Of a stretch of 33,743 bases of DNA, positions 1 through 33,743 are shown in pieces. Below the pieces are notes generated by a model. The model had not been told where the DNA came from and made no database searches. It saw only the letters and a program-made list of their open reading frames with translations. How positions within the stretch are numbered: position 1 is the first letter of the stretch; each line of letters starts with the position of its first letter. This stretch comes from Candidatus Aminicenantota bacterium (GTDB taxonomy: Bacteria > Acidobacteriota > Aminicenantia > Aminicenantales > Saccharicenantaceae): NCBI GenBank assembly GCA_016867635.1, contig VGJC01000008.1:1-33743 (forward strand). The letters are read 5' to 3'. A program made the translations under genes and the position numbers.

Positions 1-1326
1 GAGGTCGCTCGGGGGTTGAACGGGAACGACAGCGAGCCGGGCCTTTGGGGCGGGCCGGATCTGGCTCTCGCCGGGCGGGTCCTCGAGTTCGGCCGGCCGG
101 CCCTCGTCCCCGACCTGGCCGAGGCCCCCGAGTTCGCCGACCTGGACCCTGGCGGCGCCGGGTGGCCCGCGGGCATCCTATCTTATCCTTGGATGTCGGA
201 GGGCCGTCCGGCGGGGATCGCGTACCTGGCAAGAAACGGGGCCCGGCCCGCGTACAACAGAAAAGACCTCGAGTTCCTGGCCATCTCCATCGCTCCGGTT
301 CTCTATCTCCTGAAGAGCAACGGGAACGGGAGCGACGGGGCGGGCCGCCAGACCGCGGGCGCTCTCCCTGGCGAGAATTCTTTCCTGGGCGTGACCCCGG
401 CCGTCCACAAGATCCGGTTCATGATCGACAAGGTCCGGGACACGGACGCGCCCGTATTCCTCTGGGGGGAGAGCGGCACGGGCAAGGAGCTGGTGGCCAG
501 AACGGTCCACGAGACCGGCCGGCGCAAGGGCGGGCCGTTCGTCGCCGTCAATTGCGGGGCCATCCCCGAGGCCCTGCTCGAGAGCGAGCTTTTCGGCCAC
601 GCCCGGGGCTCGTTCACGGGCGCGATCCGGGACAAGGTGGGCCTGATCGAAGAAGCCTCAAGCGGGACTTTCTTTCTGGACGAGATCGGCGACATGCCCC
701 TCGCGCTGCAGTCGAAGATCCTGCGCGTCCTTGAAGAAAAGAAGATCCGCCGCGTCGGGGAGACCCGGACGAGGCCCGTCGACGTCCGGTTCGTCAGTGC
801 CACGAACAAGGACCTCGAGCGGGAGGTGGCCCGGGGCCGCTTCCGGGAAGATCTCTCCTACCGGCTGAGGATCATCACCATCGAGCTGCCGCCCCTGCGG
901 GACAGGAAAGACGATGTCCTGCTGCTGCTCGACCACTTCCTCGACGAGCACGCCCGGACGACGGGGCGGTCCCGGCCGTTCTTCTCTCCCGTGGCCCTCG
1001 AGATCCTGGTCCGCTACCCGTGGCCGGGCAACGTCCGCGAGCTTCAGAACGAGGTCCAGCGGGCCCTGATCATGGCCGGGGACAGCCCGTTGATCCGCGA
1101 GGACTTCCTGTCGCCCAAGGTCAACCCGGCCGGCGAGATCTACACCCCGGCCACCCACCGTTTCTCCACGGCCAAGGCGGATTTCGAGAGGCGGTTCCTG
1201 CGCGAGGCCCTGGTCCGCTGCGGCTACCACCGGACGCGGACGGCCTCGGAGATCGGCCTGACCCGCCAAGGCCTGTTCAAGCTCCTGAAGAAGCACCGCA
1301 TCTGCCCCACTAGCGAGGGACGGTGA
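1..1326 (+). CDS. sigma-54-dependent Fis-family activator, 5' end cut by the window
   Basis: This is an enhancer-binding protein that remodels sigma-54 RNA polymerase using ATP. The frame is open to base 1, so the N-terminus is missing; a TTG at 16 is only an internal candidate start. Counting from that TTG, residues 10-100 look like the end of a GAF sensor domain, followed by a short linker and an AAA+ domain: Walker A GESGTGKE at 151-158, the sigma-54 contact loop as GSFTGA at 198-203 (usually GAFTGA), Walker B GTFFLDE at 217-223, the arginine-finger segment FREDLSYRL at 276-284, and sensor II PWPGNVREL at 335-343. Residues about 395-428 form a Fis-type helix-turn-helix. The GAF ligand and the target genes cannot be read from the sequence, although a -24/-12 promoter lies at 31621. 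Family assignment is very secure. Confidence 0.95.
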   Translation, partial: EVARGLNGNDSEPGLWGGPDLALAGRVLEFGRPALVPDLAEAPEFADLDPGGAGWPAGILSYPWMSEGRPAGIAYLARNGARPAYNRKDLEFLAISIAPVLYLLKSNGNGSDGAGRQTAGALPGENSFLGVTPAVHKIRFMIDKVRDTDAPVFLWGESGTGKELVARTVHETGRRKGGPFVAVNCGAIPEALLESELFGHARGSFTGAIRDKVGLIEEASSGTFFLDEIGDMPLALQSKILRVLEEKKIRRVGETRTRPVDVRFVSATNKDLEREVARGRFREDLSYRLRIITIELPPLRDRKDDVLLLLDHFLDEHARTTGRSRPFFSPVALEILVRYPWPGNVRELQNEVQRALIMAGDSPLIREDFLSPKVNPAGEIYTPATHRFSTAKADFERRFLREALVRCGYHRTRTASEIGLTRQGLFKLLKKHRICPTSEGR

Positions 1327-1337
1327 CGCAGCGGCAT

Positions 1338-1367
1338 TTGTAGCGGCCGGCGGGATTGTGCTACATT
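1338..1367 (+). promoter_or_regulatory. probable sigma-70-type promoter for the CPCC protein gene
   Basis: An extended -10 (TG-C-TACATT, hexamer at 1362-1367) lies 18 bp after a weak -35 TTGTAG (1338-1343). Only 6 nt separate the -10 from the ATG at 1374, which has no Shine-Dalgarno sequence, so transcription would start at or next to the ATG. Confidence 0.45.
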
Positions 1368-1373
1368 CGGCCC

Positions 1374-1661
1374 ATGACGGACGACAAGGACAAACCCGGC
1401 GTCTTCAAGGTGGCCTGCCCCTGCTGCGGCGCCGCCCTGTGGGTGGACGGCGAGGGCCGGGCCGTGCTTCGCTCCGAGAAGGCCCCGAAGAAGAAGGGCT
1501 CGCTCGACGAGATGCTGGTCAAGGAGAAGGAGAGGCAGGACGGCTTCGGCCGCAAGTTCGAGGCCACCTTCGAGCTCCAGAAGGAGCGCCACGCCAAGGC
1601 CGACGAGCTCTTCAAGAAAGCCCTGGAGAAGGCTGAACAGGGCGAAGAGGAAGGCGGCTGA
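1374..1661 (+). CDS. small CPCC-motif protein of unknown function
   Basis: A 95-residue protein that I do not recognise. Residues 11-30 resemble one half of a zinc ribbon (C15-P-C-C18, then G-rich sequence and a tryptophan); no second cysteine pair follows, so metal binding would need a dimer or may not occur. Residues from about 38 to the end are very rich in Lys, Glu and Ala and should be helical or coiled coil. ATG 1374 is preferred over the in-frame TTG at 1356 because the likely -10 box (1362-1367) lies between them. It is transcribed from its own promoter, 47 bp after the sigma-54 activator gene. Codon use matches the neighbours, supporting a real gene. Function unknown. Confidence 0.7.
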   Translation: MTDDKDKPGVFKVACPCCGAALWVDGEGRAVLRSEKAPKKKGSLDEMLVKEKERQDGFGRKFEATFELQKERHAKADELFKKALEKAEQGEEEGG

Positions 1662-1663
1662 GC

Positions 1664-1692
1664 GGGGACACGTTCCGACGGTACATATCCCC
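1664..1692. repeat. imperfect palindrome just after the CPCC protein gene
   Basis: Two 14-nt arms around one central base (GGGGACACGTTCCG, 1664-1677; CGGTACATATCCCC, 1679-1692) match at 11 of 14 positions. It begins 2 nt after the stop codon at 1659-1661. It has no T-tract, so it is either a weak terminator stem or a REP-like palindrome. Its GGGGACA end resembles the ends of the inverted-repeat element at 18842-18984. Confidence 0.5.
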
Positions 1693-1787
1693 CATTCGAT
1701 CGGCCTCGCCAGCAGCGGTGAGGGATGGAGACGCAACGGCCCTTGGTGATACCCCGAGGCCCCACCGTAGCCCGCCGTTGCGGGGTC

Positions 1788-1890
1788 GGCGTCCATTCAT
1801 AGCCCCCGTAGCGGAGGGGGACCCGCCGGCCGCCGGCGGGGGAACCGTCGGGACTGGTTCCCGGGGGCCCGGGGGAGATGAATGGATGCC
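1788..1890. repeat. multi-hairpin element closed by a 13-bp inverted repeat
   Basis: Outer arms GGCGTCCATTCAT (1788-1800) and ATGAATGGATGCC (1878-1890) are complementary at 12 of 13 positions. Inside lie three consecutive hairpins: CCCCC/GGGGG (1803-1807, 1816-1820), CCCGCCGGC/GCCGGCGGG (1822-1830, 1832-1840) and GGAACC/GGTTCC (1841-1846, 1856-1861). The result is a four-way-junction-like fold between two convergent genes. No open frame inside looks coding. It could be a structured repeat or a bidirectional transcription end. Confidence 0.55.
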
Positions 1891-1893
1891 GTC

Positions 1894-1910
1894 CCCGCGA
1901 AAAAGGCGGG
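1894..1910 (-). terminator. hairpin 3 nt after the nhaC stop codon
   Basis: In the nhaC mRNA sense this reads CCCGC, a seven-base loop CTTTTTC, then GCGGG. The stem is only 5 bp and no U-tract follows, so intrinsic termination is doubtful; it may act together with the adjoining multi-hairpin element. Confidence 0.3.
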
Positions 1911-1913
1911 CGT

Positions 1914-3377
1914 CTAGCTTCCGGCTTGGGTTTCGTCCTCGCGGATCTTGGGGGCCATGGTGAACCCGGTCAGGCCGAAGACGGCCAGCACGACGACCGA
2001 GAGATAGTTCATGAAGGCCCACGGCAGGTACTCGAAGGTCGACACCCCGATGGTCCCCGTGATGTAGACCCCGGCCATGCTCCAGGGCACGAGCGGCACG
2101 ATGATGCCGCCGCTCTCCTCGATGATCCGCGACAGGTTCTTGGCGGCCAGGCCCTTTTTCTTATACGCGGGCCCGAGCAGGTCGGCCGGCAGGATCATCG
2201 ACAGATACGAGCTGCCCGTGATCAGGGCCGAGAGAATGGCCGCGCCGATGGTCGTCAGGACCAGGCTCCAGACCTTTTGGGTGAAGCGCATGACCCGGTC
2301 GAGGATGACGGCCAGGCAGCCCGTCTTCTGCATGATGCCCCCGAAGCTGAAGGCGGTGAAGGCGATGAGCTGGGTCTCCATCATGCTCATCATCCCGCCT
2401 TTGGACAGGAGCCGGTCGACGACCTCGACGCCCGTGCGGGCCGGCAGGCCCGAGTTCATGGCCGCGGCCACGAGGGGAATGGAGGCCTTCTGGAAGACGA
2501 CCGCCAGGACGCCGGCCGCGAGCGAGGACAGGATCATGGCCGGGATGGTCGGCTTCTTGGCCGCCGCGAAATAGAAGATGACGGCCATGGGGAGCAGGAG
2601 CCAGAAGCTGAAGGTGTAGTTGGCTCGGAGCGTGGAGAGGATGAGGTCGAGGGTCTCGGACTCGACGGCCCGGGCCCCGTAGCTCAGGCCGACGAAGAAG
2701 TAGACCGCCAGGCCCGTCAGCCAGGCCGGCACCGCCGACCACATCATGTGCTTGATGTGGTCGAAGAGGTTGGAGCCCGAGATGACCGTGGCCAGGTTGG
2801 GGATATCGGACAGCGGTGACATCTTGTCCCCGAAATAGGCCCCGGCGACGATGGCCCCGGCCGCGGGAGCCAAGGGGATGCCCAGGCCCATGGCGATGCC
2901 CATGAAGGCCACGCCGACCGTGCCGATCGTCCCCCAGGAGGTGCCCGAGGCGACGGCGACGACCGAGCAGACGACACAGGCCGTCGGCAGGAAGAACTGG
3001 GGCGAGATGAGCTTGAGGCCGTAGTAGATGACCATGGGGATGGTGCCGCTGGCCATCCAGGACCCGACCAGGATGCCGACCGAGAGCATGATGAGGATGG
3101 CCGGCATGGCCTTGTGGATGCTGTCGACGATGCCCCGCTCCATGTCCTTCCACTTGAACCCGAGGATGAGGCCCAGGGTCCCGGTGATGAAGGCCGCGCT
3201 GACGAGCAGCACCTGGGCCTTGATCTGGTAGACCCCGTAGCCCACCCCGAGCAGGAGGGCCATGGCGATGAGGGGGGTGAGGGCCACGCCGAATTTCGGG
3301 GGGGTGCCCGAGGCGGGGGCGGCCGGGGGCTCCGGAGCGGCGGGTGCTGTCTGCGGTCGGGGCGTTCTTTCGTCCAT
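1914..3377 (-). CDS. nhaC: NhaC-family Na+/H+ antiporter
   Basis: An inner-membrane antiporter of 487 residues, the usual size for NhaC. After a Pro/Ala-rich cytoplasmic tail (residues 7-27) there are about 11-12 membrane segments. The family's hallmark sequences are visible: SGTSWGTIGTVG at 144-155 and GAYFGDKMSPLSD at 179-191. Characterised relatives exchange Na+ for H+, or couple Na+/H+ to organic-anion exchange (MleN, malate/lactate), so the name does not fix the substrate. The ATG at 3377 follows an AGAGG ribosome-binding site. It is the second gene of an operon: the iadA stop lies 7 bp upstream, which makes a role linked to dipeptide or aspartate metabolism worth considering (inference). 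Confidence 0.9.
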   Translation of the reverse strand: MDERTPRPQTAPAAPEPPAAPASGTPPKFGVALTPLIAMALLLGVGYGVYQIKAQVLLVSAAFITGTLGLILGFKWKDMERGIVDSIHKAMPAILIMLSVGILVGSWMASGTIPMVIYYGLKLISPQFFLPTACVVCSVVAVASGTSWGTIGTVGVAFMGIAMGLGIPLAPAAGAIVAGAYFGDKMSPLSDIPNLATVISGSNLFDHIKHMMWSAVPAWLTGLAVYFFVGLSYGARAVESETLDLILSTLRANYTFSFWLLLPMAVIFYFAAAKKPTIPAMILSSLAAGVLAVVFQKASIPLVAAAMNSGLPARTGVEVVDRLLSKGGMMSMMETQLIAFTAFSFGGIMQKTGCLAVILDRVMRFTQKVWSLVLTTIGAAILSALITGSSYLSMILPADLLGPAYKKKGLAAKNLSRIIEESGGIIVPLVPWSMAGVYITGTIGVSTFEYLPWAFMNYLSVVVLAVFGLTGFTMAPKIREDETQAGS

Positions 3378-3384
3378 GGGGCCT

Positions 3385-4554
3385 CTATTCGCTGAACGTC
3401 CCGCGCGCGAGGAGACGGCCGCCGGACATCATCCGCCTTCCGCGGGCGAAGACGTCACGGAGGGCGAGGTCCTTGTCGACGAGGATGAGGTCGGCGTCCG
3501 CGCCGGGCACGATCCGGCCTTTCCCGGCGAGCTTGTAGAAACCGGCGGCGTTGGTCGAGAACAGCCGGACGGCCTTGTCGAGCGGCAGGACGTTCTTGAG
3601 GACCAGGTCCCGGAACTTCCGGATGAAGTCCTTTTCCGTGGCCACCGTCAGGCGGACAAGCTTTCCCGACGCGTCGAACACCGGCAGGCTGCCGTTGCTG
3701 TCCGAGCTGGCCATCAGCCGCTCGAGAGGCAGGCCCCGTTCGAGGAACGCCCGGACGCAATCCTCGAGGCTGACATCCGGGTCGTCCGGAGCCGGGTCCG
3801 GCCCGACGGTCACGTCGATGGCCCCTCCGGACGCCACCCACCGGAGGGAGTCCTCGAAGAGCTCGCGGTTGCGGTTGGCGTGGGTCGGGATAACCTGGGT
3901 GGCCGGGATCTCGGTCTCGCCGATGAGACGGAAGAGGAGCTCCAGCTTCCGCTTCCCGTCGCCGAGATGGAGATGGAGGGCGCCGGCCTTGCCGCCGAGC
4001 ATCCCGCCGACGCGGCATTCGGCCGCGAGGCGGGCGACCTCGTCGAAGGTCGGCTGGGAGGAGCGGTGGTCGGAGACGGCGATCTCGCCCGCCCCGACGA
4101 CCTTGTCGATGATGATCAGGTCGGAGCGGACGCCGCCGGTCAGCGTCCTGACCGGGATCTCGTAGGAACCGGAAAAGATGAAGGTCGAGAGGCCCTCGAT
4201 CTCGAGGGCCCGGGCCTTGGCCAGGAGGGAGGTCATATGCCGGGTGACGCCGTCCGTACCGAGACACCCGATGACCGTCGTGACGCCGCTCGAGACGATG
4301 TCCTCGACGCGGATCTCGGGGGCCCGGGTGGCCGGGCCGCCCTCGCCTCCGCCTCCCAGGATGTGGACGTGGGGGTCGACAAGGCCCGGGAGGACGCGCT
4401 TTCCGGTCGCGTCCAGGACCTCGACCTCGAGGCCGTCGAGGCGTATGCGGCCGGGCTCGGCCACGGCCTCGATCGATCCGCCGGCGACCAGGATGTCTTT
4501 GCGGCCCACGGGCTCCGGGGCGAAGACCTCCCCGTTGAGGATCAGTGTCGCCAT
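3385..4554 (-). CDS. iadA: isoaspartyl (beta-aspartyl) dipeptidase
   Basis: A cytosolic amidohydrolase of the M38 family that removes N-terminal isoaspartate from dipeptides derived from damaged proteins. The 389-residue length matches the E. coli enzyme. Recalling that sequence, I align metal ligands H62 and H64 (HVH), H196 (HLHLGD), H225 (PTHANR) and D285 (SSDSNG); substrate-side E71 (GGGGEGG), Y131 and R228 are also present. The bridging carboxylated lysine (K162 in E. coli, before AISDHRS) is Glu157 here (GEIAVSDHRS). I chose ATG 4554 rather than a frame-open ATG at 4617 because AAGGAGG sits 6 nt before it and family similarity begins there; the longer start would fall inside the promoter. 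It is first in an operon with nhaC. Confidence 0.93.
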   Translation of the reverse strand: MATLILNGEVFAPEPVGRKDILVAGGSIEAVAEPGRIRLDGLEVEVLDATGKRVLPGLVDPHVHILGGGGEGGPATRAPEIRVEDIVSSGVTTVIGCLGTDGVTRHMTSLLAKARALEIEGLSTFIFSGSYEIPVRTLTGGVRSDLIIIDKVVGAGEIAVSDHRSSQPTFDEVARLAAECRVGGMLGGKAGALHLHLGDGKRKLELLFRLIGETEIPATQVIPTHANRNRELFEDSLRWVASGGAIDVTVGPDPAPDDPDVSLEDCVRAFLERGLPLERLMASSDSNGSLPVFDASGKLVRLTVATEKDFIRKFRDLVLKNVLPLDKAVRLFSTNAAGFYKLAGKGRIVPGADADLILVDKDLALRDVFARGRRMMSGGRLLARGTFSE

Positions 4555-4588
4555 GGCGCGCCTCCTTGGGACGGGTCGGAGCGGGCCT

Positions 4589-4617
4589 AAATTAGCACGC
4601 TTGCCCGGGCTTGACAA
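4589..4617 (-). promoter_or_regulatory. promoter of the iadA-nhaC operon
   Basis: Reading the minus strand, TTGTCA (4617-4612), a 17-bp spacer and TAATTT (4594-4589). The transcript would start near 4582 and carry the AAGGAGG site before ATG 4554. Confidence 0.6.
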
Positions 4618-4645
4618 GCCGTCGCCCCCGCGGGCCTCGCCCTCT

Positions 4646-4674
4646 TTGATATTCGTCGTGGGATTCAGTAGAAT
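4646..4674 (+). promoter_or_regulatory. promoter of the acyltransferase gene
   Basis: TTGATA (4646-4651), 17-bp spacer, TAGAAT (4669-4674). Only 11 nt separate the -10 from ATG 4686, so the predicted leader is about 5 nt and there is no Shine-Dalgarno sequence. Confidence 0.7.
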
Positions 4675-4685
4675 ACCCCCACGCC

Positions 4686-5444
4686 ATGCCGACCTACGAG
4701 GACGAATACAAGCGTATCGAAAAATTCGTCAACCTCGTGTGCCGGACCCTGCTGTTCCCCAAGAGAGTCGACCTCCGCGGCGTCGAGAACTTCGTCCTGG
4801 AAGGTCCGAACATCATCGTCGGCAACCACATCGGGAGCCACAAGGACGTGGCCATCCTGCTGCGGTACGTGCCGCGGATGATCTTCTTCACCGCCAACAA
4901 GATGATCTTCAACCGGCGGGAGGCCAGCGAGCTCGTCCTGCGGCATCTCCACCGCCACATGGGCAAGTTCGGCGGGTTCGTTCATCTCCTGTTCAACCCG
5001 CTCTATTCCTACATGGTCGATTTCGTCTCCGGCCACGCGGCCAAGATCGGCACGATCCCCGTGGACATCTACGGCAGCAAGCGGGAGTCGATCTTCAAAT
5101 GCCAGGATCATCTGCGCGAGGGCCGGGCCGTCATCGCCCTGCAGGGCCGGGGCCGGGTCCATCCGCGGGACCCCAATCCCTACGTGAAGAGCTTCCGGCG
5201 GGGCGTTTCGATCATGGCCTACAACCTTTATAAGGAAGAGGGCCTGTCGGTGCCTGTGACGCCGCTGTCCTTGTTCGGGACCCACATCATGTGGGGTGTG
5301 CCGGGGCGGATCAAGGTCAACGTCGGACAGCCGCTCCGGATCAGGGATTTCTGGGGCGGCGGCGAAGTGGAGACCGTGGAGAGGTTCAGGGCCGCGCTCG
5401 AAGGACGGGTCTCGGGGCTTCTCTATGAGAGCCTGTCCTGGTGA
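4686..5444 (+). CDS. PlsC-like (lyso)phospholipid acyltransferase family protein
   Basis: A probable glycerophospholipid acyltransferase acting at the inner membrane, 252 residues. The segment around residues 43-60 (IVGNHIGSHKD...) corresponds to the catalytic motif I of the family, normally NHxxxxD; here His48 and Asp54 are separated by five residues, not four. The usual FPEGTRS block is replaced near residue 155 by a Gly/Arg sequence (ALQGRGRV). The C-terminal VTPLSLFGTHIMWGVPGRIKVNVGQPLRI resembles the VPV...G and late strands of the fold. There is no clear membrane helix. The substrate cannot be deduced, and the two deviations leave room for a non-canonical acyl acceptor or lost activity. 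It is followed 48 bp later by the HerA-like gene. Confidence 0.75.
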   Translation: MPTYEDEYKRIEKFVNLVCRTLLFPKRVDLRGVENFVLEGPNIIVGNHIGSHKDVAILLRYVPRMIFFTANKMIFNRREASELVLRHLHRHMGKFGGFVHLLFNPLYSYMVDFVSGHAAKIGTIPVDIYGSKRESIFKCQDHLREGRAVIALQGRGRVHPRDPNPYVKSFRRGVSIMAYNLYKEEGLSVPVTPLSLFGTHIMWGVPGRIKVNVGQPLRIRDFWGGGEVETVERFRAALEGRVSGLLYESLSW

Positions 5445-5492
5445 GCCGGCGCCGCGGAGGGCCGCGGACGTGAGAGAAAAGGAGGGCGCGAC

Positions 5493-7043
5493 ATGACACT
5501 CGAAGGGCTGCGCATCGGGAAGGGTGAAACAGACCTCTTCATGCTGCCGAAAATGGCCAACCGCCACGGCCTCGTGGCCGGGGCCACGGGCACGGGCAAG
5601 ACCGTGTCCCTCCAGGTCATGGCCGAGAACTTCAGCCGCATCGGCGTGCCGGTCTTCGTGGCCGACGTCAAGGGCGACCTGGCGGGCATCAGCCAGCCGG
5701 GGACGGACTCTCCGAAGCTCCAGGAGAGGATCGTTAAGCTCGGCCTCGAGGACCACCCCTTCGAGGGCTCGCCGGTGACCTTCTGGGATATCTACGGGGA
5801 ACAGGGCCATCCGGTGCGGACGACCGTCTCCGACCTGGGGCCGCTTCTCCTCGCGCGGCTCCTCAGCCTCAACGACGTCCAGTCGGGGGTCCTGACGATC
5901 ATCTTCAGGCTGGCCGACGACAGCGGGCTCCTGCTCCTCGATTTCAAGGACCTGCGGGCCATGACCCAGTTCGTCGGGGACCGGGCCGGAGAATTCGAGA
6001 CCGAGTACGGACGGGTGTCCCCGGCCAGCGTCGGGGCCATCCAGAGGGGCCTGCTCATGCTCGAGGAGCAGGGCGCGGACAGGTTCTTCGGCGAGCCGGC
6101 CCTCAACCTCGACGACATGATGCAGACCGACGGCCGGGGCCGGGGGGTGATCAACATCTTGGCCGCCGACAAGCTCATGCATACGCCGCGGGCCTATTCG
6201 ACCTTCCTCCTGTGGCTGCTGGCCGAGCTTTTCGAGCGGCTGCCGGAGGTCGGGGACGTGGAAAAGCCCCGTTTGGTCTTCTTCTTCGACGAGGCCCATC
6301 TCCTGTTCACGGACGCCCCCCGGGCCCTGCTCGAGAAGATCGAGCAGGTCGTCCGTCTCATCCGGTCCAAGGGCGTCGGCGTCTACTTCGTGACCCAGAA
6401 CCCGCTCGACGTCCCGGACGTCGTCCTGGGCCAGCTCGGCAACCGCGTCCAGCACGCCCTGCGGGCGTTCACGCCCCGGGACCAGAAGGCCGTCCGGGCC
6501 GCGGCGGAGACTTTCCGCCAGAACCCGAAGGTCGACGTCGAAACGGCCATCACCGAGCTGGGCGTCGGCGAAGCGCTGATCTCCTTCCTCGACGCGAAAG
6601 GCCATCCGGGGGTCGTGGAGCGGGCCTTCGTCCTTCCGCCGCGGAGCCGGATCGGGCTGATCACCGCTCCGGAGAGGCAGGCGATCGTACAAAGCTCCCT
6701 CGTCTGGGGGCATTATGAGAGGGCCGTCGACCGTCATTCGGCCTACGAGATGCTGAAAGCCCGGGCCGAGCGGGAGGCCGCGGAGCAGGCCGCGCGGGCC
6801 GCCCAGCCTCCCCCTCAGGCGCCCCACGGATATCCTTACCCGCCGCCTCCCGCCCGGGGCGGGGCTCGGGGGCCTCGGAGCCATCCCGGATATCCGCCGC
6901 CCGCGCCGAAGAGAACCACCGCGCGGCGCCGCGACACCCTGGCCGAGGCCATGGCCAAGAGCGCGGCCCGCTCGGTCGGCAGCCAGCTCGGCCGCCAGAT
7001 CCTGCGCGGCGTCATGGGCTCAATCTTCGGCGGCCGCCGCTAA
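5493..7043 (+). CDS. HerA-like ATPase (DUF853 family)
   Basis: A cytosolic FtsK/HerA-superfamily ATPase of 516 residues, the size typical of the DUF853 (YjgR-type) group whose cellular role is not settled. Walker A GATGTGKT is at residues 30-37, Walker B FFFDEAH around D266-E267, followed by the [13 protein letters not shown] and [14 protein letters not shown] segments that are conserved in this family. Residues about 425-490 form a Pro/Ala-rich linker, ending in a basic helix and a GGRR tail. An AAAGGAGG-type site stands about 6 nt before ATG 5493. No NurA nuclease or other DNA-end-processing partner is nearby, so a HerA-NurA role is not supported by context. A folded element begins directly after its stop codon. 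Confidence 0.9.
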
Positions 7044-7285
7044 CCTGATCTATTCATAAGAATGCCGATGTGTCACTTAACTCATGCGATATCCGTAAGA
7101 TCTCCAGCTTGCCGGCTTTTCATGGGATTCCCGGAAGCTGCTCCCGGAAAGACCGGCATTCTTACCCTCCGGGCGAGCCGATCCGGCCGCATCTGCTGTG
7201 TTGCGAAGGGTTCGCAGTACTAGGAGTACAGCTTCACCCTCCGCGCCTTGCATCTGCAGCCGCCTCGACTCGTGAATAGATCAGG
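7044..7285. repeat. 242-bp folded intergenic element, MITE-like
   Basis: This fills most of the 319-bp gap between the HerA-like and POT genes. It starts at the base after the TAA. A continuous left arm (7044-7067) pairs in two parts: its first 14 nt with GTGAATAGATCAGG (7272-7285, 13 of 14 matching) and its last 10 nt, AAGAATGCCG, perfectly with CGGCATTCTT (7154-7163). Between and beyond these lie further stems, for example GCGAA-GGG-TTCGC near 7203-7215 and a GCCGG/CCGGC stem near 7114-7158. No convincing coding frame is present. It resembles a non-autonomous repeat or a structured RNA; copy number in the genome is unknown. Confidence 0.6.
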
Positions 7286-7298
7286 CTGAAGAAGGAGT

Positions 7299-7326
7299 TT
7301 GACCCCTTCTTGTTTTTTGGTATAAT
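7299..7326 (+). promoter_or_regulatory. promoter of the POT transporter gene
   Basis: TTGACC (7299-7304), 16-bp spacer, perfect TATAAT (7321-7326). The start lies 13 bp beyond the folded element, which could therefore influence it. The leader carries GGAGG at 7351-7355, 7 nt before ATG 7363. Confidence 0.8.
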
Positions 7327-7362
7327 CCGCGGCGTTACCACTTCGATCCCGGAGGTTGGACT

Positions 7363-9174
7363 ATGTTCAAAGAACATCCCAAAGGCCTGATCGTCGCCTT
7401 CTTCTCCAATATGGGCGAGCGGTTCGGCTTCTACACGATGATGGCCATCCTCGTGCTCTTCCTCCAGGCCAGATACGGCCTGTCCGCCGAGAGCGCGAGC
7501 GGATACTACAGCTCGTTCTATTTCGCCATCTACGCCCTGGCCCTGTTCGGGGGGCTGATCGCCGACGCCACCAGCAAGTACAAGCTGGTCATCGGGACGG
7601 GCATCGTCGTCATGCTGGCCGGGTACGTGATCATGGCCCTGCCGGGGATGCCCCTGGCCCTGACGCTCGTCGGCCTGTTCACGATCGCCTTCGGAAACGG
7701 GCTGTTCAAGGGCAACCTCCAGGCGGTCGTCGGGCAGATGTACGACAACCCCCAGTACGCCAAGGTCCGGGACACCGCCTACATGATCTTCTACATGGGC
7801 ATCAACGTCGGGGCCTTCTTCGCCCCCTACGCGGCCACGTCCATGCGGAACTGGTTCCTGCGGTCGCAGGGCTTCGAACACGACGGCAGCCTGCCGGCCA
7901 TCTGCCACGCCTTCCTCGGCGGTCGCCTGACGGACTCGTCGGCCATCGGCCATTTCGAGGGCCTGGCCGGGAGGGTCTCGGGCCAGGTCGTCTCGGGCGC
8001 GGAGCAGCTGACCGCTTTCGCCAATCATTATCTCGAGGCTTTCTCCAAGGGCTACAATTACGCTTTCGGCGTCGCCGGGGCGGCCATGATCGTCTCCCTC
8101 CTGGTCTTCGTGATCTTCAACAAGTACCTCCCCAACAAGACCAAGAAGAAGGCCGAGGGCGGGCTGCAGCCCGCGGCGGCCAAGGCCATGAAGGGCGCCA
8201 GCGGCATCATCATCGCCGGCCTCGTCACCGTGGCCACGGCCTTCCTGTTCAAGGCCCTGATGAACGACTTCGAAGTGGGGCTGGCCGTCGGCCTGTTCAT
8301 CGGCTTCGTGGCCATGATCGTCCGGGCCTCCACCAAGGAGGAGAAGCCGCGGGTCATGGCCCTCGTCATGGTCTTCGTCGTGGTCGTCTTCTTCTGGATG
8401 TCGTTCCACCAGAACGGCCTGACCCAGACCTTCTTCGCCCGGGACTACACGGTCAAGGAGGTCGACCCGCTCACGAACATCTTCTTCAACCTGAAGTCCA
8501 TCCTGCCCTTCATCGCCGCCGTGGCCGGGCTGATCATGTTCTTCACCCGCAAGAAGCCCGGCGAGAAGGCCCTCAGCTTGGCGGCCTTCCTGGGCTTCGG
8601 GGGTCTGACCTATTACATCGCCAAGGGCTACGTGACGCTCAATCCCATCGCCCCGGAGATCTTCCAGTCCTTCAATCCCTTGTTCATCGTCGTCCTGACC
8701 TTCCCGGTCATGGGCGTCTTCGCCTGGCTGAGAAAGAGGAACCAGGAGCCGTCCACGCCGCGCAAGATCGGCATCGGCATGATCATCGCTTCGGTCGGGT
8801 TCATCATCATGCTCGTCGGCTCCCTGAAGCTCGTCTCCCCGGGGGCTGTCGCGGCCCAGGGCCTGACCGAGTGGGGGAGGGTCTCCCCCTATTGGCTGAT
8901 CAGCAGCTACCTGACCTTGACCATCGCCGAGCTTTTCCTGAGCCCGATGGGGCTGTCGTTCGTCTCCAAGGTCTCGCCGGAGAGGTTCCAGGGCCTGATG
9001 CAGGGCGGCTGGCTGTTGGCCACGGCCACCGGCAACAAGCTCCTCTTCGTCGGCGGTTATCTCTGGGACCGGGTCGATCTCTCGATCGTCTGGGGCATCT
9101 TCGTCGCCTGCTGCCTGCTGTCGGCCGCGTTCATCTTCTCGATCATGAAGAAGCTGGAACGGGTGACTTCCTGA
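7363..9174 (+). CDS. POT-family (PTR2) proton-dependent oligopeptide transporter
   Basis: A 603-residue inner-membrane MFS transporter that takes up di- and tripeptides with protons. Evidence includes the N-terminal ERFGFYTMMAILVLFL helix, the GNGLFKGNLQ and DTAYMIFYMGINVGAFFAPY blocks of the PTR2 family, and an ELFLSPMGLSFVSKVSPERFQGLMQG C-terminal block. The length (canonical about 500) reflects a loop around residues 165-225 and extra membrane segments in the middle. The proton-coupling motif ExxERF reads N16-M-G-E19-R20-F21, so the first glutamate is asparagine. The start is fixed by GGAGG 7 nt upstream and a strong promoter. It stands alone, followed by a convergent UroD-like gene. Confidence 0.93.
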   Translation: MFKEHPKGLIVAFFSNMGERFGFYTMMAILVLFLQARYGLSAESASGYYSSFYFAIYALALFGGLIADATSKYKLVIGTGIVVMLAGYVIMALPGMPLALTLVGLFTIAFGNGLFKGNLQAVVGQMYDNPQYAKVRDTAYMIFYMGINVGAFFAPYAATSMRNWFLRSQGFEHDGSLPAICHAFLGGRLTDSSAIGHFEGLAGRVSGQVVSGAEQLTAFANHYLEAFSKGYNYAFGVAGAAMIVSLLVFVIFNKYLPNKTKKKAEGGLQPAAAKAMKGASGIIIAGLVTVATAFLFKALMNDFEVGLAVGLFIGFVAMIVRASTKEEKPRVMALVMVFVVVVFFWMSFHQNGLTQTFFARDYTVKEVDPLTNIFFNLKSILPFIAAVAGLIMFFTRKKPGEKALSLAAFLGFGGLTYYIAKGYVTLNPIAPEIFQSFNPLFIVVLTFPVMGVFAWLRKRNQEPSTPRKIGIGMIIASVGFIIMLVGSLKLVSPGAVAAQGLTEWGRVSPYWLISSYLTLTIAELFLSPMGLSFVSKVSPERFQGLMQGGWLLATATGNKLLFVGGYLWDRVDLSIVWGIFVACCLLSAAFIFSIMKKLERVTS

Positions 9175-9217
9175 AGGGAGCGCCCGGAGCGCGTGGCCGG
9201 GCCGCGGGGCCGCCCCG

Positions 9218-10294
9218 TCAGAGGATGGCTTTCTTCCTCTCGAGGTAGTACAGGTAGTTCTCGTAGGTGACGTCCGGCGGGACGCGGTGGTCGACGCACG
9301 GCAGGTAGCCGCCGCGCTCGACCAGGGGACGGAGTTTTTCGAGCTCCCGGTCGATGGCCTCTTTCCCGGCGATGAGGGCCATCTTGTCGACCCCGCCGAG
9401 CAGGAGCACGTCGTCCCCGTATTCCTCCCGCAGCCGCCAGGGGTCCGTGTGGAGGGCCTCGATGGGGAACATGACGTTGATGCCGCCCCGCAGCCACCCC
9501 GGCACGAGATCGTAGATCCGGCCGTCGCAGTCGAGGACATTGACGGCAACGCCCTTCTCCCGGAGCGCGTCCGTGATCCGCTTGTAGCGCGGGACCATGA
9601 GCTCCTCGAAGAGCCTCGGCGACACGAGCGGCCCGTGGTTGTAGCACATGTCCTCCCACCACCAGGCCACGTCGACCCCGCCCGCCGGGATGTGCCGGTC
9701 GATGAGCTCGAGGTCCATCCGGGTCAGGTGCTCCATCATCTCCTCGACCCAGCCGCGTTCGGTCATCAAGGCGATGGACAAGTTCTCGAGGCCCATCCAG
9801 TCGCGGAGCCACCCGTAGAGCGACCCGCAGTGGAAGAGGATGGGCATTCCCCCGGCGTGGGCCGCGGCGACCGCCCCGGCGACGTCGCCGACCCGGCCCG
9901 GCCGCCGCGGGTCGAGGCGCTCGTCCCTCAGCCGCTCCCAGTCGGCCCGCGTCTCGACGGCGAATTTGAGGTACCGGGGCATGGACGAGTCGTGATCGAG
10001 CATCTCGGCGAGGGCCCCGTCCTTGGTCCGGACGACGCGCCTCCCGTCCCGCTGCTCGACCGTCCTCTCCTCGAACCGCGGGAACAGCCCCTTGGCGACG
10101 GGCACCTCCGGGATGATGGACAGGCCTTCGAGCCCGAGGTGTCGCTCGACGTCCTCGTTCGTTCGGCACTCGGCGGGAAGGCCCTGCTCGTGCCAGACGG
10201 CGATCGTCTTGTCCCAGTAGCCGAACTCCATATCGGGGACCCGGCCGGGCTTCTCCCGGCGGAAGACCTTGTTGAAGCGCTCCCGTGTGGTCAT
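9218..10294 (-). CDS. uroporphyrinogen decarboxylase-like protein (first copy)
   Basis: A 358-residue protein with the TIM-barrel fold of the UroD/MtaA superfamily (opening TTRERFNKVFRREKPGRVPD). This superfamily contains heme-pathway UroD and cobamide- or corrinoid-dependent methyltransferases. It lacks the RQAGR signature of true HemE, so a role in heme synthesis is unlikely. Relative to methyltransferase members with an HxC zinc site, the matching stretch here reads VLDCDG around Cys256, with leucine where His is expected; another Cys-His pair occurs in PCVDHRVPPD near the C-terminus. ATG 10294 is chosen because a -10 box (10308-10303) lies 8 nt upstream; the frame is open much further, but that part overlaps the divergent mlaE gene. 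Substrate unknown. Confidence 0.85.
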   Translation of the reverse strand: MTTRERFNKVFRREKPGRVPDMEFGYWDKTIAVWHEQGLPAECRTNEDVERHLGLEGLSIIPEVPVAKGLFPRFEERTVEQRDGRRVVRTKDGALAEMLDHDSSMPRYLKFAVETRADWERLRDERLDPRRPGRVGDVAGAVAAAHAGGMPILFHCGSLYGWLRDWMGLENLSIALMTERGWVEEMMEHLTRMDLELIDRHIPAGGVDVAWWWEDMCYNHGPLVSPRLFEELMVPRYKRITDALREKGVAVNVLDCDGRIYDLVPGWLRGGINVMFPIEALHTDPWRLREEYGDDVLLLGGVDKMALIAGKEAIDRELEKLRPLVERGGYLPCVDHRVPPDVTYENYLYYLERKKAIL

Positions 10295-10302
10295 CGGCCG
10301 CC

Positions 10303-10311
10303 ATGATACCA
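10303..10311 (-). promoter_or_regulatory. extended -10 promoter of the first UroD-like gene
   Basis: On the minus strand TGG-TATCAT (10311-10303), 17 bp from TTTCAA (10331-10326), a weak -35 that is the complement of the -35 of the divergent mlaE promoter. Transcription would start near 10296, almost on ATG 10294. Confidence 0.5.
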
Positions 10312-10325
10312 CGCCCCGCCGTGCG

Positions 10326-10354
10326 TTGAAATGCGGGCGGGCCTGTAATAGAAT
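10326..10354 (+). promoter_or_regulatory. promoter of the MCE lipid-transport operon
   Basis: TTGAAA (10326-10331), 17-bp spacer, TAGAAT (10349-10354). The predicted start near 10361 lies after the ATG at 10358 and just before the in-frame ATG at 10364, which favours the latter as a near-leaderless start. Confidence 0.7.
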
Positions 10355-10363
10355 GAAATGACC

Positions 10364-11467
10364 ATGACCCCCGGCATGAACGGACCCGATCCCGCCGCCA
10401 AGGCCCCGGAGACCCTCCTCCTGCCGCGCAGGCTCCGGGCCCCGGAAGTGCCCGGGCTCTTCCGGGAGGTCCAGCGCCGGGCGGAGGAGGGCCCTCTGAC
10501 GCTCGATTTCCGGGAGGTCGAAGAGTTCGACAGCTCGGCGCTGGCCCTTGTCAACCTGGTCCGGCGCCTGTTCCCGGGCGTCGAGGCGGTCAACATGAAG
10601 GGGGCCCTGGCCCGGGCCGGGGAGAGCTTCATCGAGAGACCGCGGCCCGCCGAGCCCGGCCCGGCCGGCCGCGGGTGGGGCCTCGGCCGTTTTTTCGGGG
10701 GGGTCACCGACGCTTTCCTGCTCCGGGTCAAGGCCGTCGGCCGGTTCCTGGCCATGTTCGGCGACGAGATCTATCATCTGGGCGTCTATCTCCGGGAGCG
10801 CAAGGGCGTCTACCCCGGGGAGACGTGGAACCAGCTGTACTTCATGGGCTACCGGTCGTTCCCCATCGTCTGCCTCCTGATCTTCCTGGTCGGGGTGACC
10901 ATCTCCATCACCTCGGTCGAGCAGCTCAGCCTCTTCGGGGCCGACGTCTACATCGCCGACCTCGTCGGCCTGGCCATGCTCAAGGAGCTCGTGCCGCTGA
11001 TGACCGGCATCATCCTCGCCGGCAAGGTCGGGGCGGCCATCACCGCCGAGCTCTCCAGCATGGTCGTCCTCGAGGAGGTCGACGCCCTGAGGACCATGGG
11101 CGTGGTCCCCGAGAAATACCTCATGGTCCCCCGCCTGCTGGCCATCACCATGGCCGTGCCGCTGCTGGTGGCCATGGCCGACATCGTCGGCATCTTCGGA
11201 GGCGTTCTCGTCGCCCGTCTGACCTTCGGGATGGCCCCCTCGGCCTTCCTCGACCAGATGATGAACAGCGTTGGCTGGTCGGACTTCGCCTGGGGCCTGA
11301 TCAAGACCGTCGTCTTCGGCTGGGCCGTCGTCGTCGGCAGCGGCTACAAGGGATTGACCGTCGGGCGCAGCGCCGAGGAGGTCGGGCGGGCGACCACGGA
11401 ATCAGTGGTCCTGTCGATCACCCTGATCGTCCTGATCGACTGTGTGTTCGCCTTCATCCTGTATTGA
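10364..11467 (+). CDS. mlaE: MlaE-type MCE transporter permease with an N-terminal STAS-like domain
   Basis: The permease of an MCE/Mla ABC system that moves phospholipids between inner and outer membranes. Usual MlaE is about 260 residues; this one is 367 because of an extra N-terminal part. Residues about 16-90 look like a STAS domain (LTLDFREVEEFDSSALALVNLV), the domain that in E. coli is the separate MlaB subunit. The permease follows from about residue 113, with the conserved GIILAGKVGAAITAELSSMVVLEEVDALRTMG stretch that couples to the ATPase. The ATG at 10358 is an alternative start two codons earlier, but the -10 box argues against it. It heads a four-gene operon; the mlaF ATG is 4 nt beyond its stop. 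Confidence 0.92.
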   Translation: MTPGMNGPDPAAKAPETLLLPRRLRAPEVPGLFREVQRRAEEGPLTLDFREVEEFDSSALALVNLVRRLFPGVEAVNMKGALARAGESFIERPRPAEPGPAGRGWGLGRFFGGVTDAFLLRVKAVGRFLAMFGDEIYHLGVYLRERKGVYPGETWNQLYFMGYRSFPIVCLLIFLVGVTISITSVEQLSLFGADVYIADLVGLAMLKELVPLMTGIILAGKVGAAITAELSSMVVLEEVDALRTMGVVPEKYLMVPRLLAITMAVPLLVAMADIVGIFGGVLVARLTFGMAPSAFLDQMMNSVGWSDFAWGLIKTVVFGWAVVVGSGYKGLTVGRSAEEVGRATTESVVLSITLIVLIDCVFAFILY

Positions 11468-11471
11468 GACC

Positions 11472-12221
11472 ATGGATATCATCGAAACGCGGGAGCTGGC
11501 CGTCGGATACGGGGACGTCCGGGTCCTCGACGAGCTGGACCTGGCCATCCCCGCGGGCCGGATCTCCGTCGTCCTGGGCGTCAGCGGCTCCGGCAAGTCG
11601 ACCCTGCTCAAGACCCTGGCCGGGCTCATGCCGCCGCTCGGCGGGGAGGTCCGCTTCGCGGGAGCCCCGGTCGATTACTACTCCGAGGCCTCCCTGCGGA
11701 CCCTGTACGGGAAGGTCGGCGTCCTCTATCAGGGGGGGGCCCTGCTCAACAGCCTGACGCTGGCCGAGAACGTCGCCCTGCCCGTCCGCATGCAGTTTCC
11801 CGAGATGCCCCTGGGGGTCGTCGAGGACATGGTCCACTCGGCCCTGGCCCAGGTCGGCCTGGCCTCGAGCGCCGGCAAGCACCCCGCCGAGCTGTCCGGG
11901 GGCATGAAGAAGCGGGGGGCCCTGGCCCGGGCCCTGATCCTCGACCCGGAGGTCGTCTTCTGTGACGAGCCGTCGTCCGGCCTCGACCCCATCACCTCGG
12001 CGAGCCTCGACGACCTCCTTCTGAGCGTCAAAGAGACCTTCGGGATGACGCTCGTCGTCGTCACCCACGAGCTGCGCTCGATCGAGAGGGTCGCCGACCG
12101 GGTCTTCGTCCTCAACGACGGGAGGCTGCACTTCTGCGGGGAATCCGCGGACCTCGTCGCCTCGGAGGACGGGTTCATCAAGACATTCTTTCTCAGGAAG
12201 GACGGCCATGATGACACATGA
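11472..12221 (+). CDS. mlaF: MlaF-type ABC transporter ATPase
   Basis: The cytosolic ATPase of the MCE transporter, 249 residues. All ABC motifs are intact: Walker A GVSGSGKST at 36-44, Q-loop YQGG near 86-89, signature LSGGMKKRG at 141-149, Walker B VVFCDEP at 161-167, D-loop SGLDP, and H-loop His199 (VVVTHEL). The GGALLNSLTLAENVALP segment after the Q-loop is typical of MlaF. The ATG at 11472 is used; an upstream in-frame alternative would lie inside mlaE. Its last 14 bases overlap the start of mlaD, indicating translational coupling. Confidence 0.95.
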   Translation: MDIIETRELAVGYGDVRVLDELDLAIPAGRISVVLGVSGSGKSTLLKTLAGLMPPLGGEVRFAGAPVDYYSEASLRTLYGKVGVLYQGGALLNSLTLAENVALPVRMQFPEMPLGVVEDMVHSALAQVGLASSAGKHPAELSGGMKKRGALARALILDPEVVFCDEPSSGLDPITSASLDDLLLSVKETFGMTLVVVTHELRSIERVADRVFVLNDGRLHFCGESADLVASEDGFIKTFFLRKDGHDDT

Positions 12222-13155
12222 ACAGAAGGTCCGGCTGGGAGTGTTCCTGGTCCTGGCGACGATCGTCTTCCTCGCCGCCGCCGGGTTCTTCATCGTTCCC
12301 ATGCTCCGCGAGGCGGGCGACCTCTACACCATCGATTTCTATGACACGTCGGTCCACGGTTTGGTGATCGGGTCCCCGGCCAAGTACCGGGGCGTCGAGA
12401 TCGGCAAGGTCGTCCGCGTCGAGGTCAGCCCCGAGAACTTCGACTCTGTCCGGGTGACGATCAAGGTCCAGAAGGGCATGCCCATCAAGACCGACATGAC
12501 GGCCGTGCTGGCCTACGTCGGGCTCACCGGGCAGAAGTACGTCGAGATCAGCGGGGGGACCCCGGAGGCCGAGAGTCTCCGGCCCCACGCCGAGATCCCC
12601 ATGGGCCGGGGCCTCGGCGAGAAGGCCGAGGACATCGTCACCAATCTCGAGGTGGCGGCCAAGCGCATCAACGAGCTCCTGGCCCCCGAGAACCTCGAGA
12701 ATATCCGGAATATGCTGGCGAACGCCGAGAAGGGCTCCGCGTCCCTGGCTTCGGTCCTTGAGGCGCGGCGGGAGTCCCTCAGCAACGCCCTGGCGTCCTT
12801 CGAGAGAACGTCGGTCGAGATGGCCCGGGTGGCCGAAACGCTGGGGCCGGTCTCGGAGGACCTCGGGCACCTCGTCCGGAACTTCGACTCCGGGACCCAG
12901 GCCGCTCTCGGCAACATCTCCCAGCGTTTTTCGAGCGAGGAGCTGGGGGCGGTCATCCAGGACGTCGGGTCGTTCCTCGACACGGCCTCGGTCAGCCTGA
13001 AGAAGGTCGAGAGCGTCCTGCTCGGGCAACAGGCCGAGCTCAACCGGACCTTCTCGGCCCTGAGCATCGCCGTGGAGAACCTGGCCCTCTTCTCCCGGGA
13101 GATCTCCGAGGACCCCTCGGCCCTTCTCCGGACGCGAAAGGACAAGAAAAAATGA
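12208..13155 (+). CDS. mlaD: MlaD-type MCE-domain protein
   Basis: The periplasmic substrate-channel subunit of the MCE transporter, 315 residues. One membrane anchor at about residues 10-32 is followed by the MCE domain at 38-118, with the typical GLVIGSPAKYRGVEIGKV and GLTGQKYVEI segments, then about 190 residues of mostly helical sequence that could form a coiled-coil or tubular extension. It is longer than E. coli MlaD (about 180), closer to MCE proteins with helical tails that bridge part of the periplasm (inference). Two adjacent ATGs (12208, 12211) are possible starts. The stop overlaps the next start as ATGA. Confidence 0.93.
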   Translation: MMTHEQKVRLGVFLVLATIVFLAAAGFFIVPMLREAGDLYTIDFYDTSVHGLVIGSPAKYRGVEIGKVVRVEVSPENFDSVRVTIKVQKGMPIKTDMTAVLAYVGLTGQKYVEISGGTPEAESLRPHAEIPMGRGLGEKAEDIVTNLEVAAKRINELLAPENLENIRNMLANAEKGSASLASVLEARRESLSNALASFERTSVEMARVAETLGPVSEDLGHLVRNFDSGTQAALGNISQRFSSEELGAVIQDVGSFLDTASVSLKKVESVLLGQQAELNRTFSALSIAVENLALFSREISEDPSALLRTRKDKKK

Positions 13156-13763
13156 GGAAAACCTCCCTGGTGACCCTGACCCTCCTTCTCCTGGCCGGCT
13201 GCATGACGGCCCCGTCGAAGAGGTATTTCCAGATCGCCATGGCCCCCGGCCCGGAGGAGCTCATGCATCCCTGGATCGGCAAGGTCCTTTATGTGGAGCC
13301 GGTCCGGATCGACCCTCTCTACGACGATTTCCGCATCCTCTACAGGGTCTCCCCCTTCGAGCTGAAGTACTATTCCTACGATTTCTGGGCCAAGAAGCCG
13401 GACGCCCTCGTCCGCGAGGCCGTGGGACAGTACCTCGACAAGAGGCAGGGCTTCAACCGCATCGTCCTCGACGTCCTGCAGGCCGACCCGGAGATCGTCC
13501 TGCGCGCATCCATCCGGTTGATCGAGGAGGTCGACGCCGCGCAGGCCTGGTTCGGCCGGCTGGCCATGGACCTGGAGTTCCTCGAGTTCAAGTCGGGCCG
13601 CGGGCTGGCCCGGCACGCGTTCGACCGGCGGCTGCCCATGACGGAAAAGAAGGTCCGCTACCTGCCGGCCGTGATCTCGGCCATCCTCAAGGATGAGCTC
13701 GACAAGGCCGTGGCCGCTCTGGCCGAGTCCTTGAAAGGGAAGGGCGGCTCTCCTTCGCCGTAA
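13152..13763 (+). CDS. PqiC-like ABC-transport auxiliary lipoprotein
   Basis: A 203-residue lipoprotein with a short signal peptide and lipobox LAGC at residues 14-17; Met18 after the lipidated Cys17 is compatible with outer-membrane sorting. The body fits the ABC_trans_aux family (PqiC/YmbA), seen in the RYFQIA opening, the strand-rich VLYVEPVRIDPLYDDFRILYRVSPFELKYY stretch and a C-terminal helix. PqiC-type proteins work with MCE proteins at the outer membrane, so it is the likely outer-membrane end of this operon's transport path; no MlaA or MlaC gene is present in the window. Start and stop overlap mlaD by 4 nt. Assignment rests on pattern and context. Confidence 0.82.
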   Translation: MRKTSLVTLTLLLLAGCMTAPSKRYFQIAMAPGPEELMHPWIGKVLYVEPVRIDPLYDDFRILYRVSPFELKYYSYDFWAKKPDALVREAVGQYLDKRQGFNRIVLDVLQADPEIVLRASIRLIEEVDAAQAWFGRLAMDLEFLEFKSGRGLARHAFDRRLPMTEKKVRYLPAVISAILKDELDKAVAALAESLKGKGGSPSP

Positions 13764-13778
13764 GAACCGCTCCGCGCT

Positions 13779-15044
13779 CTAGCCGCGGCCGTTGTGCTCG
13801 TCCAGGGCGGCGAACATAGCCGCGATGTTCGCCGTCGGGACGTCGGCCTGGACGTTATGGATGGCGTTGAAGACGAACCCGCTGTCCCGTCCGAGGATCT
13901 CGCACCGCCGCAGGACCTCTCCCCGGACGTCCTCGGGCGTCCCGAAGGCCAGCGTCCTTTGGGTATCGACGCCTCCCCCCCAGAAGACGAGGTCCCGGCC
14001 GAAGTCCGCTTTGAGGCCCGCGGGGTCCATGCCGGCGGCCGACGTCTGTACGGGATTGAGGATGTCGAAACCGGACTCGATGAACGACGGGATGAGCGGC
14101 CGGACGGCCCCGCAGGAGTGCTTGAAGGTCTTCCAGGGCGTATGGCGGTGGATCCAGTCGTTGATGCGCCGGTAATAGGGCATGTAGAGCTCGCGGAAGG
14201 CGGCGGCCGAACAGAACGTCGACGTTTGGGTGCCGAAGTCCGTGCCGCAGAGGAAGACGGCCTGGACCCGGTCGCCGACCCGGGCGTGGATCTTTTCGAG
14301 GTTGCGCAAGGCGATCTCGGTCTGGCCCTCGAAAACGGCGTGGATGTAGGGCCTGCGGGTCAAGGTCGAAACGTACCACTCCTCGATGTCGCGGATGCCC
14401 TTCGGACGCTCGAGGCCCGGCCCGGGTACGAGGGCGATGTCGCCGAGCCCGGTCCCGCCGAAGCCGGCGATGACCCCCCGGCCGGTCGCCGCGGCCCGGC
14501 GGCTCTCGCGGTCGAAATGATCGAGGGCGGCCTCGGTGACGGGGCCGAACTCCTCGAGGTTGTCGGCCGGGTCGAGCCTCGCTTCGTCGAGGGGCTCCTG
14601 GCGGATGATGGCATCGAAGAAGTGGCCGCGGCGCGGCATCCGGCCCGAGGGGGGCGCGGCGAGATTGCCTCGGGGGTGGATGAGGGTGTCGCCGTTCCCG
14701 TCCCGGGTCGTCCGGAAATGCCGCGAGACCAGGACCTCGGTCCCGTCGTCCATCCGCCAGGGCGTCCAGTCCTCGTTCGGGAAGCCGAACAGGGTCTCGG
14801 GGCCGTAGACGCCCTCGACATCGATGCCCAGGGCCTCCTGGAGGTCCTCGTCGATCCATCCGAGCATCTGGAACGGCTCGTGGACCTTGACCGGGCGACG
14901 CTCGAGGCCGTAGTGCTCGCGGAGTCGGATGACACACTTGACGTGCATGCCGGTGACCCCCGTGCCGTTGAAGTCCACGGGGACGCGGTCGGGCTGGCGA
15001 TGGTCGAGCGCGGCGGCCAGACGTTCGCGGCCGGTCATCGGCAT
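13779..15044 (-). CDS. uroporphyrinogen decarboxylase-like protein (second copy)
   Basis: A 421-residue UroD/MtaA-superfamily protein, distinct from the copy at 9218-10294. It opens with TGRERLAAALDHRQPDRVPVDF, and contains a His309-x-Cys311-Gly motif (KHSCGAV) that matches the zinc site of corrinoid-type methyltransferases, and ends with FNAIHNVQADVPTANIAAMF, common in MtaA-like members. Relatives are annotated only broadly, and neither a corrinoid protein nor a MtaB-type partner is present nearby. It is 7 bp behind the pirin gene and probably co-transcribed with it. It converges on the MCE operon with a 15-bp gap and no clear terminator. Starts at 15044 or 15038 are both possible. Confidence 0.87.
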   Translation of the reverse strand: MPMTGRERLAAALDHRQPDRVPVDFNGTGVTGMHVKCVIRLREHYGLERRPVKVHEPFQMLGWIDEDLQEALGIDVEGVYGPETLFGFPNEDWTPWRMDDGTEVLVSRHFRTTRDGNGDTLIHPRGNLAAPPSGRMPRRGHFFDAIIRQEPLDEARLDPADNLEEFGPVTEAALDHFDRESRRAAATGRGVIAGFGGTGLGDIALVPGPGLERPKGIRDIEEWYVSTLTRRPYIHAVFEGQTEIALRNLEKIHARVGDRVQAVFLCGTDFGTQTSTFCSAAAFRELYMPYYRRINDWIHRHTPWKTFKHSCGAVRPLIPSFIESGFDILNPVQTSAAGMDPAGLKADFGRDLVFWGGGVDTQRTLAFGTPEDVRGEVLRRCEILGRDSGFVFNAIHNVQADVPTANIAAMFAALDEHNGRG

Positions 15045-15051
15045 GGCGGGC

Positions 15052-15969
15052 TCACTCGGCCTTGGGGCGCCGGATGAAGGTCCCGGCCCGGAACTCGCGG
15101 AAGGCCGTCCGCAGCTCCTCCTGGGTGTTCATGACGATGGGGCCCTGCCAGGCCACGGGCTCGCGGAGAGGACGGCCGGCGAAGAGCAGAAACCGGACGG
15201 TCGCGTCACTGGCCGGGACCTCGACGCGGTCGCCGTCATCGAACAGGATGACGGAATAGTTCCCCAGGGTGGGCGCGCGCTCGAGGTCGAAGTAGCTGGC
15301 CGGCTCGAAGTCGTAGGACGGGGCCCGCTCGCCGCGGGAAAAGCATCCCTGGCCCTCGATGACGCAGGCGACGACCGTGTGGCCCGGCTTGGTCGGGTGC
15401 GAGAACGAGGCTCCGGCCGGCACCGACACGTCGAGGTACTCGGGGTCGATGACGATGTCCTTGACCGGTCCGCGGGCCTTGCCGACTTGTCCGGCGATGA
15501 TCCGGACGGTCGTCCCGCCGGGCAGGGCGACCTCGGGGATGTCCGCGCTCCTGACGTCACGGTAGCGCGGGTCCATCATCTTTTGCGAGGCCGGCAGGTT
15601 GGCCCACAGCTGGAAGCCGCCCATGCGCCCGTCCTTGTCGCCCTTGGGCATCTCCTGGTGGATGATGCCGCTGCCGGCCGTCATCCACTGGACGTCGCCG
15701 GGTCCGATGACGCCTTTGTTGCCCATGCTGTCCCCGTGCTCGGCCGTGCCGCGCAGCATGTAGGTGATGGTCTCGATGCCCCGGTGAGGGTGCCAGGGGA
15801 AGCCGGGCAGGAACTTGGCCGGGTCGTCCTGGCGGAAATCGTCGAACAGCAGGAAGGGGTCGAACATCGGGACTTCGCGGAACCCGAAGCCGCGGCGCAG
15901 GTGGACGCCGGCCCCCTCGAGGGTCGGCTGGCTTTTCAGGACTTTGAGGACCTTTCTCGTCTTGGCCAT
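15052..15969 (-). CDS. pirin family protein
   Basis: A bicupin protein of 305 residues. The N-terminal cupin keeps the pirin metal site: His60 and His62 (WHPHRGIET), His104 and Glu106 (GIIHQEMP). Bacterial pirins include quercetin 2,3-dioxygenases and regulators of metabolic enzymes; the sequence does not tell which. A GAGGAGG site stands about 6 nt before ATG 15969, and an extended -10 box is found at 16008-16000. It is followed by a UroD-like gene on the same strand, 7 bp away. Confidence 0.93.
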   Translation of the reverse strand: MAKTRKVLKVLKSQPTLEGAGVHLRRGFGFREVPMFDPFLLFDDFRQDDPAKFLPGFPWHPHRGIETITYMLRGTAEHGDSMGNKGVIGPGDVQWMTAGSGIIHQEMPKGDKDGRMGGFQLWANLPASQKMMDPRYRDVRSADIPEVALPGGTTVRIIAGQVGKARGPVKDIVIDPEYLDVSVPAGASFSHPTKPGHTVVACVIEGQGCFSRGERAPSYDFEPASYFDLERAPTLGNYSVILFDDGDRVEVPASDATVRFLLFAGRPLREPVAWQGPIVMNTQEELRTAFREFRAGTFIRRPKAE

Positions 15970-15999
15970 GGGTGCCTCCTCGGGGCGGTCGGTGCCCCC

Positions 16000-16008
16000 A
16001 TTTTACCA
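16000..16008 (-). promoter_or_regulatory. extended -10 promoter of the pirin gene
   Basis: Minus strand TGG-TAAAAT (16008-16000), with no recognisable -35. It lies 30 nt before ATG 15969 and leaves room for the GAGGAGG ribosome-binding site. Confidence 0.45.
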
Positions 16009-16138
16009 CGGGAGGCGTTCGTGGCGCGTTGGGGATCCACGAGACGGAAGGCTAGGGATGCGTCCCAGAGAAAGGTCGATTATCGGAGGAGGCCGTGAAG
16101 ACGCGTCACCGCGGTGGATACTGCGGGGGATGGCACGG

Positions 16139-17509
16139 CTAGGGCGGATCGGATGTCGGGCCCGATCCCGGGGGCGGCGTATCCTCCCGCCGCCTGCTGA
16201 CCGCCCGCATGAGGAGGAAGACGGGGAAGCCCGCGGCGAAGAACAGGCCCCCGAGCAGGGCCTCGCGCGTCTGGGTCAGGAGGACATTGGCGGCGATGGT
16301 CAGCATGAAGACCACGAAGAGGATGGGCAGGACGGGGTAGAGGGGTACGCGGTAGCCGGTGTAGGTCTCGCCCGAGCGGCGGGCCTTGCGCCGGAGGAGG
16401 AAGATCGACGACGAGACCAGGGCCAGGGTGATGGTGTCGAGGAACATGACGTAGTTGACGATGTTCTCGAATGTTCCCAGCAGGAAGATCGAGGCCAGGA
16501 TGAGACCGCCGAGGAACAGCAGGCCGAACTCCTGGGTCTGGGTCCGCGGGTTGACGGCCATGAACGGCCGGGGCAGGGTCCGGTCCTCGGCCATGGAGTA
16601 ATAGACGCGCGGGATCTGCATCAGGGTCACGTTGAGGAAGCCCATGGCCGACAAAAAAATGGCCAGGGAGACGACCAGCCAGCCGATCTCGCCGAAGGTC
16701 ACGCGGGCGGTCTCGGCGGCCACCAGCTTGGCGGCGGCCACGCCGGGAACGCCGAGGGCCTTGACGTAGGCCACGTTGATGGTCAGGTAGCAAGCCAGGA
16801 CGATGAGGATGCCGAAGAAGATGGCCCGGGGGACGTTGCGCCGGGCGTCGCGGACGTCGGCCCCGAAATTGATGGTGTTCTGGTAGCCGCCGTAGGCGTA
16901 AAAGACGTAGATGAAAGACACGCCCAGGGCGAAAAGCCAGGGGCGGTCGAGCGGCAGGGACGGGGGGCCCGCGGGGGCCTTGCGCGATAGGAAGGCGGCC
17001 GCTGCCAACACGCCGATCATGACGACCTTGAGCAGGCTGAGGACGTTCTGGGCCCAGGCGCCGGTCTTGATGCCCAGATAGTTGATGACCAGCAGGACGA
17101 GGATGAGGCCGACGGCCGTCATCTGCACGGTCTCGCGGCCAGCGGTCTGCCCGTGGAACAGGATGGGGGTCAGGTACTCGGCGCCGATCAGGGCCACGGC
17201 CGCCGCGCCGGCCCCGTTGAGGACGACGACGCTCGTCCAGTTGAGCATGAAGGCCAGGCCCGAACCGTAGTTCTCGGCGACGACCTTGTAGTAGCCGCCG
17301 GGCTTGGCGAACCGGCCGCCGATCTCGGCGAAGATCAGGGCCCCGACGAGGCTGATGAGGCCGCCCAAGGCCCAGGCGGCGAAAAAGAGCGCGGGCGTGC
17401 GGGCCGACTGGGCGACCAGGGCCGGTGTGCGGAAGATGCCGATGCCGATGATCAGGCTGACGACGATCATCGTCGCGTCGAAGGTCGTCAGCTTGGCCTT
17501 GATGCTCAT
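16139..17509 (-). CDS. APC-family amino acid permease
   Basis: A 456-residue inner-membrane transporter with about 12 membrane helices. Helix 1 holds the unwound substrate-binding segment GIGIFRTP at residues 22-29; FAEIGGRFAKPGGYYKV and the FYAYGGYQNTINFGADVRDARRNVPRA blocks are typical of the amino acid-polyamine-organocation (LAT-like) branch. Substrate cannot be predicted. The start ATG 17509 (MSIKAK) has an AAGGA site 8 nt upstream and a good promoter before it; the frame stays open far upstream but runs into the patB gene. The tail is hydrophilic and Pro/Arg-rich. Monocistronic on this evidence. Confidence 0.92.
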   Translation of the reverse strand: MSIKAKLTTFDATMIVVSLIIGIGIFRTPALVAQSARTPALFFAAWALGGLISLVGALIFAEIGGRFAKPGGYYKVVAENYGSGLAFMLNWTSVVVLNGAGAAAVALIGAEYLTPILFHGQTAGRETVQMTAVGLILVLLVINYLGIKTGAWAQNVLSLLKVVMIGVLAAAAFLSRKAPAGPPSLPLDRPWLFALGVSFIYVFYAYGGYQNTINFGADVRDARRNVPRAIFFGILIVLACYLTINVAYVKALGVPGVAAAKLVAAETARVTFGEIGWLVVSLAIFLSAMGFLNVTLMQIPRVYYSMAEDRTLPRPFMAVNPRTQTQEFGLLFLGGLILASIFLLGTFENIVNYVMFLDTITLALVSSSIFLLRRKARRSGETYTGYRVPLYPVLPILFVVFMLTIAANVLLTQTREALLGGLFFAAGFPVFLLMRAVSRRREDTPPPGSGPTSDPP

Positions 17510-17537
17510 GTGACCGGTCCTTGCGCTCCTGCGGACC

Positions 17538-17565
17538 ATTCTATCCAGACCCGGGTGGTTTTCAA
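17538..17565 (-). promoter_or_regulatory. promoter of the amino acid permease gene
   Basis: Minus strand TTGAAA (17565-17560), 16-bp spacer, TAGAAT (17543-17538). Predicted leader is about 20 nt before ATG 17509. Confidence 0.7.
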
Positions 17566-17589
17566 GGGGAAATTGTGGAGCGCAGCGCG

Positions 17590-17677
17590 GATGCCCGTGC
17601 GCCCGCCGACTGAGCCGGAGCCGCGCGTCGGGACTCGGCAGACCTCGCTCCGTCAGTCGTTCGTGGGGCGGGGCATC
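17590..17677. repeat. nested inverted repeats overlapping the patB stop codon
   Basis: Three complementary pairs nest in order: GATGCCC/GGGCATC (17590-17596, 17671-17677), CGCCC/GGGCG (17600-17604, 17666-17670) and CGACTGA/TCAGTCG (17607-17613, 17653-17659), with a further weak stem inside. The outer arm includes part of the patB stop (17676-17678). It may be the 3' end structure of the patB mRNA or a degenerate repeat; it lacks a T-tract. Confidence 0.45.
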
Positions 17678-18851
17678 ATGCGGGAAGGGCGTTGACCGCT
17701 CGTTCGATGCGCTCGAGGGCCATGAGGAGAAGGGCCCGGCGGCAGCCGAAGTTGACGCGGACAAAGCCTTCGGTCTGCGGGCCGAAGAGCGCCCCGTCGC
17801 TGAAGCGGACACGGGCCTCGCGCAGGAAGAAATCGTTGACCGTCGCGGGTTCGAGGCCGAGAGCCCGGGCGTCGATAAGGGCGAGATACGTTCCTTCGGG
17901 GCGGACGAGCCGGAGGCGCGGGACGCGCTCCTCGAGGAAGCGGGCCAGGAGATCGGCGTTGGCCTCAAGATAGGGAAGGAGCGAGTCGAGCCAGTCCGCG
18001 CCGTGGGCGTAGGCCGCCTCGAAGCCGACGAGTCCGAAGACCTGGCCGATCTCGAATCCGGAGCGCTCCCGTTCGTCCTCGAAGGCCTTGAGGAGCGCGG
18101 GGTTCGAGGCGACGGCGACGGCCGTCGACAGGCCGGGGATGTTGAAGGTCTTGCTCGGCGCGACGCAGGTCAGGGTCCGCGAGTCGATCTCCGGCGACAG
18201 GGCGGCGAAGACCTGGTGCCGGTGGCCGCGGAACACGAGGTCGTGGTGGATCTCGTCGGAGACGACCAGGAGGTCATGCTCGACGGCCAGGCGGCCGACC
18301 GCTTCGAGCTCGTCGCGCGTCCAGACCCGGCCGACGGGGTTGTGGGGGCTGCAGAGGATGAGCAGCCGCGCGCCGTCGCCGGCCTTGCTCCGGAGGTCGT
18401 CGAGGTCCATGAGATAGCGCCGGCCGTCGAAGCGCAGGGGGTTGCGGACGACCCGGCGGCCGTTGCGCTCGACGACGTAATCGAAGGGATGATAGACGGG
18501 AGTCTGGATGAGGACCCCGTCGCCCGGCTTGGTGAAGGCCCGGACGCAGAAGTTGAGGGCCGCGACGATCCCCGGGGTCAGGGCCATCCAGTCCTCGCGG
18601 ACGCTCCAGCCGTGACGGCGCTCGAGCCAGCCCTTGGCGACTTGCCGGAAAGACGGGGGCACGGAAGGGTAGCCGAAGACGCCGTGGTCGGCCCGCCGGC
18701 GGAGGGCCTCGACGACCGCGGGCGGGGCCTCGAAGTCCATGTCGGCGACCCACATCGGGATGACGTCCTCGTCGCCCGGGCGCCTCGCGGCGCCCCACTT
18801 CATGGACTCCGTGGCCCCGCGGTCGACAACCTTGTCAAAAATGGGGGACAT
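17676..18851 (-). CDS. PatB/MalY-type PLP-dependent C-S lyase or aminotransferase
   Basis: A fold-type I PLP enzyme of 391 residues, the usual size for the PatB/MalY (cystathionine beta-lyase-like) group. Visible features: FDKVVDRG...ESMKW opening, MWVADMDF at 33-40, PVYHPF at 118-123, CSPHNPVGR at 167-175, SDEIHHDL at 198-205, and the PLP lysine K234 in SKTFNIPG. It probably releases sulfide or thiols, ammonia and pyruvate from cysteine-like substrates. Two starts are possible: ATG 18851, which fits the family and lies inside the left arm of the inverted-repeat element, or ATG 18875 with a GGAG site just upstream, adding eight residues encoded by that repeat. I prefer 18851 on family length, not on ribosome binding. 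Confidence 0.9.
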   Translation of the reverse strand: MSPIFDKVVDRGATESMKWGAARRPGDEDVIPMWVADMDFEAPPAVVEALRRRADHGVFGYPSVPPSFRQVAKGWLERRHGWSVREDWMALTPGIVAALNFCVRAFTKPGDGVLIQTPVYHPFDYVVERNGRRVVRNPLRFDGRRYLMDLDDLRSKAGDGARLLILCSPHNPVGRVWTRDELEAVGRLAVEHDLLVVSDEIHHDLVFRGHRHQVFAALSPEIDSRTLTCVAPSKTFNIPGLSTAVAVASNPALLKAFEDERERSGFEIGQVFGLVGFEAAYAHGADWLDSLLPYLEANADLLARFLEERVPRLRLVRPEGTYLALIDARALGLEPATVNDFFLREARVRFSDGALFGPQTEGFVRVNFGCRRALLLMALERIERAVNALPA

Positions 18852-18984
18852 GATACCTATTTCCCTATTTTTCATTGTCTCCAGCGTTACGTCAGCGGCC
18901 GGCCTGCTTCTTAGTTCCCTTCTCGGCCGGCCGGGACTTGATCCTCCCTGCCCGGAAAATGGGAAATAGGTATCATGTCCCCCA
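18842..18984. mobile_element. 143-bp element bounded by 24-bp perfect inverted repeats (MITE/REP-like)
   Basis: The arms at 18842-18865 and 18961-18984 are exact reverse complements over 24 bp (left arm begins TGGGGGACATGATACC). The 95-bp interior has its own GC-rich stem, CGGCCGGCC against GGCCGGCCG. The right arm ends 1 bp before the stop codon of the M29-like gene (18986-18988), and the left arm contains ATG 18851, the likely patB start. No open frame inside is convincing. Its size, symmetry and position fit a non-autonomous mobile element, possibly mobilised by a Y1/RAYT transposase elsewhere (inference). Confidence 0.65.
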
Positions 18985-18985
18985 A

Positions 18986-19933
18986 TTAGAGGAGGAATTT
19001 GCCGGCCCGGGCGATCGTCCGGCCCTTGGCCGTGATGGTCACCTTGTCGACCAGGGCGTCGAAGTGGAACTTGCTCTTGTTCTTGCCGATCCCGTAGGAG
19101 TCGCCGATGGCGAAGTGGACCGTGCCGAAGGCCTTCTCGGCCTCGAGCATGTTGGGCGAGATGCGGGCGCCCTTGTTCGTGCCGATGCCGAACTCGCCGA
19201 TGATCCGGGCCGTCTCGTCATCGCCGACGGTCTTGATGACCTCGGCGATGCCCGCGCCCTTGTAGTCGACGAGCTTTCCCTTCTTGAAGGTCATGACTCC
19301 CCGGCCGAGCTTGTCGTCGATCAGGCTGATCACGATCCGGCCGTTGAAGGTCTCCTCGACCGGCGCCGTGTAGCATTCGCCGGCCGGCAGGTTGCCGTGC
19401 CTGCCCTTCTTGCTGATGTCGCCGTTGTCGTTGTGCCAGGCCCGGCCCTTGACGCTGAACTCGACGCGCGTCCCTTCGGGGTTCTCGACGACGACATGGT
19501 CGGCGTCCTTCATGGCCCGGATGACCTTTTTCGTGAACCTGTCCATCTCGGAGAAGTCGATGTTGACCAGGCGCTCCATCATGTCCCGGGTCAGGCCGGG
19601 CATCATGCAGATGCGGCCGTGCTTGCCGCCCTCCGAGACCATGAAGCCGCGGAAGGGCTTCTCCGCGAACCGGCCCTCGAGCAGGTAGGCCGTGGCCGTG
19701 GCCTTGCGGATCATGTCCTTGAAGAGCGAGGTCGGCCCGGTGATCGGCCGGAGCGTCTCGGTCATCAGGTAGGTCGTCGTCTCGGCCCCGGCCTTTTTGG
19801 CGTGGAAGGCCAGGGCTTCGGCGATCTCCATCTTCGGCTTATCGGTCACCAGGAGGAACCTGTCCTTGGGCCCGAGCTTCAGGGCCTGGTTGACGGCCCG
19901 CTCGGCCGCCCGGTGCAGCTTGTCGGTCTTCAT
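18986..19933 (-). CDS. M29-like (AmpS/AmpT family) metallo-aminopeptidase
   Basis: A probable cytosolic aminopeptidase of 315 residues, shorter than classical M29 enzymes (about 410). The C-terminal half carries the family's likely metal ligands in order: Glu in GEFGIGTN, Glu in MLEAEKAFG, His in TVHFAIGDS, and the His-x-Asp of FHFD. The block NLPAGECYTAPVE before them is also characteristic. AAAGGAGA precedes ATG 19933. It follows the OPT transporter on the same strand with a 45-bp gap and no visible promoter, so peptide import and hydrolysis may be co-expressed. The shortened N-terminal part makes the exact specificity uncertain. Confidence 0.85.
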   Translation of the reverse strand: MKTDKLHRAAERAVNQALKLGPKDRFLLVTDKPKMEIAEALAFHAKKAGAETTTYLMTETLRPITGPTSLFKDMIRKATATAYLLEGRFAEKPFRGFMVSEGGKHGRICMMPGLTRDMMERLVNIDFSEMDRFTKKVIRAMKDADHVVVENPEGTRVEFSVKGRAWHNDNGDISKKGRHGNLPAGECYTAPVEETFNGRIVISLIDDKLGRGVMTFKKGKLVDYKGAGIAEVIKTVGDDETARIIGEFGIGTNKGARISPNMLEAEKAFGTVHFAIGDSYGIGKNKSKFHFDALVDKVTITAKGRTIARAGKFLL

Positions 19934-19968
19934 GTCCGGTCTCCTTTCTTTGGCGTCATGCCCAACGC

Positions 19969-19988
19969 GGCCAAAGGGCTACTTGGCC
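19969..19988 (-). other. small hairpin spanning the OPT gene stop codon
   Basis: GGCCAA (19969-19974) pairs perfectly with TTGGCC (19983-19988) around an 8-base loop that contains the OPT stop codon. No T-tract follows. It could protect the mRNA 3' region or weakly attenuate read-through into the M29-like gene. Confidence 0.3.
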
Positions 19989-21985
19989 CGCTTGGCGTCG
20001 AAATAGACGAAGCCCACGAGAAGGACGAAGGCGGCGAGGCTGAAGATCTCGCCGTAGCTCGAGAACCACGGCCACGGCGCCCCGTCCACCCACTGGCCGT
20101 TCTCGAGGACCATCGGGATGCCGAGGCTGACGGCGTGGTCGATCTTGAGCAGCTTCATGACCGCCAGGACGATGCCCATCAGGGCCCCGCCGGCGATGAA
20201 CCCGGAGGACACCAGCGTGCCGCGGTTGTGCCGCTTCTCGGCCAGCTCCTTGTCCTTGGTGGAGTTCTTGACCAGGTGGGAGATGAAGCCGCCGACGAGC
20301 AGCGGGGTCGTCAGCTGGAGGGGCAGGTACATCCCCAGGGCGAAGGCCAGGGGCGGGACCTTGGCCAGCTCGGCGACGATGGCCACCGAGGCCCCGATGC
20401 CGTACAGCATCCAGGTCACCGGCTCGCGCGACATCAGCGACTTGATGACCGCGGCCATGAGGTTGGCCTGGGGGGCGGCCAGGGTCCCGCTCTGGAAGGA
20501 GAAGGCCTTGTCGAGGATGTAGATGGCGATGCCGACCATCAGGGCCGAGACCAGCACGCCCAGGAACTTGAACCGCTCCTGGTTGCGGGGCGTGGCCCCC
20601 AGCCAATAGCCGATCTTCAGGTCGGTGATGAAGCTCCCGGACAGGGACAGCGCCGTGCAGACGACCGCTCCGATGAGCAGGGCCACGGCCATCCCCTGTT
20701 CTCCCGACAGCCCGGCGCCGATGAGGATGACGCTCGAGAAGATGATGGTGATCAGGGTCATCCCCGAGACCGGGTTCGTGCCGACGATGGCGATGGCGTA
20801 GGCGGCCACGGTCGTGAACAGGAACGACAGGACGACGCAGGCCAGCACGCCGATCAGGGCGAACTTGACGTTCGAGATCCACAGGAAATAGAGGAAGAGC
20901 CCCGTCGAGGTGGCCAGCAGGCCGAGGATGATGGTCGACATCTTGATGTCGCGGCCCGTCCTCGGGACCTCGGCCGCCCCGGCCTCCTTGCCCCTGAAGA
21001 TCTCGCGGAAACCCACGGACAGGGACCGGACCATGACCGGCATGGACTTGATGATGCCCAGGACGCCGGCCATGAAGATGGCCCCGATGCCGATGTTCCG
21101 GACGTAGGAGGTGAAGATCTGGACCTCGCTCATGTCGGCGATGGGCACCGTCCCCGGGTACAGCGGCCCGACGACGTTCTTGCCCAGGAACCAGATGACC
21201 GGGATGAAGCCGAAGTGGGACAGCAGGCCTCCGGCCACGATGACGGCGTTGTAGCGCAGGCCGATGACATAGCCGAGCCCCAGGAAGGCCGACAGGGCGT
21301 CGACCTTGAGGACCATCTTGGACTTCACGGCCAGGCTGTCCATGAACGGCAGGAAGCGGAAGGTGATGAGCTCGTTCCAGGCCCGCACGCCGATGGCCAG
21401 GAACTCGTAAACGCCGCTGACGGCGATGCCCATGATCAGGGCCCAGGCCTGCTTGCCGCCGGACTCCCCGGTGATCAGGATCTCGGTCGTCGCCGTGGCC
21501 TCCGGGAAGGGCAGCTTGCCGTGCTGTTCCTGACAGAAGTACTTTCTGAGCGGGATGAGGAACAGGATGCCGAGGCAGCCGCCGAGGAAGGTCGACAGGA
21601 AGATCTTGACGATGTCGGTGGGCAGGCCCAGGATGTACAGGGCCGGGATGGTGAAGATGGCCCCGGCGACGATGGCCCCCGAGGCGGAGCCGATGGACTG
21701 CAGGATGACGTTCTCGAGGATCGTGCTCCGGCGCTTGAACATGTAGCCCAGCCCCACGGCCAGGATGGCGATGGGGATGGCCGCTTCGGGCACCGTCCCG
21801 ACCTTGAGGCCGAGGTAGGCGATCGAGAAAGTGAAGAACAGGGCCATGAACAGCCCCCACAGGACGGACCGGACCGTGACTTCCGGGACGGCCCGGTCGG
21901 CGGGGACGAACGGCGTGTAGGTCTGCCCGGGCTCGAGCTCCTTGTAGGCCTCGGGCGGCAGGGAGGTCTTGGATGTCTCCATCAT
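19979..21985 (-). CDS. OPT-family oligopeptide transporter
   Basis: A large inner-membrane transporter of 668 residues with about 14-16 membrane helices. The opening LEPGQTYTPFVPADRAVPEVTVRSVLWGLFMALFF, followed by AYLGLKVGTVPEAAIPIAIL, is typical of bacterial OPT proteins; a VGTNPVSGMTLITIIFSS segment and a C-terminal YFDAKRAK tail also fit. Relatives carry peptides or metal-chelate ligands, probably with protons. The ATG at 21985 has AGGAGAG 5 nt upstream; the next codon is also ATG. It follows ppiD by 49 bp with no obvious promoter, so it may be the distal part of that transcript. The stop codon lies inside a small hairpin. Confidence 0.92.
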   Translation of the reverse strand: MMETSKTSLPPEAYKELEPGQTYTPFVPADRAVPEVTVRSVLWGLFMALFFTFSIAYLGLKVGTVPEAAIPIAILAVGLGYMFKRRSTILENVILQSIGSASGAIVAGAIFTIPALYILGLPTDIVKIFLSTFLGGCLGILFLIPLRKYFCQEQHGKLPFPEATATTEILITGESGGKQAWALIMGIAVSGVYEFLAIGVRAWNELITFRFLPFMDSLAVKSKMVLKVDALSAFLGLGYVIGLRYNAVIVAGGLLSHFGFIPVIWFLGKNVVGPLYPGTVPIADMSEVQIFTSYVRNIGIGAIFMAGVLGIIKSMPVMVRSLSVGFREIFRGKEAGAAEVPRTGRDIKMSTIILGLLATSTGLFLYFLWISNVKFALIGVLACVVLSFLFTTVAAYAIAIVGTNPVSGMTLITIIFSSVILIGAGLSGEQGMAVALLIGAVVCTALSLSGSFITDLKIGYWLGATPRNQERFKFLGVLVSALMVGIAIYILDKAFSFQSGTLAAPQANLMAAVIKSLMSREPVTWMLYGIGASVAIVAELAKVPPLAFALGMYLPLQLTTPLLVGGFISHLVKNSTKDKELAEKRHNRGTLVSSGFIAGGALMGIVLAVMKLLKIDHAVSLGIPMVLENGQWVDGAPWPWFSSYGEIFSLAAFVLLVGFVYFDAKRAK

Positions 21986-22034
21986 GCTCTCCTTTCAAAC
22001 GTCCGCGGCCGCTCCGGGGGAGGGCCGGGGGGGC

Positions 22035-23960
22035 TTATTGGGATCGCGAGAACCGCGACAGGATGTCGTCGGTCATCCGGAGATAGGCCTGATAATTGAT
22101 GCGCACCTTGCGCTCTTCGCGGGCCTGGGCCATGTAGGAGTGGAGGAACTTGTTCCTTTTCTGTTCGAGCAGGCTGTCCCGCTCCTCGCTCTTGGCGCCC
22201 TCGAAATCCTCCCGGGTCACTTCCTTCCTCTCGAGGACCCTGAAGACGGCGTATCCGCCCTCGACCTTCACCGGCTCGCTCGTCTGCATGACGGGCAGGC
22301 CGAAGACGAGGTCGTCGATCTCGGGCCGCTCTCCGACCAGGCTCAGGTACTGGTCCCGCTTGTGGGTGTCGACGGACTTGTGCTCGAGCTTGAGCTTGGC
22401 CGCCTCGCTCACCCAGTCGTCCTTGAGCCCGGCCCGGACGGCGTTCAGCCCGGCCTTGGCCCGCTCTTGCCTGAGGCTTTGGAGGATGTCGGCTTCGACC
22501 CGGTCCCGGGCCTCTTCGAACGTCGCCTCGCGCTCGGGCTCGACCGACCGTAGCTGGGCCAGGCCCGTGCCATCATAGGAGTAGATGGGGGCCGAGATGC
22601 CCTTGTCCTCGAGGCCGAACAGGGCTTCGCTCACCGCGCCCGCGGAGTCGACCTCGCCGAGGGGATCGCCCTTCTTCAGGAGGCCCGTGGAGCTTATCTT
22701 CAAGCCTTCTTTCTGAGCGGCCAGGTCGAGGCTCTTTTCCCGCCGGGCCGTCTTCTCGATCTTCTGGATGCGCTCGGCCACCAGGGCCCGGGCTTTCTGG
22801 TCCTCGAGCATGGACTTGATGGTCCCGCTCACCTCGGACAGGGCCTGGGTCTGGACCGGCTCCTTCTCCGTCACCTTGAGGATGGACGCCCCGTCGGCGG
22901 ACTCGACGACCTCGGAAACGCCGTTCCGGTCGAGCCGGCCGACCGCTTCGACCTCCGCGGCCGGCAGCGATCTCCATTCGAAAAGACCCCAGTCCCCGCC
23001 TTCCGCGGCCTTGTCGTCCTTGGAGAATTCCCTGGCCAGGCCGGCGAAATCCTCTCCGGCCCCGGCCCGTTGCCGGATGTCGGCGGCCTGGGCCGATGCG
23101 GTTGCCTTGTTCTCGGCCGTGAAGGGGATCCAGACCCGGCTGACGCGGACCTGCTCGGGGCGCTCGAACTGGGCTCGGTTGTCCCTGTAGTAGGTCTCGA
23201 TCTCGGGGTCCTTGACCTCGACCTCCTTCTTGAGATCGTCGGTCTTGAGGAACAGGTGATCCCCGGCCCTCTTCTCGGGGACCCGGTAGGCGGACGGGTC
23301 GGCTTCGAAACGGGCCCGGACGTCCGCCTCGGCGGGCTTGTCGGCGGCCTCGACCTTCGCCGTTTCCGAGACGAGGTACTCGATCTTCGCTGTTTCGTTC
23401 TGCTTCCGGTAGTTCTCCCAGATCTCCTCCTCGGTCACGGCGACGCCGGCGGTCAGGACGAGCACGGCCTTGCCGATGAGGACGTCCTGCCGCAGTCCTT
23501 TCTCGAACTCGGCCATGGGGATCCGGTTATGATCCAGGATCTGCTTGTACTCGTCGAAGCCGACGAACCGGCCGTCCCGCTGGAAGACGGGATAGGAGAC
23601 GATCTTTTCCCGGACCTCGCGGTTCGTGGCCCGCAGCCCCATGCCCGCGGCGATCTGGAGGAGGAGCCGTTGCTGGATGAGCTGCTCCAGGGTCTGCTCG
23701 GGGATGTTGAGCTGACGGATGAGATTGGCGTCGAGGCTCCCGAACTGTTTCTCCATGGCCTCGAGCCTCTGGCGGAGGCCCTGGAAATAGTCGTCCCCGG
23801 AGATCCGGTGGCGGCCGACGTTGGCTATGGTGTTGTCGCCGGACCCGCCCTCGAACCCTCCTCCTCCCCAGATGACGAAGATGCTGACCACGAACGTGGC
23901 GATGACGATCCACAGGACGGGCTTGAGCGATTTGACGTTGTCTCTCATTGTCTTAAGCAT
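22035..23960 (-). CDS. ppiD: PpiD/SurA-type membrane-anchored peptidyl-prolyl isomerase
   Basis: A periplasmic chaperone and prolyl isomerase, 641 residues, close to E. coli PpiD (623). One membrane anchor at about residues 14-31 is followed by a SurA_N-like helical region (42-170) and a parvulin domain at about 265-366 (VRVSRVWIPF ... DFAGLAREFSKDDKAAEGGDWGLF). A second, less conserved parvulin-like region may lie near 500-600. It probably helps fold exported proteins at the inner-membrane exit. The ATG at 23960 follows AAAGGTG; an internal ATG four codons later is possible. It sits 4 bp behind the HIT gene, in the rpsA operon. Confidence 0.87.
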   Translation of the reverse strand: MLKTMRDNVKSLKPVLWIVIATFVVSIFVIWGGGGFEGGSGDNTIANVGRHRISGDDYFQGLRQRLEAMEKQFGSLDANLIRQLNIPEQTLEQLIQQRLLLQIAAGMGLRATNREVREKIVSYPVFQRDGRFVGFDEYKQILDHNRIPMAEFEKGLRQDVLIGKAVLVLTAGVAVTEEEIWENYRKQNETAKIEYLVSETAKVEAADKPAEADVRARFEADPSAYRVPEKRAGDHLFLKTDDLKKEVEVKDPEIETYYRDNRAQFERPEQVRVSRVWIPFTAENKATASAQAADIRQRAGAGEDFAGLAREFSKDDKAAEGGDWGLFEWRSLPAAEVEAVGRLDRNGVSEVVESADGASILKVTEKEPVQTQALSEVSGTIKSMLEDQKARALVAERIQKIEKTARREKSLDLAAQKEGLKISSTGLLKKGDPLGEVDSAGAVSEALFGLEDKGISAPIYSYDGTGLAQLRSVEPEREATFEEARDRVEADILQSLRQERAKAGLNAVRAGLKDDWVSEAAKLKLEHKSVDTHKRDQYLSLVGERPEIDDLVFGLPVMQTSEPVKVEGGYAVFRVLERKEVTREDFEGAKSEERDSLLEQKRNKFLHSYMAQAREERKVRINYQAYLRMTDDILSRFSRSQ

Positions 23961-23964
23961 GGGT

Positions 23965-24477
23965 TCACCTTTTCGCGCGCGAGTGTCGGGCCCGGACCTT
24001 GTCGAAGAGAGGCCGCAGCCCCTGGTAGGTCGTGTCGAGGTCCTCGATGAAGACCCGGGTCCCCCCGACGATGGGCATGAAGTGGGCGTCGCCCGTCCAG
24101 CGGGGGACGAGATGGAGATGGTAGTGCCCGGGCACCCCGGCCCCGGCCGGCCGCCCGAGGTTCATGCCGACGTTGAAGCCGCCGGGCGAGAACCGGTCCC
24201 GCACGATGCGGATCGCGACCTGGAGGAGCTCGGCGGCCTCGTCCCGCTCGTCGGCCCGGGCCTCGGCAAAGTCGGCCAGATGACGGTTCGGGGCGATCAT
24301 CAGGTGGCCGGGGGAGTACGGGTAGCGGTTGAGCAGAACGAAGTTGCGCTTTCCCCTGTAGAGGACGGCCGACCGGCGGTCGTCGCGGTCCTTGCGGGCC
24401 GCGCAGAAGATGCAGTCTTTCATCTTGAGATGGTTCCGGACGTATTCCGCTCTCCAGGGAGTGGAGATGTAGCGCAT
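23965..24477 (-). CDS. HIT-family nucleotide hydrolase/phosphorylase
   Basis: A 170-residue cytosolic histidine-triad protein. The triad is H118-Y-H120-L-H122 (GHYHLHLVPRW). Cys22 and Cys25 (CIFC) with His66 suggest the structural zinc site found in many relatives. The MRYISTPWR...Y opening and length match the Ap4A phosphorylase/AP4A hydrolase-like branch. The ATG at 24477 overlaps the HU stop by one base (TAATG), so translation is coupled. The neighbourhood (S1, HU, PpiD) gives no direct clue to the substrate. Confidence 0.93.
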   Translation of the reverse strand: MRYISTPWRAEYVRNHLKMKDCIFCAARKDRDDRRSAVLYRGKRNFVLLNRYPYSPGHLMIAPNRHLADFAEARADERDEAAELLQVAIRIVRDRFSPGGFNVGMNLGRPAGAGVPGHYHLHLVPRWTGDAHFMPIVGGTRVFIEDLDTTYQGLRPLFDKVRARHSRAKR

Positions 24478-24752
24478 TATCTGTTGATCAGTTCCTTCAG
24501 GAGCTTGCTGGGCTTGAAATAAAGGACCTTTTTCGGGGGCACCTTGACCGGCTCGCCGGTCCGGGGGTTGCGTCCCGCCCGGGACGTCCGCTTCCGGAAG
24601 CGGAAGCTCCCGAAGCCCCGGATCTCGATCTCCTCCCCCTGGAGGATGGCTTCGCGGATGGTCTCGAAGAACAGGTTGACCCCTTCCTCCGCTTCCTGTT
24701 TGGGGATGTTCATCTCCTGGGAGATCTTGTTGACCAGATCAGCCTTGATCAT
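24477..24752 (-). CDS. HU/IHF-family DNA-bending protein
   Basis: A 91-residue nucleoid protein. It has the helical dimer core (KADLVNKISQEMNIPKQEAEEGV), the saddle segment GFGSFRFRKR at 46-55, and the DNA-intercalating arm R61-N-P63-R-T-G-E. HU and IHF cannot be told apart with certainty, but its place directly after rpsA matches the rpsA-ihfB order of E. coli, so an IHF-beta-like role is possible (inference). It starts inside the end of rpsA with a 14-bp overlap, indicating coupled translation. Confidence 0.95.
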   Translation of the reverse strand: MIKADLVNKISQEMNIPKQEAEEGVNLFFETIREAILQGEEIEIRGFGSFRFRKRTSRAGRNPRTGEPVKVPPKKVLYFKPSKLLKELINR

Positions 24753-26496
24753 GGGAGTCCTCCTTCTTTTTGGACTTTCTTTTCGGGGCGCCGAAGTTTT
24801 TCAATTGATCTCTCATGATGTCGCCGAACGTCATCCGGTTGTCCTGGGAGTCCATGTAGCGCTGGAACTCCTGCTTCTGGATGTCGTACTGGGCCTGCTT
24901 GAAGCTCAGGGAGATCTTCTTGGCCTTGGCGTTCAAGCGGATGATCTTGGCGTTGCGCTCGTCGCCGACGGCGAAGGCGTCGGAGGGCTTTTCGATCTTC
25001 TTCTCGTCGAGCTCCGAGGTGAAGACGACGCCCTCGATGCCGGGGACGATCTCGACGAAGGCCCCGAAGTCCGTCAGGCGGACGATCTTGACCTTGACGA
25101 TGTCGCCGTTCTTCTGGCGGCTGAAGAAGTCCTCCCAGATGTCGCCCTCGAGCTGCTTGATGCCCAGGGAGATCTTCTGCCGCTCGACGTCGATGTTGAG
25201 GACGATGGCCTCCACTTCCTGGCCGGCCTGGAGCTTTTCGGAGGGGTGCTTGACCTTCTCCCAGCTGAGGTCGGAGATGTGGACGAGCCCTTCCATGCCC
25301 TTCTCGACCTCGACGAAGGCCCCGAAGTCGGTGATGCTGGTCACGATGCCCTTGACCCGGGCGCCGGGCCCGAATTTCTGCTTGAAGACCTCGAGGGGAT
25401 GGGGGGAGGCCTGCTTGAGACCGAGGGAGATCCTCTTGGTGGCGGGGTTGACGTCGAGGATCGTGACCACGACCTCCTGGCCGGGGGTCAGGACCTTCTT
25501 GGGGTGGACGAGCTTGCGCGACCAGGTCAGGTCCGAGATGTGGACGAGGCCCTCGACGCCCTTCTCGAGCTCGACGAAGGCCCCGAAATCGGTCAGGCTG
25601 GAGACCTTGCCGGAGATCTTCTGGCCGGCCTGATACTTATCGGCGATGCTGGCCCAGGGGTCGGCGGTCAGCTGCTTGAGCCCGAGAGAGATCTTCTCGT
25701 CCCTCTCGTTGAAGTCGAGGACGACGACCTCGACCTCCTGCCCGACGGCCAGGTGTTCCGAAGGGTGGGCGATCTTGCCCCAGGAGATGTCGGAGACGTG
25801 GAGAAGCCCCTCGATGCCGCCGAGATCGACGAAGGCCCCGAAGCTCGTCAGGGATTTGACGTGCCCGGCGACCTTCTGGCCCTTGGCGATGTGGCTGAAG
25901 ACCTTGCGCTTCTTCTTCTCCCTCTCGCCCTGGAGGAGAAGCTTGCGGGACAGGACCGCGTTCTCGCTCTTGCGGTCGAACTTCATGACCACGAAGGCGA
26001 AGCTCTTCCCGATCAGGGAGCCCGGGTCCTTGACCGGCCGGATGTCGGCGTGGGACTCGGGGAGAAAGGCCGGCACGCCGGTGTCGACGCTGAACCCGCC
26101 CCGGGTCCTTCCGGTGATGACGCCGGTCACGGTGGTCTGATGGCTGAAGGCCTGCTCCAGGGTTTCCAGGGCCCGCACGCCGTCCGCCTTCTTCTTGGAG
26201 AGGACGAGGTATCCGTCCTTGGGGTCGGTTCTCTCGAGCATGGCCTCGATCTCGCTTCCCGGACGCAGGGAGGCCAGGACCGCGGGGTCGGAGAAGTCCT
26301 CGTTGGGGATGACGCCTTCGGTCTTGAACCCGATGTCGACGAGGACGTGGGTCGGCGTCCTCTTGATGACCCGGCCCTTGAGGACCTTGCCCTGGGTGAT
26401 CTCCTTATTGCTGAACTGGTAGTTATCCAGCAGGTGCTCGTAGTCTTCCGACGACATCCCGTCGTCGGCGGCGGGCTGCTTGGTTGGATCGGTCAT
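24739..26496 (-). CDS. rpsA: 30S ribosomal protein S1
   Basis: An mRNA-binding ribosomal protein of 585 residues, with six S1 (OB-fold) repeats at about 35-103, 120-187, 205-273, 290-360, 377-447 and 462-532. The last four have the clear FGAFV and EGLVHISDLSW-type pattern; the first two are divergent, as is usual for the ribosome-binding part of S1. The C-terminus is basic. The ATG at 26496 follows GGGAG, 9 nt away, and a very good promoter. It is the first gene of an operon running through HU, HIT and ppiD, possibly to the OPT gene. Confidence 0.97.
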   Translation of the reverse strand: MTDPTKQPAADDGMSSEDYEHLLDNYQFSNKEITQGKVLKGRVIKRTPTHVLVDIGFKTEGVIPNEDFSDPAVLASLRPGSEIEAMLERTDPKDGYLVLSKKKADGVRALETLEQAFSHQTTVTGVITGRTRGGFSVDTGVPAFLPESHADIRPVKDPGSLIGKSFAFVVMKFDRKSENAVLSRKLLLQGEREKKKRKVFSHIAKGQKVAGHVKSLTSFGAFVDLGGIEGLLHVSDISWGKIAHPSEHLAVGQEVEVVVLDFNERDEKISLGLKQLTADPWASIADKYQAGQKISGKVSSLTDFGAFVELEKGVEGLVHISDLTWSRKLVHPKKVLTPGQEVVVTILDVNPATKRISLGLKQASPHPLEVFKQKFGPGARVKGIVTSITDFGAFVEVEKGMEGLVHISDLSWEKVKHPSEKLQAGQEVEAIVLNIDVERQKISLGIKQLEGDIWEDFFSRQKNGDIVKVKIVRLTDFGAFVEIVPGIEGVVFTSELDEKKIEKPSDAFAVGDERNAKIIRLNAKAKKISLSFKQAQYDIQKQEFQRYMDSQDNRMTFGDIMRDQLKNFGAPKRKSKKKEDSHDQG

Positions 26497-26547
26497 GACG
26501 TGTTACTCCCTCGTTCGAGATTGTTCTGTGTCCGGAAAGAGTCATTC

Positions 26548-26576
26548 ATACTATCCGAGATAACTCCTGTTGTCAA
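26548..26576 (-). promoter_or_regulatory. strong promoter of the rpsA operon
   Basis: Minus strand TTGACA (26576-26571), perfect 17-bp spacer, TAGTAT (26553-26548). The leader is about 45 nt. This box set lies just after the scpB stop, marking the boundary between the scp and rpsA transcription units. Confidence 0.8.
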
Positions 26577-26608
26577 CTCTAAGTCGAGGCGGGGACTGGA
26601 CTTAGGGA

Positions 26609-27157
26609 TCAGGCGTCGGCCGGTTTCTCCTCCTGAAGGATCCTCGACATCTCCTCCTCGGAGGGCAGCTCGTCGAGGCTGTTGAGCCCGAGGTAGAGGA
26701 GGAACTGCTCGGACGTCCTGTAGACGAGAGGGTTGCCCGGCGCCTTCTTGCGGCCGACGATCTTGATGAGCTTCTTCTCGAGCAGCGTTTTCAGCGTGTA
26801 GGTCGAATCGACGCCCCGGATGGCCGAGATCTCCGACTGGGTCACGGGCTGGTGATAGGCGATCGCGGCCAGGGTCTCGAGCGAGGCCGACGTCAGCTTG
26901 TTCTTGCGCTCGATCTGCAGGAGCCGCCGGACGTCGCGGTCGAAGGCGGGCTTGGTGGCGAACAGGTATCCGCCCCCGCCGCGGACGATGTGGATGCCGC
27001 GGTCCCCGGCGGAATAGTCCCCGGCGAGCTCATCGACGGCCGCCCGGATGTCCTCCCCGGGGACGCCCTCGAGGAGGACCTGCATCCGCTCGAGCGACAG
27101 AGGGTCCTGGGAGACGAAGATGAGGGCTTCGATGGTTTCCTTGAGCCGGCTATTCAT
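26609..27157 (-). CDS. scpB: segregation and condensation protein B
   Basis: A 182-residue winged-helix partner of the SMC-ScpA complex in chromosome compaction. The opening SRLKETIEALIFVSQDPLSLERM, the core ASLETLAAIAYHQPVTQSEISAIRGVDSTYTLKTLLEKKLIKIVGRKKAPGNPLVYRTSEQFL and the length are typical. It overlaps the end of scpA by 8 bp and is likely translated by coupling. No SMC gene is in the window. Confidence 0.96.
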   Translation of the reverse strand: MNSRLKETIEALIFVSQDPLSLERMQVLLEGVPGEDIRAAVDELAGDYSAGDRGIHIVRGGGGYLFATKPAFDRDVRRLLQIERKNKLTSASLETLAAIAYHQPVTQSEISAIRGVDSTYTLKTLLEKKLIKIVGRKKAPGNPLVYRTSEQFLLYLGLNSLDELPSEEEMSRILQEEKPADA

Positions 27158-27953
27158 GGGCCACCTGCCTGGGGGGGTCTTTGCGGAGCCAGACCCGGAT
27201 GGTCTGAAAGAGCTCGTCCTGGACGGCCACGGCCACCCGGGTCTTGACCAGCTCGAGGACGCAGAAGAAGGACACCAGGGCCTCCTCGAGCGATTCGTGG
27301 GCCGTGAAGTACTCGAGAAAGTCGATCATCCGCCGCTCCCGCAGGAGGCCGACGAGCTCCTTCATCTTGACCTCGATGGTGACGTCCCGCCCCCGGATGA
27401 TCCGCGTCGAATCCGCGGCCCGGCGCTTCATCAGGACGAAGAAGGATTCGGCCAGCTCGAAGAGGGACAGCTCCACGACGTCGAGATCGCTCTCCCCGGG
27501 CAAGGGCGGAAGGAAGTGCCGCTTCCACTGGAGGAGCTGATCCTCCTCCTTCTCCCGGAGGAGCGAACAGGCGGCCTTGATCTTCTGATATTCGAGGAGC
27601 CGGTTGACGAGGACCCGCCGGGGGTCGTCCTGCTCCGCCAGGTCTGTCTCGCGGGGCAGGAGCATCTGGGACTTGATGTAGATCAGCAGAGCGGCGACGA
27701 ACAGGAACTCCGCCTCCCGGTCCAGGTTGATCTGCTCCTTCTTGCCGAGATACTCGAGATAGTGGCGGGTGATCGCGGCGATGGGGATGTCGTGGATGTC
27801 GATCTTCTTCTTGCGGATGAGGAAGAGAAGGAGGTCGAGCGGGCCCTCGAAGATCTCCAGCCGGACCTGGTAGCCGTCCGACGGCCCGGCGGCCGGGACG
27901 GCGTCCATCGGCGGCTCGACGGGGTCCTGGGGGAGAGCGGGGCCTTCGGTCAT
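27150..27953 (-). CDS. scpA: segregation and condensation protein A (kleisin)
   Basis: The kleisin that bridges the two SMC heads, 267 residues. The N-terminal SMC-neck-binding region is clear (EIFEGPLDLLLFLIRKKKIDIHDIPIAAITRHYLEYL, about 33-70), and the C-terminal winged helix covers about 190-260. The first 28 residues are a Pro/Ala-rich extension. Its ATG lies 1 bp after the stop of the M50 protease gene, so the three genes form one operon, an order seen in many bacteria. Confidence 0.96.
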   Translation of the reverse strand: MTEGPALPQDPVEPPMDAVPAAGPSDGYQVRLEIFEGPLDLLLFLIRKKKIDIHDIPIAAITRHYLEYLGKKEQINLDREAEFLFVAALLIYIKSQMLLPRETDLAEQDDPRRVLVNRLLEYQKIKAACSLLREKEEDQLLQWKRHFLPPLPGESDLDVVELSLFELAESFFVLMKRRAADSTRIIRGRDVTIEVKMKELVGLLRERRMIDFLEYFTAHESLEEALVSFFCVLELVKTRVAVAVQDELFQTIRVWLRKDPPRQVAHE

Positions 27954-27954
27954 T

Positions 27955-28608
27955 CTAGCGGAACAGCACCAGGACCAGTTTATAGACGGGCGAGAAGATG
28001 AGGGTCAGGAATCCGCTGTACATCAGGGCGATGAGAACGAGGAACCCGTAGGGCCGCAGCTGTTCGTATTTCGCGGCCGCCCTTTCGGACAGGAGCCCCG
28101 CCAGGATGCCGCTGCCGTCGAGAGGGGGGATGGGGATGAGGTTGAAGATCGCCAGGGAGAGATTGATCAGGGCCATGAAGAGCAGGACCAGGGTCAGCCC
28201 TTCCAGGGGTTTGACGAAAGCCGAGGAGGCCGGGATGCGGGCGCCGAAGAGCTTGATGAACTGAAAGACGAGAACCGCGGCCGCCGCCGTCAGGATGTTG
28301 GAGATCGGCCCGGCGAAAGAGATCCACAACCCGCCCTGTCGCGGGTCCCGGAGATTATAGGGGTTGTAGGGGACGGGCTTGGCCCAGCCGAACACCGGTC
28401 CGGCCCCCTTCGACAGGATGATGAGCGCGAGCGGGAAGAGGACGGTCCCGATGGGGTCGATGTGGACGAGGGGATTGAGCGAGGCGCGGCCCATGGAGGC
28501 CGCCGTGGGGTCGCCGAATTTCGAGGCGGTCCAGGCGTGGGCCGCCTCGTGGATGGTGATGGCGAAGAGCACCACGAAGACTTGGATAAGGATCAGCGGG
28601 ATGTCCAT
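27955..28608 (-). CDS. M50 site-2 protease family membrane metalloprotease
   Basis: A 217-residue intramembrane-type zinc protease. The catalytic HEAAH is at residues 20-24 in the first membrane helix, and the third ligand motif NLIPIPPLDG at 156-165 (Asp164) is present. FAGPISN near 98-104 is conserved in the family. There is no PDZ domain, so it belongs to the short YwhC-like branch rather than RseP. Substrate unknown. The promoter lies close upstream and the ATG lacks a Shine-Dalgarno sequence. Its placement before scpAB is conserved widely but without a known functional link. Confidence 0.92.
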   Translation of the reverse strand: MDIPLILIQVFVVLFAITIHEAAHAWTASKFGDPTAASMGRASLNPLVHIDPIGTVLFPLALIILSKGAGPVFGWAKPVPYNPYNLRDPRQGGLWISFAGPISNILTAAAAVLVFQFIKLFGARIPASSAFVKPLEGLTLVLLFMALINLSLAIFNLIPIPPLDGSGILAGLLSERAAAKYEQLRPYGFLVLIALMYSGFLTLIFSPVYKLVLVLFR

Positions 28609-28625
28609 GGGCTATTCGAATGTCT

Positions 28626-28654
28626 TTTATAGCACACAAACAGAAAGGAGTAAA
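28626..28654 (-). promoter_or_regulatory. promoter of the M50-scpA-scpB operon
   Basis: Minus strand TTTACT (28654-28649), 17-bp spacer, extended -10 TG-C-TATAAA (hexamer 28631-28626). It sits 17 nt before ATG 28608, giving a leader of about 10 nt with no ribosome-binding site. Confidence 0.6.
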
Positions 28655-28671
28655 CAGCCGCGGCCGGGCGG

Positions 28672-30078
28672 TCAGAGGATCGGCAGGTAGCGCTGGACCT
28701 CGTAGTCGCTGACCTGCTTGTCGAACTCCCCCGAGACGCTCCGGCCGTACTCCTCGACCTCCCGGCGCTTGTTGGCGATGAGGGTGTGGAAGATGTGGTC
28801 CCCGAGGGCCTCACGGACGACCTCGCTTCTCTCCATGACGCGGACCGCCTCCTCGAGGTTGCGGGGCAGGACGCGGATATCGTACTTTTTCTGGCGGGTC
28901 CCGCTCATGTGGTAGATGTTCTCCTCGACCGGGTCGACGAGGTCGTACTTCTTGCGGATGCCCTCCGAGCCCACGGCCAGCATGACGGCCAGGGCCAGGT
29001 AGATGTTGCAGGCCGGGTCCGCCGCGCGCAGCTCGATGCGCGTCGCCCGCTCTTTGCCCGGCTGGTATTCGGGGACCCGGATGTAGGCGGACCGGTTCTT
29101 CTGGCCCCAGGCGATGTAGACCGGGGCTTCGTAGCCCTCGATCAGCCGCTTGTAGGAATTGACCCACGGGCTGAGGACGCCCGAGATCTCCCGGGCGTGG
29201 GTCATGACGCCGGCCATATAGCGGCGGGCGAGAAGGGACAGATGGTAGGGCCCGTTCTTCTCGAAGAACAGGTTGCGGCCACCCTTCCAAAGGGATTGGT
29301 GGACGTGCATCCCGCTGCCGTTCTGCCCGTTGATGGGCTTGGGCATGAACGTGGCGTAGAGACCGTGCATCCGGCAGACCTTCTTCACCATGTACCGGAA
29401 GAGCATGCCGATGTCGGCCATCTCGAGGGCGCTATCGTACCGCAGGTCGATCTCGTGCTGCCCGGGCGCGACCTCGTGATGGTCGTACTCCGTCGCGATC
29501 CCCATCCGGTGGAGGAGGAGTTGGACCTCCTTGCGGACCTCGCCGTGGCGGCCGCTGAAGAAGTATCCGCCCTGGTCGGCCGGGACGGGCTCGCGGCTGG
29601 AGGGGAAGATGAAGAACTCGAGCTCGGGGCCGCACTTGAAGTCGTCGAAGCCGAACTCCTTCCGGGCCCGAAGGAGGTTGCGCTTGAGCGCGGCCCGGCT
29701 GTCGCCCTCGTAGATCCCGCCGTCGGGCTTGAGGATGTCGCCGAACATGACCGCCTCCCGCCAGCGGATGCCCTCGTCGAAACCCCGGTACTCCCAAGGC
29801 AGGAGGCGGAACGACTTCGGGTCCGGCTTGATGACCAGGTCGCTCTCCTCGATCCGGACGAAGCCGGCCACCGAGGACCCGTCGAATCCCTTGCCGTCCT
29901 TGAACGCCGCGGCCAGCTCCGAGCCCGGGATGGTGAACTCCATGGGCCGGCCGAGGATGTCGGGGAAGACGAGCCTGATGAACGAAATGCCGTTGCCGTT
30001 GTCGCGGACGGCCGAGAGCACATCCTGCTCGTCCCTCATGCCGTAGGCTTTGGGGGATTTGTTGTTGGTCTTGGCCAT
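28672..30078 (-). CDS. glnA: type I glutamine synthetase (alpha-like)
   Basis: The cytosolic enzyme that makes glutamine from glutamate, ammonia and ATP, a 468-residue dodecamer-type subunit. The beta-grasp N-domain carries FPDILGRPMEFTIPG and GFDGSSVAGF; catalytic blocks CGPELEFFIF, HHEVAPGQHEIDLRY, NGQNGSGMHVHQSLW and the RIELRAADPACNIYLALAVML segment are intact. Around the adenylylation tyrosine of beta-type enzymes the sequence is EENIYHMSGTRQKKYDI, which fits the alpha type, so control by adenylylation is unlikely. ATG 30078 has GGAGG 8 nt upstream; an ATG at 30144 falls within the promoter. It is divergent from an Lrp-like gene, its probable regulator. Confidence 0.96.
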   Translation of the reverse strand: MAKTNNKSPKAYGMRDEQDVLSAVRDNGNGISFIRLVFPDILGRPMEFTIPGSELAAAFKDGKGFDGSSVAGFVRIEESDLVIKPDPKSFRLLPWEYRGFDEGIRWREAVMFGDILKPDGGIYEGDSRAALKRNLLRARKEFGFDDFKCGPELEFFIFPSSREPVPADQGGYFFSGRHGEVRKEVQLLLHRMGIATEYDHHEVAPGQHEIDLRYDSALEMADIGMLFRYMVKKVCRMHGLYATFMPKPINGQNGSGMHVHQSLWKGGRNLFFEKNGPYHLSLLARRYMAGVMTHAREISGVLSPWVNSYKRLIEGYEAPVYIAWGQKNRSAYIRVPEYQPGKERATRIELRAADPACNIYLALAVMLAVGSEGIRKKYDLVDPVEENIYHMSGTRQKKYDIRVLPRNLEEAVRVMERSEVVREALGDHIFHTLIANKRREVEEYGRSVSGEFDKQVSDYEVQRYLPIL

Positions 30079-30115
30079 GGTCGGGCCTCCTCGCGGTGAG
30101 TGAATATATTGGAAA

Positions 30116-30144
30116 AAGATAGAACAGGGTTTTTCATTTGTCAA
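30116..30144 (-). promoter_or_regulatory. promoter of glnA
   Basis: Minus strand TTGACA (30144-30139), 17-bp spacer, TATCTT (30121-30116). The leader is about 30 nt and includes the GAGGAGG site. Confidence 0.75.
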
Positions 30145-30162
30145 CTAATAAAAAAATATATA

Positions 30163-30190
30163 TTGCAATTGTTATTATTTATTATAAAAT
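30163..30190 (+). promoter_or_regulatory. promoter of the Lrp/AsnC-family gene, with palindromic AT-rich flank
   Basis: TTGCAA (30163-30168), 16-bp spacer, TAAAAT (30185-30190). The surrounding 30105-30195 is strikingly AT-rich for this genome and contains overlapping palindromes (ATTGCAAT and CAATTG around 30162-30171), plausible operator half-sites for the Lrp-like protein acting on both genes. Confidence 0.55.
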
Positions 30191-30214
30191 ATGAGACAAT
30201 TGGAGGTTCGCCCC

Positions 30215-30658
30215 ATGATCGAAGAGCTGGACAGAAAGATCATCCGGGTCCTGAACCGGAACGCCCGCAAGAGCTTCCGGGAGATCGCCAAGGAGCTGGG
30301 GACCTCGGTGACGGCCGTCATCAACACCGTCAAGAAGCTCGAGGCCTCCGGGGCGATCAAGGGATACGTGCCCATCGTGGACCGGGAGCATTTCGGCATC
30401 GGGCTGGTGGCCGTCGTCGCCGCCCGCATCTCCCGGGGCAAGCTCATCGAAGCCCAGAAGAAGATCTCCCGGGACCCCCACGTGTCCGTGGTCTATGACG
30501 TCACCGGAGAGTGGGACTCGTTCATCGTCGGCCATTTCACGGGCCGGGAGGACCTCAACGCCTTCATCAAGAAGCTCCTGGCCATCCCCGATGTCGACCG
30601 GACCGTGACCCACATCGTCCTCAACGTCGTCAAGGAAGAGCTCCGGGCCGCCGTCTGA
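30215..30658 (+). CDS. Lrp/AsnC-family transcriptional regulator
   Basis: A 147-residue feast-famine regulator. An N-terminal helix-turn-helix (about 4-50, LDRKIIRVLNRNARKSFREIAKELGTSVTAVINTVKKLE) is followed by a RAM ligand-binding domain (about 65-140) with YDVTGEWDSFIVGHF as the effector-site region. It probably senses an amino acid and controls the divergent glnA and itself (inference from position). I chose ATG 30215 because GGAGG lies 8 nt upstream; an ATG at 30191 adds eight residues but falls at the expected transcription start. Confidence 0.92.
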   Translation: MIEELDRKIIRVLNRNARKSFREIAKELGTSVTAVINTVKKLEASGAIKGYVPIVDREHFGIGLVAVVAARISRGKLIEAQKKISRDPHVSVVYDVTGEWDSFIVGHFTGREDLNAFIKKLLAIPDVDRTVTHIVLNVVKEELRAAV

Positions 30659-30680
30659 CCCCGTCTCCGTGCCGGCCGCC

Positions 30681-30708
30681 TTGACAGGCGACGCCGTTGT
30701 GCCATAAT
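30681..30708 (+). promoter_or_regulatory. promoter of the speD operon
   Basis: TTGACA (30681-30686), 16-bp spacer, CATAAT (30703-30708). The leader carries TAGGAGG at 30727-30733 before ATG 30739. Confidence 0.75.
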
Positions 30709-30738
30709 CAAGCTTCGAGACCGTCCTAGGAGGCGTCC

Positions 30739-31182
30739 ATGGGCAAGATCACCCATTCCCCGATCGGGCATCACTACATCGTCGAGGCTTCCGGCTGTGA
30801 CCCGAAGATCATCGGCAACGTCGAAAAGGTCCAGCAGATATTGGTCAAGGCGGCCGAGATCGCCGGGGCCAGCGTCTGGTCCATTTCCTGCAGCAAGTTC
30901 CCGCCCTCCGGGGTCAGCGGCGTCGTGGTCATCTCTGAATCCCACATCTCGACCCACACCTGGCCGGAGATGGGCTACGCGGCCCTGGATATCTACACGT
31001 GCGGCACCAACGTCAAGCCCGAAAAAGGGGTCATCTTCGCCATCGAGGCCTTCGGCGCCGAGACGTCCCACATCACGGAGATCACCCGTGGCATCGACGA
31101 GGGGGACGCCGTTTTCTACCACAGCTTCATCACCTGGGAAGAGCGCCTGAAGAAGGCCGGGCCGAAAAAGGAGAGGGATTAG
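30739..31182 (+). CDS. speD: SpeD-type pyruvoyl-dependent decarboxylase (S-adenosylmethionine decarboxylase family)
   Basis: A 147-residue proenzyme expected to cleave itself between Glu67 and Ser68 (VVVISE-SHISTHTWPE), turning Ser68 into the pyruvoyl cofactor. His73 and Cys88 (YTCG) match the processing and catalytic residues of bacterial SpeD. The standard reaction makes decarboxylated AdoMet for spermidine synthesis. No spermidine synthase is in the window, and some SpeD homologues are known to act on arginine or ornithine instead, so the substrate should be left open. Well-formed ribosome-binding site and promoter. Followed 24 bp later by an MTH1187-type gene, probably co-transcribed. Confidence 0.92.
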   Translation: MGKITHSPIGHHYIVEASGCDPKIIGNVEKVQQILVKAAEIAGASVWSISCSKFPPSGVSGVVVISESHISTHTWPEMGYAALDIYTCGTNVKPEKGVIFAIEAFGAETSHITEITRGIDEGDAVFYHSFITWEERLKKAGPKKERD

Positions 31183-31206
31183 AGCGGGAAGGAAAGGAGG
31201 TCCGGG

Positions 31207-31512
31207 ATGATCGCCGAATTCAGCATCGTGCCCATCGGACAGGGGGAGGAGCTTTCCGGGCCGGTGGCCGAGGTCCTCGACATCGTCGACCGCAGCGGCC
31301 TTCCTTACCGGCTGACGGCCATGGGCACGATCGTCGAGGGCGAATGGGACGATGTTCTGGCCCTGATCAAGGAATGTCACCGGACGATGCGGCGGCACGC
31401 CGGCCGCGTCCTGACCCGCATCGCCATCGATGACCGGGACAAGGCCCGGGACCGCATCCGGGGCAAGGTCGAAGCCGTCGAGAAAGCCCTCGGGCGGGAA
31501 CTGAGCAAGTGA
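31207..31512 (+). CDS. MTH1187-family (YqgV-like) thiamine-binding protein
   Basis: A 101-residue single-domain protein of the MTH1187/YkoF-like fold. The opening AEFSIVPIGQGEELSGPVAEVLDIVDRSGLPYRLTAMGTIVEGEWDDVLALIKECHRTM is highly characteristic. Members bind thiamine or related pyrimidine/thiazole compounds, but their cell role is poorly known. AAAGGAGG lies 6 nt before ATG 31207. It sits second in the speD operon; no thiamine genes are nearby. Confidence 0.9.
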   Translation: MIAEFSIVPIGQGEELSGPVAEVLDIVDRSGLPYRLTAMGTIVEGEWDDVLALIKECHRTMRRHAGRVLTRIAIDDRDKARDRIRGKVEAVEKALGRELSK

Positions 31513-31521
31513 CCCGTCGTT

Positions 31522-31547
31522 CGTAAAGCAATTTTACGTTCCGTAAA
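31522..31547. promoter_or_regulatory. three alternating CGTAAA/TTTACG sites, possible activator binding site
   Basis: CGTAAA (31522-31527), 5 nt, TTTACG (31533-31538), 3 nt, CGTAAA (31542-31547): three alternating half-sites forming two overlapping inverted repeats. They lie 74-100 bp upstream of the -24 element of the sigma-54 promoter at 31621, within the usual range for enhancer-binding proteins. The first pair could also be a small hairpin after the MTH1187-type gene, but no T-tract follows. Confidence 0.5.
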
Positions 31548-31620
31548 CGGACGGAGGTTCTCCCCCGGCCCTTCTGACCCGCGGCCCCCCGCGCCTTGAG
31601 AGTCAGCGCGTCATTCCCGT

Positions 31621-31635
31621 TGGCATAAAACCTGC
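31621..31635 (+). promoter_or_regulatory. sigma-54 (-24/-12) promoter of the M1-like peptidase gene
   Basis: TGGCAT (31621-31626), 5 nt, CTGC (31632-31635), followed by A: the invariant GG and GC are exactly 10 nt apart, and the flanking bases fit the TGGCAC-N5-TTGCA consensus closely. Predicted transcription start near 31647, before the gene at 31710. Confidence 0.7.
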
Positions 31636-31709
31636 ACTTTCACCCGTGGAAGGCCGGACGTCACGGCCGTCCCATCTTTTCGCATTTGTTATATATAATG
31701 GAAGAGACG

Positions 31710-33743
31710 GTGAAAAAGACGCTCTTTCCGGGTCTCTTGCTTTCGGCCCTCCTCCTTGTCTTCGGCCCGCCCGCCGCCCGGGCCTCGACGGCACCGGACG
31801 AAACCCCCGAGGCCTTCATGGCCCGCGTCCAGGCTCGCCTGAAGGGCGGGGACCTGGCCGGGTACCTCGAAGCCTTCCTCCCCGAGATCCGCTCCGACGA
31901 GCGGACCCGCCTCGACACGTTCTTCGAGCGGTTCAAGATGGACTCCGTCTCCCTCCGCCTGGCCGGCAGGACGGCGGGGGAGACCGGGGAGCCGCGGCTC
32001 TACCTTCAGGCCTTCTACCAGAGCGCTCATACGGTCATGATGGAGTCCTGGATGTTGAAGCTCGACCGGAGCGAGGAGGGATGGGTCATCGCCCACAAGG
32101 AGGTCATCGGGAACCTGACCACGCTCTACAAGATCCGCATGCCTTCGGAACGTTTCGAGCGGGCCCGGCGGGTGGAGATCGCGCACAAGGACATCCGCTT
32201 GTCCTTCCGGGACGCGGCCGTCTTCTACGACAACCTCCCCGACTTCGAGACGGCCCTCATCGTCGTCGGCAAGGGCACGGTCCGTTTCTCGCCTTCCGAC
32301 GCCGGCGAGAAGCACCAGATGGAGCTGCTTTACAAGAAGGACCATCTCGAGGACACCGTCGAGCATCTGTTCGTCCGCTGCTCTTCCTCCTTTTTCGCCG
32401 ACAGCGTGAAGATCGAACGGGCGGAGGGGGGCCCGGCCGTTTCGCCGGCCGAACAGGCCCGGGCGGCCGCGGTCTTTGCCCGCGGCTACCCCCGTTCCTT
32501 CACCATCGAGAGCTCGATCGACGGGGCGCCGCTTTCGTTCCTGCCGCAGGGCGACGAGGCCGTTTTCGAATTCAAGGCCCGCAAGGCCGGCGAGCTGACC
32601 TACGTCTATCACCCCTACTCGGACGAAACGGTCAACCTCTACGACCGGGGCAAGGGGAGGGTCATCAGCCTGTACGATCCGGATGGCGTCGAGGACACCC
32701 GGGAAAAGAGATTTTTCGTCAGCTTCGAGGACAAGTTCGACGTCGAATCCTACGAGCTGGACCTCAGCTACACGCCGGCCCAGTTCTTTCTTTCGGCCAA
32801 GGCCCGGATCAAGGTGACCTCCAAGGTCGGCCCCCTCGAGGTCCTCAAGCTCCGCTTCAGCCCCGATCTCGAGATCCTCAAGATCCTGGACGGCGAGAAA
32901 AGGGAGCTGTTCTACACCCAGGACAAGCTGAGGAAGTACCTTTACACCTATATGCTCAAACCCCCCGTCAAGGGCGAATCCGCCTTCATCGAGGTCTTTT
33001 ACCGGGGGCGGATGCCCCCGCCGATGCCCTCCTCGGACGTCATCGGCCAGGCCGGGTCAGGGAACAGGTACGTTTTCAGGCCCCGCTACGAGACCTATTT
33101 CTACTCCCACGCCGGAGACTGGTACCCGGGGCCGAACGAAGAGGACTATTTCACGGCCCGGCTCAAGATCGTCGTCCCCCCGGGGTTCAAGTGCGTCGCC
33201 AACGGGGAGATGGTCGGTGAAGGCCGGCGCAACGGAATGGCCGACGCCGTCGAGATCGAGAAGGCCGGCAGCGCCGTCTACACCTTCGAGACGCGGCAGC
33301 CCGTCAAGTACATGTCCTTCATCATCGGCAAGTTCGACCGGCAGAAGGACCTCCCCGGCCCCGTCCCGATCACGATGTCCGTCTCGTCGGAGATCATGGA
33401 CGCCCAGCTCCAGCTCGCGGACAGGGCCCGGACCATCCTCGATTTCTACGAGAAGTCGTTCGGCCGCTACCCCTACGAAAAGCTGGGGATCGTCCTGCGC
33501 CTCTGGCCCACCTACGGGGGCCACAGCCCGGCCTCCTTCATCGTCCTCAACCAGGTCCCCTGGATGGGCGAAGCGGGCATCCCGTCCGGAGGCGACAGCC
33601 CCGTCGACCTCTCGCAATGGCCCGATTACTTCTTGGCCCACGAGATCGCCCACCAGTGGTGGGGACAGGGCGTGTCCTTCGCGACCTACCGGGACCAGTG
33701 GTTGAGCGAGGGCCTGTCCCAGTTCGCCGCGGCCTCCTATCTT
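31710..33743 (+). CDS. secreted M1-like zinc metallopeptidase, 3' end cut by the window
   Basis: At least 678 residues, continuing past the window. With GTG 31710 as start (GGAAGAG just upstream) the protein opens with a classic signal peptide, MKKTLFPGLLLSALLLV then PAARA-S; ATG 31698 would add four residues. About 300 residues of unassigned sequence follow, then a region resembling the M1 N-terminal domain, and the catalytic HEIAHQWWGQ starting near residue 644, with the third zinc ligand Glu exactly 18 residues after the motif (WLSEG). The position of the aminopeptidase GxMEN motif is occupied by GGHSPAS, lacking the glutamate that holds the substrate N-terminus. It probably acts in the periplasm or outside the cell; transcription appears to depend on sigma-54. 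Confidence 0.87.
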   Translation, partial: MKKTLFPGLLLSALLLVFGPPAARASTAPDETPEAFMARVQARLKGGDLAGYLEAFLPEIRSDERTRLDTFFERFKMDSVSLRLAGRTAGETGEPRLYLQAFYQSAHTVMMESWMLKLDRSEEGWVIAHKEVIGNLTTLYKIRMPSERFERARRVEIAHKDIRLSFRDAAVFYDNLPDFETALIVVGKGTVRFSPSDAGEKHQMELLYKKDHLEDTVEHLFVRCSSSFFADSVKIERAEGGPAVSPAEQARAAAVFARGYPRSFTIESSIDGAPLSFLPQGDEAVFEFKARKAGELTYVYHPYSDETVNLYDRGKGRVISLYDPDGVEDTREKRFFVSFEDKFDVESYELDLSYTPAQFFLSAKARIKVTSKVGPLEVLKLRFSPDLEILKILDGEKRELFYTQDKLRKYLYTYMLKPPVKGESAFIEVFYRGRMPPPMPSSDVIGQAGSGNRYVFRPRYETYFYSHAGDWYPGPNEEDYFTARLKIVVPPGFKCVANGEMVGEGRRNGMADAVEIEKAGSAVYTFETRQPVKYMSFIIGKFDRQKDLPGPVPITMSVSSEIMDAQLQLADRARTILDFYEKSFGRYPYEKLGIVLRLWPTYGGHSPASFIVLNQVPWMGEAGIPSGGDSPVDLSQWPDYFLAHEIAHQWWGQGVSFATYRDQWLSEGLSQFAAASYL

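Follow-up and report, generated by a model that had tools for sequence, protein, structure and literature searches.

Within the window, a 33,743-nucleotide stretch of DNA from a Candidatus Aminicenantota bacterium, an inverted-repeat element at 18842-18984 sits between two co-directional minus-strand genes, the first for an M29-like peptidase and the second for a PatB-family C-S lyase. Taken as a whole, the element is probably a non-autonomous repeat of a TIRtron/REPIN-like kind that inserted at a stop codon and whose own codons were captured as the start of patB. REP-supplied stop codons have been noted before; what is new here is that start codons have been captured repeatedly, in a system where junctions lacking the element are available for comparison. 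Mobile DNA appears to mark both the ends and the beginnings of several ordinary proteins.

An earlier note on this DNA had described the element as two 24-bp arms around a 95-bp interior with its own GC-rich stem, and had proposed that it is a small mobile repeat that displaced the native 5' end of patB. The description is exact in the sequence: the arms are perfect reverse complements, the inner stem is formed by GGCCGGCC, the right arm ends 1 bp from the TAA of the M29-like gene, and the left arm holds ATG 18851, with a further in-frame ATG at 18875 that adds eight residues (MKNREIGI). A repeat search extends the arm pair 18842/18984 to 32 nt at 91% identity. Read as minus-strand RNA, the element is predicted to fold at -76.4 kcal/mol, against -44.65 +/- 4.02 kcal/mol for shuffled sequences (z -7.9; 0 of 200 as good), and across 184 arms the consensus edge of the family is AAAT followed by a run of G. 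The patB product matches TIGR04350 at 468 bits (cut-off 340) from F13 of the extended protein onward, immediately behind the residues MSPI; its nearest named relative in the public genome set is a PatB from Candidatus Aminicenantes (57%).

Features of the M29-patB junction (positions in the window)
Feature	Position	Strand	Basis or remark
A-rich outer edge beside left arm	18837..18841	+	edge composition, 184 arms; exact border uncertain
Left arm, TGGGGGACATGATACCTATTTCCC	18842..18865	+	minus-strand reading holds patB ATG
Interior, 95 bp	18866..18960	-	unshared with other family loci; orthologous patB elements similar in length
GC-rich inner stem-loop, arms GGCCGGCC	18895..18935	.	sequence and RNA fold
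Right arm, exact reverse complement of left arm	18961..18984	-	abuts M29 stop codon
patB, PatB-family C-S lyase	17676..18851 (to 18875 with inner start)	-	TIGR04350
Arm ATG, candidate patB start, MSPIFDK...	18849..18851	-	predicted fully paired in hairpin
Inner in-frame ATG, alternative patB start, MKNREIGIMSPIFDK...	18873..18875	-	predicted largely unpaired
GGAG, Shine-Dalgarno-like, ahead of ATG 18875	18879..18882	-	sequence
TAA stop of M29-like gene	18986..18988	-	TGA here in element-free species
M29-like aminopeptidase gene	18986..19933	-	Peptidase_M29, PF02073

The arm is one member of a large dispersed family. The genome that contains the window (G000) carries 22 copies at up to 3 mismatches, against 0 for a reversed-pattern control, and we collected 188 distinct arms across ten genomes of the genus. 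Copies are many in G005, G007, G011 and G012; at up to 3 mismatches there are none in G001, G006 and G010, and 1.59 Mb of G010 holds just six decayed arms. Sixty-four inverted pairs span 50-191 nt from one outer end to the other, and the remaining arms are single or more distant. Since 37 of 100 flank groups are common to at least two genomes, many of the insertions look old. A non-mobile palindrome or terminator with an ordinary regulatory role for M29 and patB would account for a place and length conserved in five species and for the strong hairpin, but we regard it as highly improbable: the element is absent from four close relatives, searches gave no terminator-like site on the strand of the two genes and no matching Rfam family, and we reject this explanation because the arms occur in many copies, at many unrelated junctions, and flank a transposase. 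The earlier note had taken a single copy, at a junction that distant relatives also keep, as pointing to such a palindrome; this is not what we found. A search of the element for promoter-like sites likewise found none. In G012, several loci (L126, L127, L128, L132, L134, L135 and L136) carry same-direction tandem double arms about 44 nt apart, at one or both element ends, an arrangement found mainly in that genome. A different palindrome, GGGGACATGTACC...GGTACATGTCCCC or close to it, lies upstream of the arm at L018 (G000:C62) and upstream of a GH38-like gene in G010, and is perhaps a second repeat family.

The Y1/RAYT-like transposase that had been expected near arm copies is present in G000, where a protein of about 219-222 aa is encoded between two arms (G000:C34:7862-8628; arms at 7862 and 8628). 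It scores 44.5 bits against PF01797 (cut-off 23), its HVH and Y...NPVRAG motifs are readable, and it matches the RAYT model NF047646 at 56.2 bits (E 3.5e-15), a related protein below the curated cut-off of 80. No C-terminal, DnaA-like helix-turn-helix was found, Pfam at E 0.001 giving only Y1_Tnp, and no sequence relative was found in the PDB. Of 34 family genomes, 29 encode relatives of this transposase, and GGGGACA-type inverted repeats lie beside many of the relatives inspected; G005 and G012 have many arms, yet the close transposase is present there only in broken or truncated form. The transposase element (L024:1385-2150) lies between rlmN and a sodium symporter gene, both of which terminate within its arms (...GKWGT and ...NWGT), and the transposase's own stop falls in its right arm. 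Two longer Y1 transposases of G000 (C227:829-1152 and C196:192-515; open frames of 333 and 326 aa) are about 36% identical to the arm-flanked one. Related transposases in the sister genus and elsewhere (L163-L172, L182, L189) are flanked by variants such as GGGGGACACAATACTC and GGGACACCCTAGA, which suggests that repeats and transposases diverge together.

Orthologous junctions with and without the element show what it displaced. In the empty junctions of G002, G006, G009 and G010, the TGA of the M29 gene overlaps a TTG start of patB followed by codons for K/R-Y-D-F-D (TTG AAA TAC GAT, giving MKYDFD...). In the filled junctions of G000, G003, G005, G007 and G011, the M29 gene ends in TAA, the native overlapping start is absent, and the patB frame begins inside the element with ATG (GTG in G003) TCC CCC/CCA (ATT) TTT GAC, or M/V-S-P-(I)-F-D; G011, for example, reads ATG TCC CCC TTT GAC. 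Because element-free relatives carry this different native 5' end, the proposed replacement did take place, and because outgroup PatB proteins mostly begin with [YF]DFD, KYDFD is the ancestral form and the arm-encoded MSP(I)FD is derived. G012 is half-filled, with one arm after the TAA of the M29 gene and then the native ATG AAA TAC GAC. In the sister-genus genomes covered, an M29 gene followed by patB was not seen within the examined flank. G004 (L034) and G008 (L031) have an armless patB that encodes an N-terminal SPFD, which may be a scar left in the coding sequence by a lost element.

Comparisons of this kind record past insertion or loss only, and the history at patB is not simple, as the filled species are not monophyletic: in trees including rpoB, whose backbone is weak, G003 groups with the empty G006 and G010 at 99, and G011 groups with the empty G002. 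Two histories would fit, repeated insertion at the overlap or one old insertion with subsequent losses or exchange. Independent insertions guided by a choice of the T|GA stop-start overlap as target would explain the scattered distribution, and also why the empty species share the ancestral KYD codons, which simple excision from a filled form could not restore; element lengths likewise differ at several other shared junctions. Against this, the outer lengths of the five patB elements are 139, 139, 139, 139 and 137 nt, in contrast to 50-191 nt for other elements, and the interiors of G003 and G007, the only pair with clear homology, are related at z 5.6; the SPFD of G004 and G008 could also be an old scar. 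We hold repeated insertion to be slightly less likely than not.

The remade stop codon of the M29 gene follows a rule that extends across the genus. With genes called by a simple codon model trained on the window, from known genes, 70 of the 100 arms that face a gene's 3' end have a stop codon between -12 and +7: 58 at -12 to -3, where 8.4% of random intergenic bases in the arm-poor G010 lie within 12 nt of a facing 3' end (an expectation for the -12 side only), and 12 at +7, where the protein terminates, mostly as KWGT, through (AA)A TGG GGG ACA TGA inside the arm. Stop-facing and start-facing arms share the edge AAATG, which is therefore part of the element; a T at -6/-7 is enriched on stop-facing arms only. 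In the -8 to -5 class, a comparison with orthologous genes in 1.59 Mb of G010 places the stop mostly at the native C-terminus, often with a native TGA or TAG replaced by TAA in the filled form, which indicates that the element retains the first T of the old stop and supplies AA. The sequences thus show elements placed at stops in either of two ways, with the old T kept and AA added from the edge (AAATG), or with the gene ended as ...WGT by the arm's TGA. By this comparison the M29 stop, too, is remade from a native T and AA from the arm edge, and such remaking is a genus-wide rule and no peculiarity of the M29-patB locus. A comparable stop-supplying role has been described, in PMC3733652, for GTAG REPs, whose ends often supply a stop codon.

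The capture of starts is similarly not confined to patB. A HAD phosphatase starts in arm or element codons in G007, G011 and G012, and rlmN does so in one frame in G011 and in another frame in G000 and G007. Further cases are an SSF sodium symporter (G011, GTG), an FMN reductase-like protein (G011), a methyltransferase (G000) and a GH38 mannosidase (G007), and for rlmN, the HAD phosphatase, the FMN reductase and GH38, the domain model begins at residues 5-9 of the arm-started protein. The arm ATG or GTG is the sole in-frame start of rlmN, the FMN reductase and the symporter in G011 and of the methyltransferase in G000; GH38, patB of G000 and several others have an inner in-frame start as well. 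Of 31 arms that lie no more than 30 nt from a coding start, 21 are in frame with the arm start, where one third is expected (p 9e-5); after orthologues are collapsed the figure is 15 of 25 (p 0.006). The count includes arms next to genes that have a start of their own outside the arm as well. The symporter junction is, as we read it, a visible intermediate state: G004 and G007 keep the gene's own ATG about 10 nt outside the arm, and in G011 that ATG is gone and the arm GTG is used in its place. We infer a route in which insertion at a stop codon would be followed by loss of the native start through a short deletion, and then by capture of the element's ATG or GTG.

In the patB mRNA folds predicted for all five filled species, a long stem pairs the arm start. 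An in-frame inner start (ATG in G000, G003 and G007; GTG in G005 and G011) is more open than the arm start in four of the five, the inner ATG of G003 being paired too. Burial of the arm ATG in the hairpin suggests that the real start may be ATG 18875, in which case the arm would be translated as an N-terminal extension and its ATG would be no start at all. We judge this evenly balanced. The inner start is in frame in every filled species, in G000 it is mostly unpaired with GGAG 4-5 nt upstream, and a similar reading, MKNREIGIMSPI, is found at the G011 HAD phosphatase; but its place varies (+32, +35, +53), in G005 it is a GTG without a clear ribosome site, in G003 it is paired, and in the four genes listed above the arm provides the only start in frame. 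PatB would begin either at ATG 18851, within a 24-30 bp hairpin whose stem would have to open, or else at ATG 18875, which is more accessible and from which translation would read through the arm. The hairpin would be expected to uncouple patB translation from that of M29, and would probably slow ribosomes at the M29 stop. Reduced translation in E. coli is reported for REPs that lie up to 15 nt from a stop (Liang et al. 2015, cited in PMC12306157), so an effect of the hairpin on M29 translation is plausible.

The same junctions bear on whether the captured codons are under selection. In the patB stem, two-sided changes retain pairing at 7 of 22 pairs in five species (0 of 500 shuffles as high, from only five sequences). 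The G007 patB stem has only two core mismatches, and both fall precisely on the patB ATG: opposite it lies an arm of the CACAAT type that prevails in G007, and the ATG survives in the start-side arm, as it does in the start-side arm of the G007 HAD phosphatase element. This retention, with a modest Fisher p of 0.019 from three start-serving arms, suggests selection on the start codon in G007. At rlmN, the arms of G000 (L010:1610) and G007 (L148:3267) share a change of TAGGTATC to TGGTATC, by which a stop is lost and ATG GTA arises in frame with rlmN; in G011 the start is the standard arm ATG, in another frame. In G010, the HAD phosphatase start is supplied by a decayed single arm (L264:5546), one of the six in that genome's 1.59 Mb. 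We considered homogenisation of an element's two arms as a general rule and rejected it, as only G011 exceeds shuffled partners.

A neutral passenger would produce much of what we see: a mobile repeat would survive only at gene ends, the least damaging sites, patB would use a leftover in-frame start, and neither arm codons nor hairpin would be selected. Most arms do sit at 3' ends and serve no start, the element-poor G006 and G010 do without them, and only in G011 do the arms of an element clearly match each other more closely than their shared subfamily in that genome would explain. We consider this account doubtful, though not negligible, as the compensating changes in the patB stem, the ATG kept in G007 against that genome's arm type, the shared change at rlmN and the decayed arm held at the G010 HAD phosphatase start all argue against it. 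A more far-reaching proposal, which we advance tentatively, is that the repeat acts as a portable border cassette whose arms end genes inward and start them outward. Inward, the edge would provide a TAA stop or the arm itself a TGA; outward, the start would be GGTATC-ATG-TCC-CCC, giving an M/V-S-P-I N-terminus. Captured starts would then be selected even against the hairpin, would have become obligatory in several unrelated genes genus-wide, and would uncouple overlapping gene pairs.

The probable reading, a mobile repeat inserted at a stop codon with its codons captured as the patB start, draws together the multicopy arms, the arm-flanked Y1 transposase and the filled and empty orthologous junctions, and on these three points the small mobile repeat of the earlier note is upheld. 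Element-free junctions, outgroups and an intermediate state together provide a clean natural experiment on the way mobile repeats are built permanently into gene expression, and make directly testable why REP-like repeats hug stop codons. Automatic start-site calls at arm-bearing junctions need checking.

Several described systems share parts of this architecture. REPINs and REP-BIMEs with RAYT, as presented in PMC2817692 and PMC8049555, are likewise non-autonomous inverted pairs with a variable spacer and one possible hairpin, with single arms as likely remnants, persistence in lineages, and a preference for gene 3' ends. Unlike GTAG REPs and REPINs, the arm GGGGGACATGATACCTATTTCCC is without a GT(A/G)G head, and a single arm is no GC-rich palindrome, the complementarity running between two arms. 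Rickettsia palindromic elements and intragenic REPs (PMC10969869; PMC3733652) also represent mobile palindromic DNA turned coding; there it lies mostly in frame inside genes, whereas here it provides first codons at gene borders together with the neighbour's stop. The E. coli REPs near stops (PMC12306157) similarly form a strong hairpin right after the stop codon, but their sequences are unrelated, and the effect at M29 is a predicted one. Our partial literature search found no description of start codons supplied by TIRtron- or REP-like repeats.

TIRtrons with TIRYT transposases (Di Nocera et al. 2013, PMC3733652; TnpA_REP subclass 2.1 in PMC6006769) are described as a RAYT-like Y1 transposase between terminal inverted repeats that bear a GGGG[AT][CG]A[CG]-type motif, in Acidobacteria among others. 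The element of G000:C34 has the same plan, with terminal inverted repeats on both sides of a RAYT-like Y1 (IS200-type) transposase, whose gene overlaps the 3' repeat; the repeats are dispersed as single and paired copies, and the M29-patB element matches its ends with its own inverted terminal repeats around a locus-specific spacer. The G000 arm, GGGGACAT, agrees with the GGGGWSAS motif at 7 of 8 positions, the last base lying outside it, and the corresponding stretch reads GGGGACAC in G003, G004 and most G007 arms. Unlike TnpA_REP subclass 2.1, the transposase has no C-terminal helix-turn-helix by Pfam. On sequence features, the closest described kind is thus the TIRtron/TIRYT system, accompanied by REPIN-like non-autonomous pairs.
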